Origin: a virus
Virus record (IMG/VR): IMGVR_UViG_3300047444_000198
Span: 1 to 64,000 of that record
DNA length: 64,000 bases
Reading direction: 5' to 3' (one strand)
Part shown: in pieces, positions 1 to 64,000 of the stretch
Layout: each line of letters opens with the position of its first letter
Position numbering within the stretch: position 1 is the stretch's first letter
Notes under the pieces: generated by a model
Databases searched by the model: none
What the model was told of the DNA's origin: nothing
What the model saw: only the letters and a program-made list of their open reading frames with translations
Made by a program: the position numbers and the translations under genes

Positions 1-1114
1 GCACCGCAGGGGTGCCCGCAGGAGCCCGCCACGGCCCGACTGTGGCGTCCACCCGGGCGATCATGCCGATGACAGAGCCCGAGGGAGGCACGGTGATCGT
101 GGCCCCGGCCCTCGACGGGTCCGGCACCGTGATCCAGGGGCCGTACAACGCCGTGTAGGAGTCGGCGGCGCCCAGTTGCCCCGCCAGGGCGATGATGTCG
201 GCCTTGTAGTCGCCACCCGTCGCCAGAGCCAGGGGCTTGCCGTCCCACACCACGAAGCAGTTGTTGCGGCCGTTGGCGTTGAGCGCCGCCGCTGCTGCTC
301 CCGGTGCCGGGATGATCGTGACACCCGCCGCCGTCACGAAGGGCTGGAAGCCGACGATGAGCGGGCTGTCGATGACCCGCATGGCGTCGATGACAGCCTG
401 AGTGGTCAGGTCACCGGCAGCCGGGGTGCCGGGGTCCACGCCTGCTGCCAACTGGTAGGACCCAGCCGCAGGATCGACGTTGGTTCCCATCACCACGTTG
501 ATGTAGCGGGACCCGGCCAGCGGATCATTGATCGCCGCCAGCACCGGACGGGTACCAGGGACGCCGGTCATCGAGAGGTTGGAGAACGTCTCCAACAGGG
601 TGCTGTCAGAGAACCGGCTCACCGTCAACGAGAAGATCAGCTTCGGTGGCGTGGATGCGTCGAGCGTCTGCTGCGCTACCCGCACCACGAGATCGTTGCC
701 CCACTTGCCAGCACCGTCAGCATTGCACGTGAACGAGCTTCCGGCAGTCGGCGTAGTCACATCCGCGACCGCCTTGGTGGCGACCACACCACGCGCATTG
801 GTGGCCGCGGGACACACCCGCACGATCCAGCACTGGCGCCCACCGTTCTGGTAATAGTTGTAGACGGCGTGCGGGAGGTACGACATCAGGGTGCTGTCCA
901 CACCCGGGGCGGTGCCGTCGTGCACGGTGATGGTGTCGAAACCACCGAACTGCTGCACGTAGTCCGACCACGATGCGATGGGCGTGGCAACGAGAAGCGG
1001 CCCCTTGGCGGCAACGCCAGCGAAGACGCCGACCGCCGTGGCACTTCCGGCTTGGGTTGGTTGGTTCTGTAGCTGCTCTACCAGGTAAACGCCTGGGCGT
1101 CGAGTGTCACTCAC
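1..1114 (-). CDS. Tail sheath protein (partial, C-terminus beyond window)
   Basis: Contractile tail sheath subunit that would polymerise around the tail tube and drive DNA delivery. The N-terminus reads RRPGVYLVEQ, the typical sheath opening, followed by conserved GPL and YYQNGGRQCWIVRV stretches. A late LYGPWI motif is also typical of sheath proteins. About 371 residues are visible and the gene runs off the left edge. The GTG start at 1114 has an AGGAGA ribosome-binding site 6 nt upstream. It is the last visible gene of the leftward late operon, so tube, tape measure and baseplate genes should follow to the left. This gene fixes the myovirus morphotype. Confidence 0.93.
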   Translation of the reverse strand, partial: MSDTRRPGVYLVEQLQNQPTQAGSATAVGVFAGVAAKGPLLVATPIASWSDYVQQFGGFDTITVHDGTAPGVDSTLMSYLPHAVYNYYQNGGRQCWIVRVCPAATNARGVVATKAVADVTTPTAGSSFTCNADGAGKWGNDLVVRVAQQTLDASTPPKLIFSLTVSRFSDSTLLETFSNLSMTGVPGTRPVLAAINDPLAGSRYINVVMGTNVDPAAGSYQLAAGVDPGTPAAGDLTTQAVIDAMRVIDSPLIVGFQPFVTAAGVTIIPAPGAAAAALNANGRNNCFVVWDGKPLALATGGDYKADIIALAGQLGAADSYTALYGPWITVPDPSRAGATITVPPSGSVIGMIARVDATVGPWRAPAGTPAV

Positions 1115-1183
1115 GAGATGTCTCCTGTGTTAGGTGTGTTACGTCAGGTTGAGTCATCAAGTGGTCCGTGCCTTCAGGCGGGC

Positions 1184-1999
1184 TCATCGTTCAGCAATGC
1201 TCTCCCACCACTCTGTGGGAGGGTGTGTCGTAGTGGACGGCGGCGTGTTAGCAGAGCCGGTCACCCACATGCCGGAAACAGTCTCCTGCATCCGGTACAA
1301 GAGCTTCTGGATGTAGGGCTGAAGCTCAAGATCTTCGAGGCGGTCCTGCGGAATGTCGGTCTGGATGGACAGGGTGATGATCTTGCGGAAGATGCGCCGG
1401 GAAGCGCCCTCCTGCGTAGCAACATCAGCCTGCGCCCAGTCCAAGAACTCCAGGCGCCGGTACACCTGATCAGCGGGCACCAGGAGCCACTTGGGCCGTG
1501 GCCCGATGACGTCTCGGATCATGCGCGCCGTCAGCATGCGATCGTGCACCGCATTGTTGGTCCACAGACCCACCTGGTAGTAGAGCCGGTAGGTGATGTA
1601 GTGGGCGCGACGGAAGAACAGGCCCGGGTACTGGTCCGCATCGATGCTGGGTGACGTCGAAGGGTCGTAGAGCCCCATCCTGACGAACGACCCCTCGTCC
1701 TCGATCTGCTCCGAGTCGGGGAACAGGTCGTACTCGCTGGTGTGCAGATCGTAGGCAGGCTCCACGCCGATCAGGTCGATCGTGGCGAAGGGGTAGGTGG
1801 TGGCATGGGCGGCGTCGGGGTAGCGGTACCAGACCCGGATGGTGTCATCGACACCCGTGCTCTTGGGGAGCTTGATCGCCCCCTCCAGGTAGGCCTTGAG
1901 CGCTTCCTCCTCGGCCAGGATGAACCCCAGGTGCTCGGGATACTCCGGGGGTGGCTGCGGAGGCTGACGAGGCCTCGTGCGGGGTGTCTGCGGCGCCAT
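1184..1999 (-). CDS. Putative neck or tail-terminator protein
   Basis: 271 residues with a proline-rich N-terminus followed by a mixed alpha/beta body rich in Tyr and Trp. No family was recognised. It lies directly upstream of the tail sheath gene and follows a run of head-tail connector-type genes, which suggests a tail-terminator or tail-completion role; this is positional inference only. Its ATG overlaps the preceding stop by one base (TGATG), so it is translationally coupled. Confidence 0.75.
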   Translation of the reverse strand: MAPQTPRTRPRQPPQPPPEYPEHLGFILAEEEALKAYLEGAIKLPKSTGVDDTIRVWYRYPDAAHATTYPFATIDLIGVEPAYDLHTSEYDLFPDSEQIEDEGSFVRMGLYDPSTSPSIDADQYPGLFFRRAHYITYRLYYQVGLWTNNAVHDRMLTARMIRDVIGPRPKWLLVPADQVYRRLEFLDWAQADVATQEGASRRIFRKIITLSIQTDIPQDRLEDLELQPYIQKLLYRMQETVSGMWVTGSANTPPSTTTHPPTEWWESIAER

Positions 2000-2364
2000 C
2001 AGTAGCCGTGCCTCTGGAAGGCCTCACGCATGGACCAGCCCATGTCCACCACCGCCGACTGGAGCCCCATGCGGATCAGCGGCGCCGGAGGGTGGTCCTT
2101 GGTGCCGTACTCAGCCTCGAAGGCCTGCTGGCGCAGAGCCTCGTCCCGCACGCCGAACTGGATGTTGCCCTTGGGGTCGGCCCACATGTCGATGGCGCTG
2201 GCCATGGTCGCCCAGCGGGGATGCGCCGCCGCTGCGTCTCGCATCCTGTCTCGCTGGGCATTGGCCGCACCCCACGTGACTTCCTCGACCAAGTCCTCCG
2301 CGTCCTGGAGAACGGCTTCGATGACGGCCACGATGTCATCGCCACCTGACACGGCCTCAGCCAT
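1999..2364 (-). CDS. Putative head-tail connector protein
   Basis: 121 residues, largely helical by composition, ending in a basic amphipathic segment (MGWSMREAFQRHGY). The chosen ATG has AGGAGG 7 nt upstream; a longer frame exists but lacks a good ribosome-binding site. The gene sits in the neck-gene cluster between capsid/tail-fibre genes and the sheath. Function unknown; a structural role is inferred from position. Confidence 0.7.
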   Translation of the reverse strand: MAEAVSGGDDIVAVIEAVLQDAEDLVEEVTWGAANAQRDRMRDAAAAHPRWATMASAIDMWADPKGNIQFGVRDEALRQQAFEAEYGTKDHPPAPLIRMGLQSAVVDMGWSMREAFQRHGY

Positions 2365-2454
2365 GTGGTGTCCTCCTGGTCTAGGCAACTGGGTCGGGGC
2401 CAGCATGGCGATCCGACGCCAGCACCGTACCAGGCTGCTGACTCAGCGGTTGAG

Positions 2455-2979
2455 TTACGCAGGCGCCGGGAAGATCGGCGGCGGGAAGTCCCAGATGTAC
2501 TCGTCCTCGGGGTAGGTCTCCGTGCACGTGATGCCCGCGATGGTGTCCTCCCGGATGCGGCCCCGGATCTGGAAGTTGTTCACCTCGAAGTAGCGCCCGT
2601 CGTAGTACACGATGTCGTTGAGCCGGTCATCGAACCACTTGGCGCCGATGAGCCCCCGGTCCCAGATCCGGTGGCCGTGCGCCTCCTGGAGCCCGATGCC
2701 TACCTCGGTGATGGCACGAGCCCACACGGAGAAGCGCAAGGTGACGACGTTGCGGCGTCCCTCGGGGAGGTACTGCTCCGGCGCCTCGCCCTGGTCGATC
2801 CACAACGTGGGGACGTTGATGCCCCGCTTGTAGACGCGCCCGCCCTCGTCGTACACATGGTCGTACTGAGATGAGTCAGCATCGAACTCGAACCAGATGA
2901 CGTTCTCACCGATCTTGTTGTGGTAGCGCGCCATCTCCCGCTGGATGTGGTTCGACTCACGACGGCTATCCAGAGCCAT
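2455..2979 (-). CDS. Putative neck protein
   Basis: 174 residues, acidic and aromatic (WFEFDADSSQYDHVYDEGG), with several predicted beta strands. It overlaps the end of the upstream GNAT-like gene by 14 nt, and 90 nt separate it from the next gene. No family was recognised by eye. The cluster position suggests a head completion or tail-tube-proximal protein. Confidence 0.7.
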   Translation of the reverse strand: MALDSRRESNHIQREMARYHNKIGENVIWFEFDADSSQYDHVYDEGGRVYKRGINVPTLWIDQGEAPEQYLPEGRRNVVTLRFSVWARAITEVGIGLQEAHGHRIWDRGLIGAKWFDDRLNDIVYYDGRYFEVNNFQIRGRIREDTIAGITCTETYPEDEYIWDFPPPIFPAPA

Positions 2980-3415
2980 GGAAGCTCTCCCCTCGGCTCT
3001 TGAGCTTGCCGAACTCCTTGATCTCGTTGGCCACGAGCGGGAGGATCTGCTGCTCGTGCACCTTCTCGTTGAGGGGTTCGGCCTTCACACGAGCCTCGCC
3101 GCGCTGCTCAGGTTGCTCGCCACCCGTCTTCTTGCGCCAGGCGTTCCCCATGTCCGTCAGTTCCTCGGAGTGGGGTGGTGAGCCCGCCGCCTCGTGCATG
3201 CGTCCGGCGATGCCCTTGCCCCGAAACTCCTTCTTCACGAAGATCGTGCCGATCTTGCCCGAGGGCTGGATGTCCATGAACCCGGCTGGGCGGCGGCGCT
3301 GGGTCCCCGTGAACGCCGCCGCCTCGGTGCCGAAGTCGGTCCCCATGGTGTAGATGTGGAACGTCGAACCAGGCATGTCCTCGGCTCGGAACTGCGGCTG
3401 GCCTGCGGACTCCAT
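2966..3415 (-). CDS. GNAT-fold acetyltransferase-like protein
   Basis: 149 residues. The core IGTIFVKKEFRGKGIAGRMH matches GNAT motif A, where the RGKGIA loop binds the pyrophosphate of acetyl-CoA. The motif is followed by EELTDMGNAWRKKTGG, which resembles the tail of the second GNAT-like gene at 61313-61720 (RTDAGDAWSKAVGG). The C-terminus is a charged helix. The ATG at 3415 overlaps the preceding stop (TGATG); an upstream in-frame TTG at 3442 was rejected. A GNAT gene embedded among neck genes is unusual. Substrate unknown. Confidence 0.65.
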   Translation of the reverse strand: MESAGQPQFRAEDMPGSTFHIYTMGTDFGTEAAAFTGTQRRRPAGFMDIQPSGKIGTIFVKKEFRGKGIAGRMHEAAGSPPHSEELTDMGNAWRKKTGGEQPEQRGEARVKAEPLNEKVHEQQILPLVANEIKEFGKLKSRGESFHGSG

Positions 3416-4209
3416 CAGCCGCTCTGACCGAAGGAGGTCCAACCGCCGTAGGCCAGGCTGGGCGGCTCGGGCATCGACACGACTGTGGCGTCATCTGATT
3501 CGAGCGTGCCGTCCGGGATGGGCAGCAGGATGCGCTGCGGCAGCCGGGGATCATCCACCTCACGCTCCCGGATGAGTGGTACCAGACGGTTGGTCAGGTA
3601 GGCCACCCGGCGCAGCGTGAACTGCTCGAACTTGCCGAGGCCCACACCGATCAGGGCTGCCTCGTCCTTGTACTGCTGCGTCCAGAATCCAGCCATCTCC
3701 CACATCTGCTGGAAGCGCTGATGGGCCGGGATCATCATGCCCTCGGGTGTTGACACATCAATGTCGGTGGCGAACTCAGCCAGGAGTGACCACATGGCCA
3801 TGCTCACCGCTCCCGTGGCGATGACGTCACACTCGACGGCCGAGTAGTCCGCAACGTCCACCTCACGGTCGTAGCCGTGCTGGTTACTGACCACGCCCGA
3901 CGCGTACAGCAGGTCGTCGGGCATGAACCACTCGTAGTAGTACCCCGAGATGCCGATACCGTCAGTGAAGGTGCTCGGGTCCTTGAGCTTGATGAGTCCG
4001 TTGCGCCCGTCGATGGTGTAGGCGACACCGCCTGTGTTGTCCACCACCGTGCCGTCGCTCTGCCACACCTGCACTGACGCCGGGTCCACGTTGGGGTGCG
4101 GACACCGGATGGTGTAGATGGGCGTGGCCGTGTAGGGCACCTCGAAGTACTGCGGGAAGTCACGCAGCTTCATGCGAGCCTTGGCCGCGATCTCAGCCGG
4201 TGTACACAT
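3415..4209 (-). CDS. Putative head-tail adaptor protein
   Basis: 264 residues. The N-terminal half is beta-rich (VQVWQSDGTVVDNTGGVAY), and the C-terminal half is helical and reminiscent of connector/adaptor proteins (ATGAVSMAMWSLLAEFATDIDVSTPEG). It overlaps the 59-residue gene upstream by 17 nt. No named family was recognised; a virion connector role is inferred from the neighbours. Confidence 0.7.
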   Translation of the reverse strand: MCTPAEIAAKARMKLRDFPQYFEVPYTATPIYTIRCPHPNVDPASVQVWQSDGTVVDNTGGVAYTIDGRNGLIKLKDPSTFTDGIGISGYYYEWFMPDDLLYASGVVSNQHGYDREVDVADYSAVECDVIATGAVSMAMWSLLAEFATDIDVSTPEGMMIPAHQRFQQMWEMAGFWTQQYKDEAALIGVGLGKFEQFTLRRVAYLTNRLVPLIREREVDDPRLPQRILLPIPDGTLESDDATVVSMPEPPSLAYGGWTSFGQSG

Positions 4210-4372
4210 GCTCGACGTCCTTCCGTTCTCGGGCTTCCTGGAACGCCTGGCGAATCATATCCACCACAGCGTCCTCGTCGCTGGGATCGAGAATCACCGA
4301 CAGGAGCACCGGGCCGTAGAGAACTGTCAGCTTCATGCCCCCTGTCTCTGTTGTCTCAGCATGAATCTGCAT
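4193..4372 (-). CDS. Small conserved-looking hypothetical protein
   Basis: 59 residues with an acidic helical C-terminus (DEDAVVDMIRQAFQEARERK). An AAGGAG site 6 nt upstream fixes the ATG at 4372, shorter than the maximal frame that would run into the tail fibre gene. It lies between the large fibre gene and the adaptor gene. Function unknown. Confidence 0.65.
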   Translation of the reverse strand: MQIHAETTETGGMKLTVLYGPVLLSVILDPSDEDAVVDMIRQAFQEARERKDVEHVYTG

Positions 4373-4383
4373 GGGGTGCTCCT

Positions 4384-7077
4384 TCATGGGTTCAGCGCTT
4401 GCCATCGGTTCCCGTCCCAGATCTTGGTATCTGTCTCCCATCGCGTGCCGTTCCACACTTCGATCGGTGGTGCACCCACCTCCTGCATTTCCCAGGTTCC
4501 ATTTCTGAACACGAAGACGCCTCCCGCGAACGTGACGATCGAGAGCGTGCCACCCTGAGCGGTACTGATCCCCACTGAAGCGCCAGCAAGTGCCACCGCT
4601 CGTACCAGAATCCCGCTGACGGTACTGGTGCCATCAGAGCGCCCCGCCATCTGCACGGTCCCATACATGGCCCCGGTGACCGTTGACGAACCATCTGAAC
4701 GTCCTGCCAGAGCCAGAGCCCGCACAAGGTTCCCTGAAGCAGTACCCGCGCCATCGGACTGGCCTGCCAGAGGCCGCAGCACAGACAGGGAACCAGTAGC
4801 ACCGCCTACACCACCACTGGTACCAGATAGGAACTTGGCGCCCTGCGTCATGTCCCCTAGCGCCTGACTGGTGCCATCGCTCCGTCCGGCCAGGGCACGA
4901 GCGACAGGCATCCCCGAAGCTAGACCAGTGCTGGTACCGTCACTTTGAGCGCCCAAAGCCCGCTGGACGGGCATTCCGGTGGCTGAGCCGGTGCTGGAGC
5001 CGTCGCTCTGGCCTGCCAGTGCCCGCTGGACGTCCAAACGGGAGGCGGAAGCTGCTCCCACACCTGCCGAGGTCCCTGCGAGCGCCAGAGCGGTCCCCAG
5101 AGCGCTCGTGGTACCGCCTACACCGGCCGAAGTACCAGCGAGGCCTCGGGCCACGTTGGTAGTGGGCGCCGTAGCACTACCAACTCCATCAGACTGGCCA
5201 GCGAGGGCGTAGGCCACGTTCATCGCGCCGGAAGCGCCACTCGTACCATCAGACCGGCCCGCCAGTTGTACGACACCGCCAGCCAGCGTCCCTGCTGCTG
5301 CCGTGGACACCCCATCAGATCGCCCAGCCAGCGCACGAGCCACCGCCATGGTCGGTGTCGTGATGCTCCCGACTCCCGCAGACGAGCCCGCCATAGCAAC
5401 CGCAGCGTTCAGCAGGCCCGATGCCGCACTCGTACCGTCTGATTGTCCAGCGAGAGCTACCGGACCACCGACGTGCCCAGCGATCCACTTGGCGTTGAGG
5501 TAGTTGAGGAGATTGGTCTGGTCGGTCGAGGTGAGCGCCGTGTTGTAGACGATCACGTCGCCGTACTGGCCGGTGAACGGCGACCCCCACGACGGCGGCT
5601 CGTTGCCGATAGTGATGTCCTGCACGGTGAAGTTGCCGTTGGAGTCGGTCGGGTTCAACGTGGATGGGACCCCATCCACGAACACCTGAATAGTTGAACC
5701 GTTACATACCGTCATGGCGACATGCCAAGCATTGATGGGCAGGTCGAATCCACTCTTGACGCCGTTGCGACTACACGACGGGAACGTGATCCCCAGGCCT
5801 GCGTCAGCCTCCTTGGAGAACAGCGCCATGTTCCCAGACCGGTTCCAGTCGCTGTCAGTTGTGACGCCCGCGCTCAGGGCTCGGATGTACTGCGGGTCGG
5901 CGGTGCGGTTGAACACGATGACAGCGGTGAGCGTCGGTCCAGCGACGATGTTGGTACTACCGTCGTACACCAGACGCTCAGTGGTGTTACCACCCAAGGC
6001 CAGAGTGGAATGGCCGTTCTGGTTGGCCCCGACTGTGATCGTGCCACTGTCAGGGAACGCGACCATGGTGTGCCCAGCGCCGGACTTGTCAGTGATCGAC
6101 GTGACGTTGCTACCGGAGGTGACGAGCGAGTCGGACGGGTCCCACCAGCCAATGCACCCAGCGATCTGTGTGGGGTCGAAGACAGAAGCAGCCTTGATCT
6201 CCAGACCACTCGCCATGTAGTTGGAGGCGGTATCCAGCCCGGTCCACGTGAAGGTGGACGAGCCACCCCCGTTGATGTAGGCGGTACGTGCCTCGACACC
6301 CCATGCTGGGTGCACTTCGTTGAGGCCGGTGAACCCAGTCGGCAGCGTCGAGACGACCACCGAGTTGTCGGCGTGGATCACCGAGAAAACGAGCGACGAG
6401 GCTGCCGGTGCCGCGCCGAGCGTGCAGACGAAGGTTGTGGGACCGGCAGATTGGCGAGCCGTCGTTCCGCTCGTTGCTCCGATCGGTGAGGACGCTTGGC
6501 CGTTGACCTCGGTGACGTCAGCCCAGAGGAAGCCGTCCGTAGTGGTGGTGATGGTCCCACCATCAGCCGTAACGGCAAAGTGAACGGTGCCCGACCCGGG
6601 CGCAGAACCCATGGGACAAGTCCAGATCTCGACCTGCTCCATGTATTGACCGTTGGTGGTGACCGGAGCACGGGTACAGGTGGCCTGTTTGGTCCACGTC
6701 CCCTTGCCTGTCGTTCCGAACGTGTCGGACATGGCCACCGTGAGGCCCGAACCGCCGATGCCGTCATAGCGAGCATTTGCTATCAGTTTCACGACGAGGA
6801 TCGAGCCAGCCGCAGGTGTGAACGCCGTTGACGTAGCCGCCATCGTGATGGTGCCGCCACTCGGTCCGGCCTGGAACGTCCCGCGATCCGTGGGTGTGAG
6901 AGCACTGACAACAGACGCAGGAGGCAGACCAGAGTTGACGGTCCGCGACGGGAGGCCAGCCCCCAAGGTGAACTCTAGATTCTCCAACCCATATGTCGTG
7001 GCCTCTGTGGCCACACCACTGAAGACTTGCGAACCCAGTGGCAGGGCGTTACCCGGAGTGGTGGCGTATCCGGGCAT
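4384..7077 (-). CDS. Tail fibre / receptor-binding protein with LamG-like domain and 15 repeats
   Basis: 897 residues. The N-terminal ~300 residues are Gly/Thr-rich beta structure. Residues ~300-545 look like a concanavalin-A/LamG-type jelly roll, starting at IAGCIGWWDPSDSLV and ending at GQYGDVIVYNTALTSTDQ. Residues ~550-840 hold about 15 imperfect copies of a 20-25-residue unit built on ALAGxSDGTS. The C-terminus has two short WNGTRW/WDGNRW motifs common at the ends of actinophage fibre proteins. This architecture suggests an adhesin on an extended repeat stalk. The repeats also appear as ~66-bp DNA repeats at about 4560-5460. Confidence 0.85.
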   Translation of the reverse strand: MPGYATTPGNALPLGSQVFSGVATEATTYGLENLEFTLGAGLPSRTVNSGLPPASVVSALTPTDRGTFQAGPSGGTITMAATSTAFTPAAGSILVVKLIANARYDGIGGSGLTVAMSDTFGTTGKGTWTKQATCTRAPVTTNGQYMEQVEIWTCPMGSAPGSGTVHFAVTADGGTITTTTDGFLWADVTEVNGQASSPIGATSGTTARQSAGPTTFVCTLGAAPAASSLVFSVIHADNSVVVSTLPTGFTGLNEVHPAWGVEARTAYINGGGSSTFTWTGLDTASNYMASGLEIKAASVFDPTQIAGCIGWWDPSDSLVTSGSNVTSITDKSGAGHTMVAFPDSGTITVGANQNGHSTLALGGNTTERLVYDGSTNIVAGPTLTAVIVFNRTADPQYIRALSAGVTTDSDWNRSGNMALFSKEADAGLGITFPSCSRNGVKSGFDLPINAWHVAMTVCNGSTIQVFVDGVPSTLNPTDSNGNFTVQDITIGNEPPSWGSPFTGQYGDVIVYNTALTSTDQTNLLNYLNAKWIAGHVGGPVALAGQSDGTSAASGLLNAAVAMAGSSAGVGSITTPTMAVARALAGRSDGVSTAAAGTLAGGVVQLAGRSDGTSGASGAMNVAYALAGQSDGVGSATAPTTNVARGLAGTSAGVGGTTSALGTALALAGTSAGVGAASASRLDVQRALAGQSDGSSTGSATGMPVQRALGAQSDGTSTGLASGMPVARALAGRSDGTSQALGDMTQGAKFLSGTSGGVGGATGSLSVLRPLAGQSDGAGTASGNLVRALALAGRSDGSSTVTGAMYGTVQMAGRSDGTSTVSGILVRAVALAGASVGISTAQGGTLSIVTFAGGVFVFRNGTWEMQEVGAPPIEVWNGTRWETDTKIWDGNRWQALNP
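4560..5460 (-). repeat. Tandem ~66-bp degenerate repeats in the fibre gene
   Basis: About 15 copies encoding ALAGxSDGTSxxSG units; phase kept at multiples of three. Confidence 0.8.
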
Positions 7078-7080
7078 AGG

Positions 7081-7515
7081 TTACTCGTCGTAGACGAAGT
7101 ACCCCGAGAACGTCGAAGTCGAAGCGCCAATGTTCCACACCACCAACTCAGCCGGACCGGAGGGCACGATTAACCCGGTCGGGAACGACCAGATGATGCC
7201 CGCACCGATAGTGGCCGGTATGCCGAAGCGTCTGAAGTAGTTGGCGGGCACGGTGGGTTTGGTGGACGCCGCCACCTGGCCGGTGCACGAGGCCGCACCA
7301 GACGACGTGTCTTCCGCTTGTGGTGTCAGCGTGGTCGGCGTGAGCGAGATAGCAGCAGGACGACCAAGGCCAACGTCCGTGGCGGCGGCGGTACCACCTG
7401 ACATGTACACACCGATTTCCCAGATACGCATGTCCTTGGCTGCCGTCGTACGCATCCAGGCCAGCGCTGAGTTCGAGACACCGACGACGTTCCAAGCAAG
7501 TCCGAAGCGAGACAT
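7081..7515 (-). CDS. Tail-fibre-associated structural protein
   Basis: 144 residues, Gly/Ser/Thr-rich and beta-like, with a hydrophobic C-terminal half (IGAGIIWSFPTGLIVPSGPA). The start ATG overlaps the upstream stop (TGATG). It lies immediately upstream of the repeat-containing fibre gene. The sequence style resembles small tail-tip or fibre accessory proteins; specific function unknown. Confidence 0.65.
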   Translation of the reverse strand: MSRFGLAWNVVGVSNSALAWMRTTAAKDMRIWEIGVYMSGGTAAATDVGLGRPAAISLTPTTLTPQAEDTSSGAASCTGQVAASTKPTVPANYFRRFGIPATIGAGIIWSFPTGLIVPSGPAELVVWNIGASTSTFSGYFVYDE

Positions 7516-7811
7516 CAGGGCACCACCTCGTAGATAGCGTTGAACTCGGCGTCGGTGTAGGTGACCATCAGGTCGTTCTCGTTGCATACGACCCAGTTGT
7601 CGATCGGCACAGTCAGATCGCCCGAGGTCTGAACGCCATCGAGAGTCTGGACACCGATGATGAACTCGGTGTGGTCGCTGTCGGAGGCGAAGGACCAACG
7701 CACGTCGATGGGGACGGTGGCCGTCGCCATCCAGGTGTTCATCTCATCAGCGTTCGTGCCAGTCCATTGCAGAGCCTCGACCACGATCGGCTTCCGGCTG
7801 TACTGCGCCAT
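7515..7811 (-). CDS. Conserved phage protein of the KPVVVEAxQW type
   Basis: 98 residues opening with YSRKPIVVEALQWTG and ending with an NWVVCNENDLMVTYTDAEF segment. This pattern, an N-terminal KPxxVEAxxW and a C-terminal GDWIV...F...Y, is a widespread small phage protein family of unknown function. The start overlaps the upstream stop (TGATG) and the gene lies in the tail-fibre block. Confidence 0.7.
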   Translation of the reverse strand: MAQYSRKPIVVEALQWTGTNADEMNTWMATATVPIDVRWSFASDSDHTEFIIGVQTLDGVQTSGDLTVPIDNWVVCNENDLMVTYTDAEFNAIYEVVP

Positions 7812-8212
7812 CAGTCCTCGGTCAGAACAAGCTGCCCCGCGGCGAAGCTCGGCGTGTCACCGTTGAGCACCGGCTTGGGGGTGGTCAACGTGCCCCACAT
7901 GAGTTGGGTACCACCTGGCACCGTCGTAGCGAAGGCCACAATGGTGCCCCAGTCAGCAGTGGCCTGGGCGAAGGTGATGACGGCATTGTTGGACACCGAC
8001 CCCGCCGCAGGTGTCCCCCACTTGCCCTTGGAGTCCACCGGTACGTAGCTACCGCCTGTGACCTCAGTGCCCGTGGTCGAGTCGGTGGGTGCAACGGTGA
8101 ACAGCTTGACCGGCACCGTGGCGAGCGCGGTCGTGGTGACGAGGGTGGTCGCCTGGCCAGTAGCCATCTTGAGGACATCGATTTCCCAGGCGTCGGACTT
8201 GGAACCTGCCAT
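7811..8212 (-). CDS. Conserved tail-associated structural protein
   Basis: 133 residues with a pattern familiar from actinophage tail-fibre blocks: GTEVTGGSYVPVD, then SNNAVITFAQATADWGTIV, then LMWGTLTTPKPV and GDTPSFAAGQL. These resemble the TEVSGGSYAR...ITFPTATADWGTVTHF family annotated as tail or minor structural proteins. Position between fibre-type genes agrees. Role in the tip or fibre is inferred. Confidence 0.75.
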   Translation of the reverse strand: MAGSKSDAWEIDVLKMATGQATTLVTTTALATVPVKLFTVAPTDSTTGTEVTGGSYVPVDSKGKWGTPAAGSVSNNAVITFAQATADWGTIVAFATTVPGGTQLMWGTLTTPKPVLNGDTPSFAAGQLVLTED

Positions 8213-8221
8213 GACTCACTC

Positions 8222-8446
8222 CTAAGGCTTGACCCAGATCATCCCCACAGTGGGGGCGACGGGTTCGGTTGCTGACACAACAACACCGCCAGCCGGACCA
8301 GGAGGACCAGCCGGACCTTCGGGACCGACAGGACCCGTCTCACCTTCGATGACGGGGGAGACGATGACCGGCGCTCCTGCGCCCCCAGGAACGATCACCT
8401 GCGGCGCACTGGTGCCCTGCACGTTGATGCGGACGGGGCTAGGCAT
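8222..8446 (-). CDS. Collagen-like fibre segment protein
   Basis: 74 residues with Gly-X-Y triplets (GETGPVGPEGPAGPPGPAG) at about residues 35-53, predicted to form a short collagen-like triple helix. The C-terminus ends in GMIWVKP, a frequent fibre-domain ending. It overlaps the upstream gene by 8 nt without its own clear ribosome-binding site. Probably a trimeric fibre linker or hinge. Confidence 0.75.
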   Translation of the reverse strand: MPSPVRINVQGTSAPQVIVPGGAGAPVIVSPVIEGETGPVGPEGPAGPPGPAGGVVVSATEPVAPTVGMIWVKP

Positions 8447-9107
8447 AGGGGATCACGTGCCAGTTGCTCGGCGGGTAGAGATCCGGCTGCGTCACCTGCG
8501 TGTCCACCGTGGCCTTGCCCGTCAGCCAGGTACGGGTGGTCCACGCGTCCACCAGGAGCGGGTCCTCCCACTGCTTGGTCTGGAGATCCCAGAGGTAGTG
8601 CCCGGGCCAGATCGTGCCCCCAGTGAGCGTGACCATGGTCCCCGGCCCCAGGTTGCTGAAGTCGTCCAGGAACTCGGTAGTGATGGTGAAGGTCATCACG
8701 TACCGGTACCCGGGCCACGTGGGTGGCCACCAGTAACCGTAGTAGTACCAACCCTCGGCGCGCACCTGAGACGTCCACTGGGTCATCACCCAGGTGAGCC
8801 CGAGAGTGTCGGTGGGCTTCACATCGGTCCAGCAGACGCCGTCGAAGTAGAACTGGAACTCAGCGGTGTCCCCGGCTACCCAGTGCAGGTCGTACTCATC
8901 CGGGGTCTGGCTGGTCGAGCCAGTGCTGGCAGCGTTTGTACCTGTTCCCGAACCATTACTACCACTGACACTGACACCGGGCAGGAACGTGCTCGGGGGC
9001 ACAAAGTCAGTGGCGTAGGGGCTGATCTCAGGACCCTCTCCCCAGATCTGCACGCTCTGGCTGATCGGGGAGGGCGTGTCATTGAAGGTCTGCTGCTGGC
9101 TCGGCAC
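8439..9107 (-). CDS. Putative tail/baseplate structural protein
   Basis: 222 residues. A Ser/Gly/Thr-rich linker at residues ~40-65 precedes a Trp/Tyr-rich beta domain (GWYYYGYWWPPTWPGYRYV). The GTG start at 9107 has GAGGTGA just upstream. One copy of the 13-bp genome repeat lies inside the linker. It sits between the collar-domain protein and the collagen-like protein. A fibre-attachment role is possible but not shown. Confidence 0.65.
   Translation of the reverse strand: MPSQQQTFNDTPSPISQSVQIWGEGPEISPYATDFVPPSTFLPGVSVSGSNGSGTGTNAASTGSTSQTPDEYDLHWVAGDTAEFQFYFDGVCWTDVKPTDTLGLTWVMTQWTSQVRAEGWYYYGYWWPPTWPGYRYVMTFTITTEFLDDFSNLGPGTMVTLTGGTIWPGHYLWDLQTKQWEDPLLVDAWTTRTWLTGKATVDTQVTQPDLYPPSNWHVIPYA
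8963..8975 (+). repeat. 13-mer CACTGACACTGAC
   Basis: In the 8439 gene, encoding VSVS on the minus strand. Confidence 0.9.
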
Positions 9108-9115
9108 AGGTCACC

Positions 9116-10654
9116 TCACGTCTTGATGTACAGGTACATGCCCATGAAGGGAGGACGGATGTCGATCGGAACTCCTCCTCCCACCGTGTTCTCGGTGATG
9201 GGGTGCGAGTGGGGTGCACCACCGCTGTCGATGGTGACGGGGTGCGTGTGCGTAGCAGCAGGCGTGAGAACGTGATCGTGCTGTGAAGACGTCGGCATGA
9301 GTGAGATGTTGGTGACACCCTGACCGAGGATGTTGAGGTTCGCGCCAGTGCTCGGCGGCATGGTGATGTCCTGGTTACCCAGAGCGAACCCCTCGACACC
9401 TGTTCCTTGTGGCACCTTCGTGAGGTACGCAGTGTTGGGCGCTGTCGTCGGATGCGTGTGCCCCAGGTCCCTGACATCATGCACGTGCTGGCCGTCCGTC
9501 TGGGTGGAGTGCCCGTGGGCTCCTGCGGGCGCCGTCGAGGCCGTATGGATGTGGGCGCCACCGGCATCGGTCGTGGGGCTCGCCAGGTGGTGGTGCGGAG
9601 GCATGTTGTCCACGGTCAACGTCACCTGGCTCGACGCGTTGCCGTCCTTCACCCCCGGCGTACCCCAACCGAAGAAGCAGTTGGTAGCGTTCGGTAGCAC
9701 CATGTTGACCCCGGAACGCCACGACGGGAACATGTTCCAGAGCCCACCCGCCGCCGCCTGGGTGACCGTCTGGCCGTTCATGAGCAGCCAGCCCACGGGA
9801 GGCGTGGGCATCATGCCGGTCATCGTCATGCCGGTGGGGATGACGTTCGTGGACAACTGGGTCCACGCCCCCGCCTGGAAGACCCACACGGTACCAGTGG
9901 TGGTGTTCTTGTAGAGGTCTCCTGGTGACTCACTACCGGTAGGAGTGGGGTCGTAGAATCCATGACCGAAGTTGTGGGCGGTGATGTCCCCGCCGATGGT
10001 GACATTCCCCGTCGCGGTGAGGACGCTCACCAGGAGGTTGGCGACGTCGAGCGTGCTGGTCAGCTTGAGCTTGCCCGCCGCCGTGCGCTCCAGCGCAGTG
10101 TCGTTGAGCCACTGCATCTTGCCGTAGGGATCGATCGAGAAGAGATTCCGAAGCGCCTGCCCAGCCGTGGGGTCCTGGTTACTCAACAGCATCCCGCCGT
10201 TGAGGATGGCCGTGGCGAAGCGCTGCGGGATCATGATGCGCTTGTCGGTCACCTGCGCCTGCCCGGGCGGTGTGGACCCAGGCAGGATCAGGATCGAGGC
10301 GAAGATGCACACGGTGCCGTCGTAGTACGGGAAGACCGGGTTCGGGCTCGGGGTGCCACCGATGATGATGACGCCACCGGCCGAGTTACCAGCGATCAGG
10401 TCGAAGCGGGGATTGTTGGTGGAGACAGTCAGAGAGACCTGCCCGCTCCCCGTCGCGACCTGACCGTTGACCACCCACACGCCCTGCGCCACGTTGACCG
10501 TGGACGAGCCCGTGACCGCTACATCGCAGCCCGAGATCACGCCATAGCGCAGGTTGCCCAGGAGGTTGAAGTCCAGGGCATCAGGCTCGGCCATGTCGAG
10601 GTTGGCCCCGACATCAGGCGAGTTGAGGACGATGTACCCGGCCCGCGGCGGCAT
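9116..10654 (-). CDS. Tail collar/short-tail-fibre protein with HxH motifs
   Basis: 512 residues. The N-terminal part is beta-rich. The middle carries a tail-collar signature (PPVGWLLMNGQTV ... WRSGVNMVLPNA). From about residue 350 to the end there are eight or more His-X-His motifs (HHHLA, HIH, HGH, HVH, HTH, HDH, HTH, HSH). In T4 gp12-type trimeric fibres such motifs coordinate metal in the receptor-binding tip. It ends IRPPFMGMYLYIKT, a typical collar-domain terminus. Likely a receptor-binding short fibre. Confidence 0.85.
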   Translation of the reverse strand: MPPRAGYIVLNSPDVGANLDMAEPDALDFNLLGNLRYGVISGCDVAVTGSSTVNVAQGVWVVNGQVATGSGQVSLTVSTNNPRFDLIAGNSAGGVIIIGGTPSPNPVFPYYDGTVCIFASILILPGSTPPGQAQVTDKRIMIPQRFATAILNGGMLLSNQDPTAGQALRNLFSIDPYGKMQWLNDTALERTAAGKLKLTSTLDVANLLVSVLTATGNVTIGGDITAHNFGHGFYDPTPTGSESPGDLYKNTTTGTVWVFQAGAWTQLSTNVIPTGMTMTGMMPTPPVGWLLMNGQTVTQAAAGGLWNMFPSWRSGVNMVLPNATNCFFGWGTPGVKDGNASSQVTLTVDNMPPHHHLASPTTDAGGAHIHTASTAPAGAHGHSTQTDGQHVHDVRDLGHTHPTTAPNTAYLTKVPQGTGVEGFALGNQDITMPPSTGANLNILGQGVTNISLMPTSSQHDHVLTPAATHTHPVTIDSGGAPHSHPITENTVGGGVPIDIRPPFMGMYLYIKT

Positions 10655-10655
10655 G

Positions 10656-11219
10656 TCAGAGGAGAGCTTCCAGGTGAGGCAACAGCGTGGCCCGGTTCTT
10701 CCCGGCTACCTCAGCGTCGATCAGCGCCTGCACCTGATCGGGGTTGTTCTCAGCGAACTCGATGACCTCGGGCACCGTGTGGGCGCCAGGGTCGTAGGCC
10801 ACCTCCACGTCAGCCTGCTCACTGGGCGGCAGCGCTTCAGCCTGAACCTGGGCCTCAGGCTGCACCATCCGGGGCGTACCCGAGAACGGCTTGACCGTGG
10901 TGACGTAGGTACCGTTGGCCAGCGGTGGCGTCCCCGCACCAGACACGGTGCAGGTGATGGTCTGGTTGGTACCAGCCGCACCTGCCGGGAAGGTGACGAC
11001 CGTGGATGCCCCCGTCGTCGGGTTGCACACGCCCGAAGCACTGGCCGTCCAGGCGTAGTCGGCCGGGTTCGTGGTACCACGAGGCCCCGTGGTGGTCACG
11101 GTGTACTGCAAGCCGTTGTTGGCGTTCTGCTGGGCCTTGGCGCCCGCAGGCGAGGACTGAACGACTCCCGGAGAGTCGGTGTACATCGTGTTGGGACCGT
11201 GGACGGTCACCATGCTCAT
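10656..11219 (-). CDS. Putative virion decoration or fibre accessory protein
   Basis: 187 residues. The centre (residues ~40-110) looks like an Ig-like or fibronectin-like beta domain (TVTTTGPRGTTNPADYAW ... TITCTVSGAGTPPLANGTY). A C-terminal helical tail (VPEVIEFAENNPDQVQAL) follows. It lies between capsid-proximal genes and the collar protein; its stop is one base before the next start. A decoration role is an inference from domain style. Confidence 0.65.
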   Translation of the reverse strand: MSMVTVHGPNTMYTDSPGVVQSSPAGAKAQQNANNGLQYTVTTTGPRGTTNPADYAWTASASGVCNPTTGASTVVTFPAGAAGTNQTITCTVSGAGTPPLANGTYVTTVKPFSGTPRMVQPEAQVQAEALPPSEQADVEVAYDPGAHTVPEVIEFAENNPDQVQALIDAEVAGKNRATLLPHLEALL

Positions 11220-11223
11220 TGGG

Positions 11224-11625
11224 CTACCTCCGCGCCATGCGCTCGTTGTAGGGGAAGGGCTGCTCCATCAGGAAGTCGAGGCGCGCCAGTTCGTAGGCGA
11301 CAGCCTTCGGCACCTTGTAGCGCACACCAGCCTTGAAGGCCATGTGCACGATCGGCACACCGAGGGTCATGTCCTCGATGTCGGTGTGCGTGCGGATCAC
11401 CCAGACCGGAGAGTCTTCCTCCTGCTGCTCCTGGAGAGCCATCGGAAGCTCTTGGACCTCGTCCACCACATGCGGCGCACCGAAGAGCCCCGCCATCGTT
11501 GACACACCAGGGGTGACCTCGCCACCCTCTTCCGAGACCTCCACCGGCCGCATCTCACTGGCCGGAAGGTCCGGGTCGTGGATGTCAGTGTCAGTGGCTC
11601 CGGGAGCACGTCGTTGTTGGGCCAT
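11224..11625 (-). CDS. Putative capsid-associated protein
   Basis: 133 residues. The N-terminal third is disordered and acidic, and a compact C-terminal part (SPVWVIRTHTDIEDMTLG ... ELARLDFLMEQPFPYNER) looks folded. The ATG at 11625 has AGGAG 5 nt upstream. A genomic 13-mer repeat encodes TDTD near the N-terminus. It is the first gene after the capsid gene, where head-stabilising or neck proteins often lie. Confidence 0.65.
   Translation of the reverse strand: MAQQRRAPGATDTDIHDPDLPASEMRPVEVSEEGGEVTPGVSTMAGLFGAPHVVDEVQELPMALQEQQEEDSPVWVIRTHTDIEDMTLGVPIVHMAFKAGVRYKVPKAVAYELARLDFLMEQPFPYNERMARR
11584..11596 (-). repeat. 13-mer CACTGACACTGAC
   Basis: In the 11224 gene, encoding TDTD. Confidence 0.9.
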
Positions 11626-11701
11626 CACATCTCCTGTTCCGTGGAAAGAGGGGGCCGAGTGGCCCCCTCCGTCCTGTCACTTGACGGCGGGCGCCGCCAG
11701 A

Positions 11702-13009
11702 TCAGTTGGTCTGGATGCGGACGACGGCGGAATCGGTGATCGTGCCGAAGCCCCAGATCCCGTACCAGGCCAGTGCATGCTCACGGCCGAAGTCGAGCAC
11801 GCCGCCGTCCCGAAGCTCCACGGGGAGGCTGATGGCATGACCGAAGGCGTTGTCCCCGATCATCAACCCCTCGAAGATGTTGTCGGGGTTGGTGGTGGTA
11901 CCACCGCCAGGCCAGTACTCGCCCCATCCGGGCATCACGTTGGCGCCGGGACCGACTGACTCGTAGCCACCGGTCTGCGGCTGGGTGATGTCCGTGGTGG
12001 ACGACACTGTCGTGTCCGACGCGACGTCGGTACGCCAGTAGGCAGCCGCCACCGAGGGATCGAGCGCCAACGTGGGCGGCATCTGGCCAGCAGCCAGCGG
12101 AACACCGATCTGCGTGGTCTCGATGAAGACCACATCGTTCAGGCGCCCGATCTCGCCCAGCATGAAGTTGCCCGGGGCCGCGTACTTCGTGACCTCGATG
12201 AACTCCGGGGTGTCACGGAGACGACGGCTCTGGTGCGGGTGCACCAACATCACGTAGGTCTCCCCGAGGCGGGGGATGTTCTTCGACGCCATCATCTCGA
12301 CGGCGTCCTTCACCGTCGCCATGGTGAGGTAGAAGTACGGCGCACCCGTAGCGGCCACTGACACTGACGTGCCTACGGTGCCGGGGTTGTAGATGCCGTA
12401 GCCGACGTTGATGGCCGTGGTCGAGGTGTCGTAGCCGTACACCGCCGACGACGAGCGCTGGAGTGCCGTGCGGGCCTGCGTGTCGATGTACAGCGCCATG
12501 TTGCGCCCGAGGAGCCGCGAGGCCGAGGCCATCACGTCATCGAAGCTGGCGTTGAGCAGCAGTTCCGTCACCGAGACGGCAAAGCCCTGCTCAGCCACTT
12601 TTATTTGGTACTGCTGCGCGCTGAGAGCGTAGGTCCGCATGCGGACACCCTCGACCAGGGGACCGGCAGGGATCGGCAGGTTGTTGTAACGCATGAAGTT
12701 GACGGTCAGTCCAGGCATGATGCCCAGTTCCGTCTTCTTGACCGCGAACTGCTCGAATCTCAGGACCGGCATGGCCTGAAAGAGGATCTCCTTCGACCAG
12801 ATGACCTGGATCGCTGGACCCATCATGGACGAGGCCGTGGTGGGGGCGACGGAGTAGCCGCCACTCCCATCAGGACCAGCAGCCATGTTGTAGCCAGCGG
12901 CGTTGCCGTAGACGCTGTACTGGGCGCCGCCAGCGACTTGGTTGGTACCGGTGACCGCGGACCCGGTGGGGAACGGGCTACCGATCGGGGCTGGTGTTGC
13001 GTTGGCCAT
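11702..13009 (-). CDS. Major capsid protein, N4-gp56 family-like
   Basis: 435 residues. After a flexible N-terminal region, the segment VIWSKEILFQAMPVLRFEQF ... FMRYNNLPIPAGPLVEGV ... FAVSVTELLLNASFDDVM follows the N4-gp56-type HK97-fold capsid pattern. The mid-region YVMLVHPHQSRRLRDTPEF is also typical. Order portal, scaffold, capsid on the transcript supports the call. One 13-mer repeat encodes GTSVSVAAT at about residue 215. Confidence 0.9.
   Translation of the reverse strand: MANATPAPIGSPFPTGSAVTGTNQVAGGAQYSVYGNAAGYNMAAGPDGSGGYSVAPTTASSMMGPAIQVIWSKEILFQAMPVLRFEQFAVKKTELGIMPGLTVNFMRYNNLPIPAGPLVEGVRMRTYALSAQQYQIKVAEQGFAVSVTELLLNASFDDVMASASRLLGRNMALYIDTQARTALQRSSSAVYGYDTSTTAINVGYGIYNPGTVGTSVSVAATGAPYFYLTMATVKDAVEMMASKNIPRLGETYVMLVHPHQSRRLRDTPEFIEVTKYAAPGNFMLGEIGRLNDVVFIETTQIGVPLAAGQMPPTLALDPSVAAAYWRTDVASDTTVSSTTDITQPQTGGYESVGPGANVMPGWGEYWPGGGTTTNPDNIFEGLMIGDNAFGHAISLPVELRDGGVLDFGREHALAWYGIWGFGTITDSAVVRIQTN
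12356..12368 (+). repeat. 13-mer CACTGACACTGAC
   Basis: In the capsid gene, encoding SVSV on the minus strand. Confidence 0.9.
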
Positions 13010-13049
13010 TACTGCTCACTTCCCTTCCAGATGGAAGACGTTGTTGTGT

Positions 13050-13907
13050 CTACTGGGCCTGGCGCTGGTTGAGGCCTTGGGCTCCTGCTCGGGAAGCGAT
13101 CCCCAGTAGTTGGTCGCGATAAATAGCGAACGTCTTGTTGTCCATCTGACGGATTTCATCCGCCGAAAGGGTCTGTGTAGCCATCTGTTGTTCCATTGGC
13201 CCCACTGGCGGCGCTCCGGTGGGGGCCACTCCCCGGATCGGTCCTCGTTGCTGTGTCACCGCTGCTTGGAGATTCTGCACGATGGTAGCCGTGCGCTGCT
13301 TCATGATCTCGATGGCGTTGTCGATCTCAGCCGGGTTGGAGCCGATGATCAGGTCCCGAAGCTCGGGCAAGATCCACTCCTGCTCCTGCTCGATGCGGTC
13401 ACGCCGGTAGTCCTGGAGTTGTGTGAACTGGCGCTCCTGCGCGAAGATGGCCAGGTCACGCTCCCGCTGGGACTCGATGTCAGCCAGGCGGGTGTTCCAC
13501 TCCTGGTCCTTCTTCTCCAGGAGTTGACGCACGTCCAAGGCCTCTTCAGCCTTGGCCTGGGCCTCGGCGGCAAGGCGCTCCTGCTCCTGCTGCGCCTGCG
13601 CCTCACGGGCCTCACGGTCCTGGCGAAGCTGATCTAGCTCCCTCTCCATCTCGGTCATCCGGCCGTAGAGCTTGTCCTTCTCCTCGGTGCGAATCGCCCC
13701 GACCTCTTCCTCGGTGAAGAACCGCTGCCCCTGCGGGCCAGGCTGACCCTGCCCACCAGGGCCGTTGTTGATGACAACATGCGGTACCTGTCCACCGCTC
13801 TGCTGCATGGCTAGAAGGTCTGCCTGGGTCATGGGTGGGGTGCGCGGGTCAGCGCCCGTGATGAACCCGTTGCCGGTGTCGCCGGAATGCGTTGCTTGGT
13901 CACTCAT
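13050..13907 (-). CDS. Capsid scaffolding protein
   Basis: 285 residues. Residues ~65-175 form a long charged coiled coil (EEEVGAIRTEEKDKLYGRMT, EREARE- and QEQERLAAEAQ-type heptads). A Pro/Gly-rich N-terminus and a short helical C-terminus (SADEIRQMDNKTFAIYRDQ) flank it. Lack of enzymatic motifs, coiled coil, and position between portal and capsid genes are typical for scaffolds that template head assembly. Confidence 0.82.
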   Translation of the reverse strand: MSDQATHSGDTGNGFITGADPRTPPMTQADLLAMQQSGGQVPHVVINNGPGGQGQPGPQGQRFFTEEEVGAIRTEEKDKLYGRMTEMERELDQLRQDREAREAQAQQEQERLAAEAQAKAEEALDVRQLLEKKDQEWNTRLADIESQRERDLAIFAQERQFTQLQDYRRDRIEQEQEWILPELRDLIIGSNPAEIDNAIEIMKQRTATIVQNLQAAVTQQRGPIRGVAPTGAPPVGPMEQQMATQTLSADEIRQMDNKTFAIYRDQLLGIASRAGAQGLNQRQAQ

Positions 13908-13934
13908 AGGGTCTCGTTCTCCATGTTGTCACAC

Positions 13935-15590
13935 TTACTGCTGGGTCGTGTCGTTCTGGTCGTAGTCCATGACCTGCGGCGGCATCACCTGGTAGGCCCG
14001 TTGCATCATCTCTTGAGCTAGTGCTGGGTCAACAGGGGCACCAGGCGCCATGCCACCATCCGGTAGCAGAATGGGCTGCCCATCGGGCGTCATGCCGGTC
14101 GAAGCCATCTGGAACTGCGACACCTGCAAGCGGATCAGGTCGAGAGCGCCCTGCTCCTTCAGGTCCTCCATCATCTCCTCGAAGATCTCTCGCAGCTTCT
14201 GATCGGGGTACTGCTCGCCCAGGTCACGCAGGGCGCCCTTGCGGGACTCCAGGCTCATCGCCATGAGGGCCTGGATCTCGTTGATCTTGAGCAGCCGGTC
14301 CATGGGCATGGGGTCCGGCCAGAAGATCTCGGTGCGGTAGGTGACCGGGTCGAAGGGGTCCAACTGCATCAGTTGGTCCGGGTCCGGGATCACCCCAGCT
14401 AGGGAGGGGTTGTACTGGAGGCTGTCGGGCTCGAACAGCGCGATGTACTTCAGGGCTAGCTCGTTGACCGTCTTGAAGCCCGACGTGTACTGCGTCCGCT
14501 TCTGGTGGTAGCGGTGCATCATCGACGCGTATTGCATCTGAAGCGCCACGCCCGAGGTGTTGCTAACTGGTGTCTGTTGACCCAACGCCCCCTCGGGGAC
14601 ACCGGTCATCTCGTGCATCGAGCGCTTGAGCAGTTCCATGTAGCCCAGCGGCCCCGCGAAGTTGGTGTCCAACTCCAGGTTCTCGATCTTGGCGTCCTTG
14701 TTCCCGATGGACCAGACCTTCTTCGGCCCCTTCTCCAGGTTCGACGCCTTGGCCCCGATGATCACCGTGACGGGGCTCGCGTGATAGTTGATCACGTCGG
14801 AGATGTTCGTGGCCCGCTCGTTGTACTCCCGGTTGATGGCGATGATGTCGTTGCAGTCACCGAGACCCCACGGTGATGACGCAACAGGCACGTTCGGGAT
14901 GTGCACGATGGGGATGGTGCCCAGGCTGTTCTCACGGCGGTCGATCAACTCGTCGTTGACGTACTCCTCGATCGACTCGTCGGTGACAAGCTCGACGTAG
15001 GTGTACACCTGTCGGGTGCCGTCCTGAGCCGTGCCCCAGAACTTGTACTTGAGCTTGAAGCGCTGGATGCGGGACCGATCATGGGCGTGGAACTCCGGGA
15101 AGCAGAACGCCGGGTTCAACGGCAGGATGCGGACCTTGCCCGGGTGGATCATCCCTGTTGGGTCAACCCAAGCCTCTTCGTAGGCCACCTTGATGAACAC
15201 GTCACCGGAAACGCCACCCAACTGGCCGATCTCCCACAGGAGCTTGGCTTTGTTGTTGTCGATCTCCCACACCCGCTTGAGCAGCGGCGGGATGACCAGG
15301 CTGGTGGCCTCAGGGGAGTGGAACTCCACACCACGGCCGAAGGTGAAGTTGTTGATGTAGTCGCTGAACGCCTTGATGTAGTTGAAGGTGAGTTGGGGCT
15401 CACCAATCTCCCGCTTGTACGCCCAGTGATGGCCCAGGTACCAGGCCCAGTTCATCGCATAACGATTTAGTCGAGGGCCGTGGACCTCGAACTCCTCGTC
15501 TGCTAACTCAACAAGGCCCAGCGGGCTGATGGCGATGGTCAGGTCACTGGCTGCGGCCCGGTAGCTCGGCGGGTAGAAGTTGACTGACAT
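13935..15590 (-). CDS. Portal protein
   Basis: 551 residues, a usual portal length. The N-terminus is helical, the middle contains GDVFIKVAYEE and a beta-rich wing, and WGLGDCNDIIAINREYNERA resembles the conserved portal stem/wing region. The segment MTGVPEGALGQQTPVSNTSG is characteristic of SPP1/HK97-like portals. It lies downstream of terminase and upstream of the scaffold. It would form the dodecameric DNA channel at one capsid vertex. Confidence 0.9.
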   Translation of the reverse strand: MSVNFYPPSYRAAASDLTIAISPLGLVELADEEFEVHGPRLNRYAMNWAWYLGHHWAYKREIGEPQLTFNYIKAFSDYINNFTFGRGVEFHSPEATSLVIPPLLKRVWEIDNNKAKLLWEIGQLGGVSGDVFIKVAYEEAWVDPTGMIHPGKVRILPLNPAFCFPEFHAHDRSRIQRFKLKYKFWGTAQDGTRQVYTYVELVTDESIEEYVNDELIDRRENSLGTIPIVHIPNVPVASSPWGLGDCNDIIAINREYNERATNISDVINYHASPVTVIIGAKASNLEKGPKKVWSIGNKDAKIENLELDTNFAGPLGYMELLKRSMHEMTGVPEGALGQQTPVSNTSGVALQMQYASMMHRYHQKRTQYTSGFKTVNELALKYIALFEPDSLQYNPSLAGVIPDPDQLMQLDPFDPVTYRTEIFWPDPMPMDRLLKINEIQALMAMSLESRKGALRDLGEQYPDQKLREIFEEMMEDLKEQGALDLIRLQVSQFQMASTGMTPDGQPILLPDGGMAPGAPVDPALAQEMMQRAYQVMPPQVMDYDQNDTTQQ

Positions 15591-16939
15591 CAGAAGTCGA
15601 TCTTCATACGCTTGGCCGCATCAGAGCGGCGATCCGGTACCGCACCTTCAGACGAGCGGGAGAAATCGAAGCTCGGTGTCAGCTTGCCCGTGAACTGGTC
15701 CTCACGGAGCAACGATGGTGCGTCGTGATACTTGCCAGCAGCATCCTGGACCGAGGCCGTCAGTGGCTCAGGGTCCTTCGTGGCCCGCTCGTGGGACCAC
15801 ACGTTGGACTGGAGGTCCCCCGGCAGCATCCGGTGCTTGAACGCCACACGAGTGGAGAGCATCTTGTCCACGTCGTACTGGCCAGCCTTCTTGTGCAGGG
15901 TCTCAGGCATGCCCTTGGCTGAGAGATCCCACGCGTCACTGGTGTAGGACCCAGCGTAGGCAGCCCGTACCGCCGTGGGGATCTGCTCCTGGCCTACTGA
16001 CAGCCCCTCGTTGAAGTTGGGCACCTTCTCCATGCCCTCGGTCTTGGCGGGCAGCGGGTCGGACGAGGTACCAGGCCGACCCAGCGAGATGGCGGCGCGC
16101 TCCTTGGACAGAGGCAACCCGATACCGGGCGACTCCCGGCCCAGGCGCTCCAGTGTTGACTCACGGGCCTTCACACCGGGGAAGCGGCTCTCCCGCTCCC
16201 GCACGGCGCGCCCCACGTTGGTGGCCGTGGTCAGGTTGGGCGTCGAAGGCTGGTTGGCGTTGCCCATGGACCACGGCGTGCGAGGGCTGGTCTGGGCCAC
16301 AGCGCGGGTCATCGACGCCATGGAGGAGTCAGTCTGCGCCGCCGCCGTCTCGATGCCCGGAACAGCCTGGCCGGGGGTGACATGACCAGTCTCCTCGTCC
16401 CGGCCGCTGTACCACGGCGACGTAGGTGCTGCGGCCATCAGCTTGGTCAGGTGCGCCATGTGGCGCGCACCCTGGCCGTAGTCGTCCCCGGCTGGGGTCT
16501 GGTGAGGCACATCGATGGGGTGGGAGGCTCGGGTCTCAGCGAAGTTCTGGATGGCGTTGACCTTGCGCTGATGGGCTGACACGGCACCCGTGGGGCTCGC
16601 CTCGATCCCCGGCAGGAAGCCACCCCCACTGGAAGCCAGCGGTGGTGCTACCCCGGCAGCGTGGGCGATCTCAGACACCGGCTTCTCGAACTGCTGGGTC
16701 TGGAACAACTGGCCCTGGTTCGGGTCGCCCTTGCCCGAGGGCATGAGACCATGCGCTACCAAGGTGGCCTCACGCGCAGGCTGGCGCAGAGGCACGTTGG
16801 GTGCCGGACGGCCAGACTTGCGGCCCGCCATGGGGCTGAACCCGCCTGTGGAGTGCGCCGGACCCATGGGGATGGCGCCCTCGGTCCGCTCCGGGGCTGC
16901 TCCCGAGAAGGAGTCCACCCGATTCCGTGCGATGACCAT
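15590..16939 (-). CDS. Putative internal virion protein
   Basis: 449 residues, low in hydrophobic content and rich in Pro, Gly, Ser and Ala, with a folded-looking C-terminal stretch (MLSTRVAFKHRMLPGDLQSN). The start overlaps the upstream stop (TGATG). Sequence style matches the proteins at 59633-63783. It may be packaged with the DNA or associate with the portal; no motif proves this. Confidence 0.6.
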   Translation of the reverse strand: MVIARNRVDSFSGAAPERTEGAIPMGPAHSTGGFSPMAGRKSGRPAPNVPLRQPAREATLVAHGLMPSGKGDPNQGQLFQTQQFEKPVSEIAHAAGVAPPLASSGGGFLPGIEASPTGAVSAHQRKVNAIQNFAETRASHPIDVPHQTPAGDDYGQGARHMAHLTKLMAAAPTSPWYSGRDEETGHVTPGQAVPGIETAAAQTDSSMASMTRAVAQTSPRTPWSMGNANQPSTPNLTTATNVGRAVRERESRFPGVKARESTLERLGRESPGIGLPLSKERAAISLGRPGTSSDPLPAKTEGMEKVPNFNEGLSVGQEQIPTAVRAAYAGSYTSDAWDLSAKGMPETLHKKAGQYDVDKMLSTRVAFKHRMLPGDLQSNVWSHERATKDPEPLTASVQDAAGKYHDAPSLLREDQFTGKLTPSFDFSRSSEGAVPDRRSDAAKRMKIDF

Positions 16940-17250
16940 CAGCTACCTCCCGCAGTGGGGCTCGCCCGTCGCCGCTTGTTGTTGACGTAGCTCAGCGCTG
17001 ACGGCGCCAGGCCGGGAGGCATGTTGATGCCCATCATGTCGTCAGCCCGCTTCATGACCTCCGGCTTCATCTTGGCCCAGAGGAGTCGGTAGTTCTCCGG
17101 CTTCTCTTTGTCCTTCTTCAGCCGGATGTCATGGGGCGGGATGACGATGGGTCGGCCTGGTGAGAGGCCACCAAAGACGCGTTCGTGCACCGTTTGGGTG
17201 CTCGGCAGACGGGTTCCTACCGTCTGCATGCGCTGCGGTGGCCAAGGCAT
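16939..17250 (-). CDS. Small head-gene-cluster protein
   Basis: 103 residues, basic, with VFGGLSPGRPIVIPPHDIRL followed by a lysine-rich helix and the tail NNKRRRASPTAGG. The ATG at 17250 overlaps the upstream stop (TGATG); the longer frame to 17436 is an artefact. It lies between terminase and portal genes. Function unknown. Confidence 0.65.
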   Translation of the reverse strand: MPWPPQRMQTVGTRLPSTQTVHERVFGGLSPGRPIVIPPHDIRLKKDKEKPENYRLLWAKMKPEVMKRADDMMGINMPPGLAPSALSYVNNKRRRASPTAGGS

Positions 17251-17627
17251 CAGTCGTTGACGACGGCGCGGTTGGGGCGCCGCTTGAGACCTTCGCTCTC
17301 CCGCTCGAAGCCGTAGCCGGTGCCGAAGGCCTGTGAGCCGTGGACGAACTCGCCCAGCATGCTCGGTGCCTCGATCCAGGTGGACGAGCCCATGTGGGCG
17401 CGCTCCCGCATCGTCTCGGCCTGGCCCTTCCAGCACGTGACCGGCCGCTCGTTGGCGGTGTCGGCGTAGGCGCCACGGCGGAAGTCGTTGGGCACGTCAG
17501 TGTCAGTGGCGATTCCCTCCTCGAAACGAAGGGGACCACGACGCCGATCGTTGCTGGCGATGTCGTGTTCGTACTGGGCTCCTCGGAACTTCTCGGGGCC
17601 GAGGGACGGGACCGGTGCGATGCCCAT
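17250..17627 (-). CDS. Hypothetical head-cluster protein
   Basis: 125 residues, polar, with GGAGGT upstream of the ATG. It contains one 13-mer repeat that encodes IATDTDVP. It lies directly downstream of the large terminase gene. No family was recognised; a virion or packaging role is inferred from position. Confidence 0.65.
   Translation of the reverse strand: MGIAPVPSLGPEKFRGAQYEHDIASNDRRRGPLRFEEGIATDTDVPNDFRRGAYADTANERPVTCWKGQAETMRERAHMGSSTWIEAPSMLGEFVHGSQAFGTGYGFERESEGLKRRPNRAVVND
17496..17508 (-). repeat. 13-mer CACTGACACTGAC
   Basis: In the 17250 gene, encoding TDTD. Confidence 0.9.
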
Positions 17628-17673
17628 GGGTGACCTCCGTGGGGTCGGTTGGCGGGATCATACGCCTGTTGGC

Positions 17674-19290
17674 TCAGCGAGACGCGAAGAACGGGCTCTC
17701 GCTCACTTCGACCGAGTCCTCGACCTCGGTCATGGACGCCGCACAGGCTAGGGCCAGGGAGTCAACGAAATCGTCATGGGCCTCCACCTCGTCTGGTGCC
17801 TCAACGAGCATTTGCCCTGCTCGGAACACCTTGATGACGTCCGACATCTGTTGACGGAACCGGCGCCAGACACGAGTGCGGCGGGCCTTGGAGTGCCCCG
17901 GGTACACCATCAAGCGCCGGTCGATCAACGTCTGGAGGTTCTTCCACCGGGTACCCTGCGCCTTGGTGTCGGACCCCATGGGGATGACGACACAACGAGA
18001 GCCCAGAAGCAGTTGGAGCCGTTCTGCGATGGCGGTACCCATGGCCTGTGCATCGACGGCGACGTAAGCGAGCCGGTAGTTGTCCAGGAAGTCAGCGATG
18101 GCGAAGTACTGCTCCTCCCAGGGCTGGTTGTGTAGCTCCAGCCAGTCCAGGACTCGGTGCTCTCGGAAGCCAAACGGATCAGGGTAGTCCCAGTCCACCC
18201 AGCACACGGTGACCACTGTTGAGTCACGAAGGCGGGCCGGGTCCACCCCGGCCACACATGCGCTCTTGTACCAGGAGCGCACCAGGGGCATGCTGGTGTC
18301 CATGAGTGAGTCCATGACCTCGTCGGTGACGAACTGACCTCGCTCCAGCAACCACTTGATGGCGTAGCTCATCTGGAACTCGTCGCTGTCCTCGCCCAGA
18401 CGACGCTTCTCCTTGGAGATGTACTTCGCATAGAGGGGGTTGTACTTGGAGACGATCTTGTAGTCGTACTCGTAGTGGTTGTGCCGACGCATCCGGCTTG
18501 TGGCTCGACGCTTGTTGAGTTGAATCGCCCGGTAGAAGTCACCCTTCACGCGGCTCGGGGTGCCGATCTTGACCATGGTCCCCGCCGTGGCTGCCATCAT
18601 GGGGTGCACCGACTTACGCACGACATCGGCGTCAGCATCCTGAGCTTCGTCTATGACGATGACGTGGTAGGTCTTACCCTCGATCTTGGCCTTCGGGTTG
18701 CACGTCTGTCGTCGGGCGAGGCTCCCGTTCTTCAGCCGGATGACCTTCCCCTTCCCCTTCACCTCGTCATCGATCTCGGGGTCCATCAGGAACTCAGTGG
18801 CGAAGTCACTCGTGAGCCGGTCCACGATGCGCCCATGCAGGGTTTCCGACTGGTCTTCGGTGGGCGCGAAGCACCCCACCCAGAGCCCCTTCTTGAACCG
18901 GGACAACATGTCGAAGCTCAACGCCAGCTTTGGTAACAGCACCATGAGACCGGCGAAGGTGTTGGCCAGGGTCTCGGTCTTGCCCGCCTGACGACTGATG
19001 AGCGCCGTCAGTTCCTCGGCGTCGTTGAGGAGGATCGACTCGATGATGCGGTAGCTGACCTCGCGCTGGTACGGGTAGAAGGGGACCTCGCAGAACTCCT
19101 CGATGAAGAGGATGCACCGCTTGACGAGGTTGTCGATGAACTCGGCCGTTGACTCATCAAGCTCGATCTGATCGGCAGGGTCCTCGTCTAGAACCGCCTC
19201 GTCGTCCTCGTCGTAGACCGGCTCGTCCTGGGCCTGAAAGGCATCAGGCAGGCGCTCGATCAGATCAGTCACCACATCATGGTGGCACAA
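17674..19290 (-). CDS. Large terminase subunit
   Basis: 538 residues; the ATP-driven packaging motor and nuclease. Walker A-like LISRQAGKTE is at about residue 97, Walker B VIVIDEAQDAD at about 212, and the coupling motif KIGTPSRVKGDF follows. The C-terminal nuclease half shows VAGVDPARLRDSTVVTV and VAVDAQAMGTAIAER acidic motifs. The start is a TTG 6 nt after the preceding stop, with no good Shine-Dalgarno, so translation is probably coupled. No small terminase gene was recognised nearby. Confidence 0.92.
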   Translation of the reverse strand: MCHHDVVTDLIERLPDAFQAQDEPVYDEDDEAVLDEDPADQIELDESTAEFIDNLVKRCILFIEEFCEVPFYPYQREVSYRIIESILLNDAEELTALISRQAGKTETLANTFAGLMVLLPKLALSFDMLSRFKKGLWVGCFAPTEDQSETLHGRIVDRLTSDFATEFLMDPEIDDEVKGKGKVIRLKNGSLARRQTCNPKAKIEGKTYHVIVIDEAQDADADVVRKSVHPMMAATAGTMVKIGTPSRVKGDFYRAIQLNKRRATSRMRRHNHYEYDYKIVSKYNPLYAKYISKEKRRLGEDSDEFQMSYAIKWLLERGQFVTDEVMDSLMDTSMPLVRSWYKSACVAGVDPARLRDSTVVTVCWVDWDYPDPFGFREHRVLDWLELHNQPWEEQYFAIADFLDNYRLAYVAVDAQAMGTAIAERLQLLLGSRCVVIPMGSDTKAQGTRWKNLQTLIDRRLMVYPGHSKARRTRVWRRFRQQMSDVIKVFRAGQMLVEAPDEVEAHDDFVDSLALACAASMTEVEDSVEVSESPFFASR

Positions 19291-19296
19291 CAGGTA

Positions 19297-19494
19297 CTAG
19301 ACGGTGTATCTCCTCACCGTCTCATCGAACAGCGCGTTGCCCTTGCCGCGCCAGACCCTCTGGCTACTACGCAGGCCACCGGCTGCCGGACGCACGTCTA
19401 TCCAGACCCGTACCTCGTCCCGGAACAGCCCCCGCCACAAGTCGATGTGCAGGTCCCCGAGAACCAGACTGCGATCCGGCTCACTCCCAGCCAT
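19297..19494 (-). CDS. Small hypothetical protein before terminase
   Basis: 65 residues (MAGSEPDRSLVLGDLHIDLW...) with GAGGAG just upstream of the ATG. It overlaps the membrane protein gene upstream by 14 nt and ends 6 nt before the terminase TTG. Beta-like pattern around LHIDLWRGLFRDEVRVWIDV. Function unknown. Confidence 0.55.
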   Translation of the reverse strand: MAGSEPDRSLVLGDLHIDLWRGLFRDEVRVWIDVRPAAGGLRSSQRVWRGKGNALFDETVRRYTV

Positions 19495-19672
19495 CTTCTC
19501 CTCGGTGCCTGCGGATGGTCTCCCACGCCCGCACGAACGTCACGAAGCCCCACCCCAGGGCCACCATGATCGTCCACAGCATGGCCACGATGGCGATGGC
19601 CTTGGGCCAGCCACCGATGGGTGAGACCGGCGCCTTGGAGTTGTTGAGGCTCTGCGCGAAGAGATGGATCAC
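19481..19672 (-). CDS. Small membrane protein
   Basis: 63 residues from a GTG that overlaps the preceding stop (GTGA). One transmembrane helix (AIAIVAMLWTIMVALGWGFV) is followed by a basic cytoplasmic tail (RAWETIRRHRGEDG). Holin-like size and topology, but with one helix only and no lysis gene adjacent, a holin call is not supported. Confidence 0.6.
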   Translation of the reverse strand: MIHLFAQSLNNSKAPVSPIGGWPKAIAIVAMLWTIMVALGWGFVTFVRAWETIRRHRGEDGWE

Positions 19673-19821
19673 TTGATGACCTCGATCGCTTGCCACGACA
19701 GCAGCATCGTGGGCTTGGGGAAGTGCCCGTCAGCATCAACGGGATGGATGATGCTGACAGCGTCCATACTGACCATCACGTTGTCGCACACGTACACGGT
19801 GCCGTCCACAATGACCTTCAC
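19669..19821 (-). CDS. Small hypothetical protein
   Basis: 50 residues starting at a GTG within a GTGA overlap with the upstream gene and ending in a GTGA overlap with the next. The protein is beta-like (VKVIVDGTVYVCDNVMV). The tight overlaps at both ends are the main support that it is a real gene. Confidence 0.55.
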   Translation of the reverse strand: MKVIVDGTVYVCDNVMVSMDAVSIIHPVDADGHFPKPTMLLSWQAIEVIK

Positions 19822-20039
19822 CGGCCCGGGTCCTCCTCGTAGTCACCGATGTGACTACGGACCTCAGCCATCTCCTGGGTGATGTCCATGCCCTTGGGCC
19901 AGATCATCGCCCACAGCTTCTCGTAGAGGCGGAACGTGAGCGGGCTGAAACGCACCGGGGCGCAGTGGATGGCGGCGTTCATCTTGTCGGCGTGGTAGTT
20001 CTGCTCGAAACACCACAGCAGCACCTCATGTACGTCCAT
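19818..20039 (-). CDS. Hypothetical protein abutting tRNA-Pro
   Basis: 73 residues beginning MDVHEVLLWCFEQNYHADK. The ATG lies one base after the tRNA-Pro discriminator base, so tRNA 3' processing would leave an almost leaderless mRNA. There is no ribosome-binding site because the upstream bases are tRNA. Longer frames would translate the tRNA and were rejected. Confidence 0.65.
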   Translation of the reverse strand: MDVHEVLLWCFEQNYHADKMNAAIHCAPVRFSPLTFRLYEKLWAMIWPKGMDITQEMAEVRSHIGDYEEDPGR

Positions 20040-20040
20040 G

Positions 20041-20114
20041 TCGGGGTGACAGGACTTGAACCTGCGACCTCTGGTCCCCCAGACCAGCGCGCTAACCAAC
20101 TGCGCCACACCCCG
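20041..20114 (-). tRNA. tRNA-Pro (anticodon GGG)
   Basis: A complete 74-nt cloverleaf. The acceptor stem CGGGGTG/CACCCCG has 7 perfect pairs; the D stem is GCGC/GCGC. The anticodon stem is CTGGT/ACCAG with loop CTGGGGG, giving anticodon GGG for CCC codons. The T arm is GCAGG-TTCAAGT-CCTGT and the discriminator base is A. CCA is not encoded: the next bases are C and the ATG of the downstream gene. Confidence 0.95.
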
Positions 20115-20171
20115 GCGAGAAGGGGAACGATCACGCTGTGACCCGGAACGCCCCCCAACTCGACGCTGAAC

Positions 20172-20561
20172 CTAGCTCTTGAAGACACCTTGGGCGACGA
20201 AGGACGTCACCACCGGATCATCGATCGGACCCTGCTTCACGGTGCCGGAGCACTCGTAGGTGGCACTGGGTACGAGGGGCGCCTTGAAGAAGCCGTCCAC
20301 CTGCGTGCCGTTGAAGAAGATCTGGAGCGAGTAGGGCTGGAACTTGGAGCCGTCCGGCAGGAACACCGGGCCGCTCCCGTTGCCCTGCACCGTGAACGAG
20401 GTGAAGAAGTTCCCCAGCCCCGGCTGCAAGGGCGTGCAGGTCACGAACGGGAACACGATGGCCTTCTGGCTGTTGAACGGGGCCGCACCAGCCGGGAGAG
20501 CCATGCCCAAGACGGCAGCGCCCCCGACCGCTCCGGCGAGGAGCTTTCGCATGAGTGTCAT
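20172..20561 (-). CDS. Secreted protein with signal peptide
   Basis: 129 residues. A classical signal peptide (KLLAGAVGGAAVLGMALPAG, then AAPF) predicts export with cleavage after AGA or GAA. The mature part is beta-rich and has two cysteines (FVTCTPLQPG and ATYECSGTV), consistent with one disulfide. A perfect 10-bp stem-loop lies just upstream. Phage-secreted proteins of this size can alter the host surface; no function can be assigned. Confidence 0.75.
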   Translation of the reverse strand: MTLMRKLLAGAVGGAAVLGMALPAGAAPFNSQKAIVFPFVTCTPLQPGLGNFFTSFTVQGNGSGPVFLPDGSKFQPYSLQIFFNGTQVDGFFKAPLVPSATYECSGTVKQGPIDDPVVTSFVAQGVFKS

Positions 20562-20581
20562 GGTGCGGGACCATAACACGG

Positions 20582-20617
20582 AAGAAGCCCCCGGCCGGGA
20601 GGGGCTAGGGGCTTCTT
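20582..20617 (-). terminator. Stem-loop, probable terminator upstream of secreted-protein gene
   Basis: Perfect 10-bp inverted repeat AAGAAGCCCC / GGGGCTTCTT around a 16-nt GC-rich loop, in the gap between the 20671 gene and the secreted-protein gene. No long T-run follows on either strand, so it may also be a structured element. Confidence 0.5.
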
Positions 20618-20670
20618 GCCGGAACCTGGATGTCCATCGTGTCACCGAAGAACCACCAAGGACTCCTACT

Positions 20671-20985
20671 TTACCTCGGATTCGGTGTCTTTACAAGTCG
20701 CCGTCGCCGGGGTGCTGGTGGTGGGACCGTGAGGGTGCCTGCGGCCTCCCGGAAGGAGATCACCGCACGCCTGCTGACCTGGGCCTGGAGGTCATGGACG
20801 TCGTCGTCACCGTTGCCGTGAATCTGCGCCACGTGCTGGCCATGGCGGGCTTCCACGAGCCGCCACAGCCAGTCGAACGCCGCTGCGTCCAGGTTGACCT
20901 GGTAGAAGGGCTCGATCCGCTGGAGATGCTTCTTGCCCTGACCTGCTGGTATCGATGGTGGCCCGGTACCAGCAACGGGCTCCAT
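20671..20985 (-). CDS. Hypothetical protein
   Basis: 104 residues, with a folded-looking middle (FYQVNLDAAAFDWLWRLVEA) and a basic C-terminal tail (PAPRRRRLVKTPNPR). The ATG lies one base after the stop of the histone-tail-like gene. Function unknown. Confidence 0.65.
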   Translation of the reverse strand: MEPVAGTGPPSIPAGQGKKHLQRIEPFYQVNLDAAAFDWLWRLVEARHGQHVAQIHGNGDDDVHDLQAQVSRRAVISFREAAGTLTVPPPAPRRRRLVKTPNPR

Positions 20986-20986
20986 G

Positions 20987-21496
20987 TCAGGCGGCGGTCT
21001 TCTTCGAGGCACGCTTGGACACGACCTTGGCCGGTGTCGCGGGCCGCTTGGTAGCTGCCTTGGCCGGTGCCGCCTTCTTGGCCGGAGCCTTCTTGACCGC
21101 TGGCTTCCGGACTGCTGCCTTCTTCACGGGGACAGCGGTGCCTCGATGGTTCCCCTTGCGCCGCTCGTAGGCCTCGTGCTGCTTCTGGCGGCAGAGGTTC
21201 CCGTGGCAGCCCGACTGGTAGCGGTAGATGCTGGCGTAGGGGCAGACCGACGAATCGCTGTCGGGCTCGACCGCACAGACCCCCCGCTGGCGGATGGCGA
21301 TGAGTGGCAGAGGCTTCCGTCCTGGTCGCTCAGCCTCCAACATCTCGATCCGCTGCTCTAGAGAGTCGATACGGTGCCCATCGTTGAGGACGGGCTTGCG
21401 GGGTGCCGGAGCCTTGACGGGTACCGCCTTGGTCACCGCCTTGGGAGCCCGCTTTCGGGGCTCTCTCGTCTTCGTGGGTGTTGAGGTTCGGGCCAC
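20987..21496 (-). CDS. Zinc-finger protein with histone H1-like Lys/Ala tails
   Basis: 169 residues. Both ends are Lys/Ala/Pro-rich; the C-terminal ~55 residues repeat KKAPAKKAAPAKAATKRPA like histone H1 tails. The centre holds cysteines (GVCAVEPDSDSSVC ... SGCHGNLCRQKQHEAYERRK), matching a small actinophage zinc-binding motif SGCxCxxC..H..Y. GTG start with AAAGGA upstream. Likely binds DNA, possibly compacting or bridging it. Confidence 0.7.
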   Translation of the reverse strand: MARTSTPTKTREPRKRAPKAVTKAVPVKAPAPRKPVLNDGHRIDSLEQRIEMLEAERPGRKPLPLIAIRQRGVCAVEPDSDSSVCPYASIYRYQSGCHGNLCRQKQHEAYERRKGNHRGTAVPVKKAAVRKPAVKKAPAKKAAPAKAATKRPATPAKVVSKRASKKTAA

Positions 21497-21541
21497 GCTG
21501 AATCCTTTCCGTCGTGCTGTGTCATCGTACCAGTGCCCGAA

Positions 21542-21763
21542 TCAGAAGAGTCTCATCTGAGCGGTCTCAGGATGCTCCTCGAAATACCCCTGGAACAGTT
21601 CCGTGAAGGTGGTGAGCAGAAGCTCCATGGCGTCAGTGTCAGTGCTGTCAACGAACCGCAACCTGTCCACGAAGCCCATCTCATCCACCTCCACGACGTC
21701 ATGGTCGAGCCCGTAGCGGCGGAAGAGCTTGTTGATCTCAGCGGCGATCTGTTGCAAGGTCAT
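21542..21763 (-). CDS. Small hypothetical protein
   Basis: 73 residues, acidic and helical (LQQIAAEINKLFRRYGLDHD, then an ELLLTTFTELFQGYFEEH amphipathic helix). It is coupled to the WhiB gene by an ATGA overlap. A copy of the 13-mer repeat encodes STDTDAME in its middle. Function unknown. Confidence 0.65.
   Translation of the reverse strand: MTLQQIAAEINKLFRRYGLDHDVVEVDEMGFVDRLRFVDSTDTDAMELLLTTFTELFQGYFEEHPETAQMRLF
21632..21644 (-). repeat. 13-mer CACTGACACTGAC
   Basis: In the 21542 gene, encoding TDTD. Confidence 0.9.
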
Positions 21764-22041
21764 GACGCGACGTTACCCCGTTGCTGTTCCCTACGAAGAC
21801 GCTGCGCCCGTGTGCGGATGATGCTCCGTCGTTCCTTGTCACTGGCCCCACCCCACACGCCCCAGCGCTCCCGGTACCGCAGGGCGTGCTCCAGGCACTC
21901 GCCCCGCACCGGACACTTGGCACAGACTCTCTTGGGGGTGTCGGTGTCGCCGCCCCGCTCGGGGAAGAAGAGTTCTGGGTCGATCCCTCGACACGCAGCT
22001 TCAGCTTGCCAATCCAGGCTTGTCTCGTTGTTCCAGAGCAC
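21760..22041 (-). CDS. WhiB-like iron-sulfur regulator
   Basis: 93 residues. Four conserved cysteines at positions 17, 40, 43 and 49 (C-x22-C-x2-C-x5-C) would ligate a [4Fe-4S] cluster. The G(V/I)WGG turn follows (RYRERWGVWGG) and a basic C-terminus (KERRSIIRTRAQRLRREQQR) is present for DNA or sigma-factor contacts. WhiB proteins are confined to actinobacteria and their phages, so this fixes the host phylum. GTG start; the stop overlaps the next gene (ATGA). Confidence 0.92.
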   Translation of the reverse strand: MLWNNETSLDWQAEAACRGIDPELFFPERGGDTDTPKRVCAKCPVRGECLEHALRYRERWGVWGGASDKERRSIIRTRAQRLRREQQRGNVAS

Positions 22042-22195
22042 GCAACGCCTCCAGGGCCATCTCGGCGTGCGCGACGGCTTGGTTGATCTTGGTCGGGTCG
22101 ATGATCCGGGAGTCCCGCCAGACAGACAGGTTGAAACCCGCCATCATGATCTCGACCTCGGCGTAATCGATCAGGTCGCGCAGTGGCAGCGACAC
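22001..22195 (-). CDS. Small helical hypothetical protein
   Basis: 64 residues from a GTG 9 nt downstream of a 13-mer repeat (22204-22216). The C-terminal helix (INQAVAHAEMALEALRALEQ) overlaps the WhiB gene by 41 nt. No Shine-Dalgarno is visible. Function unknown. Confidence 0.5.
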   Translation of the reverse strand: MSLPLRDLIDYAEVEIMMAGFNLSVWRDSRIIDPTKINQAVAHAEMALEALRALEQRDKPGLAS

Positions 22196-22203
22196 GAGAC
22201 GCG

Positions 22204-22216
22204 CACTGACACTGAC
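22204..22216 (+). repeat. 13-mer CACTGACACTGAC
   Basis: Between the 22221 and 22195 genes, just upstream of a GTG start. Confidence 0.9.
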
Positions 22217-22220
22217 GGGG

Positions 22221-22514
22221 TCAGGAGGCTGGTGGCGGTTCCGACGTACCAGGCCCACGCCACGCTCCGATTTCCGCAGGGTCGAACTCCAGATTCCGAA
22301 CGCCCAACTGCTTGTACACGTCCATGTCGGGCTCAGGATTGGGGTGACACCGGCCCACCTGGATGGCCCTGTGACCGATCCTGAGCCGCACACCACTACC
22401 GAGGCGCCAGGGCTCGGCCCGCTCCCGGAACCAGGCCCGCGACACGATCTTGGATTCGTCGGTGTAGCTCTCCCACCCCACGTACACGCTACGGACGCTC
22501 TTGAGGGTCAGCAT
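22221..22514 (-). CDS. Hypothetical protein
   Basis: 97 residues; the N-terminal half is beta-like (SVRSVYVGWESYTDESKIVS ... GVRLRIGHRAIQVGR). The ATG overlaps the KTSC gene stop (TGATG). It ends just before the 13-mer repeat that precedes the next gene. No family was recognised. Confidence 0.65.
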   Translation of the reverse strand: MLTLKSVRSVYVGWESYTDESKIVSRAWFRERAEPWRLGSGVRLRIGHRAIQVGRCHPNPEPDMDVYKQLGVRNLEFDPAEIGAWRGPGTSEPPPAS

Positions 22515-22927
22515 CAGTACCCGCCGTCGTAGGGGCGGTAGGGGAAGGTGTTGAGCGTGTGGTTGACGTACTGGCCCTGCGAACCCGCCGACCGGAAGCC
22601 CGTCCACACAGCCGGAGGCACGGCGTCGTAGACGTAGGGCTGGTTGCCGTTGACCCACTCCAGGATCAACTGACGGCGGCTCGGGCTGTAGCGCCCGCTC
22701 GCCACCCGGGTCGAGTTGAAGTAGTCGTCCTCCCAGTCATCGACGTCGTCAGCGAAGGTGATGACCGCTTCGTGAATCCGCCGCCGTGCACTGGTGGTAT
22801 CAAGGTCCGGCCCGGTCCCCATGTCTGAGGACCGGGCCGTGGCGCCGTACCGGGGGCTGCGTTTGCGGCTCTTGGGTGCGTCACCGAAGAGCGACTGCTG
22901 TCCAGGAACCTGCCTACGCTGCGCCAT
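22514..22927 (-). CDS. KTSC-domain protein
   Basis: 137 residues. The C-terminal ~60 residues fit the KTSC fold found in phage and bacterial proteins: STRVASGRYSPSRRQLILEW, then YVYDAVPPAVWTGFRSAGSQGQYVNHTL. The typical pattern is beta strands followed by VPxxVxxxLxxAxSxGxYxN. A basic N-terminus precedes it. The start has AGGA 8 nt upstream. KTSC proteins have no settled biochemical role. Confidence 0.8.
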   Translation of the reverse strand: MAQRRQVPGQQSLFGDAPKSRKRSPRYGATARSSDMGTGPDLDTTSARRRIHEAVITFADDVDDWEDDYFNSTRVASGRYSPSRRQLILEWVNGNQPYVYDAVPPAVWTGFRSAGSQGQYVNHTLNTFPYRPYDGGY

Positions 22928-23276
22928 CCCCTTCATCCTGGCTCTCGGGCACGCCACCCGTCCAGCGGAATGTCAGGTTCTTGATGATCTCGTCACGCTG
23001 CTCGGGCCATGTGGTCAGCATCTCGATCACGGTCTTGCACCTGATCACACCCTCGATGATCTGCGGAATCAGGTCTTGGAGATCCTGCGCCGTGAAGGCC
23101 AGCGGCACTACACACTGCCCCTCGACCCCGGCGTGATGAGCCAACTGCTCCCCTATGGCATCCACAGGGATGACAGCATTCAGTACCAGCACCGGGTCCT
23201 GGGTCTCCTCGAAGAAGGAGATGCCGAGGTTCATCCCCAGGACCCGGGGGATCATCGCAACTTCGTCGTCAGCCAT
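22914..23276 (-). CDS. Hypothetical protein
   Basis: 120 residues, beta-rich at the N-terminus (VAMIPRVLGMNLGISFFEE) and helical in the middle (LQDLIPQIIEGVIRCKTVIE). It overlaps the KTSC gene by 14 nt and lies downstream of the lytic transglycosylase gene. No recognised family. Confidence 0.6.
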   Translation of the reverse strand: MADDEVAMIPRVLGMNLGISFFEETQDPVLVLNAVIPVDAIGEQLAHHAGVEGQCVVPLAFTAQDLQDLIPQIIEGVIRCKTVIEMLTTWPEQRDEIIKNLTFRWTGGVPESQDEGDGAA

Positions 23277-23297
23277 GAGGCCGGACCCTAACAGGGG

Positions 23298-24026
23298 TCA
23301 ACCGCAGGCCCGCCCGGTAACCGGGTCGCCGCGAAGGACCCACGGACACCAGCCCTGGGTGTGCCATAGCTCCAGCGACTTGGCCAGATTGAGTTCCGGC
23401 TGGACCTCCTGATACACCGGCATCCAGGCGCACAACTGCATGAGGCCCATGGCGTAGTTGCGCCCGCCGCAGTGGCTCCCGGAGCGAGCCGAGGGGTTGC
23501 AGCCCGACTCCCGGTGCATGACGTACATCACCGTCCTCATCTGGCTCTCGGGCCAGCCCACGTCGAGCGCCATCTGGTAGTACTGCGGACACTGCGCCCA
23601 CGACGGCGGGTCCGGTGGCGCAGCGGGTGTCTCCGGTGGATGGCAGGAGGCGTCGTCGGTGACGCATACGCCCGCCGCTACTCGCACCGCAGGAGCAGGT
23701 GTCGGGTCAGCCGGTATGGCGTCAGCGGTCAGAGCAGCAGCAGGTGGGGCAGGTGCAGCCACCTCGGCGCTCGCAGTCGGCTCCGGTGGAGCAGGAGCCG
23801 TAGTCGTTGGCTCAACCGTCGCAGGTGGCGCTGTCGTCGGTGGAGCAGTGGTTGTGGGATCGGGTAGGGCGGTTGTTGTAGTGGTTGTCGGCACATCGGG
23901 TGCCGCAGTTGTTGGCTCATCAACCGTGGTCACCTCGGTGGATGAATGCTGGGGAAGCAGCACCGCCACGCACAAACCCAAGAGGGCTATCAAGAACGCG
24001 TAACGATACCGCTGGGTGGATGTCAT
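23298..24026 (-). CDS. Membrane-anchored lytic transglycosylase-like protein
   Basis: 242 residues. An N-terminal signal anchor (YAFLIALLGLCVAVLLP) is followed by a ~90-residue Thr/Pro/Ala linker. The C-terminal domain has HRESGCNPSARSG at about residue 170 and YAMGLMQLCAW at about 190: the catalytic Glu and GxMQ motifs of SLT-type transglycosylases. Several cysteines suggest extracellular folding. It probably cuts peptidoglycan from outside the membrane at lysis or remodels the wall. A TACAAT box lies 11 nt before the ATG. Confidence 0.82.
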   Translation of the reverse strand: MTSTQRYRYAFLIALLGLCVAVLLPQHSSTEVTTVDEPTTAAPDVPTTTTTTALPDPTTTAPPTTAPPATVEPTTTAPAPPEPTASAEVAAPAPPAAALTADAIPADPTPAPAVRVAAGVCVTDDASCHPPETPAAPPDPPSWAQCPQYYQMALDVGWPESQMRTVMYVMHRESGCNPSARSGSHCGGRNYAMGLMQLCAWMPVYQEVQPELNLAKSLELWHTQGWCPWVLRGDPVTGRACG

Positions 24027-24064
24027 GGAACCGTAGCATTGTAAGGTTAGCGCACGGTGTCAAG

Positions 24065-24289
24065 TCATGAAGGCCTGGGCAGGCGCTTCATCACCTTCGT
24101 CTTTGTTGGCTTAACACCACGCTCGACCTGCATCAGACCATGACCACGAGGATCTGGTACCCAATCGTAGGGACGGCACTTGGGGCAGTCCACGTCGCTG
24201 TACCACACGGTGGCGTCTTCACGAGCACAGCGGGCGCCACACTTGGCGACGACGCCCGCATGCGTCTGATCCTTCAACAGGTGCTTCAC
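24065..24289 (-). CDS. Small zinc-ribbon-like protein
   Basis: 74 residues with four cysteines (KCGARCARED ... VDCPKCRPYDW) that could bind zinc. The GTG start overlaps the preceding stop (GTGA). The basic C-terminus ends KTKVMKRLPRPS. Function unknown. Confidence 0.6.
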   Translation of the reverse strand: MKHLLKDQTHAGVVAKCGARCAREDATVWYSDVDCPKCRPYDWVPDPRGHGLMQVERGVKPTKTKVMKRLPRPS

Positions 24290-24474
24290 GCCTCGTCCAC
24301 GTCCCAGATGGAGATGTTGAACGTCGCGTCACTGTCGCCCTCGCCCACCTCAAGGTCTTCGGGAAGCTCGATCCTGACAAGCTCCATGATCGCTTCCAAG
24401 ACCTGCCCCCTGGTGGCTTGCGCCGTGCCATCCACATGTTCGACCGAGACGTTGAGCGTAAGAGTGAAGTCCAT
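24286..24474 (-). CDS. Small acidic hypothetical protein
   Basis: 62 residues of alternating beta and helix (MDFTLTLNVSVEHVDGTAQ ... LEAIMELVRIELPEDLEVG). It is first in a leftward operon, with TACACT 6 nt before the ATG. It diverges from the plus-strand operon starting at 24551. Confidence 0.6.
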   Translation of the reverse strand: MDFTLTLNVSVEHVDGTAQATRGQVLEAIMELVRIELPEDLEVGEGDSDATFNISIWDVDEA

Positions 24475-24550
24475 GGTCCCAGTGTAGTGGTGTTAGGGTA
24501 CGGGATGTGTTAAAGTGGGGGAATCTGGTGGAAGATGGGGAGGACGGCCT
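24475..24550. promoter_or_regulatory. Divergent promoter region
   Basis: Leftward -10 TACACT at 24481-24486, 6 nt before the ATG of the 24474 gene. Rightward candidate TTAAAG around 24512, followed by a ~35-nt leader that carries GGGGAGGA before the ATG at 24551. Two GTGTTA repeats lie between. Confidence 0.55.
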
Positions 24551-24847
24551 ATGCCCGTGAACGCTGTGGACTACACGAGATGCCGGACCTACGGCCACGC
24601 CTGGTTCGACGCCGACTCAGATTGGAAGTCAGACCGGGGAGTGCCAGTAACGCTGCGCTGTGAGCGCTGCATGATGGAGCGGAGGGAAGTATGGAGCCGG
24701 ACCAGCGGACACCTGATGTATCGGACGTACATCAGACCGAGGGACTACCTGTACGCCCGGGGGGAGAGGCCATCGAAGGACGACTTCCGTCTGGCGATGC
24801 TGGCCCTGAGGCTACGGGAGGCCCGCAAGCTCAAGGCGGTCCGGTGA
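24551..24847 (+). CDS. Small zinc-ribbon-like protein, first gene of rightward operon
   Basis: 98 residues with Cys pairs (YTRCRTYGHAWFD ... LRCERCMMERREVW), a common actinophage zinc-ribbon layout. The second half is basic and helical. GGGGAGGA precedes the ATG. It heads a rightward run of overlapping small genes. A nucleic-acid-binding role is likely but unproven. Confidence 0.7.
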   Translation: MPVNAVDYTRCRTYGHAWFDADSDWKSDRGVPVTLRCERCMMERREVWSRTSGHLMYRTYIRPRDYLYARGERPSKDDFRLAMLALRLREARKLKAVR

Positions 24848-25245
24848 TGCCACCCATTACCAAGCCCAAGCCCAAACCCAAGCCGTTCGTCTGTGACATC
24901 CCCGGCTGCACGTGGGGACTGGATGGTGGGCCAGCGTCCTACGCCATGCCCCAGCACCTCGGGCTGCACAAGTACCACAAGCACGGCATCAAGGGCGAGA
25001 CCCGTCTCACCAGGAAGAGGGCCGGAGAACCACCCCAGCCCCGACCCATCGGCCGACCCCCCAAGAACGGGTCCCCGCCCCAACAACGCAAGATCCGCGC
25101 TCTGGACGCCGAGGAAGTGTGCCGCATGGTGCTGGAGACGGTGAGCCCCAGTGGAACCATCCCCATCGACGCCATCGGCGCCTACAACGACTGGGTCATG
25201 GCGACGGAGGCGTTCATGCACAAGATGGTGGTGGGTCGTGCCTAG
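24847..25245 (+). CDS. C2H2 zinc-finger protein with AT-hook-like motif
   Basis: 132 residues. A KPKPKPKPF start leads into CDIPGCTWGL ... LGLHKYHKHG, a C-x4-C ... H-x3-H type zinc finger. The RPIGRPPKNGS segment resembles an AT-hook. A helical C-terminal domain follows (ALDAEEVCRMVLETVSPSG). The start ATG overlaps the previous stop (TGATG). Likely DNA-binding. Confidence 0.7.
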   Translation: MPPITKPKPKPKPFVCDIPGCTWGLDGGPASYAMPQHLGLHKYHKHGIKGETRLTRKRAGEPPQPRPIGRPPKNGSPPQQRKIRALDAEEVCRMVLETVSPSGTIPIDAIGAYNDWVMATEAFMHKMVVGRA

Positions 25246-32532: not shown

Positions 32533-32864
32533 AAGGCTGGACACTCACCCTGCATGTGCTCCCAGCCCGCCTCGTCAGAGCCGAAGCGGAACCACCCGGC
32601 CTCGATGGGCTTCCCGCACTTGCGGCACGTCACGACCGTCAAGGGCTGCACCATGGTCTCAACGGCCAGCAGCTTCGGCCCTTGACTCAACCCATGCTGC
32701 AACTTGACCCCGGTGTCGAACCCGGCCTGGTAGAAGCTCTCGTTCTCAGCCCTCGCAGCGTCCAGAGCGGCCTGTAGCTGTTCGATGGCGTCAGCGGCGG
32801 CGAGTGCATCTCGTGGGGAAGCCGTATCCCGTAGCCGTCGCACGAGGTCGCTGTAGTCGCTCAT
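32529..32864 (-). CDS. Coiled-coil plus zinc-knuckle protein
   Basis: 111 residues. An N-terminal helix/coiled coil (RDALAAADAIEQLQAALDAA) precedes a C-terminal knuckle (VVTCRKCGKPIEAGWFR ... GEC). ATGA coupled on both sides. Likely nucleic-acid or protein binding; function unknown. Confidence 0.65.
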   Translation of the reverse strand: MSDYSDLVRRLRDTASPRDALAAADAIEQLQAALDAARAENESFYQAGFDTGVKLQHGLSQGPKLLAVETMVQPLTVVTCRKCGKPIEAGWFRFGSDEAGWEHMQGECPAL

Positions 32865-33331
32865 CGCAGCGCCGCCCGCATGGCGTTGACGACGCGGCCC
32901 TCACTGCTGCCGTCCCGGACCATGGGCTGCCACTTGATACCGTCGTCCACCCTCGTGTAGGGCAGGTGCGCGCAGGCTTCCGTGGACGGGCTGACCACCA
33001 TGATGTTCATGGCTTCACGCACGGTCCGGTCCCCGGCCAGGAACCGCGCCTGTAGCTCCCCGGGGACCAGATCCGGGAACGGGTCGCTGATCTTGGCCGT
33101 CAGACAATACGTGTCCACCGTCAGACAGGCCATCACCACCGGATCAGCTTCCGCCCACTGCGCCGCGAACGCCGCCAGGCCCAGCAACACCTCGTCCACG
33201 TTGTCGGCGCCCATGAGCACCACCATCGTGCCCGAGCGCTGCGTGGTGGTGATCTGAGCGTTCCAGCGCTCCCCGGAGAACATCTCCTGGACGAGCTTGA
33301 TCTCAAGTTCCAGCCGCTCGTTCACCGTCAT
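32861..33331 (-). CDS. Hypothetical protein
   Basis: 156 residues, beginning with a helix (NERLELEIKLVQEMFSGER) and continuing as an alpha/beta domain (GTMVVLMGADNVDEVLLGLA). It overlaps the WhiB gene stop (ATGA), so WhiB and this protein are co-translated. No family recognised. Confidence 0.65.
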   Translation of the reverse strand: MTVNERLELEIKLVQEMFSGERWNAQITTTQRSGTMVVLMGADNVDEVLLGLAAFAAQWAEADPVVMACLTVDTYCLTAKISDPFPDLVPGELQARFLAGDRTVREAMNIMVVSPSTEACAHLPYTRVDDGIKWQPMVRDGSSEGRVVNAMRAALR

Positions 33332-33600
33332 GCCGCCGCCGTCCGCTCCACCATGGCCCGCAGGCGCTCGATCTTGTCATCCTGACGGCAGACGTCCACG
33401 AAGGCGATCCCGCCCCATATGCCGTACAGCGGGAAGCCCGCCTCGACGGCCTGGAGCGCCAGGAGAGCGCAGTCGCGCTGCCCCGGGCACCCCTGGCACA
33501 CCGACAGCGCCCGAGCCCGCTTGGCCCGCCCCATGCGCCCGATACCCCAGTCGTCGGGGAACATGGACGGAGCATCCGGTAGCTGACAGTTGGTGATCAC
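33328..33600 (-). CDS. WhiB-like iron-sulfur regulator (second copy)
   Basis: 90 residues. Cysteines at 5, 35, 38 and 44 (SVCQGCPGQRDC), followed by LYGIWGG, the WhiB turn. Compared with the copy at 21760, the first cysteine is almost at the N-terminus and the basic C-terminal tail is shorter. GTG start with GGGGGG upstream. Two different WhiB proteins suggest separate control of host and phage transcription. Confidence 0.88.
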   Translation of the reverse strand: MITNCQLPDAPSMFPDDWGIGRMGRAKRARALSVCQGCPGQRDCALLALQAVEAGFPLYGIWGGIAFVDVCRQDDKIERLRAMVERTAAA

Positions 33601-33616
33601 TTGCCCCCCAGCACGT

Positions 33617-33871
33617 TCATGCAGTCCTCTTCTGTCGCGCCGGTACCTTCTTGGCCGGTACCCGCTTCATGACCTTCTTGGGCACTTCCTTGGTCGCCTT
33701 GACCGGCTTCACCGGCTTGTCCAGTTGCGGCGCCAGGAACGGCTCCTCTTGCAGGTAGCCCTCCAGCGCCTTGCGGATGATCGTGTTCCGGGGCACCCCC
33801 GAGTTGTCGCTGAAGGCCACAAGGCGCTCAGCCAGTTCGTCGGGGAGCCGGATGTTCGTGGTATAGGTCAT
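33617..33871 (-). CDS. Ribbon-helix-helix protein with lysine-rich tail
   Basis: 84 residues. TTNIRLPDELAERLVAFSDN and PRNTIIRKALEGYLQEE give an RHH fold. The second half is Lys/Pro/Ala-rich (KPVKPVKATKEVPKKVMKR), like the tails of the 20987 and 55698 proteins. Overlaps the upstream stop by one base. Likely a DNA-binding regulator with non-specific DNA affinity from the tail. Confidence 0.78.
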   Translation of the reverse strand: MTYTTNIRLPDELAERLVAFSDNSGVPRNTIIRKALEGYLQEEPFLAPQLDKPVKPVKATKEVPKKVMKRVPAKKVPARQKRTA

Positions 33872-34236
33872 TACTGGACAGTACCAGTTAGTTCGTCCAA
33901 CAGTTCCCGGAGGTTCCCCAGGGCCTCCGTGTTGCGCCCGGGGTAGGGCTCGTAGATGGCCCCCTCATAGAACGAGAGCGCGGCATAGAGCCACGACAAG
34001 GCGGCGTCCAGTTGGCGCTGGGAGATCTCCCCACCACCCCCCAGCGTCGTCAGAGCGGCGACACCCATGTGCACGGGCGTGTCCGTCTTCCTGGACGAGG
34101 CCGAGACCATGCCCTCCGGAATCGGCACCCCTGGCTGCCACCGCAGCGCCAACTCGAACAGCCGGTCCCAGTGAAAGCTCCGGCGCCCGTCCTCATCCCG
34201 AGGCAGCCGGTAGTACGGCACCGCTTCTAGTTCCAT
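33871..34236 (-). CDS. Hypothetical protein
   Basis: 121 residues: N-terminus YYRLPRDEDGRRSFHWDRLF, then GVAALTTLGGGGEISQRQLD and a helical C-terminus. TAGGTT lies 6 nt before the ATG. First gene of the leftward RHH-WhiB-zinc block after a stem-loop. Function unknown. Confidence 0.6.
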   Translation of the reverse strand: MELEAVPYYRLPRDEDGRRSFHWDRLFELALRWQPGVPIPEGMVSASSRKTDTPVHMGVAALTTLGGGGEISQRQLDAALSWLYAALSFYEGAIYEPYPGRNTEALGNLRELLDELTGTVQ

Positions 34237-34242
34237 CCCCCT

Positions 34243-34248
34243 AACCTA
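34243..34248 (-). promoter_or_regulatory. -10 box TAGGTT, leaderless type
   Basis: 6 nt before the ATG at 34236. Confidence 0.45.
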
Positions 34249-34299
34249 GCCCCTGGTACCACCCAGCAACATAGGTCGGAAGGCCCCTTGGTAGGTAGT

Positions 34300-34356
34300 A
34301 GGGGCGCTCCTGGCCGTGGAAGGACTTGCCGGTCCCTACCCCGTAGGAGCGCCCCT
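34300..34356 (-). terminator. 12-bp stem-loop, terminator or structured element
   Basis: AGGGGCGCTCCT pairs perfectly with AGGAGCGCCCCT. The 33-nt apical part contains GGAC-ttgccg-GTCC. It lies downstream of the 34368 RHH gene. No T-run follows, so it may be more than a terminator. Confidence 0.55.
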
Positions 34357-34367
34357 GGAACACTCTA

Positions 34368-34586
34368 CTACTCCTCCCACCGCCCGAGAGCCGCATCCCA
34401 CTGCCTCTGAATGGCCCTGGCCCCGGCAAAGTCCCGAGCCACACTCTCGGGCGTGGAAGAGGGCGGCAGCGCCCCATCCAGGAGCCTCACCATCAACTGG
34501 TTGGTACTGACCCCCTCCACCACCGCCCTAGCCTTCACGCGGCGCCACAACTCCTCGGGCATGCGAATGCTGGAGTTGTGGCTCAC
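34368..34586 (-). CDS. Ribbon-helix-helix (Arc-like) protein
   Basis: 72 residues. NSSIRMPEELWRRVKARAVV and STNQLMVRLLDGALPP give the RHH pattern, followed by a helical tail. ATGA overlap with the next RHH gene upstream, so two RHH proteins are made from one transcript. Confidence 0.75.
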   Translation of the reverse strand: MSHNSSIRMPEELWRRVKARAVVEGVSTNQLMVRLLDGALPPSSTPESVARDFAGARAIQRQWDAALGRWEE

Positions 34587-34888
34587 TTGAAGTCCTTGAC
34601 CCTCTTCGCGGCCATGGCAGCCATCTTCTTGTCCACCAACCCCTGGAGATCAGTACCACTTGATACCGGCCCAGCAAGGGAGGGCGGTTGAGGGATGCCC
34701 TGGCGCTTACTCACAGCCTGAGGAGGAGCAGCCCTCTTCGAGGACGGCTTCTTGGTGGGGTCTCGTCCCAAGCTCGCTTCGAGCAGCCTGGTGATGAGGT
34801 TGTTCAGTGAACGGCTTTCGGCAGTTGCACTCACTTGCAAGCGCTCGTACAACCGATCGTCCATGCGGATGGTCACATTGCGCGTCAT
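34583..34888 (-). CDS. Ribbon-helix-helix (Arc-like) protein, probably autoregulated
   Basis: 101 residues. NVTIRMDDRLYERLQVSATA and SRSLNNLITRLLEASLG match Arc-type RHH; a basic C-terminus follows. TATCGT lies 6 nt before the ATG. The 13-mer GCACTCACTTGCA abuts this -10 (34901-34913) and recurs inside the gene (34827-34839), a layout expected for an autorepressor. Confidence 0.8.
   Translation of the reverse strand: MTRNVTIRMDDRLYERLQVSATAESRSLNNLITRLLEASLGRDPTKKPSSKRAAPPQAVSKRQGIPQPPSLAGPVSSGTDLQGLVDKKMAAMAAKRVKDFK
34827..34839. repeat. GCACTCACTTGCA repeat, copy 1 (in-gene operator candidate)
   Basis: Exact copy of the sequence next to the RHH promoter, 74 bp away inside the RHH coding region; candidate auxiliary operator. 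Confidence 0.5.
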
Positions 34889-34894
34889 ATGCAC

Positions 34895-34900
34895 ACGATA
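34895..34900 (-). promoter_or_regulatory. -10 box TATCGT of the RHH operon
   Basis: 6 nt before the ATG at 34888 and directly flanked by the GCACTCACTTGCA operator candidate. Confidence 0.55.
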
Positions 34901-34913
34901 GCACTCACTTGCA
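34901..34913. repeat. GCACTCACTTGCA repeat, copy 2 (promoter operator candidate)
   Basis: Lies immediately upstream of the TATCGT -10 box, in the promoter spacer, where a bound RHH dimer would block RNA polymerase. Confidence 0.5.
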
Positions 34914-35036
34914 CTCATACGCCACCCCCCACACGAGCTACACGAGGAAACACGACAACACGAGGAAATGGCCCTTGACCTGCACAAACGGGTGATCAGG
35001 GCCGGTGACATGTGTCACGGGACCATTAATGCGCCC

Positions 35037-35058
35037 GGGTAGGCCGTATGGCCTACCC
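35037..35058. repeat. Inverted repeat, 9-bp stem
   Basis: GGGTAGGCC-gtat-GGCCTACCC, perfect. Confidence 0.8.
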
Positions 35059-35105
35059 ACGCACACCCTCTGACCTGGTGTTTCACACCTGGTGAGGTTT
35101 GTCAA

Positions 35106-35131
35106 CAACATAGGCCGTAGGGCCTATGTTG
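35106..35131. repeat. Inverted repeat, 11-bp stem
   Basis: CAACATAGGCC-gtag-GGCCTATGTTG, perfect; shares the GGCC-tetraloop-GGCC core with the neighbouring repeat and with the start cassettes. Confidence 0.8.
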
Positions 35132-35159
35132 TGTTACCAGGTGGTAGTGTGCTAGGGGT

Positions 35160-35182
35160 GCTCATGTTGTGTGAACATGAGC
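35160..35182. repeat. Inverted repeat, 9-bp stem
   Basis: GCTCATGTT-gtgtg-AACATGAGC, perfect. Confidence 0.8.
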
Positions 35183-35408
35183 GCATTAGGGCAGGTCACA
35201 GTACGTGCCCATGGTCACGACAGGCGTGTGAGTGTGTCACTCACGCCTAAGGCTAGGTTGGGTAGGGTGTGACTCATGTCATTGCCTGCCCATGGCATGG
35301 ACGTGACTTGACACACCCTGTCTATAGGCTGAACGACCCTTATAGGCCTGGCCCATGGCGCCGAACTACTCCGCACTTGGTACCGAGCGGTACTAGGGGG
35401 ACAACGCA

Positions 35409-35434
35409 AAGGGCGCCCTGTGAGGGGCGCCCTT
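35409..35434 (-). terminator. Terminator-like stem-loop after the SNF2 helicase gene
   Basis: AAGGGCGCCC-tgtgag-GGGCGCCCTT, perfect 10-bp GC-rich stem, 43 nt beyond the helicase stop codon in the direction of transcription. A weak T stretch follows on the minus strand (CCCTTTG). Confidence 0.65.
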
Positions 35435-35452
35435 ATACGGTGTGACCAGGTT

Positions 35453-35465
35453 GTCAGTGTCAGTG
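35453..35465 (-). repeat. 13-mer CACTGACACTGAC
   Basis: 11 nt downstream of the helicase stop. Confidence 0.9.
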
Positions 35466-35476
35466 CTCGCCAGGCG

Positions 35477-37021
35477 TCACCCCTCCCGGTAGCTATCGAG
35501 CAGTGCGGCGGCGATGCTGTCGTCGTCCAGGATCGTGGTCGCTGTACCGTCCAGTACGGTGCCAGTCACGGCAGCCTTGTCATTGAGGATCGACATGAGC
35601 CGTTCATCCACCGTCGCCACGCCATTGGTACCGAGCATGATGTGGCTCACGACCTCGCGAGTCTGGCCGATACGGTCTAGGCGATCCTCGACCTGTTGTA
35701 GGTCTCCGGGCGTCCACGGTAGCTCCGCGACGACGATATGACGGGCCGCCGTGAGCGTGAATCCCACGCCAGCGGCGACGATGTTCCCCGCCAGTACCCG
35801 GGCCTTGCCTGACTGAAAGGCGTCTACGGCAGCTTGTTTCTGGACCGTGGAATCGTTCCCTGTGATGGTCACGGCGCCGAACGCCTCGACCATGGCGCGG
35901 ATCGTGTCGGTATGCGTGGCGGCGATGAACACTTGCTCGCCCTCGTCCAGGAGCCCTTGCACGTACTCGACCACGGCCGCGACCTTAGCCTGGCCGATAA
36001 GGCGCCGCAGGGTATTGAGCAGTACCAGAGCCTCAGCCTTGCCTGCGGACTCAGCAGCCTTGTCGCCACGCTCGCCCCGCACGTAGGCAATCAGGTCATC
36101 TTGCGCCCGCACGTAGTCACGTGCAGCCGTCCCGGCCATGGCGGTCCCGACACTGATACGGCCCTTGCCTGGCAGCGTGAGCACTTCCGAACGCAGGCGC
36201 CGCAGGTAGAACGTGGAGACCATGGTCTCGTGAAGCTCACTCAGGTACGCACTCCCACGCGTGCCCCACCGGTCCAGTACCGGACAGTAGCGATTGAGGA
36301 ACGACCACCAGCCGCCGAACACATGATCGACGCCCGCGATACGTAGCTGGGTGGCTAGTTCACTGGGCCGGTTGACGATAGCCGTGCCACTCATGAGCAC
36401 CCGCAGTGCACCATGGGGGAGCGTGGCGGCGAGCGCCATGGCGGCACGTGCGCGTTGTGCCTTGTATGACTTGAATCGATGCGCCTCGTCTACCACCAGG
36501 GCGCGGATGCCCATCGTGGTCAGTACCCCGTTCACTACGTCACGTGACTTCCCGGTCCGCTGGTCAGTCACCTTGACCAGACCGGCCCACTTGCTGAGTA
36601 CAGCGTCACCGATCACGTAGAAGTCAGCGTCGGCAGGCAGCACCGGCTTGGTACCAGTCAGCACCACCACGCGGGCACCCGGCACCAGCCGCACAATCTC
36701 GTTCCGCCAGTTGAGCGTGAGGCTAGGGGGACACACAACGAGAGCCGGGTACGTGCTGGGTGCCAGCGCAATGGCGGCGATGGCGGCGAACGTCTTACCC
36801 AGGCCCATCTCGTCGCCGACGTAGCTACCGCCGAACCGGGCGACGTCGGCATGGATGCGCTGGACTGCCTCGACCTGGTGGTCAAGGAGGGGCAGCGCGA
36901 GAGCCGTGAAGTCGAACGACGTCGTAGCGGCGATGGCGGTGGCGGCGACGACGGTAGGCAGGGCCGCGCTAGGCGTGGCGGCGAAGAATGCGGACAGGGC
37001 GTTAGTGGGTGCGTTGGTCAC
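35477..37021 (-). CDS. SNF2-family DEAD/H helicase
   Basis: 514 residues. Motif I VGDEMGLGKTFAAIA at about residue 65, motif Ia VVCPPSLTLNWRNE, motif II VVDEAHRF at about 175, motif III LMSGTAIVNRP, and C-terminal motifs GVGFTLTAA, VVAELPWTPGDLQQVEDRLD and RIGQT. This is the SNF2/Rad54-like order, a dsDNA translocase that would remodel protein-DNA complexes in replication or recombination. The GTG start at 37021 is 7 nt from TAGGCT; the longer frame to 37069 would translate the promoter cassette. It starts MTNAP like two neighbours. Confidence 0.9.
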   Translation of the reverse strand: MTNAPTNALSAFFAATPSAALPTVVAATAIAATTSFDFTALALPLLDHQVEAVQRIHADVARFGGSYVGDEMGLGKTFAAIAAIALAPSTYPALVVCPPSLTLNWRNEIVRLVPGARVVVLTGTKPVLPADADFYVIGDAVLSKWAGLVKVTDQRTGKSRDVVNGVLTTMGIRALVVDEAHRFKSYKAQRARAAMALAATLPHGALRVLMSGTAIVNRPSELATQLRIAGVDHVFGGWWSFLNRYCPVLDRWGTRGSAYLSELHETMVSTFYLRRLRSEVLTLPGKGRISVGTAMAGTAARDYVRAQDDLIAYVRGERGDKAAESAGKAEALVLLNTLRRLIGQAKVAAVVEYVQGLLDEGEQVFIAATHTDTIRAMVEAFGAVTITGNDSTVQKQAAVDAFQSGKARVLAGNIVAAGVGFTLTAARHIVVAELPWTPGDLQQVEDRLDRIGQTREVVSHIMLGTNGVATVDERLMSILNDKAAVTGTVLDGTATTILDDDSIAAALLDSYREG

Positions 37022-37085
37022 GAGAGAAAGCCTATCAGGTAGTTGAGTCAACAGGTGGTCAGGAGGCATAGGCCATTCGGCCTAT
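37022..37085 (-). promoter_or_regulatory. Start cassette of the SNF2 helicase
   Basis: ATAGGCC/GGCCTAT hairpin at 37068-37085, GTTGACTCAAC at 37042-37052, TAGGCT at 37029-37034, 7 nt, GTG. Confidence 0.65.
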
Positions 37086-37094
37086 TTGCCCTGG

Positions 37095-37985
37095 TCAGGC
37101 GTGGTGCATGGGGTACTGCCCACGGTAGTCCGGCGTGCTCGCGAGGCACGGTTCCCCCACGGTCTCGACCAGGTTGGCACCACACTCGGCGCACGCTTCC
37201 GACAGGATGGCGTCCACGGTCGTGTAGCTAGGCGCTACCACCTTTCCGGACGGACGGGTCACGGGCCGACCGAGCACGTCGGCAGCTTCCTCATAGGTGG
37301 GATACCACCAGCCGTGACGGGCGGCGCACTTCGGGCCGTACCCGGCCGCGAGGGACCTGTCGTCGTCAATATCAAGTCCGCAGTTACAGCAGAAGCCGTG
37401 CAGCTTCCCGAACGCGGACGCTTCCTCCTGGCTCATGGCATGGGCGACGCCCTCGCTCACGTAGCGCTTGACGATGGCGACACCACCCCGCACGTAGTCG
37501 AACGTGCGCCCACGGAGCACCTTGCACGCCTGATAGCCGTTCTGAGTCGTGTACAGCTTCCACACCGCGGACCCATCGTCCAGCGTGTAGAGACCGTTAT
37601 CGAGCACCAGGGTAGCGGCGGCGACCGTAGCCGCATCCGCCACGGCGCAATCGCCCTCATGATGGAACGTGAGCCACTTCCCGGTGCTTGACTTCTGAAT
37701 CCACCCAGCACCGGCCGGAACGTTCCCCTTGCACGTCTGGCACTTTCCGGGGTAGCCGTTCGACCGTTTGGCCGGAGCGGTAGCCGTGGCGGCGACAGTG
37801 TTCTTCATGCCTAGAAGCGCCTCGATCATGGCGCTAGCCGTGCCGGACTTCCCGCCCGTCAAGGTGCTCTCTAGTTGCGCCATGGCGGCGGGGACGTCAT
37901 TGATCCCGGTCTGGTCGGCGGGGATCTGCTGGAGCAGCGAACGGATGAAAGAGATCTGCTTAGGGGAAGCCGGTGCGTTGGTCAC
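37095..37985 (-). CDS. DUF6011-like zinc protein
   Basis: 296 residues. ASPKQISFIRSLLQQIP opens the protein, then a first Cys site (GKCQTCKGNVPAGAGW). A later FCCNCGLDIDDDRSLAAGYG, followed by PKCAARHGWWYP, matches the DUF6011 zinc motif CxxCgrxL.dp.S...GyGPxC. A third Cys pair is near the end (EACAECGANLVET). The promoter rule (TAGACT, 7 nt) selects the GTG at 37985 over an ATG only one base from the -10. Probably binds DNA or RNA with the helicase next door. Confidence 0.7.
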   Translation of the reverse strand: MTNAPASPKQISFIRSLLQQIPADQTGINDVPAAMAQLESTLTGGKSGTASAMIEALLGMKNTVAATATAPAKRSNGYPGKCQTCKGNVPAGAGWIQKSSTGKWLTFHHEGDCAVADAATVAAATLVLDNGLYTLDDGSAVWKLYTTQNGYQACKVLRGRTFDYVRGGVAIVKRYVSEGVAHAMSQEEASAFGKLHGFCCNCGLDIDDDRSLAAGYGPKCAARHGWWYPTYEEAADVLGRPVTRPSGKVVAPSYTTVDAILSEACAECGANLVETVGEPCLASTPDYRGQYPMHHA

Positions 37986-38049
37986 GATCATGAGTCTAGG
38001 CGCTTTCTTAGGGTCCCGTATGGGCCATACGGCCCTTCTGTTGACTCAC
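37986..38049 (-). promoter_or_regulatory. Start cassette of the DUF6011-like gene
   Basis: TAGACT at 37993-37998, 7 nt before the GTG. The hairpin (38022-38035) and a GTGAGTCAAC half-palindrome (38040-38049) are in swapped order relative to other cassettes. Confidence 0.6.
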
Positions 38050-38050
38050 C

Positions 38051-38245
38051 TTAGGAGGGGCGGCGGGCCGTCACCACCAGGGGCACCGCGAGACCGTGCG
38101 CCACAGGGCGCCGCAGGCGTCCGGAGCACGTGTCGAACGTGGTCACCAGCACGTGGTCACCACGGTCCTCGACCTTGTGGACCGTGGAGACGTGCGCGAG
38201 CACGTCCCCCGGCCGCAGGTCACCGGCCAGCACAACCGTGCTCAC
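38051..38245 (-). CDS. Small beta-rich hypothetical protein
   Basis: 64 residues: VVLAGDLRPGDVLAHVSTVH, then VEDRGDHVLVTTFD, a small barrel-like pattern. GTG start in a GTGA overlap with the upstream gene. Function unknown. Confidence 0.6.
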   Translation of the reverse strand: MSTVVLAGDLRPGDVLAHVSTVHKVEDRGDHVLVTTFDTCSGRLRRPVAHGLAVPLVVTARRPS

Positions 38246-38421
38246 GCCGTCACCTCGGCGTTGCGGCGCGCACGCCGCAGCTTGTCTTGCAGGCTCATAG
38301 CCTCAGCGGCCAGCGTGGGCCAGGCGTTGGCCTGGCAGTTGTGCCACTCGCTCGACAGGGCGAGGATCAGCGTGCTCATTTCGCCCGCTGTGAGCGTGAT
38401 CGTGGTGGGTGCGTTGGTCAT
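38242..38421 (-). CDS. Small helical protein with MTNAP start
   Basis: 59 residues (MTNAPTTITLTAGEMSTLIL ... MSLQDKLRRARRNAEV). TAAGAT lies 6 nt before the ATG within a full start cassette. Below usual gene-length cut-offs; the promoter, overlap and shared start sequence support it. Confidence 0.65.
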   Translation of the reverse strand: MTNAPTTITLTAGEMSTLILALSSEWHNCQANAWPTLAAEAMSLQDKLRRARRNAEVTA

Positions 38422-38470
38422 GAGAGTATCTTACCTCCAAGAGTTGAGTCAACAAATAGGCCATTCGGCC
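38422..38470 (-). promoter_or_regulatory. Start cassette of the 38421 gene
   Basis: Hairpin 38459-38470, palindrome GTTGACTCAAC 38443-38453, TAAGAT 38428-38433, 6 nt, ATG. Confidence 0.7.
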
Positions 38471-38492
38471 CTTTGGCTCCAAGCTCCAAGGG

Positions 38493-38861
38493 CTAGCCCT
38501 CCCACTCACTGAGGAAGGCCAGCACGTCAGCCGTGTCCTGTGACGTAGCTCCAAGCACGCGCCCTGTGATGGTGCACGCATCGCCCGCACCGGTCACCGC
38601 GTACAGGTCGCCTCCAAGGTCGTAGAGCACGTGGAAGTTGTACGCACACATGAAGTTGCGCGATACGAAACGGCGGCGCAAGGCAGGCGTGACAGGGACG
38701 TCACGCTCGATCCGCGGCCAGGCGTCAGCCGGGAAGGGCCGCAGGTCCAGGTCCAGCATCACGGCACACGGTTGGCACGTGGGCACGTCACCCAGGATCG
38801 GATGCGAGACCACGCCCGCAGCGGGGCGCACGCACCGGGCGAACCACTTGCACGTGGTCAC
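38493..38861 (-). CDS. Zinc-ribbon-type hypothetical protein
   Basis: 122 residues. CKWFARCVRPAAGVVSHPIL ... VPTCQPCAVML resembles the frequent actinophage pattern C..FA.C.rPA......PvlG.vptC..C. GTG start in a GTGA overlap. The C-terminal half is alpha/beta. Confidence 0.65.
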   Translation of the reverse strand: MTTCKWFARCVRPAAGVVSHPILGDVPTCQPCAVMLDLDLRPFPADAWPRIERDVPVTPALRRRFVSRNFMCAYNFHVLYDLGGDLYAVTGAGDACTITGRVLGATSQDTADVLAFLSEWEG

Positions 38862-39124
38862 TTGACCGGCTCCAAGGGCGCCGATGCGAACAGGTTGCTT
38901 GCGTAGTACACGCGTCGCGACTGGTCGCCGTCCCGGTCCAAGAACCGAAAGCCCTTGTAGTTGCCGGTGTCCATGAGCACGTCCTCGATCATGCCAGCGA
39001 CCGCGTAGCGGGCCTGCACCTGGTCATCGGCCGAGTTGGCGAGCATGTTGTTGGCGAAGTCGAGCACGCGCTTGACGTTGATCGTCTTGCGAGCCTTGAC
39101 GTTGGTGCTGGTCGAGTAGGGCAT
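38858..39124 (-). CDS. Hypothetical protein
   Basis: 88 residues, basic N-terminus (STNVKARKTINVKRVLDFAN) and mixed body. TAAGAT 6 nt before the ATG with a GTTGACTCAAC palindrome upstream. An AAGGAGG also lies 10 nt before the ATG, so this gene may use either leadered or leaderless initiation. Confidence 0.65.
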   Translation of the reverse strand: MPYSTSTNVKARKTINVKRVLDFANNMLANSADDQVQARYAVAGMIEDVLMDTGNYKGFRFLDRDGDQSRRVYYASNLFASAPLEPVK

Positions 39125-39173
39125 GAGAGTATCTTACCTCCTTGTTGACTCAACTACTATGGTCCATTAGGCC
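39125..39173 (-). promoter_or_regulatory. Start cassette of the 39124 gene
   Basis: Degenerate hairpin near 39161-39173, palindrome 39144-39154, TAAGAT 39131-39136, 6 nt, ATG; AAGGAGG overlaps the spacer. Confidence 0.65.
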
Positions 39174-39308
39174 CTGCTTCTGGCGCTCGTACACAGCGCT
39201 GGGATGTTGTGCCATGGCGCACGCCCTGCACACAGAGACACCACCCATGCGGGTCGTAGCCTCCTGTGAGCACGGACGCAGCCACTCGTCAGACGACTGG
39301 CAGGTCAC
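39150..39308 (-). CDS. 52-residue Cys-containing miniprotein
   Basis: MTCQSSDEWLRPCSQEATTR, then VCRACAM: four cysteines in a ribbon-like layout. GTG in a GTGA overlap with the upstream gene. The stop codon lies in the palindrome of the next cassette. Confidence 0.6.
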   Translation of the reverse strand: MTCQSSDEWLRPCSQEATTRMGGVSVCRACAMAQHPSAVYERQKQGLMDHSS

Positions 39309-39598
39309 CGGTACACCACCCGGACCTCACGAGCCTCTAGGCACTCCTTGACTGTGAAGTCAGCGCGCACCCGGCCACCCTTGTGAGCGAGGTTGTAGCC
39401 GACAGCGAACGTCGTGATGCCGCGGTTCTGTAGCACTCGGATGGCCGAGAACGTAGGCAGCGGTTGGCCGATGTGGTCGGACCAGCCGAGACCGGGGTAG
39501 AACACCTGTTCGATGCGAGCATCGCTCGCCCTCGTGTTGAGGTTCCGACGCGACAGGTGGCGACGGATGGGCAGCGGGGGAGTGTTGTGATTGGTCAT
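39305..39598 (-). CDS. Hypothetical protein
   Basis: 97 residues; basic start (PLPIRRHLSRRNLNTRASDA), then ARIEQVFYPGLGWSDHIGQP and FSAIRVLQNRGITTFAVGYN. The ATG overlaps the zinc miniprotein stop (ATGA). No family recognised. Confidence 0.6.
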   Translation of the reverse strand: MTNHNTPPLPIRRHLSRRNLNTRASDARIEQVFYPGLGWSDHIGQPLPTFSAIRVLQNRGITTFAVGYNLAHKGGRVRADFTVKECLEAREVRVVYR

Positions 39599-39726
39599 GA
39601 GATGGCTTTCATCTGCGTGATGGACCGGCGTGCGCTCTTGCGGCCGGGATGCGGACAGGTGACGATCGCGGTGGGCGAGCACACACCGATGGTGTGCTGG
39701 CAGGTCGGGCACTGGTAGGTGGTCAT
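39595..39726 (-). CDS. 43-residue zinc-finger miniprotein
   Basis: MTTYQCPTCQHTIGVCSPTA ... VTCPHPGRKSARRS: CxxC...C...C-x-H metal site and a basic tail. TAAGCT 6 nt before the ATG in a full cassette; ATGA overlap downstream. Confidence 0.65.
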   Translation of the reverse strand: MTTYQCPTCQHTIGVCSPTAIVTCPHPGRKSARRSITQMKAIS

Positions 39727-39776
39727 GAGTACAGCTTACTTGACTGTTGACTCAACACCTATGGGCCATTCGGCCC
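39727..39776 (-). promoter_or_regulatory. Start cassette of the 39726 gene
   Basis: Hairpin GGGCCGAATGGCCC 39763-39776, palindrome 39746-39756, TAAGCT 39733-39738, 6 nt, ATG; lies inside the upstream coding sequence. Confidence 0.7.
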
Positions 39777-40014
39777 TAGCTACCGTCAGCACGTGAGCGA
39801 AATGTTGGTGCAGCCGGTCAGCAGCGCGCAGCGCCGCGGCCTCGTTAGCCTCCTGTGAGACCAGGGACGAACGAACCGCCAGGCCGGTCGAGTCGAGCGT
39901 GACAAAGCCGACGTGGTAGCTCACGGTGCCACTCTCGTAGGTGATCGAAGCAGCATCGATGATGCCACCTGGTACGTCGTAGGTCACCAGTGTGGTGTAC
40001 GTGCTCTCAGTCAT
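39736..40014 (-). CDS. Hypothetical protein ending in a translated start cassette
   Basis: 92 residues, beta-rich (YTTLVTYDVPGGIIDAASIT). The last residues RAEWPIGVESTVK are encoded by the hairpin and palindrome of the next gene's promoter; the stop TAA lies inside its -10 box. ATGA overlap with the upstream gene. Confidence 0.6.
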   Translation of the reverse strand: MTESTYTTLVTYDVPGGIIDAASITYESGTVSYHVGFVTLDSTGLAVRSSLVSQEANEAAALRAADRLHQHFAHVLTVARAEWPIGVESTVK

Positions 40015-40211
40015 CCCTCGCCCCACGTCTGCACCACGTCACCGGGGAGCACGCGGAACGTGCCACCGCGGATCGTGCCGAAGTCGATGGTCAGCCACTT
40101 GCGGCCGACGATGGTCACGGTGCCGAAGCACACCACGCCGAACATGGCGGGATGGAAGGCCTCGACCGTGTCACCGACCTTGAAGTCGGAGAGTGTGAAG
40201 GTGGTGGTCAT
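40011..40211 (-). CDS. Small beta-barrel-like protein
   Basis: 66 residues: FTLSDFKVGDTVEAFHPAMF, then VTIVGRKWLTIDFG and FRVLPGDVV, an SH3/KOW-like strand pattern. TAGAAT 7 nt before the chosen ATG; an alternative ATG three codons earlier is part of the -10. Possible nucleic-acid-binding fold, unproven. Confidence 0.6.
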   Translation of the reverse strand: MTTTFTLSDFKVGDTVEAFHPAMFGVVCFGTVTIVGRKWLTIDFGTIRGGTFRVLPGDVVQTWGEG

Positions 40212-40262
40212 GGTGTCCATTCTAGTGAGTAGTTGAGTCAACAGCTATGGGCCATTCGGCCC
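40212..40262 (-). promoter_or_regulatory. Start cassette of the 40211 gene
   Basis: Hairpin 40249-40262 abutting the upstream stop, palindrome 40232-40242, TAGAAT 40219-40224, 7 nt, ATG. Confidence 0.7.
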
Positions 40263-40477
40263 TAGAGCAGACCCTCGGACGTAAGCAGCTTCACCAGGTC
40301 CGCGAGTCCACCCTCTAGCTCCGTGGCATGCGAGACGAACGCAAAGCGCTCACCGAACGTGAAAGCAGCGTTCACGAAGCAGCAGCTACCCCCGGCCATC
40401 ATGCCGACGTGGCCGATGGCCTTGCCCTCGCGCATGATGGCAGCGCTGGACTTGTTCTTGCGGCGAAGCGTCAACAT
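40262..40477 (-). CDS. Small hypothetical protein
   Basis: 71 residues (MLTLRRKNKSSAAIMREGKA ... GGSCCFVNAAFTFGERFAFV). TACACT 6 nt before the ATG. The stop TAG abuts the GGGCC hairpin of the next cassette. Confidence 0.6.
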   Translation of the reverse strand: MLTLRRKNKSSAAIMREGKAIGHVGMMAGGSCCFVNAAFTFGERFAFVSHATELEGGLADLVKLLTSEGLL

Positions 40478-40527
40478 GGTACCAGTGTACCGGACGTGTT
40501 GACTCACCACCATGGGCCATTCGGCCC
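40478..40527 (-). promoter_or_regulatory. Start cassette of the 40477 gene
   Basis: Hairpin 40514-40527, half-palindrome GTGAGTCAAC 40498-40507, TACACT 40484-40489, 6 nt, ATG. Confidence 0.65.
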
Positions 40528-40550
40528 CTTATCTGGTGGTACCAAGTGCT

Positions 40551-40563
40551 GTCAGTGTCAGTG
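40551..40563 (-). repeat. 13-mer CACTGACACTGAC
   Basis: Left arm of the 131-bp element. Confidence 0.9.
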
Positions 40564-40668
40564 CGCTCGTCGGACCGTAGCGAGCACCGCAGGCCAGGGC
40601 ACCACCCCCAGACTCGGTCCACCATGTGGCGACAGGGGACCAACCTGGTCGCTACGGCCCGAACAACG

Positions 40669-40681
40669 CACTGACACTGAC
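40669..40681 (+). repeat. 13-mer CACTGACACTGAC
   Basis: Right arm of the 131-bp element. Confidence 0.9.
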
Positions 40682-40684
40682 GGT

Positions 40685-40984
40685 CTAGAGCCCTTCCTCG
40701 TTGGCGAAGCGCTGCATCATGTTGACGCAATCGTCGCGGTAGCGCTCAGCAGCACACCACGCACTCTCGCCCTTGAACGTCTTGCCTCGCGGCCACGTGG
40801 TGGCCCACTCAGGGCGCTTGGAGACGCTGACACGGTGGGCGCCATCCTCGTAGCGGTAGCCACCACGTGAGTCGAGCAGCGGCCCGGTCTCGATCTGCAC
40901 GGCGCCGATGCGTGAGCCGTAGTAGCCGTTCACGTTGGTGCGGGCGATCGTGCTCCAAGGGCCTGGTGTGCTGTAGCGGGTCAT
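40685..40984 (-). CDS. Hypothetical protein
   Basis: 99 residues, beta-rich, with WATTWPRGKTFKGESAWCAA and a helical end (DDCVNMMQRFANEEG). TAGACT 6 nt before the ATG in a full cassette. Ends next to the right arm of the 131-bp element. Confidence 0.65.
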   Translation of the reverse strand: MTRYSTPGPWSTIARTNVNGYYGSRIGAVQIETGPLLDSRGGYRYEDGAHRVSVSKRPEWATTWPRGKTFKGESAWCAAERYRDDCVNMMQRFANEEGL

Positions 40985-41036
40985 GGGATCAGTCTACCGA
41001 TCCTGTTGACTCAACGCATGAGTCATTCGGCTCATT
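40985..41036 (-). promoter_or_regulatory. Start cassette of the 40984 gene
   Basis: ATGAG/CTCAT hairpin near 41018-41036, palindrome 41005-41015, TAGACT 40991-40996, 6 nt, ATG; translated as the tail of the Cys-rich miniprotein. Confidence 0.7.
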
Positions 41037-41123
41037 GCATGCGAAGGCAGGATCGCACTCGTCCTCGCACGCCGCGCAAGGCAAGGGGCACGGTTCATCG
41101 TGGCGAGGATCGTGACAGTGCAT
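40989..41123 (-). CDS. 44-residue cysteine-rich miniprotein with cassette-encoded tail
   Basis: MHCHDPRHDEPCPLPCAACE, then DECDPAFAC and the tail NEPNDSCVESTGSVD. Seven cysteines in 44 residues. The tail is encoded by the next gene's cassette, and the stop TGA overlaps its TAGACT box. TGATG overlap upstream. Confidence 0.6.
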   Translation of the reverse strand: MHCHDPRHDEPCPLPCAACEDECDPAFACNEPNDSCVESTGSVD

Positions 41124-41521
41124 CATCGTGCGCTCCAAGCGGCACGCTTGGCCTCGTCCACGCGCATCCGGTGCTGGGCCTCCAAGACCTGGGACTCCAA
41201 GACCTCACGCTCCGTCCAGCGCTTCACCTCGGAGGCGATCTGGTCAGCCGTGTCATTGCGGCCGATCATGGTCCACACCATCATCGAACCGTTGACGAAC
41301 GCAGGCCACGCGATCATCTCGTCGGCGTGCTTCTTGCACGTCACGAACGTGGCCCACCGCCATCCCATGGTGTCGGCCTCGTCCAGTACCACGTCGTTCA
41401 ACAGGCAGACGACGATGCGGTTGGCACGTGCGCTGCACCGGCCAGAGCCCTGGCACAGTCGGCCAGCGGCCCGGTTGCGCTCGCAGCGCTCGTATGTCTC
41501 TTGGCTCACGCTGTATCCCAT
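41123..41521 (-). CDS. Hypothetical protein
   Basis: 132 residues: RCERNRAAGRLCQGSGRCSA Cys-rich start, then IVVCLLNDVVLDEADTMGW and a helical charged end (VLESQVLEAQHRMRVDEAKR). TAGACT 7 nt before the ATG. Function unknown. Confidence 0.65.
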   Translation of the reverse strand: MGYSVSQETYERCERNRAAGRLCQGSGRCSARANRIVVCLLNDVVLDEADTMGWRWATFVTCKKHADEMIAWPAFVNGSMMVWTMIGRNDTADQIASEVKRWTEREVLESQVLEAQHRMRVDEAKRAAWSAR

Positions 41522-41571
41522 GAGAGTCAGTCTACACTCTCTGTTGACTCAACGCCTGAGTCATTCGACTC
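41522..41571 (-). promoter_or_regulatory. Start cassette of the 41521 gene
   Basis: Hairpin GAGTC-gaat-GACTC 41558-41571, palindrome 41543-41553, TAGACT 41529-41534, 7 nt, ATG. Confidence 0.7.
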
Positions 41572-41916
41572 ATTGTGGATGCGAGCCTCGGGGCCAAAGC
41601 CGCACCAGCACACCCGCATGCCGTACAGATCACAGGGATTGAACCGATGGGTAGCTGACGCGGCCGGGAAGTCATCCGGCGTGACCACGGTGAGCATGGT
41701 GGAACGCTTGGGCCGTTTCGGCTCATTGGTGGTCCAGCCCTCGTCGCTCTCGTTGTCGCGGTACTGGATGACCACCAGGGCACCGGGATTGATCTCCTGG
41801 TAGATGGCAGCCGCACTACGAGGGTGGTAGGCACTCGTGGGATCGAACGGGCCGTGCTGCATGGAGCAGCCATTGACCAGCACCATGTACTGGTAGCGGA
41901 CCATCTTGTCGGCCAT
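41527..41916 (-). CDS. Hypothetical protein with cassette-encoded tail
   Basis: 129 residues; beta-rich N-terminal domain (VRYQYMVLVNGCSMQHGPFD), Cys motif FNPCDLYGMRVCWCGFG, then the tail NESNDSGVESTESVD, which is the translated cassette of the next gene. TAATG overlap with the upstream stop. Confidence 0.62.
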   Translation of the reverse strand: MADKMVRYQYMVLVNGCSMQHGPFDPTSAYHPRSAAAIYQEINPGALVVIQYRDNESDEGWTTNEPKRPKRSTMLTVVTPDDFPAASATHRFNPCDLYGMRVCWCGFGPEARIHNESNDSGVESTESVD

Positions 41917-42293
41917 TAGAACGTGCCCTCGTGCTCGGTGTAGTCGATGCCATCGAGAGCCGCAGCCATCTCGGGCGTGATCAGGGTGTAGCGCTGGATA
42001 TAGACGCCATGGTCCACGTCCTCGTCAGTGATGACGACCTCACCCGAACGGATGCGCTGGACTAGCTCGTCAGCGACCTCGTAGTCCTGGATGGTGTCCA
42101 GAGCGAAGGTATCCCAATCGCTCACGAGGTTGACAACCTCGCGGCCTCCAAGGAACTCATGCAGGAAGGCAAAGGGCGCACCGTCGTGGACACCAGGATC
42201 ACAGCCGTCGCCATCGGTGTTGTCGAGCCAGATCTGGCCGTCGAAGCGGACGACAGAGCCGCACTTGTAGCAGATGCTCGGGGTGATGGTCAT
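41916..42293 (-). CDS. Zinc-ribbon plus acidic domain protein
   Basis: 125 residues. SICYKCGSVVRFDGQIWLDN opens with a Cys pair; the rest is acidic (VVNLVSDWDTFALDTIQDYE). AGGAGG 4 nt before the ATG. Function unknown. Confidence 0.65.
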   Translation of the reverse strand: MTITPSICYKCGSVVRFDGQIWLDNTDGDGCDPGVHDGAPFAFLHEFLGGREVVNLVSDWDTFALDTIQDYEVADELVQRIRSGEVVITDEDVDHGVYIQRYTLITPEMAAALDGIDYTEHEGTF

Positions 42294-42433
42294 GAATCCT
42301 CCTGGTCGTCGTCCCACTCGTCAGGAGTGGGACCGTTGAAGCGGCGCCCGTTGATAGACGACGCCCGGAGACGCTGACCATCACGGAACGCTTGGCGGTC
42401 CGCATCGTTCCAGCGGTGGAGTGTGCGGCTCAT
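42290..42433 (-). CDS. 47-residue hypothetical protein
   Basis: Basic start (SRTLHRWNDADRQAFRDGQR) and acidic end (EWDDDQEDS). TAGACT 7 nt before the ATG in a full cassette; ATGA overlap downstream. Confidence 0.6.
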   Translation of the reverse strand: MSRTLHRWNDADRQAFRDGQRLRASSINGRRFNGPTPDEWDDDQEDS

Positions 42434-42485
42434 GTTGAACAGTCTACTCCAAGAGTTGACTCAACACATGGGCCATTCGGCTCAT
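42434..42485 (-). promoter_or_regulatory. Start cassette of the 42433 gene
   Basis: Hairpin near 42468-42485, palindrome 42455-42465, TAGACT 42441-42446, 7 nt, ATG. Confidence 0.7.
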
Positions 42486-43120
42486 TCGGCGCAGACCTCG
42501 GCCCACTCCAAGGGGAACAGAGCCACCACCGCATCGTCGGACCCTTCACAGGCTCGCAGGTAACGCTTGATCAGCGCTGACTCGTCCTCGGTGCAGTCGA
42601 TACCGTCGCGCTTGCGCTGGATGGTGGCCGTCAACTCACTGAGGATGACCACGTTCGGGTTGGTCTCGGGGCCGTCACCGACCACCATGCCGGTACAGGC
42701 CTCGTGATGGTCACTCACCACGCAGCCACACTCGGGGCACAGGGCCTCGCAGGGGTAGGGCGCGTGGTCCATCTCGTCGTACGAGGCGCCGCACGTAGTG
42801 CAGAAGTCACCGCCACCAGTGTGAGCATGATCCTCGCCCCGCACGTCCTCGTAGGCCTCGATGCGGCCATCCAGGAGCGCCTGACCCGTTATTGAGCCGG
42901 GGCCAACGATCTGGTTGTTGTTGGCGATGCGCCGGTTGACGTCAGCGATCATGGCGAGCACCGTGGCCCTCGTGTCCAGCAAGGCGTTGGCGTAGCCCGC
43001 CTGGTTGGCCCGCTGCACGTTGTTGCCTGCCTGGTCGTACTCACGGCAGCGCTGCTCGGCGTAGCGAGCCTGGGCAGCCAGGCTGTCAGCTAGTTCTTGC
43101 AGGTTGGTGGGGTTGGTCAT
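42482..43120 (-). CDS. Zinc-finger protein with helical ends
   Basis: 212 residues. Helical N-terminus (TNLQELADSLAAQARYAEQR); a central cluster DFCTTCGASYDEMD ... PCEALCPECGCVVSDHHEAC with at least seven cysteines, likely binding two zinc ions; helical C-terminus. TAGACT 6 nt before the ATG. Possible nucleic-acid-binding protein. Confidence 0.68.
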   Translation of the reverse strand: MTNPTNLQELADSLAAQARYAEQRCREYDQAGNNVQRANQAGYANALLDTRATVLAMIADVNRRIANNNQIVGPGSITGQALLDGRIEAYEDVRGEDHAHTGGGDFCTTCGASYDEMDHAPYPCEALCPECGCVVSDHHEACTGMVVGDGPETNPNVVILSELTATIQRKRDGIDCTEDESALIKRYLRACEGSDDAVVALFPLEWAEVCAE

Positions 43121-43704
43121 GATGAGAGTCTACCTCCCTCTGTTGACTCAACGCCTGAGTCATTCGACTCATCCTCAGGCTTCCAGTTGAACGGGCGACT
43201 GAGGCTCAGCTTGCCTGCGTTCACAAGCTGCTGGATGGCACCAGCGGCCTCGTCCGAGACGTTGGCCTCACGGATGACGTGGAGCAGGTAGGCAGCGTCC
43301 AAGGCCCGACGACGCTGGGTAGCGGCCCTCTGCTCAGCCTGTTCGGCCTCAAACTTGGCACGCTGGGCGCCGATGCGCTTCTGGTAGGTCTCGAAGTCAA
43401 CGACCTGGCGCTTGTTGACCAGGTAGTACTGACCCTCTCGGTAGGTGCTCGGCTCACCCTGAGCCTTGTCGGCCTCGACCGTCACGACCAGGACGTAGTC
43501 ACCGCCCCGCGACTTGTAGCCGTACCAGTCCTCGATGGACTGGCCTTGCCTCATGTGGACGGGGCCGGGACCACTGCCACTCATGTTGGCCCGAACGACG
43601 CGCACGGTGGTCCACTGCGACTTGTCGGCATCCCAGCCAGTGCGGCCGGAGCGGTTGATCAGGGCGTAGACCTTGCGGCCCTCCCACATTTCCTCGTATT
43701 TCAT
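43117..43704 (-). CDS. Hypothetical protein with cassette-encoded tail
   Basis: 195 residues. N-terminal alpha/beta domain (WEGRKVYALINRSGRTGWDA), a long charged helix (RIGAQRAKFEAEQAEQRAAT) and the tail DESNDSGVESTEGGRLSS from the next cassette. TAGACT 6 nt before the ATG. A GTTGAGTTAAC variant palindrome lies further upstream than usual. Confidence 0.63.
   Translation of the reverse strand: MKYEEMWEGRKVYALINRSGRTGWDADKSQWTTVRVVRANMSGSGPGPVHMRQGQSIEDWYGYKSRGGDYVLVVTVEADKAQGEPSTYREGQYYLVNKRQVVDFETYQKRIGAQRAKFEAEQAEQRAATQRRRALDAAYLLHVIREANVSDEAAGAIQQLVNAGKLSLSRPFNWKPEDESNDSGVESTEGGRLSS
43121..43170 (-). promoter_or_regulatory. Start cassette of the 43120 gene
   Basis: Hairpin 43157-43170, palindrome 43142-43152, TAGACT 43127-43132, 6 nt, ATG. 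Confidence 0.7.
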
Positions 43705-43765
43705 GATGTAAGTCTACCTAGTTTCGTAGGGTTCGGGAATGGGTCATTCGGACTGTTAACTCAAC
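43705..43765 (-). promoter_or_regulatory. Variant cassette of the 43704 gene
   Basis: TAGACT 43711-43716, 6 nt before the ATG; palindrome variant GTTGAGTTAAC is displaced to 43755-43765. Confidence 0.6.
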
Positions 43766-43778
43766 ACCCTCCAAGGGT

Positions 43779-43791
43779 GTCAGTGTCAGTG
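43779..43791 (-). repeat. 13-mer CACTGACACTGAC
   Basis: 2 nt after the stop of the 43794 gene. Confidence 0.9.
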
Positions 43792-43793
43792 CC

Positions 43794-43994
43794 TCACCAC
43801 GGCCCGCACAGACCGTGATACCGCTCGGTCAGGCCGGAGCCGTCACAGATCGACCAGCGGTAGCGGTAGACCTCGCCCTGGGCGATCGGCCCGGAGCAAT
43901 CGTCGCACTGGTACTCCTTGCGGGCACGCTGTAGGCGTGTCACCACCAGGACCGTGCCGACTTCCTCGTCGTGATGGACCCGAAGCTCGCTCAT
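43794..43994 (-). CDS. Small zinc-knuckle protein
   Basis: 66 residues: EYQCDDCSGPIAQGEVYRYR, then ICDG and HGLCG. The C-x2-C-x-G-x-I-x2-G-x-x-Y layout is a LIM-like ribbon common in small phage proteins. ATGA overlap upstream; a 13-mer repeat follows the stop by 2 nt. Confidence 0.65.
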   Translation of the reverse strand: MSELRVHHDEEVGTVLVVTRLQRARKEYQCDDCSGPIAQGEVYRYRWSICDGSGLTERYHGLCGPW

Positions 43995-44563
43995 CCGTAC
44001 GCCTCCATGATGGCAAGCTCGGCCTGGTACTTGACCAGAGCCTCGGCCGCACCCTTCGCGAGCCGGTTGTAGGCATCAGCGGCGCGGTTGACGTTCTGCG
44101 TCAGGCTCGCCCGACGTGCACCCTCGGCATGTGCGGCCTCGTCGCGCAGGTAGCGCTGGACCGTGGCCTCGACCGCCTCCAAGAGGGGCCGCACGTACGT
44201 CTTGGGCGCTCCACCCATGGCTCGGGCTAGCTCGTAGTCCACCGTGCCGTCCTGGGGGATCACGCCGTAGACCTGGCTGTTGCTGTCGCCCTTGGCGTCG
44301 CGCTCGGCCTGGTTGCGGGCGTACCAGTAGCCCTTGGGCTGGCCCTGGTCGTTGGTGTGGATGTACCGGATGGCGTACTCGTTGCCCCGGTAGACCAGCG
44401 TGCCCTCTACGAACACGTCATCGGTGCTCATGGCACACACCATGAGTCCACCGGTCACCTTGCCGTGGTTCACGTCCATCTGGACGTTGGCGACCCGCTC
44501 GTGCCACTCGGGCACCGGAACGGAGAGGGGGAGAGTTTCCTCAATGTCGTAGGTCTTGGTCAT
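43991..44563 (-). CDS. Hypothetical protein
   Basis: 190 residues: VANVQMDVNHGKVTGGLMVC, a beta domain with VFVEGTLVYRGNEYAIRYIH, then a long helical C-terminus (VNRAADAYNRLAKGAAEALV). TAGACT 7 nt before the chosen ATG. Confidence 0.63.
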   Translation of the reverse strand: MTKTYDIEETLPLSVPVPEWHERVANVQMDVNHGKVTGGLMVCAMSTDDVFVEGTLVYRGNEYAIRYIHTNDQGQPKGYWYARNQAERDAKGDSNSQVYGVIPQDGTVDYELARAMGGAPKTYVRPLLEAVEATVQRYLRDEAAHAEGARRASLTQNVNRAADAYNRLAKGAAEALVKYQAELAIMEAYG

Positions 44564-44592
44564 GAGCACAAGTCTACGCTTGTTGAGTCACC
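44564..44592 (-). promoter_or_regulatory. Start cassette of the 44563 gene
   Basis: GTGACTCAAC half-palindrome near 44582-44591, TAGACT 44571-44576, 7 nt, ATG. Confidence 0.65.
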
Positions 44593-44918
44593 ACCGCATG
44601 AGGCAAACGGACCATTTCGTCAGGTTCCGTGTCAGTGTCAGTGGCCTCGATGGTGGGATCACCGTGCAGAGCAAACGTGTGCTCGCAAGGCTCACCCTTG
44701 GGCGGGGCGAACATGATGCGCTCCACGTCCAGCCGGTCGAGAGCATCCAGCAGAGGCACGCACGCCGTGACCATGGCACCCAGGATGAACAGGGCGCCGA
44801 TCATCGCCGCGACCTTGTGCGTGCCCTCCGCGAAAGCGCCTGTGTACACGTAGCCGCCGACCGTGAACAGGACACCGGTAGCGCCCATCCAGCACCAGAA
44901 GCGTTTGCGCTGGCTCAT
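44574..44918 (-). CDS. Two-helix membrane protein
   Basis: 114 residues with transmembrane segments WCWMGATGVLFTVGGYVY and VAAMIGALFILGAMVTACV, then a soluble acidic tail. A 13-mer repeat encodes EATDTDTE. The stop TAG is the first half of the next TAGACT box. Topology would fit a holin or exclusion protein, but nothing proves either. Confidence 0.65.
   Translation of the reverse strand: MSQRKRFWCWMGATGVLFTVGGYVYTGAFAEGTHKVAAMIGALFILGAMVTACVPLLDALDRLDVERIMFAPPKGEPCEHTFALHGDPTIEATDTDTEPDEMVRLPHAVVTQQA
44631..44643 (-). repeat. 13-mer CACTGACACTGAC
   Basis: In the 44574 membrane protein gene, encoding TDTD. Confidence 0.9.
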
Positions 44919-45127
44919 CGTGCGTGCACCGGGCAGTGCTTCCCCTCGTCGTGCAGGATGCCACCGCCCCGAAGCTCACGGCCGGTGCACAGAGACTCCA
45001 TGGCCTCAGCACACACGGCCGGATTGTCGAACGTGAGCAGGAGCGTGTACGGACGGGTGCCGTACTCAGCTTTGGCTACGAACGCCACATTGATCCAGTG
45101 CTCACGGTACCGATGCTCTTGTGTCAC
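44915..45127 (-). CDS. Small hypothetical protein
   Basis: 70 residues: WINVAFVAKAEYGTRPYTLL, then VCAEAMESLCTGRELRGGG and HCPVH. GTG in a GTGA overlap, ATGA overlap downstream. Function unknown. Confidence 0.58.
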   Translation of the reverse strand: MTQEHRYREHWINVAFVAKAEYGTRPYTLLLTFDNPAVCAEAMESLCTGRELRGGGILHDEGKHCPVHAR

Positions 45128-45312
45128 TCGATCAACCCCCGGTGTCGTGCTTCGCCCTCCAAGCAGTCTCGCATGAGGTCGGTTCCCCAATCCTCTCCAA
45201 GACGACGACGAAGCTGGGCGTCCGTCATGTCGCGCACGTCCAAGCCGTTGATCATGGCCTGGCCCTTACGGGGACGCTCACCGGGTCCACGTGTCTGCTG
45301 GTAGTCGCTCAC
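45124..45312 (-). CDS. Small hypothetical protein
   Basis: 62 residues, charged, with MTDAQLRRRLGEDWGTDLMR, a short helix-turn-like segment. GTG start 6 nt from TAGACT; a GTG two codons upstream is less well placed. Confidence 0.55.
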   Translation of the reverse strand: MSDYQQTRGPGERPRKGQAMINGLDVRDMTDAQLRRRLGEDWGTDLMRDCLEGEARHRGLIE

Positions 45313-45364
45313 GATCACAGTCTACCCGCCATTGTGTTGACTCACCATGAGCCATCCGGCCCAT
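45313..45364 (-). promoter_or_regulatory. Start cassette of the 45312 gene
   Basis: Hairpin-like GGGCCGGATGGCTC near 45349-45362, half-palindrome 45336-45345, TAGACT 45319-45324, 6 nt, GTG. Confidence 0.65.
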
Positions 45365-45368
45365 CTTG

Positions 45369-45423
45369 TGGAGCACCGGGGAGTCGAACCCCGCTAGCTA
45401 CCCATGCCCCGATGGAGTGCCCC
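45369..45423 (-). ncRNA. tRNA-like 55-nt element lacking a D arm
   Basis: GGGGCAC pairs with GTGCTCC (one G-T), the T arm CGGGG-TTCGACT-CCCCG is perfect and A follows as discriminator. The 23-nt middle has only a CCAT-cggggc-ATGG hairpin and no D arm. It may be a degenerate tRNA, a tRNA-mimicking RNA or a tRNA-derived attachment-type remnant. Confidence 0.45.
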
Positions 45424-45436
45424 GTCAGTGTCAGTG
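45424..45436 (-). repeat. 13-mer CACTGACACTGAC
   Basis: Directly after the stop of the 45438 gene and next to the tRNA-like element. Confidence 0.9.
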
Positions 45437-45437
45437 C

Positions 45438-45677
45438 TCAGGCCAGCACGAAGAACGCCAGCGTGACCACCACCATGGCCGCAAACAACACCTTGCCAGC
45501 CAGGCGATGGCGTACTGACCAGGGGTAGCGCTTGCGGTAAGCACGGCGCTTCACTCGGTACCGGCGCTTGACGTCACGGTCCCAGGCTCGGCGCATCTTG
45601 CGCTCACCACGCCGTGTCTCGACCACGTGCATCCGGCCGTAGACGTCTACAGGCACCTTGATCGAGCAGAGGGGCAC
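45438..45677 (-). CDS. Basic protein with C-terminal membrane helix
   Basis: 79 residues from the GTG at 45677: PLCSIKVPVDVYGRMHVVE, a strongly basic stretch (DVKRRYRVKRRAYRKRYPW) and a terminal helix (GKVLFAAMVVVTLAFFVLA). A start at 45788 is also open and would add a proline-rich segment that includes a 12-bp hairpin, so the start is uncertain. Confidence 0.5.
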   Translation of the reverse strand: MPLCSIKVPVDVYGRMHVVETRRGERKMRRAWDRDVKRRYRVKRRAYRKRYPWSVRHRLAGKVLFAAMVVVTLAFFVLA

Positions 45678-45695
45678 GTCGCGAGAGGACCCAGC

Positions 45696-45735
45696 GGTGC
45701 CGTTGACGGGAGGAGGAGGACCAGTCAACGGCACC
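45696..45735 (-). terminator. 12-bp stem-loop after the LPXTG gene
   Basis: GGTGCCGTTGAC and GTCAACGGCACC form a perfect stem with a 16-nt purine-rich loop, 25 nt downstream of the LPXTG gene stop. Probable terminator or processing site. Confidence 0.5.
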
Positions 45736-45759
45736 GATGAGGGTGGGGGAGGAGGCAAG

Positions 45760-46341
45760 TCAGACCCCGGCTCGTGCCGCACGCTCACGGGTGACAAGTA
45801 CCAGCCACGCGCCTCCAAGAAGGAGGGCAATCGCTCCAAGGGCCAGCGGAAGCGAGACGGTACCGGTCGTGGGTAGTTCCGTAGGGACGTGCGGTGCAGG
45901 AGTGGCAGCACTGTCCGGCGTACTGACGTCCGGCGTGGTGCTCGGCGTGGGGGGAGCAGTGGTGGCAACGGTGGTCACCACGCTCGGGGGCACGGTCGTC
46001 TCCACAACGCTGGGGGGAGTCGTGGGGGGCACCGATGATTCTGGCGTGCTCGTGACAGGTGTAGACGTGGGAGGCACGCTGGACTCAGGCACGCTGCTCG
46101 GTGCGCTGCTAGGCGGTACCGATGACTCGGGCACAGACGAGACGGGCACGCTGCTCGGCTCGCTGCTCGGGGTGCTGGACGGCGGCACACTGCTGTCAAC
46201 CTCCGTGCTGCTCGGGGTGCTGCTCGGCGTGGACGTGGGCGGTTGGTAGCTGTGACTGCCGTGGGCCGACGCAGAGCCGATGACGAACGCACTCCCGCCG
46301 AACATCACGGCACCAGCCAGTAGCAGGTGCTTGATGTGCAT
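45760..46341 (-). CDS. LPXTG cell-wall-anchored surface protein 1
   Basis: 193 residues. Signal peptide (KHLLLAGAVMFGGSAFVIGS, then ASAHG). A ~110-residue stalk of Ser/Pro/Thr repeats (SSVPESSVPPTS units). Then ELPTTG, a hydrophobic helix (LPLALGAIALLLGGAWLVLV) and a basic tail (TRERAARAG). This is a complete sortase sorting signal, so the host sortase should attach it to peptidoglycan. Likely alters the infected cell surface, for example to block superinfection. Confidence 0.85.
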   Translation of the reverse strand: MHIKHLLLAGAVMFGGSAFVIGSASAHGSHSYQPPTSTPSSTPSSTEVDSSVPPSSTPSSEPSSVPVSSVPESSVPPSSAPSSVPESSVPPTSTPVTSTPESSVPPTTPPSVVETTVPPSVVTTVATTAPPTPSTTPDVSTPDSAATPAPHVPTELPTTGTVSLPLALGAIALLLGGAWLVLVTRERAARAGV

Positions 46342-46391
46342 GGTTCGGCACCCTATCAGGCTCCAAGATTCATAGGGATAGGCCGTTTGCC

Positions 46392-47051
46392 CTATTGCTT
46401 GCAGGCACGCCTGTGAGTCAAGCACACCAGGACCACGCCCACCAGCACCGACATGACTCCAACACTCCCCAGGGGCACGCTCGGGCTACCGGTGACCGGC
46501 AGGGAGGCAGCCGGGGCCGTTGTTGCCACATGGTGCGACTTGGGTGGGCCTGTACGGACCTCTGAGGCCGTCTTGTCAGTGTCAGTGGCTACCGGTGACC
46601 CTGCCAGCGCCGTTGACGGCTCCTGCGCCACTACAGCGGTCGTGGTGGTGGGATCAGGCGTGGTAGCTCGGGGACTGTCACAGGACACAGGCTCCTGCGT
46701 GGGTGATCCAGGGACGATGCACACCGGCACGCCGCCGATGACCGTCTGGTGCGGGGTGGTATCAACCGGGGCCGTGGTCGTGGTAGTGGGCGCGCCACAC
46801 GCCACGTCTCGGGATGCAGTCCAAGGAGTGAACACCTTGGTACCGTCTGACAACGTGCCAGCGACCCGGCCGCTCTCGCTCAGAGTGTTGCGAAGCTGAG
46901 CCGTGATGGCCTTGCTCTCGCCCGGTCCCAGGTCCAAGCCGACGATCCATGAGTCGGCCGTGGCACTCTGACCGTGGAAGGCCAGCGCCGCATCGTTGGT
47001 GATGGTGACTACCACGTGGTAGTCACAGTCCATCGAGCCGTTGGCGATCAT
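46392..47051 (-). CDS. LPXTG-type surface protein 2, no visible signal peptide
   Basis: 219 residues. An N-terminal beta domain (YHVVVTITNDAALAFHGQSA ... GLDLGPGESKAIT) resembles a cellulose-binding-like or Ig-like fold. A Thr/Pro linker with two Cys-containing segments follows, then SLPVTG, a hydrophobic helix (VGVMSVLVGVVLVCL) and RRACKQ. The sorting signal is complete but no export signal is seen before the domain; the start is fixed by an ATGA overlap. A 13-mer encodes VATDTDKT. Confidence 0.75.
   Translation of the reverse strand: MIANGSMDCDYHVVVTITNDAALAFHGQSATADSWIVGLDLGPGESKAITAQLRNTLSESGRVAGTLSDGTKVFTPWTASRDVACGAPTTTTTAPVDTTPHQTVIGGVPVCIVPGSPTQEPVSCDSPRATTPDPTTTTAVVAQEPSTALAGSPVATDTDKTASEVRTGPPKSHHVATTAPAASLPVTGSPSVPLGSVGVMSVLVGVVLVCLTHRRACKQ
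46575..46587 (-). repeat. 13-mer CACTGACACTGAC
   Basis: In LPXTG protein 2, encoding TDTD. Confidence 0.9.
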
Positions 47052-47485
47052 GCCTGGCCCATGATGTTGCGGGCGTCCCGAATGAGAGTCACCAGCGTGC
47101 CCGGAGCGCCGTCAGTGGTGAAGTCGTCAGCGACGTGACGAACGAAGCTCGCAAGCTCGCCCACGTCGTACCCCTCGCTGGGCGAGTCTCCCTCGGGGCT
47201 GTCGCCGTACATGAGCCAGTTGCTCAGCGTCTCGTCCAGGTCGGTGATCTTCTCCATGGCGTCGTCGCCGTAGAACTTGATCTCACAGCCAACAGAGCCG
47301 TAGACGATGTGGAGCGTGTGACCGGTGCGACCGATGACCTCGACGCCATTGCTGGTGTAGCGCTCGGGCACGCTGGTGAGTTGAACGCTGGTGACGGTGT
47401 CCAGCTTAATCGTCTTGCGCTGGCCGAAGGTGTCCCACAGGCAGATAGCTCGGGCGTTGACGACGTAGTCGGTGTAACTGCTCAT
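47048..47485 (-). CDS. Hypothetical protein upstream of LPXTG 2
   Basis: 145 residues. A PH-like beta domain (KTIKLDTVTSVQLTSVPERY ... GHTLHIVYGSVGCEIKFYG) and a helical C-terminus (ELASFVRHVADDFTT). TAGACT 6 nt before the ATG; the stop overlaps LPXTG 2 (ATGA), so the pair is co-expressed. Confidence 0.62.
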   Translation of the reverse strand: MSSYTDYVVNARAICLWDTFGQRKTIKLDTVTSVQLTSVPERYTSNGVEVIGRTGHTLHIVYGSVGCEIKFYGDDAMEKITDLDETLSNWLMYGDSPEGDSPSEGYDVGELASFVRHVADDFTTDGAPGTLVTLIRDARNIMGQA

Positions 47486-47536
47486 GCAGTCAGTCTAGTT
47501 GCGTTGACTCAACAGCGCATGAGTCGTTCGGCTCAT
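47486..47536 (-). promoter_or_regulatory. Start cassette of the 47485 gene
   Basis: Hairpin near 47519-47536, palindrome 47503-47513, TAGACT 47492-47497, 6 nt, ATG. Confidence 0.7.
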
Positions 47537-47879
47537 CTTCCAGCACGTCCCACACGTTGGTCACGAACTCGACCAGGGGCAGGATGGGATCACCGCGCTT
47601 GCACGTCCACTGCACCAGGCCCAAGCCGGTCAACCGGCGCACGTGACCTTGTACACAGGACGTGCTGAGACCGGTCCTGTCGCGCAGATCGTGAATGCTC
47701 TCCACGCCGTCCATGACATGGAACAGAAGCTCGGTAGCAGTCGGACCCACGGCCTCGAAGCCACGCATGCGCCAGTAGCCGATCTGCTGCGGTCGCCAGT
47801 TGGGACCTAGCTGCTGCGGCGCAGAGGGCGGAACTACAAGAGCCTCCGGAGAGGCAGGGTCATCCGGAGGCTCCTGCAT
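47490..47879 (-). CDS. Winged helix-turn-helix regulator with cassette-encoded tail
   Basis: 129 residues. PTATELLFHVMDGVESIHDL, RTGLSTSCVQGHVRRLTGLG and LVQWTCKRGD form a MarR/ArsR-like winged helix. The tail DEPNDSCAVESTQLD comes from the next cassette. TACACT 7 nt before the ATG. Candidate regulator of the downstream LPXTG operon or the cassettes. Confidence 0.72.
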   Translation of the reverse strand: MQEPPDDPASPEALVVPPSAPQQLGPNWRPQQIGYWRMRGFEAVGPTATELLFHVMDGVESIHDLRDRTGLSTSCVQGHVRRLTGLGLVQWTCKRGDPILPLVEFVTNVWDVLEDEPNDSCAVESTQLD

Positions 47880-47886
47880 CGGTTCC

Positions 47887-47892
47887 AGTGTA
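47887..47892 (-). promoter_or_regulatory. -10 box TACACT of the winged-helix regulator
   Basis: 7 nt before the ATG at 47879; a GAGCCGTTTGGCCC hairpin variant lies upstream but no GTTGASTCAAC. Confidence 0.6.
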
Positions 47893-47938
47893 GCGGCTTT
47901 GGCACCCTCTACACATGGGCCAAACGGCTCATTCGACT

Positions 47939-47951
47939 GTCAGTGTCAGTG
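47939..47951 (-). repeat. 13-mer CACTGACACTGAC
   Basis: Intergenic, upstream of the winged-helix regulator. Confidence 0.9.
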
Positions 47952-47991
47952 GGCGAATCGTGATGACTCACCATGACAGGAACGTGTGTTC

Positions 47992-48108
47992 TTACCCCTC
48001 CTTGGGGGTGCTGCGTGGTGCAGGCTCGGGCGGCGCAGCATCGAGCACAGCATCGAGCAGTTCGCCGGGGTTGGGCAGGGGCTTGACGTCGAGCGGTTCG
48101 TCATTCAT
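47992..48108 (-). CDS. 38-residue proline-rich peptide
   Basis: NDEPLDVKPLPNPGELLDAV, then a Pro-rich end. ATG overlaps the glycosidase stop (ATGA). Only the overlap supports it as a gene. Confidence 0.4.
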   Translation of the reverse strand: MNDEPLDVKPLPNPGELLDAVLDAAPPEPAPRSTPKEG

Positions 48109-49358
48109 GAAGGCCACGCTTTCGTAAAGATGTTCTGCTTCATGTCCCGGTAGATCTGGTACTTGGTACCACTTGTGGCCTGCCACCCAAAGCTGTCCTC
48201 TCGACCGTCGCCGGTCTTGCGGTCGATGGCACAGAACCAGAAGAACGGGCCGAGACGGTTGGCGTACTGGTTGAGGCAGCCACCGGGGAGGTAGGCGTTG
48301 AGCGCATCCTGAGCCCGCTGTGACTGCGTGGCCTGATTGCCACCCACGGCGCTACGGGGACAACCGGTCTCGGTGGTCCACAAGCTCACGCCCCGCCCTG
48401 GTGCGTACTTGTCGATGATGGCGAGCGCCGCCGCCACTGCCTTGGGTGACCATGACGGCCAGTTACCCACGTCCTTGCACGCCGTGTCGGTGTCCAAGTA
48501 CGGGTGCCAACCGACAGCATCGCAGGCCGAGAACAGACCTTTCTGGCCGTAGCTCTCGATGGTGGACAACGCGCCACACCCTGGCGGGGACGGCTGGCCG
48601 GTGGACTGGAACACCGTGTCGGCCGTGGACAGGCCTCCGCTCACGACGATCATCTGAGGCACTGACGCCTTGATCGCCGGGTAGGCAGCCTTCATCATGC
48701 GCGTGTACTTGCCTCGGTAGGCGTCATCCGTGGACGGCTGGCCGGTCCAGAAGCCGGAGAGATTCTGCTCGTTCCACAACTCGATGGCGGTCACGCCCAT
48801 GTTCCACAGGTGCCCCGCCGCCTTGCTGCACCAGTCGGCATAGTCCCCGTCGTTGGTGGGCGGGTTCTTGTCGTTGGACGCCCCGTTCATCCATTGAGGC
48901 AACATGTACAGAATCGGTAGAGGCTTGATTCCGCGGGTCAGGGCCACTTGGACCCAGCGGTCAGTGTCGGCCCAGTTGTAGACGCCCTTCTGCGGGGACA
49001 CCTGGCGCACCGGGTAGTCACCACGCCACCAGCCCGCGCCGACGTCCTTGATTATGTCGCCCTGTTGGGCCAGGAAGTCAGACGGCACGCCCTGCACCTG
49101 CTCTAGCGGCATGGAGAACGCGCCATAGCGCTGGCCGAGAGTCTGTGTGGTCGTGGGCGGCTGGATCGGGGGCTGGATGGGCGGCTCAACCGGGGGTGTG
49201 ACGGGCGGCTTGTACGCCGCTAGGGCGTCAGCGTCGGCATTGATCGCCGCCGCTGCGTTGTTGACGTTGGTCGCCTGTTGAGTCAGGGCGGTGCCGACGT
49301 TGGTTAGGGCGGTGGCCTGCTTACGCAGGTCATCGATGACTGGTTGCAGGTCACTCAT
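48105..49358 (-). CDS. GH39-like (clan GH-A) glycoside hydrolase
   Basis: 417 residues. N-terminal coiled coil (residues ~5-50), a proline-rich hinge (PPVEPPIQPPIQPP), then a TIM-barrel-like domain. Its acid/base motif AIELWNEQNLSGFW is at about residue 190 and the nucleophile motif SLWTTETGCPR at about 325; this pairing is typical of GH39 and PslG-like endoglycosidases. No signal peptide. Likely cleaves a host exopolysaccharide or wall glycan; the coiled coil suggests oligomerisation or virion attachment. Confidence 0.8.
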   Translation of the reverse strand: MSDLQPVIDDLRKQATALTNVGTALTQQATNVNNAAAAINADADALAAYKPPVTPPVEPPIQPPIQPPTTTQTLGQRYGAFSMPLEQVQGVPSDFLAQQGDIIKDVGAGWWRGDYPVRQVSPQKGVYNWADTDRWVQVALTRGIKPLPILYMLPQWMNGASNDKNPPTNDGDYADWCSKAAGHLWNMGVTAIELWNEQNLSGFWTGQPSTDDAYRGKYTRMMKAAYPAIKASVPQMIVVSGGLSTADTVFQSTGQPSPPGCGALSTIESYGQKGLFSACDAVGWHPYLDTDTACKDVGNWPSWSPKAVAAALAIIDKYAPGRGVSLWTTETGCPRSAVGGNQATQSQRAQDALNAYLPGGCLNQYANRLGPFFWFCAIDRKTGDGREDSFGWQATSGTKYQIYRDMKQNIFTKAWPS

Positions 49359-49384
49359 GCAACCGAACCGTAACACGTCACCAC

Positions 49385-49654
49385 TTACCCCTCAGCGACC
49401 AGCCGTTCAGCCTCCACGAACAGATCCAGGTCGAAGATGCGTACCAGGTGGAAGGCCCGACACAGGTCGCCGCCGTCCTCGTCAACGATGATCCGGTTGT
49501 GATCGCCCTTGACCATGGCATCGATGGCGTCGCGGCAGTCCGGGATGGCGTTGGGGCACTCCATCGCCCACGTCATCCACCACGTGAGCGCATGCTCGGT
49601 GCCCTTGAACAGGATCATCTCGGGCAGGAGTTGAGCCAGCGGGTGTTCAGTCAT
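49385..49654 (-). CDS. Hypothetical protein
   Basis: 89 residues, helical and acidic (LAQLLPEMILFKGTEHALTW ... VRIFDLDLFVEAERLVAE). ATGA overlap with the upstream gene. Function unknown. Confidence 0.6.
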   Translation of the reverse strand: MTEHPLAQLLPEMILFKGTEHALTWWMTWAMECPNAIPDCRDAIDAMVKGDHNRIIVDEDGGDLCRAFHLVRIFDLDLFVEAERLVAEG

Positions 49655-49851
49655 CCGTCCAGCCTCTTGCACGTGGCGCATTCCGGAGCATCTGATGCGG
49701 TGCCCTTCCACGTGGAGTACGTGATGAGCACGCCACACAGGGTCAGTTCAGCACCACCAGGGATACCACGGACGTGGTGAGCGGCGACGTGCTGCTCAGT
49801 TGCCAGGCCCTCGGCATTGACCGAGACGTCGGGGTAGTTGACCGTAGTCAT
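49651..49851 (-). CDS. Small Cys-containing protein
   Basis: 66 residues: EQHVAAHHVRGIPGGAELTL, CGVLITYSTW and a C-terminal APECATCKRL. The layout resembles small actinophage zinc-binding proteins. ATGA overlaps at both ends. Confidence 0.62.
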   Translation of the reverse strand: MTTVNYPDVSVNAEGLATEQHVAAHHVRGIPGGAELTLCGVLITYSTWKGTASDAPECATCKRLDG

Positions 49852-50018
49852 GACGTCAGGTAGTTCACGACGATGTTGCGGGCGTCGGGCCACTCGATCT
49901 CGACCTGCTCGGCGTAGACAGCAGCCGTGATCTCATCGGAGAAGGGCACCGAGAAGTGCTCAGGCCCAGCGAAGTGCGGACCATCGATGGAGAAGGTGAC
50001 GGAGTGGGTGGGAGGCAT
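49848..50018 (-). CDS. Small hypothetical protein
   Basis: 56 residues: THSVTFSIDGPHFAGPEHFS, then VYAEQVEIEWPDARNIVVN, beta-rich. TAGACT 6 nt before the ATG; ATGA overlap downstream. Missed by length cut-offs but well supported. Confidence 0.62.
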   Translation of the reverse strand: MPPTHSVTFSIDGPHFAGPEHFSVPFSDEITAAVYAEQVEIEWPDARNIVVNYLTS

Positions 50019-50067
50019 GGTCTCAGTCTACTCCCTCTGTTGAGTCATCACCATGGGTCATTCGGCC
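50019..50067 (-). promoter_or_regulatory. Start cassette of the 50018 gene
   Basis: Hairpin-like GGGCCGAATGACCC near 50054-50067, degenerate palindrome near 50039-50048, TAGACT 50025-50030, 6 nt, ATG. Confidence 0.65.
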
Positions 50068-50158
50068 CTCCGTGGTCTGCGCGCCATACCTCGTAACGAG
50101 CCTTGACGATCACCAGGACTGTCAGTGTCAGTGCACTCAACAGCGCGATGCGCTTCAT
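50048..50158 (-). CDS. 36-residue membrane peptide
   Basis: MKRIALLSALTLTVLVIVKA then RYEVWRADHGGPNDPW: a short N-terminal transmembrane helix and a soluble tail. The 13-mer repeat encodes ALTLT inside the helix. ATGA overlap with the upstream gene. Confidence 0.55.
   Translation of the reverse strand: MKRIALLSALTLTVLVIVKARYEVWRADHGGPNDPW
50121..50133 (-). repeat. 13-mer CACTGACACTGAC
   Basis: In the 36-residue membrane peptide, encoding ALTLT. Confidence 0.9.
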
Positions 50159-50337
50159 ATCGTGCCCCTGAGCATCACACTCTTGACCGTGACCGTTATC
50201 TCGGGACTCAGATCTTCGGCCTCAGCAGCGATGGCCTCGGCCAGAGTGTTGATGTTGAGCGTCGGCTCGTCAGGATTGGGCGGCTCGTGATGCACCACCC
50301 GCAGCGTCACCTCGTACTCGTAATCGTGCGCCTTCAT
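50155..50337 (-). CDS. Small hypothetical protein
   Basis: 60 residues: HDYEYEVTLRVVHHEPPNPD, then LAEAIAAEAEDLSPEITVTV. Beta-alpha-beta-like. ATGA overlaps on both sides. Confidence 0.6.
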   Translation of the reverse strand: MKAHDYEYEVTLRVVHHEPPNPDEPTLNINTLAEAIAAEAEDLSPEITVTVKSVMLRGTI

Positions 50338-50564
50338 GCGTACGGGCCGCTCGGATTGTACGGGCGCACCGTCACGTCACCAGGCTTGTCCCACACCACG
50401 GTCCCTGATTCCAGGTCCAGGATGTACGGGGCATTGTCCCACGTGGGCGACTCCATCCAGTCGGTGAGCCGCAGAGCATCGTCAGGCGCGAAGCCCTGAC
50501 GCTCCATGGTGCGGCGAAGGGACGCCCGCCGCCATGCCTTACGAAACGTCTGACGCTTGCCCAT
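50334..50564 (-). CDS. Small hypothetical protein
   Basis: 76 residues, basic start (KRQTFRKAWRRASLRRTMER) and beta end (APYILDLESGTVVWDKPGDV). It overlaps the upstream gene by 26 nt. Function unknown. Confidence 0.57.
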   Translation of the reverse strand: MGKRQTFRKAWRRASLRRTMERQGFAPDDALRLTDWMESPTWDNAPYILDLESGTVVWDKPGDVTVRPYNPSGPYA

Positions 50565-50955
50565 GCTCTGTCCCTCTCGTCTCTTTGACCCACCCTGCCC
50601 ACCAGGACAGAGCATCGTACAGGTTCGGTACCTCGGGGAAAGTCTCGGGGTGACCGAACCAGGTGGAGCGGACCACGCTATTGCCGTGCACGTCGTAGCC
50701 CTTGAAGATGGCGACGTAGTCACTGGTCGTGACCGTCTTGGCCCGGTGGAACAGCGACCGGCGCACGTCCACCAGCCACGCGTACTCGTAGTCGAAGTCA
50801 GCGAACGCCTGTACCCACATCCACGTGGTGTCGTCCACTCGGGTGCCCTCGGCCGGTTGCACGGCAGCCAGCTTGTTCAGGATGCCCGCTAGCTCGTCGT
50901 TCACCAGATCGGTGCCGTGGATGGCCCGACGTTGGGCCGCAGTAGCAGTCATCAC
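50539..50955 (-). CDS. Hypothetical protein
   Basis: 138 residues: helical start (LVNDELAGILNKLAAVQPAE), then TWMWVQAFADFDYEYAWLVD and VAIFKGYDVHGNSVVRSTWF. TAGATT lies 6 nt before the GTG at 50955; an ATG follows at once. Confidence 0.6.
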   Translation of the reverse strand: MMTATAAQRRAIHGTDLVNDELAGILNKLAAVQPAEGTRVDDTTWMWVQAFADFDYEYAWLVDVRRSLFHRAKTVTTSDYVAIFKGYDVHGNSVVRSTWFGHPETFPEVPNLYDALSWWAGWVKETRGTEHGQASDVS

Positions 50956-51077
50956 CGCCCCAATCTAAAGACGGTGATGACGAGAGCGAGCAGAGAGACC
51001 GGACGGACCCGCCGCTGCTCACGGTACCGGAGCGCTCGGGGCTGCTTCCGCAGCCGCATGGGAGGCATGGGGAGCAT
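50952..51077 (-). CDS. 41-residue basic membrane peptide
   Basis: Basic N-terminus (MRLRKQPRALRYREQRRVRP) and a short hydrophobic segment (VSLLALVITVF). TGATG overlap with the Ku stop and overlap with the next gene support it. Function unknown. Confidence 0.45.
   Translation of the reverse strand: MLPMPPMRLRKQPRALRYREQRRVRPVSLLALVITVFRLGR
50962..50967 (-). promoter_or_regulatory. -10 box TAGATT, leaderless type
   Basis: 6 nt before the GTG at 50955, inside the 41-residue peptide gene. Confidence 0.45.
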
Positions 51078-51880
51078 CAGACGGCCACCTTCCCCTTGTT
51101 GGCGTTGATGGACGCCATGAGGTCGGACAGGAGGTCAGGACCGGACGGCTGTGCGTCAAGGACCACCGCAGGCTCGACACCCGCCGCCTTGTTGTCCACG
51201 TAGGTCTGGATGGCCTGCGACGTGGTATCGACCAGTACCGGGGCGCTCACGCCCACGCTCTCGATCAGCGCCAGAGCAAGGTCGCTCTCCTGCTTGCTCA
51301 CGGTCGCCGTGGGCAGATCGATGGGCTGGCGGATGGCGTCGGCCGTGACCACGTACCGGAGGTCCCCGGCGCAGTCCAGGATGGCGTACCGGGCCGGTCC
51401 CCGCATGGCGAGCTTCACCAGCGCGACCACCTTGCGCTCCTTCATGGCAGCGAGCAACAGCGTCAGCGCCTTGACACCGGACGGGTCCGACTTGCCCTTC
51501 ACCCGGCGTGGCCTGATCTGGTACAGGCCTTCCGTGAGGTACTGGCCCAGGTTGCGGGTCTGGATGAACGTCTCGATGACGGCGATGCCCTTCGGCATGG
51601 TTGCGTCAACGATCTCGTCGTCGTCCAGCGTCACCCACGCACCGGACGTTGCCTCAGCACGGCGCACCACGTCAGCGCGATCGATGATGACACCGGTCGT
51701 CTTGTTGGTGAGCGCACGGCCCACCGGCTGCCAGGCGCCCTCAGCGTCCTTGGTGAACTCCTTGCGGGCGATCCGCACTTCCTCGGTGCCGGTGTAGGCC
51801 GAGACCGGAATGTTGAGCAGACCCCAGGAGATGGTGAAGGAGGTTGTGGCCCGGTTGGGAGTGGGGGCGATTGCTTTCAT
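51077..51880 (-). CDS. ku: Ku-like DNA end-binding protein
   Basis: 267 residues. TTSFTISWGLLNIPVSAYTG, TEEVRIARKEFT, then IIDRADVVR and TLDDDEIVDATMPKG follow the bacterial/phage Ku core, which forms a homodimeric ring around DNA ends. VKALTLLLAAMKERKVVALV and KLAMRGPARYAILDCAGDLR match the late core. No LigD-like ligase is in the window, so it may recruit the host enzyme or protect genome ends for circularisation, as proposed for mycobacteriophage Ku proteins. TAGAAT 6 nt before the ATG. Confidence 0.88.
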   Translation of the reverse strand: MKAIAPTPNRATTSFTISWGLLNIPVSAYTGTEEVRIARKEFTKDAEGAWQPVGRALTNKTTGVIIDRADVVRRAEATSGAWVTLDDDEIVDATMPKGIAVIETFIQTRNLGQYLTEGLYQIRPRRVKGKSDPSGVKALTLLLAAMKERKVVALVKLAMRGPARYAILDCAGDLRYVVTADAIRQPIDLPTATVSKQESDLALALIESVGVSAPVLVDTTSQAIQTYVDNKAAGVEPAVVLDAQPSGPDLLSDLMASINANKGKVAV

Positions 51881-51886
51881 GTCTCT

Positions 51887-51892
51887 ATTCTA
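51887..51892 (-). promoter_or_regulatory. -10 box TAGAAT of ku
   Basis: 6 nt before the ATG at 51880. Confidence 0.6.
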
Positions 51893-51940
51893 CTCTTTCC
51901 GTTCCTTGTACGTATGGGCCGTTCGTACCATTTGGTACCG

Positions 51941-51963
51941 CCCCTCACCCGAATGGTGAGGGG
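51941..51963 (-). terminator. Stem-loop at the 3' end of the AAA+ gene
   Basis: CCCCTCACC-cgaat-GGTGAGGGG, perfect 9-bp stem overlapping the stop codon at 51945-51947. Likely terminator; no long T-run. Confidence 0.55.
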
Positions 51964-52991
51964 CTGTCGGCGAAGTTGTCGCCAGAGCCAGTGAGCGGGT
52001 GCCGGTTGTCGGCAGCGTTCGCGATCAGGCCCTTGAACGACCGGGACTCGACAATCTCATCGAACACCAGTTTCTCGTCGGCCGTGAACATGGAGCGCAG
52101 GACGAACAGCGCCATGTCAACGCCATCCTCGATCACGTCTGAGCAGACCCGCATGAGCGCGCTGGTACCAACTGGCGTCCGGATATGGCCGGTGGCCCTC
52201 GCCTGGCGCAGAGCGTCACCCAGCGTGCGAACCGCATCGTTAGGGATCAGCCGGTGCTCGACCGTGGGATCGTAGGCCCATTCCAGGTGCCGGAACCGGT
52301 TGGCGAAGGCCTCATTCAGCGCACCCGCGCCCCGGTAGTTGGGGTTCATGGTGCCGACGATCCACAGGTCGGGACTGATGTGCACGGTCTCAGGCATGAA
52401 GCCGTCGCCGGGGACCTTGACGGCCTTGGCCCGGTTGGTGAACGAACGCCGCCAGTCGGCCATGGGATGCAGGGAGGACGTGACCCGCTCCGGCATCATG
52501 TTCACTTCGTCCAGGTAGAAGATGCCGCCGATCCTGGCAGCCATGTCAGCGATGCCGGGGAGCCAGACGATCTGCTCCTGGCCGGTCTCGGGATTGGTCC
52601 AGGCCGTGGGTTGACCGAACATGTCGAAGTCGGTGATGCCGTTGCTGGCCGAGAGGGTGAACACCGGGACCGGGAGCACCTTGCCATCACGGTTCAGGCC
52701 CATGGCCTCCCCGATGTGGATGGCGAGGACGTTGACGAGCATCGTCTTGCCACCCTGCGTGTCGCCCACCAGCAGGACGTTCTCCCGGCTGGCCCACTTC
52801 GCCAACAGGTACTCGACGTCAGTCTTGCCATTGGGCAGCTTGCGACTCACGTACTCCTGCACCAGCGCCGGATCGGGCCGGAACATGTCGAGACGAGGGT
52901 CATCGATGGTCAGCGCGACCGATTCCTCGTGCGTCACCGTCAGGTGGCGGGGAGCGGTGCGCTTCATCACTTTGGTGGGCTGCTCGGTCAC
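51945..52991 (-). CDS. MoxR/CobS-type AAA+ ATPase
   Basis: 348 residues. Walker A LVGDTQGGKTMLVN at about residue 75, Walker B GGIFYLDEVNMMP at about 155, sensor 1 WIVGTMNPNYRGAG, and arginine-finger region ALNEAFANRFRHLEW. The pattern matches MoxR/CobS AAA+ proteins, which act with VWA-domain partners; a VWA gene lies divergently 180 bp away. Unlike most genes here it has a leader: TAGAAT around 53021, then AGAGGA 5 nt before the GTG. Confidence 0.87.
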   Translation of the reverse strand: MTEQPTKVMKRTAPRHLTVTHEESVALTIDDPRLDMFRPDPALVQEYVSRKLPNGKTDVEYLLAKWASRENVLLVGDTQGGKTMLVNVLAIHIGEAMGLNRDGKVLPVPVFTLSASNGITDFDMFGQPTAWTNPETGQEQIVWLPGIADMAARIGGIFYLDEVNMMPERVTSSLHPMADWRRSFTNRAKAVKVPGDGFMPETVHISPDLWIVGTMNPNYRGAGALNEAFANRFRHLEWAYDPTVEHRLIPNDAVRTLGDALRQARATGHIRTPVGTSALMRVCSDVIEDGVDMALFVLRSMFTADEKLVFDEIVESRSFKGLIANAADNRHPLTGSGDNFADSPSPFG

Positions 52992-53171
52992 TGTCGTCCT
53001 CTCGTCTCAGGTTCGATGCCCATTCTAGCAAGGTCCCGTACCAGGTGCATGGGCCGAAAGCACCATTCTGTTGACTCACTACTCTCTCACGTGTTGACTC
53101 ACCCACCACCAGAGCCGAAATAGGTCTCCCGGCCCATGTAGTGGGTACGGTACCCTGCTAGACTGGTGCTC
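52992..53171. promoter_or_regulatory. Divergent promoter region between AAA+ and VWA genes
   Basis: 180 nt with a leftward TAGAAT near 53021-53027 and a rightward TAGACT at 53159-53164, 7 nt before the VWA ATG. Two GTTGACTCAC half-palindromes lie between. The 18-mer GGTCCCGTACCAGGTGCA at 53032-53049 recurs at 56285-56302. Confidence 0.6.
53159..53164 (+). promoter_or_regulatory. -10 box TAGACT of the VWA gene
   Basis: 7 nt before the ATG at 53172; the only TAGACT-type start seen on the plus strand. Confidence 0.65.
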
Positions 53172-55160
53172 ATGACCGAACCAGACGCCACCCGCACGCT
53201 GCGGGACGTGAGGCGGCAGCAGGCCAGTGAGCGCCGCCGCCTGAAAGAACAGCAGCAGCGGACCCGAGAGCGGATGGATGCCGTCTCGGACAAGATGAGC
53301 ACTGAACAGGCTGAGCGCATCCGCCGCCACAACGCCGTGGTAACGGGCATGGTGCCCCGCATCACCGGGGCCGTGGACTCGTGGGCAGGCAAGCGCGTGC
53401 CCATGAACGTCCAGCACCCGGCCAGCCGGTTCTTCGCCGCTACGGACTTTGAGCGCATCACGCTCATGATCCCCGAGACCGAGACCATCGACCTGGACTT
53501 TGCGGCTGACCTGCGTGGACTGGCGTATCACGAGGCCGGACACATCTTGAAGTCGGTCCCCTTCGCCACGCTGGTCAACGCCGTCATGCCTCTCGATGAG
53601 AACGTGGCGAGCCACAGCAACCGCATGCGGAGCCTTTCCAAGATGGTCGATCTGGACCAGGACAAGCTCCACCAGGCGTGGAACGTGCTGGAAGATCAGC
53701 GCATGGAGTCGGCCATGGTGCGGGAGAGCACCAACCTCGGCCGGTACTACAACGTGATCGTCTTGGAGCACGTGCTGCACGGCGGGGTGTCTGACATTGC
53801 CTACATGTGGGTCTACGGGCGCAAGCACGTGGATGCCGACGTGCGGGCGGCGGCTCGCGCCGCCATGGTCGTCCAAGAGGGTGAGGCAACGGTCCAAGCC
53901 GCTGAGCGCCTGATCGACACGTACAAGCAGTCCAACGACCCGCTCGTCATGTGGGAGTCGGTCGTCAAGTTCGGTCAACTCATCGGGCACTGCTCGAATG
54001 GCGGCGACCTGGGCAACGGGGCCATGGATGACCATGAGGAAGCCCGCAACCCCGAACCCAAGCCGTTCGACCTTGATGAGTCAACGGAGCCGTCACCAGA
54101 GCCAGACAGTGAAGGCGAGTGCGACGGCGACGGCGGTGACGGTGAAGATGAGGAAGGCACCGGAGCGCCCGGTGGCGACGGTGACGACAACGACAGTGAG
54201 GATGACGCTGAGGGTCAAGAGGGTGGTGACACCGCTGACCGCCAGGCTCACGGCGATCCCGATGCCTTCCAAAGCGACACCGGAGCGTCCAAGAGCGTCA
54301 ACGATGCCGATTGGAGCCGCCGCCTGGTGACTGACGCTCTCAACAAGGCGAGGGAGTCGCGCAACCGGGACGGGAACGTGCTGGGTGACGTCAAGGCGTA
54401 CAACCAAGCCGTGTCCGAGGGCCGGGGGAAACTCCCGGTGGCACGCATCCCCTACACCGTAGAGCCTGACGCCATGGTGACCAGCCAGGCCGTCAAGCTG
54501 AATCAGGCTCTCCGCAACCTCATGGAGCAGGCGCGTGCTGAGTCATCGCCCACGTGGCAGACGCAGCAGCGGGCGGGCGTGCTCGACGTGCGGGCGTACA
54601 TCACCCGCCAGCCTGGCGAGATGGAGTTCTACAAGCGCTACGCCGAGGGCGGCGACATGCACCTGCCGAACATGGCGGTGAGCCTGTTGCTTGACGGGTC
54701 ATCCTCCATGGATCACCAGGCCCAGCGCCTAGCCATCGCCGCGTTCGGCGTGAAGTCGGCCTGTGACGTGGTGGGCGTGCCCTGCACCGTCACGGTCTAC
54801 GACACCGATGCGTACCTGTTGTGGGATGACGAGGATCGTCCGATGGACGTGCCGTACAACATCCTCCCCAGCGGTGGTACCGATCCGAAGCGGGTGCTCG
54901 ACCTGCTCGACATGCAGAAGTGCGACAAGGCCAACCACCTGGTCATCATCATGACTGACGGTGCCTGGTCACACCAGTGGCAGACGTCGCTCTCGCTGGC
55001 GCACTACGCCGCCGCCGACCGGGACATGGTCCTGTTCTACCTGGACTGTGACCCGGCGTACGGGCCGCAGGGCACCGACACGTGCTCGCTGGTGCAGCGC
55101 ATCGATGACCTACAGGAGATTCCCCGGTTCCTGATGCGCTACCTCGTACGGGCGATGTAA
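53172..55160 (+). CDS. VWA-domain protein with HExxH motif, CobT-like partner of the AAA+ ATPase
   Basis: 662 residues. Helical start; AYHEAGHILKS at about residue 120 is a zinc-metallopeptidase-type HExxH. LEDQRMESAMVRE follows about 60 residues later and could supply the third ligand. Residues ~300-380 are very acidic. A C-terminal VWA domain has the MIDAS motif LLLDGSSSMDHQ at about 505 and later LPSGGTDPKRVL and IIMTDGAWSH. CobT/VWA-MoxR pairs act as chaperone-like complexes. A combined HExxH and VWA protein with a divergent MoxR ATPase is an uncommon arrangement for a phage. Confidence 0.85.
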   Translation: MTEPDATRTLRDVRRQQASERRRLKEQQQRTRERMDAVSDKMSTEQAERIRRHNAVVTGMVPRITGAVDSWAGKRVPMNVQHPASRFFAATDFERITLMIPETETIDLDFAADLRGLAYHEAGHILKSVPFATLVNAVMPLDENVASHSNRMRSLSKMVDLDQDKLHQAWNVLEDQRMESAMVRESTNLGRYYNVIVLEHVLHGGVSDIAYMWVYGRKHVDADVRAAARAAMVVQEGEATVQAAERLIDTYKQSNDPLVMWESVVKFGQLIGHCSNGGDLGNGAMDDHEEARNPEPKPFDLDESTEPSPEPDSEGECDGDGGDGEDEEGTGAPGGDGDDNDSEDDAEGQEGGDTADRQAHGDPDAFQSDTGASKSVNDADWSRRLVTDALNKARESRNRDGNVLGDVKAYNQAVSEGRGKLPVARIPYTVEPDAMVTSQAVKLNQALRNLMEQARAESSPTWQTQQRAGVLDVRAYITRQPGEMEFYKRYAEGGDMHLPNMAVSLLLDGSSSMDHQAQRLAIAAFGVKSACDVVGVPCTVTVYDTDAYLLWDDEDRPMDVPYNILPSGGTDPKRVLDLLDMQKCDKANHLVIIMTDGAWSHQWQTSLSLAHYAAADRDMVLFYLDCDPAYGPQGTDTCSLVQRIDDLQEIPRFLMRYLVRAM

Positions 55161-55175
55161 TCGTGACTCAACACC

Positions 55176-55188
55176 CACTGACACTGAC
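55176..55188 (+). repeat. 13-mer CACTGACACTGAC
   Basis: Between the VWA gene and the 55198 gene. Confidence 0.9.
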
Positions 55189-55197
55189 AGGCAGGCC

Positions 55198-55611
55198 ATG
55201 AACAGCGACACGGCAGGACTCATCCTCAACGTCTACCTCATCATGCGGCGGCACCAACGGGTACTAGCCGCTACCGGGGACAACCGTCTGGCGAACAAGG
55301 CCGCATGGCACACCTACGGGCTGATCTGGCTAGCCGGGTGGGCGTTCATCGCCCCTCTCGGCTGCCTGTTCCTGGCCCTGTTCTCACCGGGCTTCCTGGT
55401 GGCCGCAGGCATCCTCGCGCTGCTCATCCCGGTCTGGTTCTACGCCTGGTCGGCTGATCGTCGCTGGGAGGCCACGCTGAGTGCTCAGGCCATCGAACCG
55501 CCGCCGATCCCTGAGCAGTACCCCATGAGTGCCCCTGAGCGCACCATCACCCAGCCGGTGCTCACGGCGTTCTACCGGCCACCGGCCAAGCAGATCAGGT
55601 CGGCTCGATGA
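55198..55611 (+). CDS. Two-helix membrane protein
   Basis: 137 residues with hydrophobic segments IWLAGWAFIAPLGCLFLALF and GFLVAAGILALLIPVWFYAW, then a proline-rich cytoplasmic tail. It follows the VWA gene, separated by a 13-mer repeat. Could localise the VWA-AAA+ complex to the membrane; speculative. Confidence 0.65.
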   Translation: MNSDTAGLILNVYLIMRRHQRVLAATGDNRLANKAAWHTYGLIWLAGWAFIAPLGCLFLALFSPGFLVAAGILALLIPVWFYAWSADRRWEATLSAQAIEPPPIPEQYPMSAPERTITQPVLTAFYRPPAKQIRSAR

Positions 55612-55697
55612 GCCGAATGGCTCTGTCGTGACTCACCAGGAGCCGTGTATACTGAGTCAACACAGAACCTCTAGGACAGGATGGAGCACAAGACGAG

Positions 55698-56111
55698 ATG
55701 GCAACGATTCTCAGATCGTATGACTGGTCACAGGTCAGCCGAGCCAACAAGCGGGCCAGGAGCCGGAGCTACCCCTGGGATGACTGGTTCGATGGCCGCA
55801 TCTGGCAGCTAGAGCCGAGGGTGGACTTCGATGGTCCTGCCGTCAGCTTGGAGCGGGTCATCCGGACATCGGCCAACCGTCGCGGTATCAAGGTCCGCAT
55901 CCGCATCGATGGCGACGTCGTCGTCGTGCAGCGCCATGAGGACGGCGATCCCTTCCGGACGATCACCAAGTCCCCGAGCTTGAAGTCGATCAAGGCGGCG
56001 AAGGAGGCCGAGACGAACGGCCACAAGCCCGAGCCGGTCAAGGTCTCGGCCACGAAGAAGGTCGCTCCCGCCACGCCTCGTAAGCGCGTGTTGAAGCGCG
56101 TGAGCGTCTAG
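55698..56111 (+). CDS. Basic protein with Lys-rich tail
   Basis: 137 residues. RANKRARSRSYPWDDWFDGR, then a beta/helix middle (RVIRTSANRRGIKVRIRIDG) and a Lys/Ala/Pro tail (VKVSATKKVAPATPRKRVLK). TATACT about 40 nt upstream gives a leadered mRNA, unlike most neighbours. Likely nucleic-acid-binding. Confidence 0.65.
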   Translation: MATILRSYDWSQVSRANKRARSRSYPWDDWFDGRIWQLEPRVDFDGPAVSLERVIRTSANRRGIKVRIRIDGDVVVVQRHEDGDPFRTITKSPSLKSIKAAKEAETNGHKPEPVKVSATKKVAPATPRKRVLKRVSV

Positions 56112-56124
56112 TACCACCCAGCCT

Positions 56125-56140
56125 CCCCTAGTAAGAGGGG
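56125..56140 (+). terminator. Short hairpin after the 55698 gene
   Basis: CCCCT-agtaag-AGGGG, 14 nt beyond the stop codon; weak terminator candidate. Confidence 0.4.
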
Positions 56141-56146
56141 GCGTGT

Positions 56147-56257
56147 AGAAGCCAGGAACCCGCAACCGCATTTGACCCGAAGCACCGCCCACCGGACTCA
56201 CAGAGTCCAGGGCACCGCTGGCAGGCACAACCGGGCGCGTAAGTGTTCCTGGCTTCT
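56147..56257 (+). ncRNA. Structured element 1 (candidate ncRNA)
   Basis: AGAAGCCAGGAAC pairs perfectly with GTTCCTGGCTTCT over 13 bp; inside, GGACTC-aca-GAGTCC forms a second perfect stem. Strand not certain. Confidence 0.5.
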
Positions 56258-56263
56258 TGCGTT

Positions 56264-56276
56264 GTCAGTGTCAGTG
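56264..56276 (-). repeat. 13-mer CACTGACACTGAC
   Basis: Between structured elements 1 and 2. Confidence 0.9.
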
Positions 56277-56295
56277 CGTGCTATGGTCCCGTACC

Positions 56296-56380
56296 AGGTG
56301 CAAGGGCTGTCCGATCCCTCCACCAAGGGTCGTGCTCCCCAGCTAAGGACTACCGCCAGTCCGAGACGGCCCTTGCACCT
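56296..56380 (+). ncRNA. Structured element 2 (candidate ncRNA)
   Basis: AGGTGCAAGGGC pairs perfectly with GCCCTTGCACCT over 12 bp; inner stem GGACT-accgcc-AGTCC. Same architecture as element 1 with different stem sequence, which favours selection for structure. Confidence 0.5.
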
Positions 56381-56393
56381 GCAAGAGTGGAGC

Positions 56394-56424
56394 GTTGAGT
56401 CAACAAGATGGGCCGAATGGCCCA
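56394..56424. promoter_or_regulatory. Palindrome plus hairpin cassette upstream of DUF3987
   Basis: GTTGAGTCAAC at 56394-56404 and GGGCCGAATGGCCC near 56410-56423, here on the plus strand and about 30 nt from the TATACT box, so the same modules serve a leadered gene. Confidence 0.6.
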
Positions 56425-56498
56425 TGTCAGGGTGGTACCACCGGGTGTATACTGGTCCTTGAACCTGAGGAAACCATCCCCACTGAAAGGGCCAGCAC

Positions 56499-57842
56499 GT
56501 GATTACCGACCACCTTCCCGATTGGATGAGCACCTACGTCAGCGAGACCGCTGCGGAGTTGCAAGTCCCGATCGATGCCGTTGCTCTGCTGAGCCTCGGC
56601 GCTCTGTCCGCTGCCGTGAACGGCGGCGCCACTTCGCTCCCGGTCGATTCCTGGGCCGAGCCGTGCGTGCTCTACACCGTCGCCCTGCTGGCGTCGGGCG
56701 AGGGCAAGTCCCCGGCCTTCACGAAGCTCTTGGAGCCTGTCGTGCGGGCGTTCGAGGAAGTCACTGGCGTGCACCAGGCCACCGATGCCAAGACGCAGAC
56801 GATCCGCAACCGGGTCAATCGCAAGCACATCAAGAAGGTCGAGAGCGATGCGCTGCGGGCCGTGGCCAAGGGTTCGATGAGCCTGGAAGAGGCCATCGGG
56901 GAAATCGCCGCCGCCGAGCGGGCCGTCGCCCTGTTCAACAACACCAACATCCCGCTAAAGGTCGTCACCGACGTGACGCCCGCTGGTCTGCTCGATGCCT
57001 TGCAGGACAACAACGGTCGCGTTGTGATCGCCAGCCCGGAGGCCGAGAGCCTGATGAGCTTCCGGGGAGGGTCCAAGGAGGCCATCCTTAAGGGCTTCGA
57101 TGGCGAGACCATGACACAGGGCCGTCGTGGTACCGGTGAGGTCACCATCGCCCGCCCGACCATCACGGCGATGCTGGCGATGCAGCCAGCCATCCTCGGG
57201 TCGCTGGGCGCCGACATGGTCAACCGTGGCGTGATGCCCCGGTTCCTGATCAGCTACCCGGAGTCCATGGTGGGCCACCGTGAGGCTCGCACCGTCCTGG
57301 TCTCGCCTGAGGCTGAGGCTGAGTACGAGGCCGAGATGACCAGGATCGTGACCGCCTACAGCGAGCCACGGCCGAAGCTCATCACCTGGGACCCCGCTGC
57401 CAAGCGTGAGATCGGCACCTGGCGGGTCGAGATCGAGCCGTTGCTGGCGCCGAACGGTCTCTTGGCGTCCATCGCCGCATGGGGTTCCAAGGTGCGTGGG
57501 GCGCACTTCGTTCGCCTGGCGGCGCTCCTGGGGATCGCCAACGGCCGGGACTTCGTCAACGTGGACGATTGCGTCCAGGCCAAGGCCATCCTGCGCTCGC
57601 TCATGATCGACGCGAAGCGGGCGTTCGGGGCCATGGGGGCGTCGTTCTCCGACGATGACGTGGTGCACCTGATGAGCATCGTGGAGCGCCTTCCGGAGCG
57701 CACGTTTGCCAAGCGCATGATCATGCGCCGGTCCAACAGGCTTAAGACGCCCGACCGGGCGGGCCAGGCTCTCGACAAGGCCGTGGAGGAAGGTCTGCTG
57801 ACCTACGACGAGGGCACCAAACAGTGGACCTACGTCGAGTAG
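56499..57842 (+). CDS. DUF3987 protein (primase/helicase-associated)
   Basis: 447 residues. LYTVALLASGEGKSPAFTKL is the DUF3987 P-loop-like motif; GTSLPVDSWAEP before it and VVTDVTPAGLLDAL, RGTGEVTIARPTITAMLAMQ, then GVMPRFLISYPES after it follow the family pattern. Such proteins often accompany phage primases or replace a primase-helicase component. GTG start with AAAGGG 7 nt upstream and a ~40-nt leader from TATACT. Confidence 0.82.
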   Translation: MITDHLPDWMSTYVSETAAELQVPIDAVALLSLGALSAAVNGGATSLPVDSWAEPCVLYTVALLASGEGKSPAFTKLLEPVVRAFEEVTGVHQATDAKTQTIRNRVNRKHIKKVESDALRAVAKGSMSLEEAIGEIAAAERAVALFNNTNIPLKVVTDVTPAGLLDALQDNNGRVVIASPEAESLMSFRGGSKEAILKGFDGETMTQGRRGTGEVTIARPTITAMLAMQPAILGSLGADMVNRGVMPRFLISYPESMVGHREARTVLVSPEAEAEYEAEMTRIVTAYSEPRPKLITWDPAAKREIGTWRVEIEPLLAPNGLLASIAAWGSKVRGAHFVRLAALLGIANGRDFVNVDDCVQAKAILRSLMIDAKRAFGAMGASFSDDDVVHLMSIVERLPERTFAKRMIMRRSNRLKTPDRAGQALDKAVEEGLLTYDEGTKQWTYVE

Positions 57843-57849
57843 ATCCGAA

Positions 57850-57873
57850 GGCCCGGGGCAAACGTCCCGGGCC
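57850..57873 (+). terminator. Terminator after the DUF3987 gene
   Basis: GGCCCGGG-gcaaacgt-CCCGGGCC, perfect 8-bp stem 7 nt after the stop; convergent with the HNH-like gene. Confidence 0.65.
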
Positions 57874-57880
57874 TGCTGCT

Positions 57881-57893
57881 GTCAGTGTCAGTG
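57881..57893 (-). repeat. 13-mer CACTGACACTGAC
   Basis: Contains the stop of the HNH-like gene, next to the DUF3987 terminator. Confidence 0.9.
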
Positions 57894-58163
57894 CCGGTGC
57901 CGACTGGTGTGACACCCACGGCACAGCGGTACCACGTCGTTCTCGTGGCCAGCGTCGTAGCCACGGTGGTGGTGCCACTGATCAGCAGGTTCCCAGCAGT
58001 CAACACAAGCGTGTAGCCGGACCGGAGGCCGACTCCGAGCTACACGCTTGTGGATGGCGTTCCGACGCCTGCGTTCTTGCTCGCTACCGGGGCCAGGCTC
58101 CTGCTCAGGCCAGTCCTGCCGACCCGTCCAAGAGGGGTCCAGAGGGTGCTCGACTACAGACAC
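57888..58163 (-). CDS. HNH-type zinc-binding endonuclease-like protein
   Basis: 91 residues. RLHACVDCWEPADQWHHHRG, then YDAGHENDVVPLCRGCHTSR: a Cys-x2-Cys, HH, and Cys-x2-Cys-His layout of small phage HNH/McrA-like proteins. The first His-His would be the active-site position. TAGGTT 6 nt before the GTG. The stop TGA is inside a 13-mer repeat. Could be a homing-type or packaging-linked nuclease. Confidence 0.7.
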   Translation of the reverse strand: MSVVEHPLDPSWTGRQDWPEQEPGPGSEQERRRRNAIHKRVARSRPPVRLHACVDCWEPADQWHHHRGYDAGHENDVVPLCRGCHTSRHRH

Positions 58164-58169
58164 GTCCGG

Positions 58170-58175
58170 AACCTA
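58170..58175 (-). promoter_or_regulatory. -10 box TAGGTT of the HNH-like gene
   Basis: 6 nt before the GTG at 58163. Confidence 0.45.
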
Positions 58176-58187
58176 CCCCCAACGGAG

Positions 58188-59546
58188 CTAGTGGCTTGAC
58201 CATGGGGTTGGTGAGTCATCCGGGCTCAGGGTCCTCAGAACCTCGTCGCTAGAGACCGGGATGGGCAGTGCCCGAGCCGCCGTTCCAACGCCCTCACCGA
58301 ACAAACGGGACAGCACCCCACCGTTCGCCTTAGCCTCCATGGAGAACCTGAACGTGGCCGAGTCGTCCAGTATGTCCTTCATCTTCGCCATCATGGAGAA
58401 GAGCCTGTCCATCTCGGCCGAGAGCGCTGCGTCAACACCCTGGCCGTCTAGCTGCTCCCCGTACCGGGCGAAGGCCACACGCTGCATCTGCATCTCGATC
58501 CCGGCCTGACAGATGGCCTGGATCTGGTCCTTGGTCCGAGCCTCTACGGGGATGTTGAACGCGCACGTCGCATTCAACTGATGGGCGGGGCAGGTCGCTG
58601 CTAGATAGCACGTGTTGCACTGCCTGAACGACGTCCCCAAAGTGATGATCGTCTGCATGGTCTCAGTGCGCTGAACACCGTCGCCATCGGTCACCACGCG
58701 GTCGTTGTCCACCATCTCCAAGCCGGGGAGGAGGATCTGCGCTCGCCCTCCTCCGGGGCCGGGTTGGTGCCCGGTCGGTTGATCCACGAGAGCAAGCCGC
58801 CGCTCGCTCGATCCGGTTCCGTCCTGGTCGCTGTAGACCTCGTTGCTTGACAATGGGACCACCGTTCGGGGCGTGTAGCGCTCCTCCCACTCCTGCCAGG
58901 ACCGGATCGCCAGCCGCGACGTCTCCACCGGGTCATCCGCCAGCACCTGGCTGTAGTCCACTCCTAGCCGTTCAATGTCAGCCCGGTGCTTGGGCCGAGC
59001 CTCGGCCTTGCGGTTCCCGGCGTAGCGGTGCAGCTTGTTCCCCGCCCACACCTGGGTCTCCCCGAAGCGCTGGGCCATGAGCCAGGCATAGCTCACCACC
59101 ATGTCCAAGCGCTCCACGCCCTTGGTTGCTCCAGTGACGGCGCACAGGATGCTGGCCGTGTACTGGTTCATGATGCGCCGCAGCGTCACAGAGGCCTTCA
59201 CGGTGTCATCAGTGAGGCCGACGATGGGCCACACGTTCGGCTCGACACCCTCGCTCCAGAACGGTCCAAAGGCCGCTCCAGGCTCGAAGTGCTTGGCCCA
59301 CGTGATCGGCCCGAGCACCATGTAGGGCTGCTGCTCGATGAACGGCTCAGCCATCTCCCACGTGGTCTCCAAGTCGGCGTAGACGATCCAGAGCGCCCCG
59401 TCCGGCAGGTGGCTGTCCACGTCGAAGTTCTTGCTGGCGATCCGGTCCAGGTTGGTGAGGTTGAGCGCGAAGCGCTCGACACCACACTCGATCAACAGGT
59501 TCCGGTGGCTGGGCTGCTCAGCGCCTGCAAAGAAGAGCTTGGTCAC
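58188..59546 (-). CDS. Hypothetical protein with Cys-rich motif
   Basis: 452 residues. N-terminal alpha/beta domain (LIECGVERFALNLTNL ... DGALWIVYADLETTWEMAEP), a central basic part and a Cys motif FRQCNTCYLAATCPAHQLNA, then TCAF. Helical C-terminus (ALSAEMDRLFSMMAKMKDIL). GTG start; TAGCCT lies 7 nt upstream. No family recognised; it precedes the virion-type genes on its right. Confidence 0.62.
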   Translation of the reverse strand: MTKLFFAGAEQPSHRNLLIECGVERFALNLTNLDRIASKNFDVDSHLPDGALWIVYADLETTWEMAEPFIEQQPYMVLGPITWAKHFEPGAAFGPFWSEGVEPNVWPIVGLTDDTVKASVTLRRIMNQYTASILCAVTGATKGVERLDMVVSYAWLMAQRFGETQVWAGNKLHRYAGNRKAEARPKHRADIERLGVDYSQVLADDPVETSRLAIRSWQEWEERYTPRTVVPLSSNEVYSDQDGTGSSERRLALVDQPTGHQPGPGGGRAQILLPGLEMVDNDRVVTDGDGVQRTETMQTIITLGTSFRQCNTCYLAATCPAHQLNATCAFNIPVEARTKDQIQAICQAGIEMQMQRVAFARYGEQLDGQGVDAALSAEMDRLFSMMAKMKDILDDSATFRFSMEAKANGGVLSRLFGEGVGTAARALPIPVSSDEVLRTLSPDDSPTPWSSH

Positions 59547-59561
59547 ACAACAGAGGCTACG

Positions 59562-59633
59562 TCAGCGCCGCAACAGCAGTACCACGACCACGATGACGAT
59601 GATCAGGATGATGAGACCGCTGCCGATGTACAT
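59562..59633 (-). CDS. 23-residue membrane peptide
   Basis: MYIGSGLIILIIVIVVVVLL followed by two arginines after one more Leu: almost entirely a transmembrane helix. TGATG overlap with the upstream gene. Resembles micro-membrane peptides; could be an artefact but the coupling and purity of the helix favour a gene. Confidence 0.45.
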   Translation of the reverse strand: MYIGSGLIILIIVIVVVVLLLRR

Positions 59634-60397
59634 CAGCCGAGCATGGTTCCCTGGTTGGGGTTGAACGATGAACGACGGCCCCGTACCGAGCGCGTGGACG
59701 GCAGCGGCGCTCCAACACGAGGGATCATGTCCTCCCCCGTGCCGGGAAGCACCGGAGTGGATGAGGCCTCGATGATGGGTCCCTGGGGCCTGGGCGTGGG
59801 TGCTGGGCCACCAGGACGGGCGGTAGCCGGTCCAAGGGCACCGATGGCCTGGTTGCCGGAGTCCAGAGCGGGCGTACGTGCCGGTCCTAGCTCCGTCATG
59901 GGGCCAGCGGGCATCGGGTACCCGGGACCGCTCGTTGAGAAGCCCTGGTAGGCCTGTGGCGCCCCTGCGCCGAGCGCCTTCATGCCCTGGGGCACCTCCA
60001 AGGGCGGTAGGCCCTCTTCCTCGCCTCCACGCCGGGAAGCCATGAAGTTGCTGATCCGCCGCCCACCCTCGCGGAGATCCTTACCCACACCGGACCAGTC
60101 GCCCGATGAACCGCCCCAGGGCCGCAGGTGGGGCTGCTGCCCGGGCTGCTGTGTGGGGCTGGACACGTGGTGGCCCTGCTTGACCTTGCCGTAGAGCGAG
60201 CCAGCGTCGGTGTAGTTGTGTGACGACGACGGGCCGAACCGAGCGCCCGAGAGCACGCTGTGATGCGAACCGCCACCACCCTGGTAGCCGTGGAGCGCCA
60301 TCGTGTCCATCCCGGCGAACTGCCCGAGCGAAGCCAAGTGCCGAGCCTGAGTCGCCCCCGCCCCGTACCCGTAGCCCCGCATCACCGGGAGTGCCAT
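59633..60397 (-). CDS. Low-complexity putative virion protein
   Basis: 254 residues, Gly/Pro/Ser-rich (RGYGYGAGATQARHLASLG ... SGDWSGVGKDLREGGRRISN). GGAGG 6 nt before the ATG; longer frames were rejected. Style matches the 15590-16939 protein next to the portal, suggesting an internal or head-associated virion component. Confidence 0.6.
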   Translation of the reverse strand: MALPVMRGYGYGAGATQARHLASLGQFAGMDTMALHGYQGGGGSHHSVLSGARFGPSSSHNYTDAGSLYGKVKQGHHVSSPTQQPGQQPHLRPWGGSSGDWSGVGKDLREGGRRISNFMASRRGGEEEGLPPLEVPQGMKALGAGAPQAYQGFSTSGPGYPMPAGPMTELGPARTPALDSGNQAIGALGPATARPGGPAPTPRPQGPIIEASSTPVLPGTGEDMIPRVGAPLPSTRSVRGRRSSFNPNQGTMLG

Positions 60398-60399
60398 GG

Positions 60400-60708
60400 C
60401 TAGCCTCCGCTCCGTTGACGCAACATGCGCTGCTTGGCGGCACTGGCGTGACCGTGGGTCGCACCGTGGGAGCCTCGGGTGCCGTGTGAGCCCTGCGAGC
60501 CCGACGACGAGAGGTTCGACCCGGCCACCCTCCAACGAGGTCGTGGGTCGGCGCCCGGTGTTGACATACACACCGCCGTCTTCAACGAGCCTCGCGTCAA
60601 CGCGGGCTTCTCACCCGCACCGCAGATACCACCGCCCCGGACGACCTTGATGCGCTTGCCTCCAACCATCTGGGAGTCATCCTGCTCATCACGCTTGGCC
60701 GGGACCAT
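60400..60708 (-). CDS. Basic putative virion protein
   Basis: 102 residues: KRIKVVRGGGICGAGEKPAL, then a Ser/Gly/His-rich end (GSQGSHGTRGSHGATHGHAS). TACAGT 7 nt before the ATG. First gene of the unit going left; its promoter overlaps a rightward TACTGT. Confidence 0.58.
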   Translation of the reverse strand: MVPAKRDEQDDSQMVGGKRIKVVRGGGICGAGEKPALTRGSLKTAVCMSTPGADPRPRWRVAGSNLSSSGSQGSHGTRGSHGATHGHASAAKQRMLRQRSGG

Positions 60709-60715
60709 GTCAGGT

Positions 60716-60721
60716 ACTGTA
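60716..60721 (-). promoter_or_regulatory. -10 box TACAGT
   Basis: 7 nt before the ATG at 60708; overlaps a rightward TACTGT. Confidence 0.45.
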
Positions 60722-60725
60722 CTCC

Positions 60726-60959
60726 GTGCTCAGAGACGTGCTCACTCTTGCCCTCTTGGTGGTGCTGTTCGCCCTGGTAGGGCTGTGGGTCACCCATGTT
60801 GACTGGTCAGGCGTCATCAATGGACCAGCCCCCACCACTACGACTACCGACCTCGTCCACCTGGACGCCGTTCGTCCGGTCATGCTGAGCCTGCTGCAAG
60901 GCCACCAGACGCTCCCAGGCTCGTGGTGGACCGTTCGATGGCAGCCAAGCGGGCCGTAG
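60726..60959 (+). CDS. Possible single-pass membrane protein (doubtful)
   Basis: 77 residues with an N-terminal helix (VLTLALLVVLFALVGLWV) then a Thr-rich stretch (APTTTTTDLVH). TACTGT lies 5 nt before the GTG. Its 3' two-thirds overlap the convergent minus-strand gene at 60807, so it may be spurious or shorter. Confidence 0.3.
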   Translation: MLRDVLTLALLVVLFALVGLWVTHVDWSGVINGPAPTTTTTDLVHLDAVRPVMLSLLQGHQTLPGSWWTVRWQPSGP

Positions 60960-61313
60960 CATGTGATGAGTCAACAGCAGGCTCGACACCCCCATGCTGT
61001 ACACCTGGCGCACCGCGTCAGGGTCCACGTCCAGGTACAGCCCGACCGGCCAACCGGTTCCAAGGGCTTCTCGGACCTGCGAGACCTTCCAAGAGACATC
61101 GGTCAGCACACTGTCGCCCTTGTCCAGCAGAATCTCGTAGCGCACCGTGTTCGAGCGCATGATGCGCTGAGCTTCTTCTCGGGGACTGGTCGTGAGCACA
61201 ACAGTGCGGAACTCCGTCGCCAGGCCCCGGTACATGGCCAGGTGCCGGTCGATCTTGTTGTCCTCGATCGACAGCACCCCCTCCAAGGCGATCATCAGCG
61301 ACTCACCCGCCAT
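60807..61313 (-). CDS. HAD-like fold protein with degenerate motif I
   Basis: 168 residues. LMIALEGVLSIED, then TVVLTTSPREEAQRIM and VGLYLDVDPDAVRQV, VSSLLLTHHMLRP resemble the strand order of HAD-like proteins, with Glu in place of the usual motif I Asp. The match is by pattern only. TGATG overlap with the GNAT-like gene. Confidence 0.5.
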   Translation of the reverse strand: MAGESLMIALEGVLSIEDNKIDRHLAMYRGLATEFRTVVLTTSPREEAQRIMRSNTVRYEILLDKGDSVLTDVSWKVSQVREALGTGWPVGLYLDVDPDAVRQVYSMGVSSLLLTHHMLRPAWLPSNGPPRAWERLVALQQAQHDRTNGVQVDEVGSRSGGGWSIDDA

Positions 61314-61720
61314 CAGATGCGCCTCGGTCGTCGGCCCCCTACGGCCTTGCTCCACGCATCACCTGCGTCAGTGCGCTGCGGCGAATGCTTGGGGGCGGGC
61401 ACCCCTCGGGTCTCACCAGCGATCTCGTGCCCTTGACTCCAAAGGGACGAAGCTACGCCCTGGCGCTGGAACTGCTTTGAGGTGTACACGCCGATGATCT
61501 CACCGGTCTTGTGGTGCCAAGACATTGACCCCATGGGTCGGTGACCGGGATCAACGTAGGACCCCTCCCACCTCCGTCGTTCCGATGGGTGCTCCTGCGC
61601 CCATGATGAGTCAGCATGCTCAGGCTCCCATGCCTCGATGGTGTGCACCGAGAGACCACCCATCGACTTGGGGTTGGCCGGATGGAACACCGTGGTGAAC
61701 TGGGTGCCCTTGGTCTGCAT
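61313..61720 (-). CDS. GNAT-fold acetyltransferase-like protein (second copy)
   Basis: 135 residues. MGSMSWHHKTGEIIGVYTSK, then QFQRQGVASSLWSQGHEIAG, fits GNAT motif A (RQGVAS). It ends SPQRTDAGDAWSKAVGG, shared with the 2966 protein. The start QTKGTQF resembles QPKGTQL of the 62882 gene, suggesting a common N-terminal module. Confidence 0.65.
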   Translation of the reverse strand: MQTKGTQFTTVFHPANPKSMGGLSVHTIEAWEPEHADSSWAQEHPSERRRWEGSYVDPGHRPMGSMSWHHKTGEIIGVYTSKQFQRQGVASSLWSQGHEIAGETRGVPAPKHSPQRTDAGDAWSKAVGGRRPRRI

Positions 61721-61981
61721 CTAGACCTGCCGAAGTCGGTGCACCGGCTCCACAGTGGTACCAGTCGGTCCCGGCCTCCAAGACACGTTGACGTGCGTGC
61801 CCCCGGAGTGCTGGGCCACCACCTTGCCCACCTTGCCAGTCTCACCGTGCTCGACCATGGTGCCGGTGGGATGCTCCGGCGCTCCCATGGTGGTCGAGAA
61901 GCGCGCCATCACGGCATCGAACTGCTTGGGGTTCAGGTGACCGGCCTTGCCTAGCTCCCGAAGCGGCTTGAGATTCGGCAT
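61721..61981 (-). CDS. Small hypothetical protein
   Basis: 86 residues: PLRELGKAGHLNPKQFDAVM, then KVVAQHSGGTHVNVSWRPGP. The last part is beta-like. TGATG overlap upstream. Probably a virion-cluster gene. Confidence 0.58.
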   Translation of the reverse strand: MPNLKPLRELGKAGHLNPKQFDAVMARFSTTMGAPEHPTGTMVEHGETGKVGKVVAQHSGGTHVNVSWRPGPTGTTVEPVHRLRQV

Positions 61982-62238
61982 CACACCACCACCCATGTTG
62001 TGCCGTTCCACCACGCGTTGCCATCGGTGAGAGGTACGGCGTTGGTCACTGAGCCCCAGGTCGTGGCCGGACTGGCGGTGATGCCCGTACCCGTGCCGAA
62101 CTGGGCTTTGGAGGGCACCACACGACCAGCCGGGGTGAACGTGCCGGGGGTACCCATGGTCGCCCCGGTCGGACGATAGGCCGTGTCCGTCCACGTGGGA
62201 GCGTTCATCCACCCGCCACCTGTGAACGCCGAGACCAT
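61981..62238 (-). CDS. Small Gly/Thr-rich protein with WNGTTW ending
   Basis: 85 residues; Thr/Gly/Pro-rich, ending DGNAWWNGTTWVVV, the same kind of Trp motif that closes the fibre protein at 4384. Likely a structural or fibre-type component. TGATG overlaps at both ends. Confidence 0.6.
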   Translation of the reverse strand: MVSAFTGGGWMNAPTWTDTAYRPTGATMGTPGTFTPAGRVVPSKAQFGTGTGITASPATTWGSVTNAVPLTDGNAWWNGTTWVVV

Positions 62239-62882
62239 CAGTGCCCGCCTCGTAGCTTCCGGATGGCCTGTTGTTGAGCCAACGCTTCACGCTGACGCTG
62301 GCGCTGCTTCACCTTCAAGCCGTCCTCGTCGTAGTCGCCACGCTTCATCCGGATCTGCGGGATCACGTAGCTGTGCACGAACGGGCACAGGTGGCACAGG
62401 TACATGCGGTCGTTGGGGGCCATGCCCTTCTGGGACTCGTGGTCTCCAACCATCTTGGACTCGCTGAAGACGTCCATGCACCGGTCCGTGGGCCGGTGGT
62501 GCTCGTTGAAGCACGCCATCGCGTCGTCCTTCAACTGGTCCCGCTCGTCGTACATCAAGCCGTGGGAGTCCTTGAGTCCGGTCTGGATCTGCTTGATGAT
62601 GTCGGTGGCCTCCCACGTGAGCTTGTCGATGAAGGCCAGGTCCCACTTCTCCAAGTCAGGGATGTGGATGTCGTCATGGGCGTGACGGCTGACCCAGTCC
62701 TCCAAGGCCGGGTCCCACTTGTGCACCATCGTGGGCATGCCCTTGTCGTCGCGGTAGGTCATGTCAACCTCACGCCCGTCCTCCATCCAGGCAACACGAG
62801 CCGGTACCAAAGGCGCGCTGGCGGGGGGATCAGGAAGGCGGGTGAGCGTCCGGCAGATGTGACAGGTAGCTAGGCGAGGCAT
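62238..62882 (-). CDS. Hypothetical protein with Cys pairs
   Basis: 214 residues. LATCHICRTLTRLPDP opens with a Cys pair; a later MYLCHLCPFVHSYVIPQIRM gives a second. The middle is acidic and helical; the C-terminus is a Gln/Arg helix (KVKQRQRQREALAQQQAIRK). Start fixed by a TGATG overlap with the ART-like gene. Confidence 0.62.
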   Translation of the reverse strand: MPRLATCHICRTLTRLPDPPASAPLVPARVAWMEDGREVDMTYRDDKGMPTMVHKWDPALEDWVSRHAHDDIHIPDLEKWDLAFIDKLTWEATDIIKQIQTGLKDSHGLMYDERDQLKDDAMACFNEHHRPTDRCMDVFSESKMVGDHESQKGMAPNDRMYLCHLCPFVHSYVIPQIRMKRGDYDEDGLKVKQRQRQREALAQQQAIRKLRGGH

Positions 62883-63496
62883 CAATCCCACTTCTCCAAG
62901 GAGCGCACCTTGTCACGATAGGTGGGTGGTGCGTCAACAGCGTCCGGGTGCGAGAACCGCTCCGTATGTGCTACCACACGGTCCCACGGGATCTGACTGC
63001 GGGTGCGGGCGTAGGGGTCCACGTTGGACTGGAACCAGTTGTCCCCCTGGTGCACGGCCATCTTGACGATGCGACCCCCGCCGACCACACGGCGGGGCAT
63101 GTAGCTGTGCGCCGTCGCCGCCTCGACTCCGGCGTTGGTGCCCTCCCAGCCTGGCTCGATGGCACCCCGCTCGTCGGACTGGACGTAGCCCCGGCTCTTG
63201 GCCTGTTGGAACTCGTCCTCGCTCATGCCCCGGAACACGTGCGTGACATGCCCCGGCAGCGGCGACTCCTTAGGGCCACTGCCACTGACGCCCACGTCCC
63301 TGATCCCCGGCAGCCATGATGACTCACCAAGCTGCTTGATGAGCCGCTGACGCTTGAGTGAGGAGAACGCATGATCAAGGTCACTCGCCTGCATGCGAGT
63401 GTTCAACCAGTCGGGCGCGTCAGTGTCAACAGGAGTCGAGTGAGGACCCGACTCGATGCCGGGGAAGTCCCGAAGCTGCGTGCCCTTGGGCTGCAT
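62882..63496 (-). CDS. ADP-ribosyltransferase-like fold protein
   Basis: 204 residues. HVFRGMSEDEFQQAKSRGYV resembles the first strand and Arg of ART-fold domains (RG-S-type toxins). TAHSYMPRRVVGGGRIVKMA may provide the S-T-S-like strand, and later SQIPWDRVVAHTERF the end of the fold. The catalytic Glu cannot be assigned. Phage ART-like proteins are sometimes injected with DNA. N-terminus QPKGTQL resembles the GNAT-like gene at 61313. Confidence 0.5.
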   Translation of the reverse strand: MQPKGTQLRDFPGIESGPHSTPVDTDAPDWLNTRMQASDLDHAFSSLKRQRLIKQLGESSWLPGIRDVGVSGSGPKESPLPGHVTHVFRGMSEDEFQQAKSRGYVQSDERGAIEPGWEGTNAGVEAATAHSYMPRRVVGGGRIVKMAVHQGDNWFQSNVDPYARTRSQIPWDRVVAHTERFSHPDAVDAPPTYRDKVRSLEKWD

Positions 63497-63783
63497 CAGT
63501 CATAGCCCTCACGGTTGAGCGTGCGCCCCTCGTTGATGGCGTCGTCGTCCATGTAAGCCCGATAGTTGCCCGCCGCCTTCCGCGCCGCAAAGCTCGCCTC
63601 CAAGCGAGCATGGGTGTCTTTGCTGGCCTGGCTCCTGGGATCAGCAGCGGACTCCCGATCGGCCTGGTTGTGTACGAGCACAGAGCCGGGACCGAACGGG
63701 GTGCCCAAGTCCGAGGGGCGTCCCACCTTGCGGGCCGGATGGTCAGCCTTGTTCTCGGGGGGAGGTGAACCGTGTCCGGCCAT
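63496..63783 (-). CDS. Small virion-cluster protein
   Basis: 95 residues. NKADHPARKVGRPSDLGTPF resembles DKANHPGRKVDQASM in the next gene to the right, so the two share a module. Helical end (HARLEASFAARKAAGNYRAY). TGATG overlap at both ends. Confidence 0.6.
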   Translation of the reverse strand: MAGHGSPPPENKADHPARKVGRPSDLGTPFGPGSVLVHNQADRESAADPRSQASKDTHARLEASFAARKAAGNYRAYMDDDAINEGRTLNREGYD

Positions 63784-64000
63784 CACTCACTCTGCCCATG
63801 CCAAGAGCGCACTGCTCGACGTGGCACTTCCTGCCGAGTGGGGTAGGGAGCCACATCACCAGCCGTGAAGTGCTCCCGAGCCCGTTCACCAGTGAGATCG
63901 CCAGCCCCGGCGATCGCCTTCCAATGAGCGACAGAATCCCTCGTCATCGACGCCTGATCAACCTTGCGGCCAGGGTGGTTGGCCTTGTCTGGCGCTGGCG
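63783..64000 (-). CDS. Virion-cluster protein (partial, N-terminus beyond window)
   Basis: About 72 C-terminal residues: DKANHPGRKVDQASMTRDSV, then AHWKAIAGAGDLTGERAREH. The ADHP/ANHPxRKV module is shared with the neighbour. The gene enters from the right edge. Confidence 0.6.
   Translation of the reverse strand, partial: PAPDKANHPGRKVDQASMTRDSVAHWKAIAGAGDLTGERAREHFTAGDVAPYPTRQEVPRRAVRSWHGQSE

Follow-up and report, generated by a model that had tools for sequence, protein, structure and literature searches.

Genes and features at the locus

The DNA analysed in this work, referred to below as the window, is a stretch of 64,000 nucleotides from a 76,395-base IMG/VR virus record. Two adjacent minus-strand ORFs in it, here called genes A and B, end in LPTTG and LPVTG motifs, behind each of which come a hydrophobic helix and a basic tail, and the two neighbouring sorting signals described in the initial annotation are thus confirmed. 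Both genes belong to a same-strand cluster which runs from a winged-helix candidate through the gene starting at 47048, gene B and gene A to gene C. The features are, in order of coordinates:

45438..45758, minus strand: gene C, about 106 aa (start uncertain), directly downstream of A; basic, with a C-terminal hydrophobic helix
45760..46341, minus strand: gene A, 193 aa; signal peptide, Ser/Thr/Pro-rich stalk and LPTTG sorting signal
45760..45876, minus strand: sorting signal of gene A, LPTTG, hydrophobic helix and RERAARAGV, then stop (anchor model, tail scan, shuffle test)
46264..46341, minus strand: putative signal peptide of gene A, MHIKHLLLAGAVMFGGSAFVIGSASA, with an A-X-A cleavage site (sequence)
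46392..47051, minus strand: gene B, 219 aa; Cys-bracketed stretch, Thr-rich linker and LPVTG, without signal peptide; ATGA overlap with the upstream stop
46392..46502, minus strand: sorting signal of gene B, LPVTG, hydrophobic helix and THRRACKQ, then stop (tail scan, shuffle test)
46797..47027, minus strand: putative domain of gene B, bracketed by Cys9 and Cys85 (sequence)
47048..47485, minus strand: gene upstream of B, 145 aa; ATGA overlap with gene B
47490..47879, minus strand: putative winged-helix regulator, 129 aa, likely the first gene of the transcription unit; MarR_2 E=0.0012 and HTH_5 E=0.0024, both under the Pfam cut-off

The product of the 47048 gene had been called PH-like, a name for which we found no basis, as it has no match in Pfam, PHROG, NCBIfam or PDB sequences. 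The winged-helix assignment of its upstream neighbour is kept as a weak candidate, the MarR/ArsR matches being sub-threshold (E about 1e-3).

The genome contains portal, head and tail genes, and the structural genes lie at 1-19 kb. Its MCP (57-58% identity), portal (58%) and TerL (46%) are homologous to and collinear with those of Streptomyces phage BRock, the gene order being the same, and by these markers the genome is that of a BRock-like (Borockvirus) myovirus. BRock itself is a 112.5 kb myovirus without predicted lysogeny genes and was described as virulent (PMC7453282). Two contigs of sample 3300048088, IMGVR_UViG_3300048088_000144 and _000132 (54,613 and 58,827 bases), were 100% identical to the present virus in all the proteins compared, and both end within ~40 bases of each other at 51,050-51,090 of the window (positions worked out by hand). 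They appear to be two halves of the present virus, and their meeting at this point suggests a genome size of about 113 kb. The relatives of the MCP in named genomes come mostly from Streptomyces, Nonomuraea, Actinomadura and Terracoccus, together with two MAG contigs from other phyla; since they are mostly actinobacterial, the host is probably an actinobacterium. Elsewhere in the window, a gene resembling queuine tRNA-ribosyltransferase lies at 58188..59546, and in a related contig the portal frame (G021:C1:19905-21563) holds one TAG stop.

Gene A resembles a full sortase substrate

The start of gene A is most likely the ATG at 46341, which replaces the earlier choice of 46425. From this start the N-terminus reads MHIKHLLLAGAVMFGGSAFVIGSASA|HG, a signal peptide according to a sequence heuristic, so that the export signal expected of a sortase substrate is predicted to be present. 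The stalk which follows is about 130 residues long and of low complexity (S 20%, P 18%, T 14%), with no globular binding domain, and the C-terminal end, LPTTGTVSLPLALGAIALLLGGAWLVLVTRERAARAGV, combines LPXTG with a hydrophobic segment and a basic tail. Gene A is the only ORF in the window in which a signal-peptide-like start and a sorting signal occur together. The LPXTG_anchor model TIGR01167 scored 19.5 bits in the genome search, against a curated cut-off of 15.9, and a borderline 15.9 bits in the whole-protein scan; PF00746 gave 13.7, under its cut-off of 20. Taken together, these features give gene A the appearance of a full sortase substrate. At the sequence level its description as a phage-encoded wall-anchored protein holds, and we consider it likely that the product is exported and attached to the wall. 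Two observations count against this. The codon score of gene A is 0.135 compared with 0.177 in another frame, possibly an effect of such a composition; codon bias does not single out the frame, which is a point against a wall-anchored bristle. The Streptomyces class E sortase uses LAETG-type motifs (PMC10924467), which speaks against anchoring of gene A, although the preference of the present host may differ.

Could the likeness to LPXTG proteins be incidental, A and B being virion or lysis-related membrane proteins? Gene C and the ORF at 44574..44918 also encode hydrophobic segments, which makes the cluster membrane-related. However, when the 645 open frames of 60 codons or more in the window were subjected to a strict tail test (LPXT[GA], helix and basic tail), exactly two passed, genes A and B, while residue-shuffled windows gave an expectation of 0.0015 tails and never more than one in 2000 rounds. 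Two such tails per window are far above chance. A looser scan of 152 sequences, comprising the window and loci of related phages, gave one further convincing case, in a related genome (G007) treated below, so the tail test is specific. Coincidence also hardly accounts for a signal peptide, low-complexity stalk, LPXTG, helix and basic tail combined in gene A, and the A/B region lies far from the structural genes. We regard this alternative as quite improbable.

Gene B has a sorting signal without an export signal

The N-terminus of gene B is MIANGSMDCDYHVVV, and its start codon overlaps the stop of the upstream gene. We found no signal peptide in it, and an in-frame upstream extension was ruled out as a source of one, as the frame is open for just 20 codons (RRSGHAGDSHSGRPQHHGPG), none of them forming a hydrophobic segment. 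The tail, LPVTGSPSVPLGSVGVMSVLVGVVLVCLTHRRACKQ, has LPXTG, hydrophobic segment and basic end, and shuffles of this same tail pass the test at 4e-5; in the whole-protein scan no curated anchor model came above its cut-off. The Cys9-Cys85 stretch had no family match in Pfam, PHROG or NCBIfam, and the single-sequence AlphaFold model (pLDDT 39.5) is uninformative. Among the six frames, that of gene B scores best for synonymous codons (0.183), so gene B is probably translated. Its anchoring is not supported, because the export signal that anchoring requires is missing. The wall attachment initially proposed for both genes therefore stands for gene A, by its sequence features in a phage genome, and lacks support for gene B. 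A basic tail after a helix favours an N-outside topology according to the positive-inside rule, and to reach it gene B would require either a partner or a signal peptide of its own. Export by means of a signal on a partner protein is known for Tat hitch-hikers (PMC10924467) and is possible in principle, but the signal peptide of gene A does not contain a twin arginine, and we saw no other partner. Gene B probably derives from a similar exported protein with a Cys-bracketed stretch, a Thr-rich linker and an intact sorting signal, and may now be N-terminally truncated, decaying, or exported via an unrecognised route.

Are A and B then pieces of host surface-protein genes, gained by recombination and presently without function, with B a relic which has lost its signal peptide? 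An intact sorting signal beside a missing signal peptide would fit, and the GC3 of both genes (0.74-0.75) is below that of the core phage genes (0.83-0.87). Against this, both ORFs are intact and lie in a tightly packed same-strand cluster, the frame of gene B has the best codon score, and phage genomes tend to shed useless DNA. On balance such an origin without function seems unlikely to us.

The surrounding accessory block

Genes A and B are part of a block of 13 kb, at 38-51 kb, which is absent from 12 related contigs (some fragmentary) and from BRock, and which is flanked by shared genes, the helicase at 35477 and the 37095 gene on one side and Ku at 51077 and a MoxR-like ATPase at 51945 on the other. 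A block without counterpart between shared flanks is the pattern expected of accessory genes or morons. The Ku-like gene (51077..51880, minus strand) adjoins the MoxR-type AAA ATPase (51945..52991, minus strand), and the pair is common to some related phages.

Two further features were recorded. At 48105..49376 on the minus strand lies a putative glycoside hydrolase that resembles PslG and GH39 beta-xylosidases (E=5e-5 against PDB sequences); it combines an Ala/Asn-rich N-terminal part with a Pro-rich linker, shows no obvious signal peptide, and is possibly a depolymerase. The repeat CACTGACACTGAC[AG] occurs in 22 copies in the window, on both strands and in genic as well as intergenic positions (for instance 47938, 46574, 45423, 44630 and 43778), whereas 0.66 copies of CTGACACTGACA with at most one mismatch would be expected. 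Two copies flank the cluster from the winged-helix candidate to gene C. The repeat is nearly absent from related phages, with single copies in L041/L126 and L058, and so is specific to the present virus.

Wall-anchor proteins in other phages and in chromosomes

In IMG/VR, genes A and B have no homologue except in one 100% identical contig, and that the only relative is an identical contig counts against gene A as a wall-anchored bristle. Gene B gave four weak hits among 396 Actinomycetota genomes, which lay in the low-complexity portion of the protein or involved interrupted frames, and we do not take them for homology. No LPXTG-type tails were found near Ku in related contigs (L177-L182) or near the MCP in host-genome loci (L152-L161). 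An LPXTG_anchor profile search of 20 records was above cut-off in the present virus, its twin contig and G007, the genome of a sister phage (109,846 bases) whose MCP is 60% identical. The G007 protein has 490 aa, with a signal peptide (possibly with a lipobox), Thr-rich linkers, two Cys-containing domains and the ending LPPTG, helix and GRKRRRA. A TIGR01167 match in G030 (L188) was not counted, as it is a WGLLGLLGLAGLAGLKRR-type helix without LPXTG; at ~1307-1656 of L188, on a contig classed as viral, a small exported protein with the WGLLGLLGLAGLAGLKRR motif stands beside a PRC-barrel/DUF2382-like gene.

Relatives of the G007 protein were found in seven further IMG/VR contigs; in four of these the portal shares 58-67% identity with the one in the window. 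One of the seven, G023 (96,595 bases), which by its portal, tape-measure and terminase is assigned to a different phage group, retains LPHTG, helix and RRRKIA. The other six (L163-L165, L167-L169) keep the signal peptide and domains, have divergent linkers and stop after LPPT-x (LPPTA, LPPTR, LPPTL, LPPTR, LPPTR and LPPTV); no frameshifted membrane tail was found past these stops in the three downstream frames. Two of the eight members thus keep a full LPXTG signal and six have no membrane tail, and this absence also fits the view that A and B are passengers without function. The gene neighbours of G007 and G023 differ from those of the other loci, except for one gene common to two loci, and since neighbours are not shared the gene seems to move by itself, as a stand-alone mobile gene.

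The rarity of phage genes for wall-anchored proteins, as put forward initially, has to be qualified. LPXTG_anchor had no match in BRock and four cultured relatives, and neither gene A, gene B nor the G007 protein matched any of 50,697 phage records. Yet there are independent cases in at least two other metagenomic phages and one in streptococcal prophages, from which LPXTG genes in phages are already known (PMC6546898).

The sister-phage proteins are predicted to contain beta-rich extracellular-type domains (AlphaFold pLDDT 77); in a PDB fold search nothing reached E <= 0.001, the weak hits being mostly beta-sandwich domains. The conserved C-terminal domain of the family (alignment A2, 73-86% identity) was found in six of the 396 Actinomycetota genomes at E <= 1e-4, the best at 4.9e-20. 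At least three of these chromosomal proteins are of the wall-anchored type: L197 (LPDTG, helix, RRRREQVA) and L196 (LPPTG, helix, RRRRGIAG), both with DUF11 repeats, and L200 (LASTG, helix, RVRRKRA). The presence of this domain in chromosomal wall-anchored proteins indicates that phages of the present group carry host-type sortase substrates, and by these alignments host-like surface-protein genes recur in such phages. Gene A has no detectable homology to the G007 family, whose support for the wall-anchor interpretation of gene A is one of analogy alone.

A possible role in shielding the infected cell

What could a phage gain from such a protein? We hypothesize that gene A is a moron for a short wall-anchored bristle that shields the infected cell and its debris, a reading to which, taken as a whole, we give a probability of roughly 0.45. 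The host Sec system would export the product via the N-terminal signal peptide, and the host sortase would cut LPTT|G and couple the Ser/Thr/Pro-rich stalk to peptidoglycan. Probably the stalk would be O-mannosylated by an actinobacterial host and become a hydrophilic brush, whose most likely use would be to keep further phages from adsorbing to the infected cell's surface and, after lysis, to the wall debris, in other words superinfection exclusion or debris protection. Protein O-mannosylation is general in actinobacteria, and mannose-donor mutants of S. coelicolor resist phiC31 (PMC5882110, PMC5982138), which implies that surface glycoconjugates matter for adsorption. A motive for a lytic phage is seen in T5, whose Llp keeps phages from reinfecting the cell and from adsorbing to lysed fragments (PMC9586334): blocking adsorption would stop reinfection and the loss of progeny on debris. 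The shielding role, taken for itself, is tentative.

Perhaps the bristle instead alters the adhesion or aggregation of infected cells and aids spread or persistence. The extracellular-type domains of the sister phages, which also occur in chromosomal wall proteins, would suit this, and an adhesin was proposed for the LPXTG gene of the phiD12-like streptococcal prophages (PMC6546898). But gene A is a low-complexity stalk with no binding domain, and an advantage from adhesion is more readily imagined in lysogens than in relatives of the virulent BRock (PMC7453282), so we hold this to be rather improbable and keep shielding as the preferred use. More speculatively, and with low probability, the host sortase pathway may be a general display system for phages of this actinobacterial group, with horizontally traded, host-derived Thr/Ser-rich coats whose anchored (gene A, G007, G023) and secreted (LPPT-x stop, six phages) forms would be alternative strategies of one surface-shielding system.

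Should the product of gene A indeed be anchored, a phage whose relatives are virulent would be remodelling the wall surface of its Gram-positive host by means of the host's own sortase. Envelope proteins are familiar agents of superinfection exclusion in Gram-negative hosts (Llp, Cor), but the literature searched, which covered few subscription journals, contained no account of actinobacterial phages that display proteins covalently on the wall. Through the domain that it has in common with chromosomal wall proteins, the sister-phage family connects host surface proteins and the accessory genes of phages in evolution, and it opens the idea to tests in Streptomyces, using BRock-type phages.

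Comparison with known systems

Gene A resembles the chromosomal LPXTG substrates of Gram-positive bacteria (TIGR01167 / PF00746) in its signal peptide, low-complexity stalk, LPTTG, helix and basic end, and differs from them in being phage-encoded and without a globular domain, whereas gene B differs in having no signal peptide. The phiD12-like streptococcal prophages likewise carry a sortase-type surface-protein gene (PMC6546898), but they are temperate and belong to Bacillota, while the present virus is a BRock-like myovirus of actinobacterial type. In its proposed role gene A would be comparable to the superinfection-exclusion lipoproteins Llp and Cor of T5 (PMC9586334), envelope proteins that stop adsorption to cell and debris. 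Llp is a lipoprotein which jams one outer-membrane receptor, whereas gene A would form a brush covalently bound to the wall, and we claim no homology between them. Lastly, CwpV of C. difficile is a wall protein that blocks phage infection (PMC4737114), as proposed here for gene A; it is host-encoded and acts after adsorption, whereas gene A is encoded by the phage and would act on adsorption itself.
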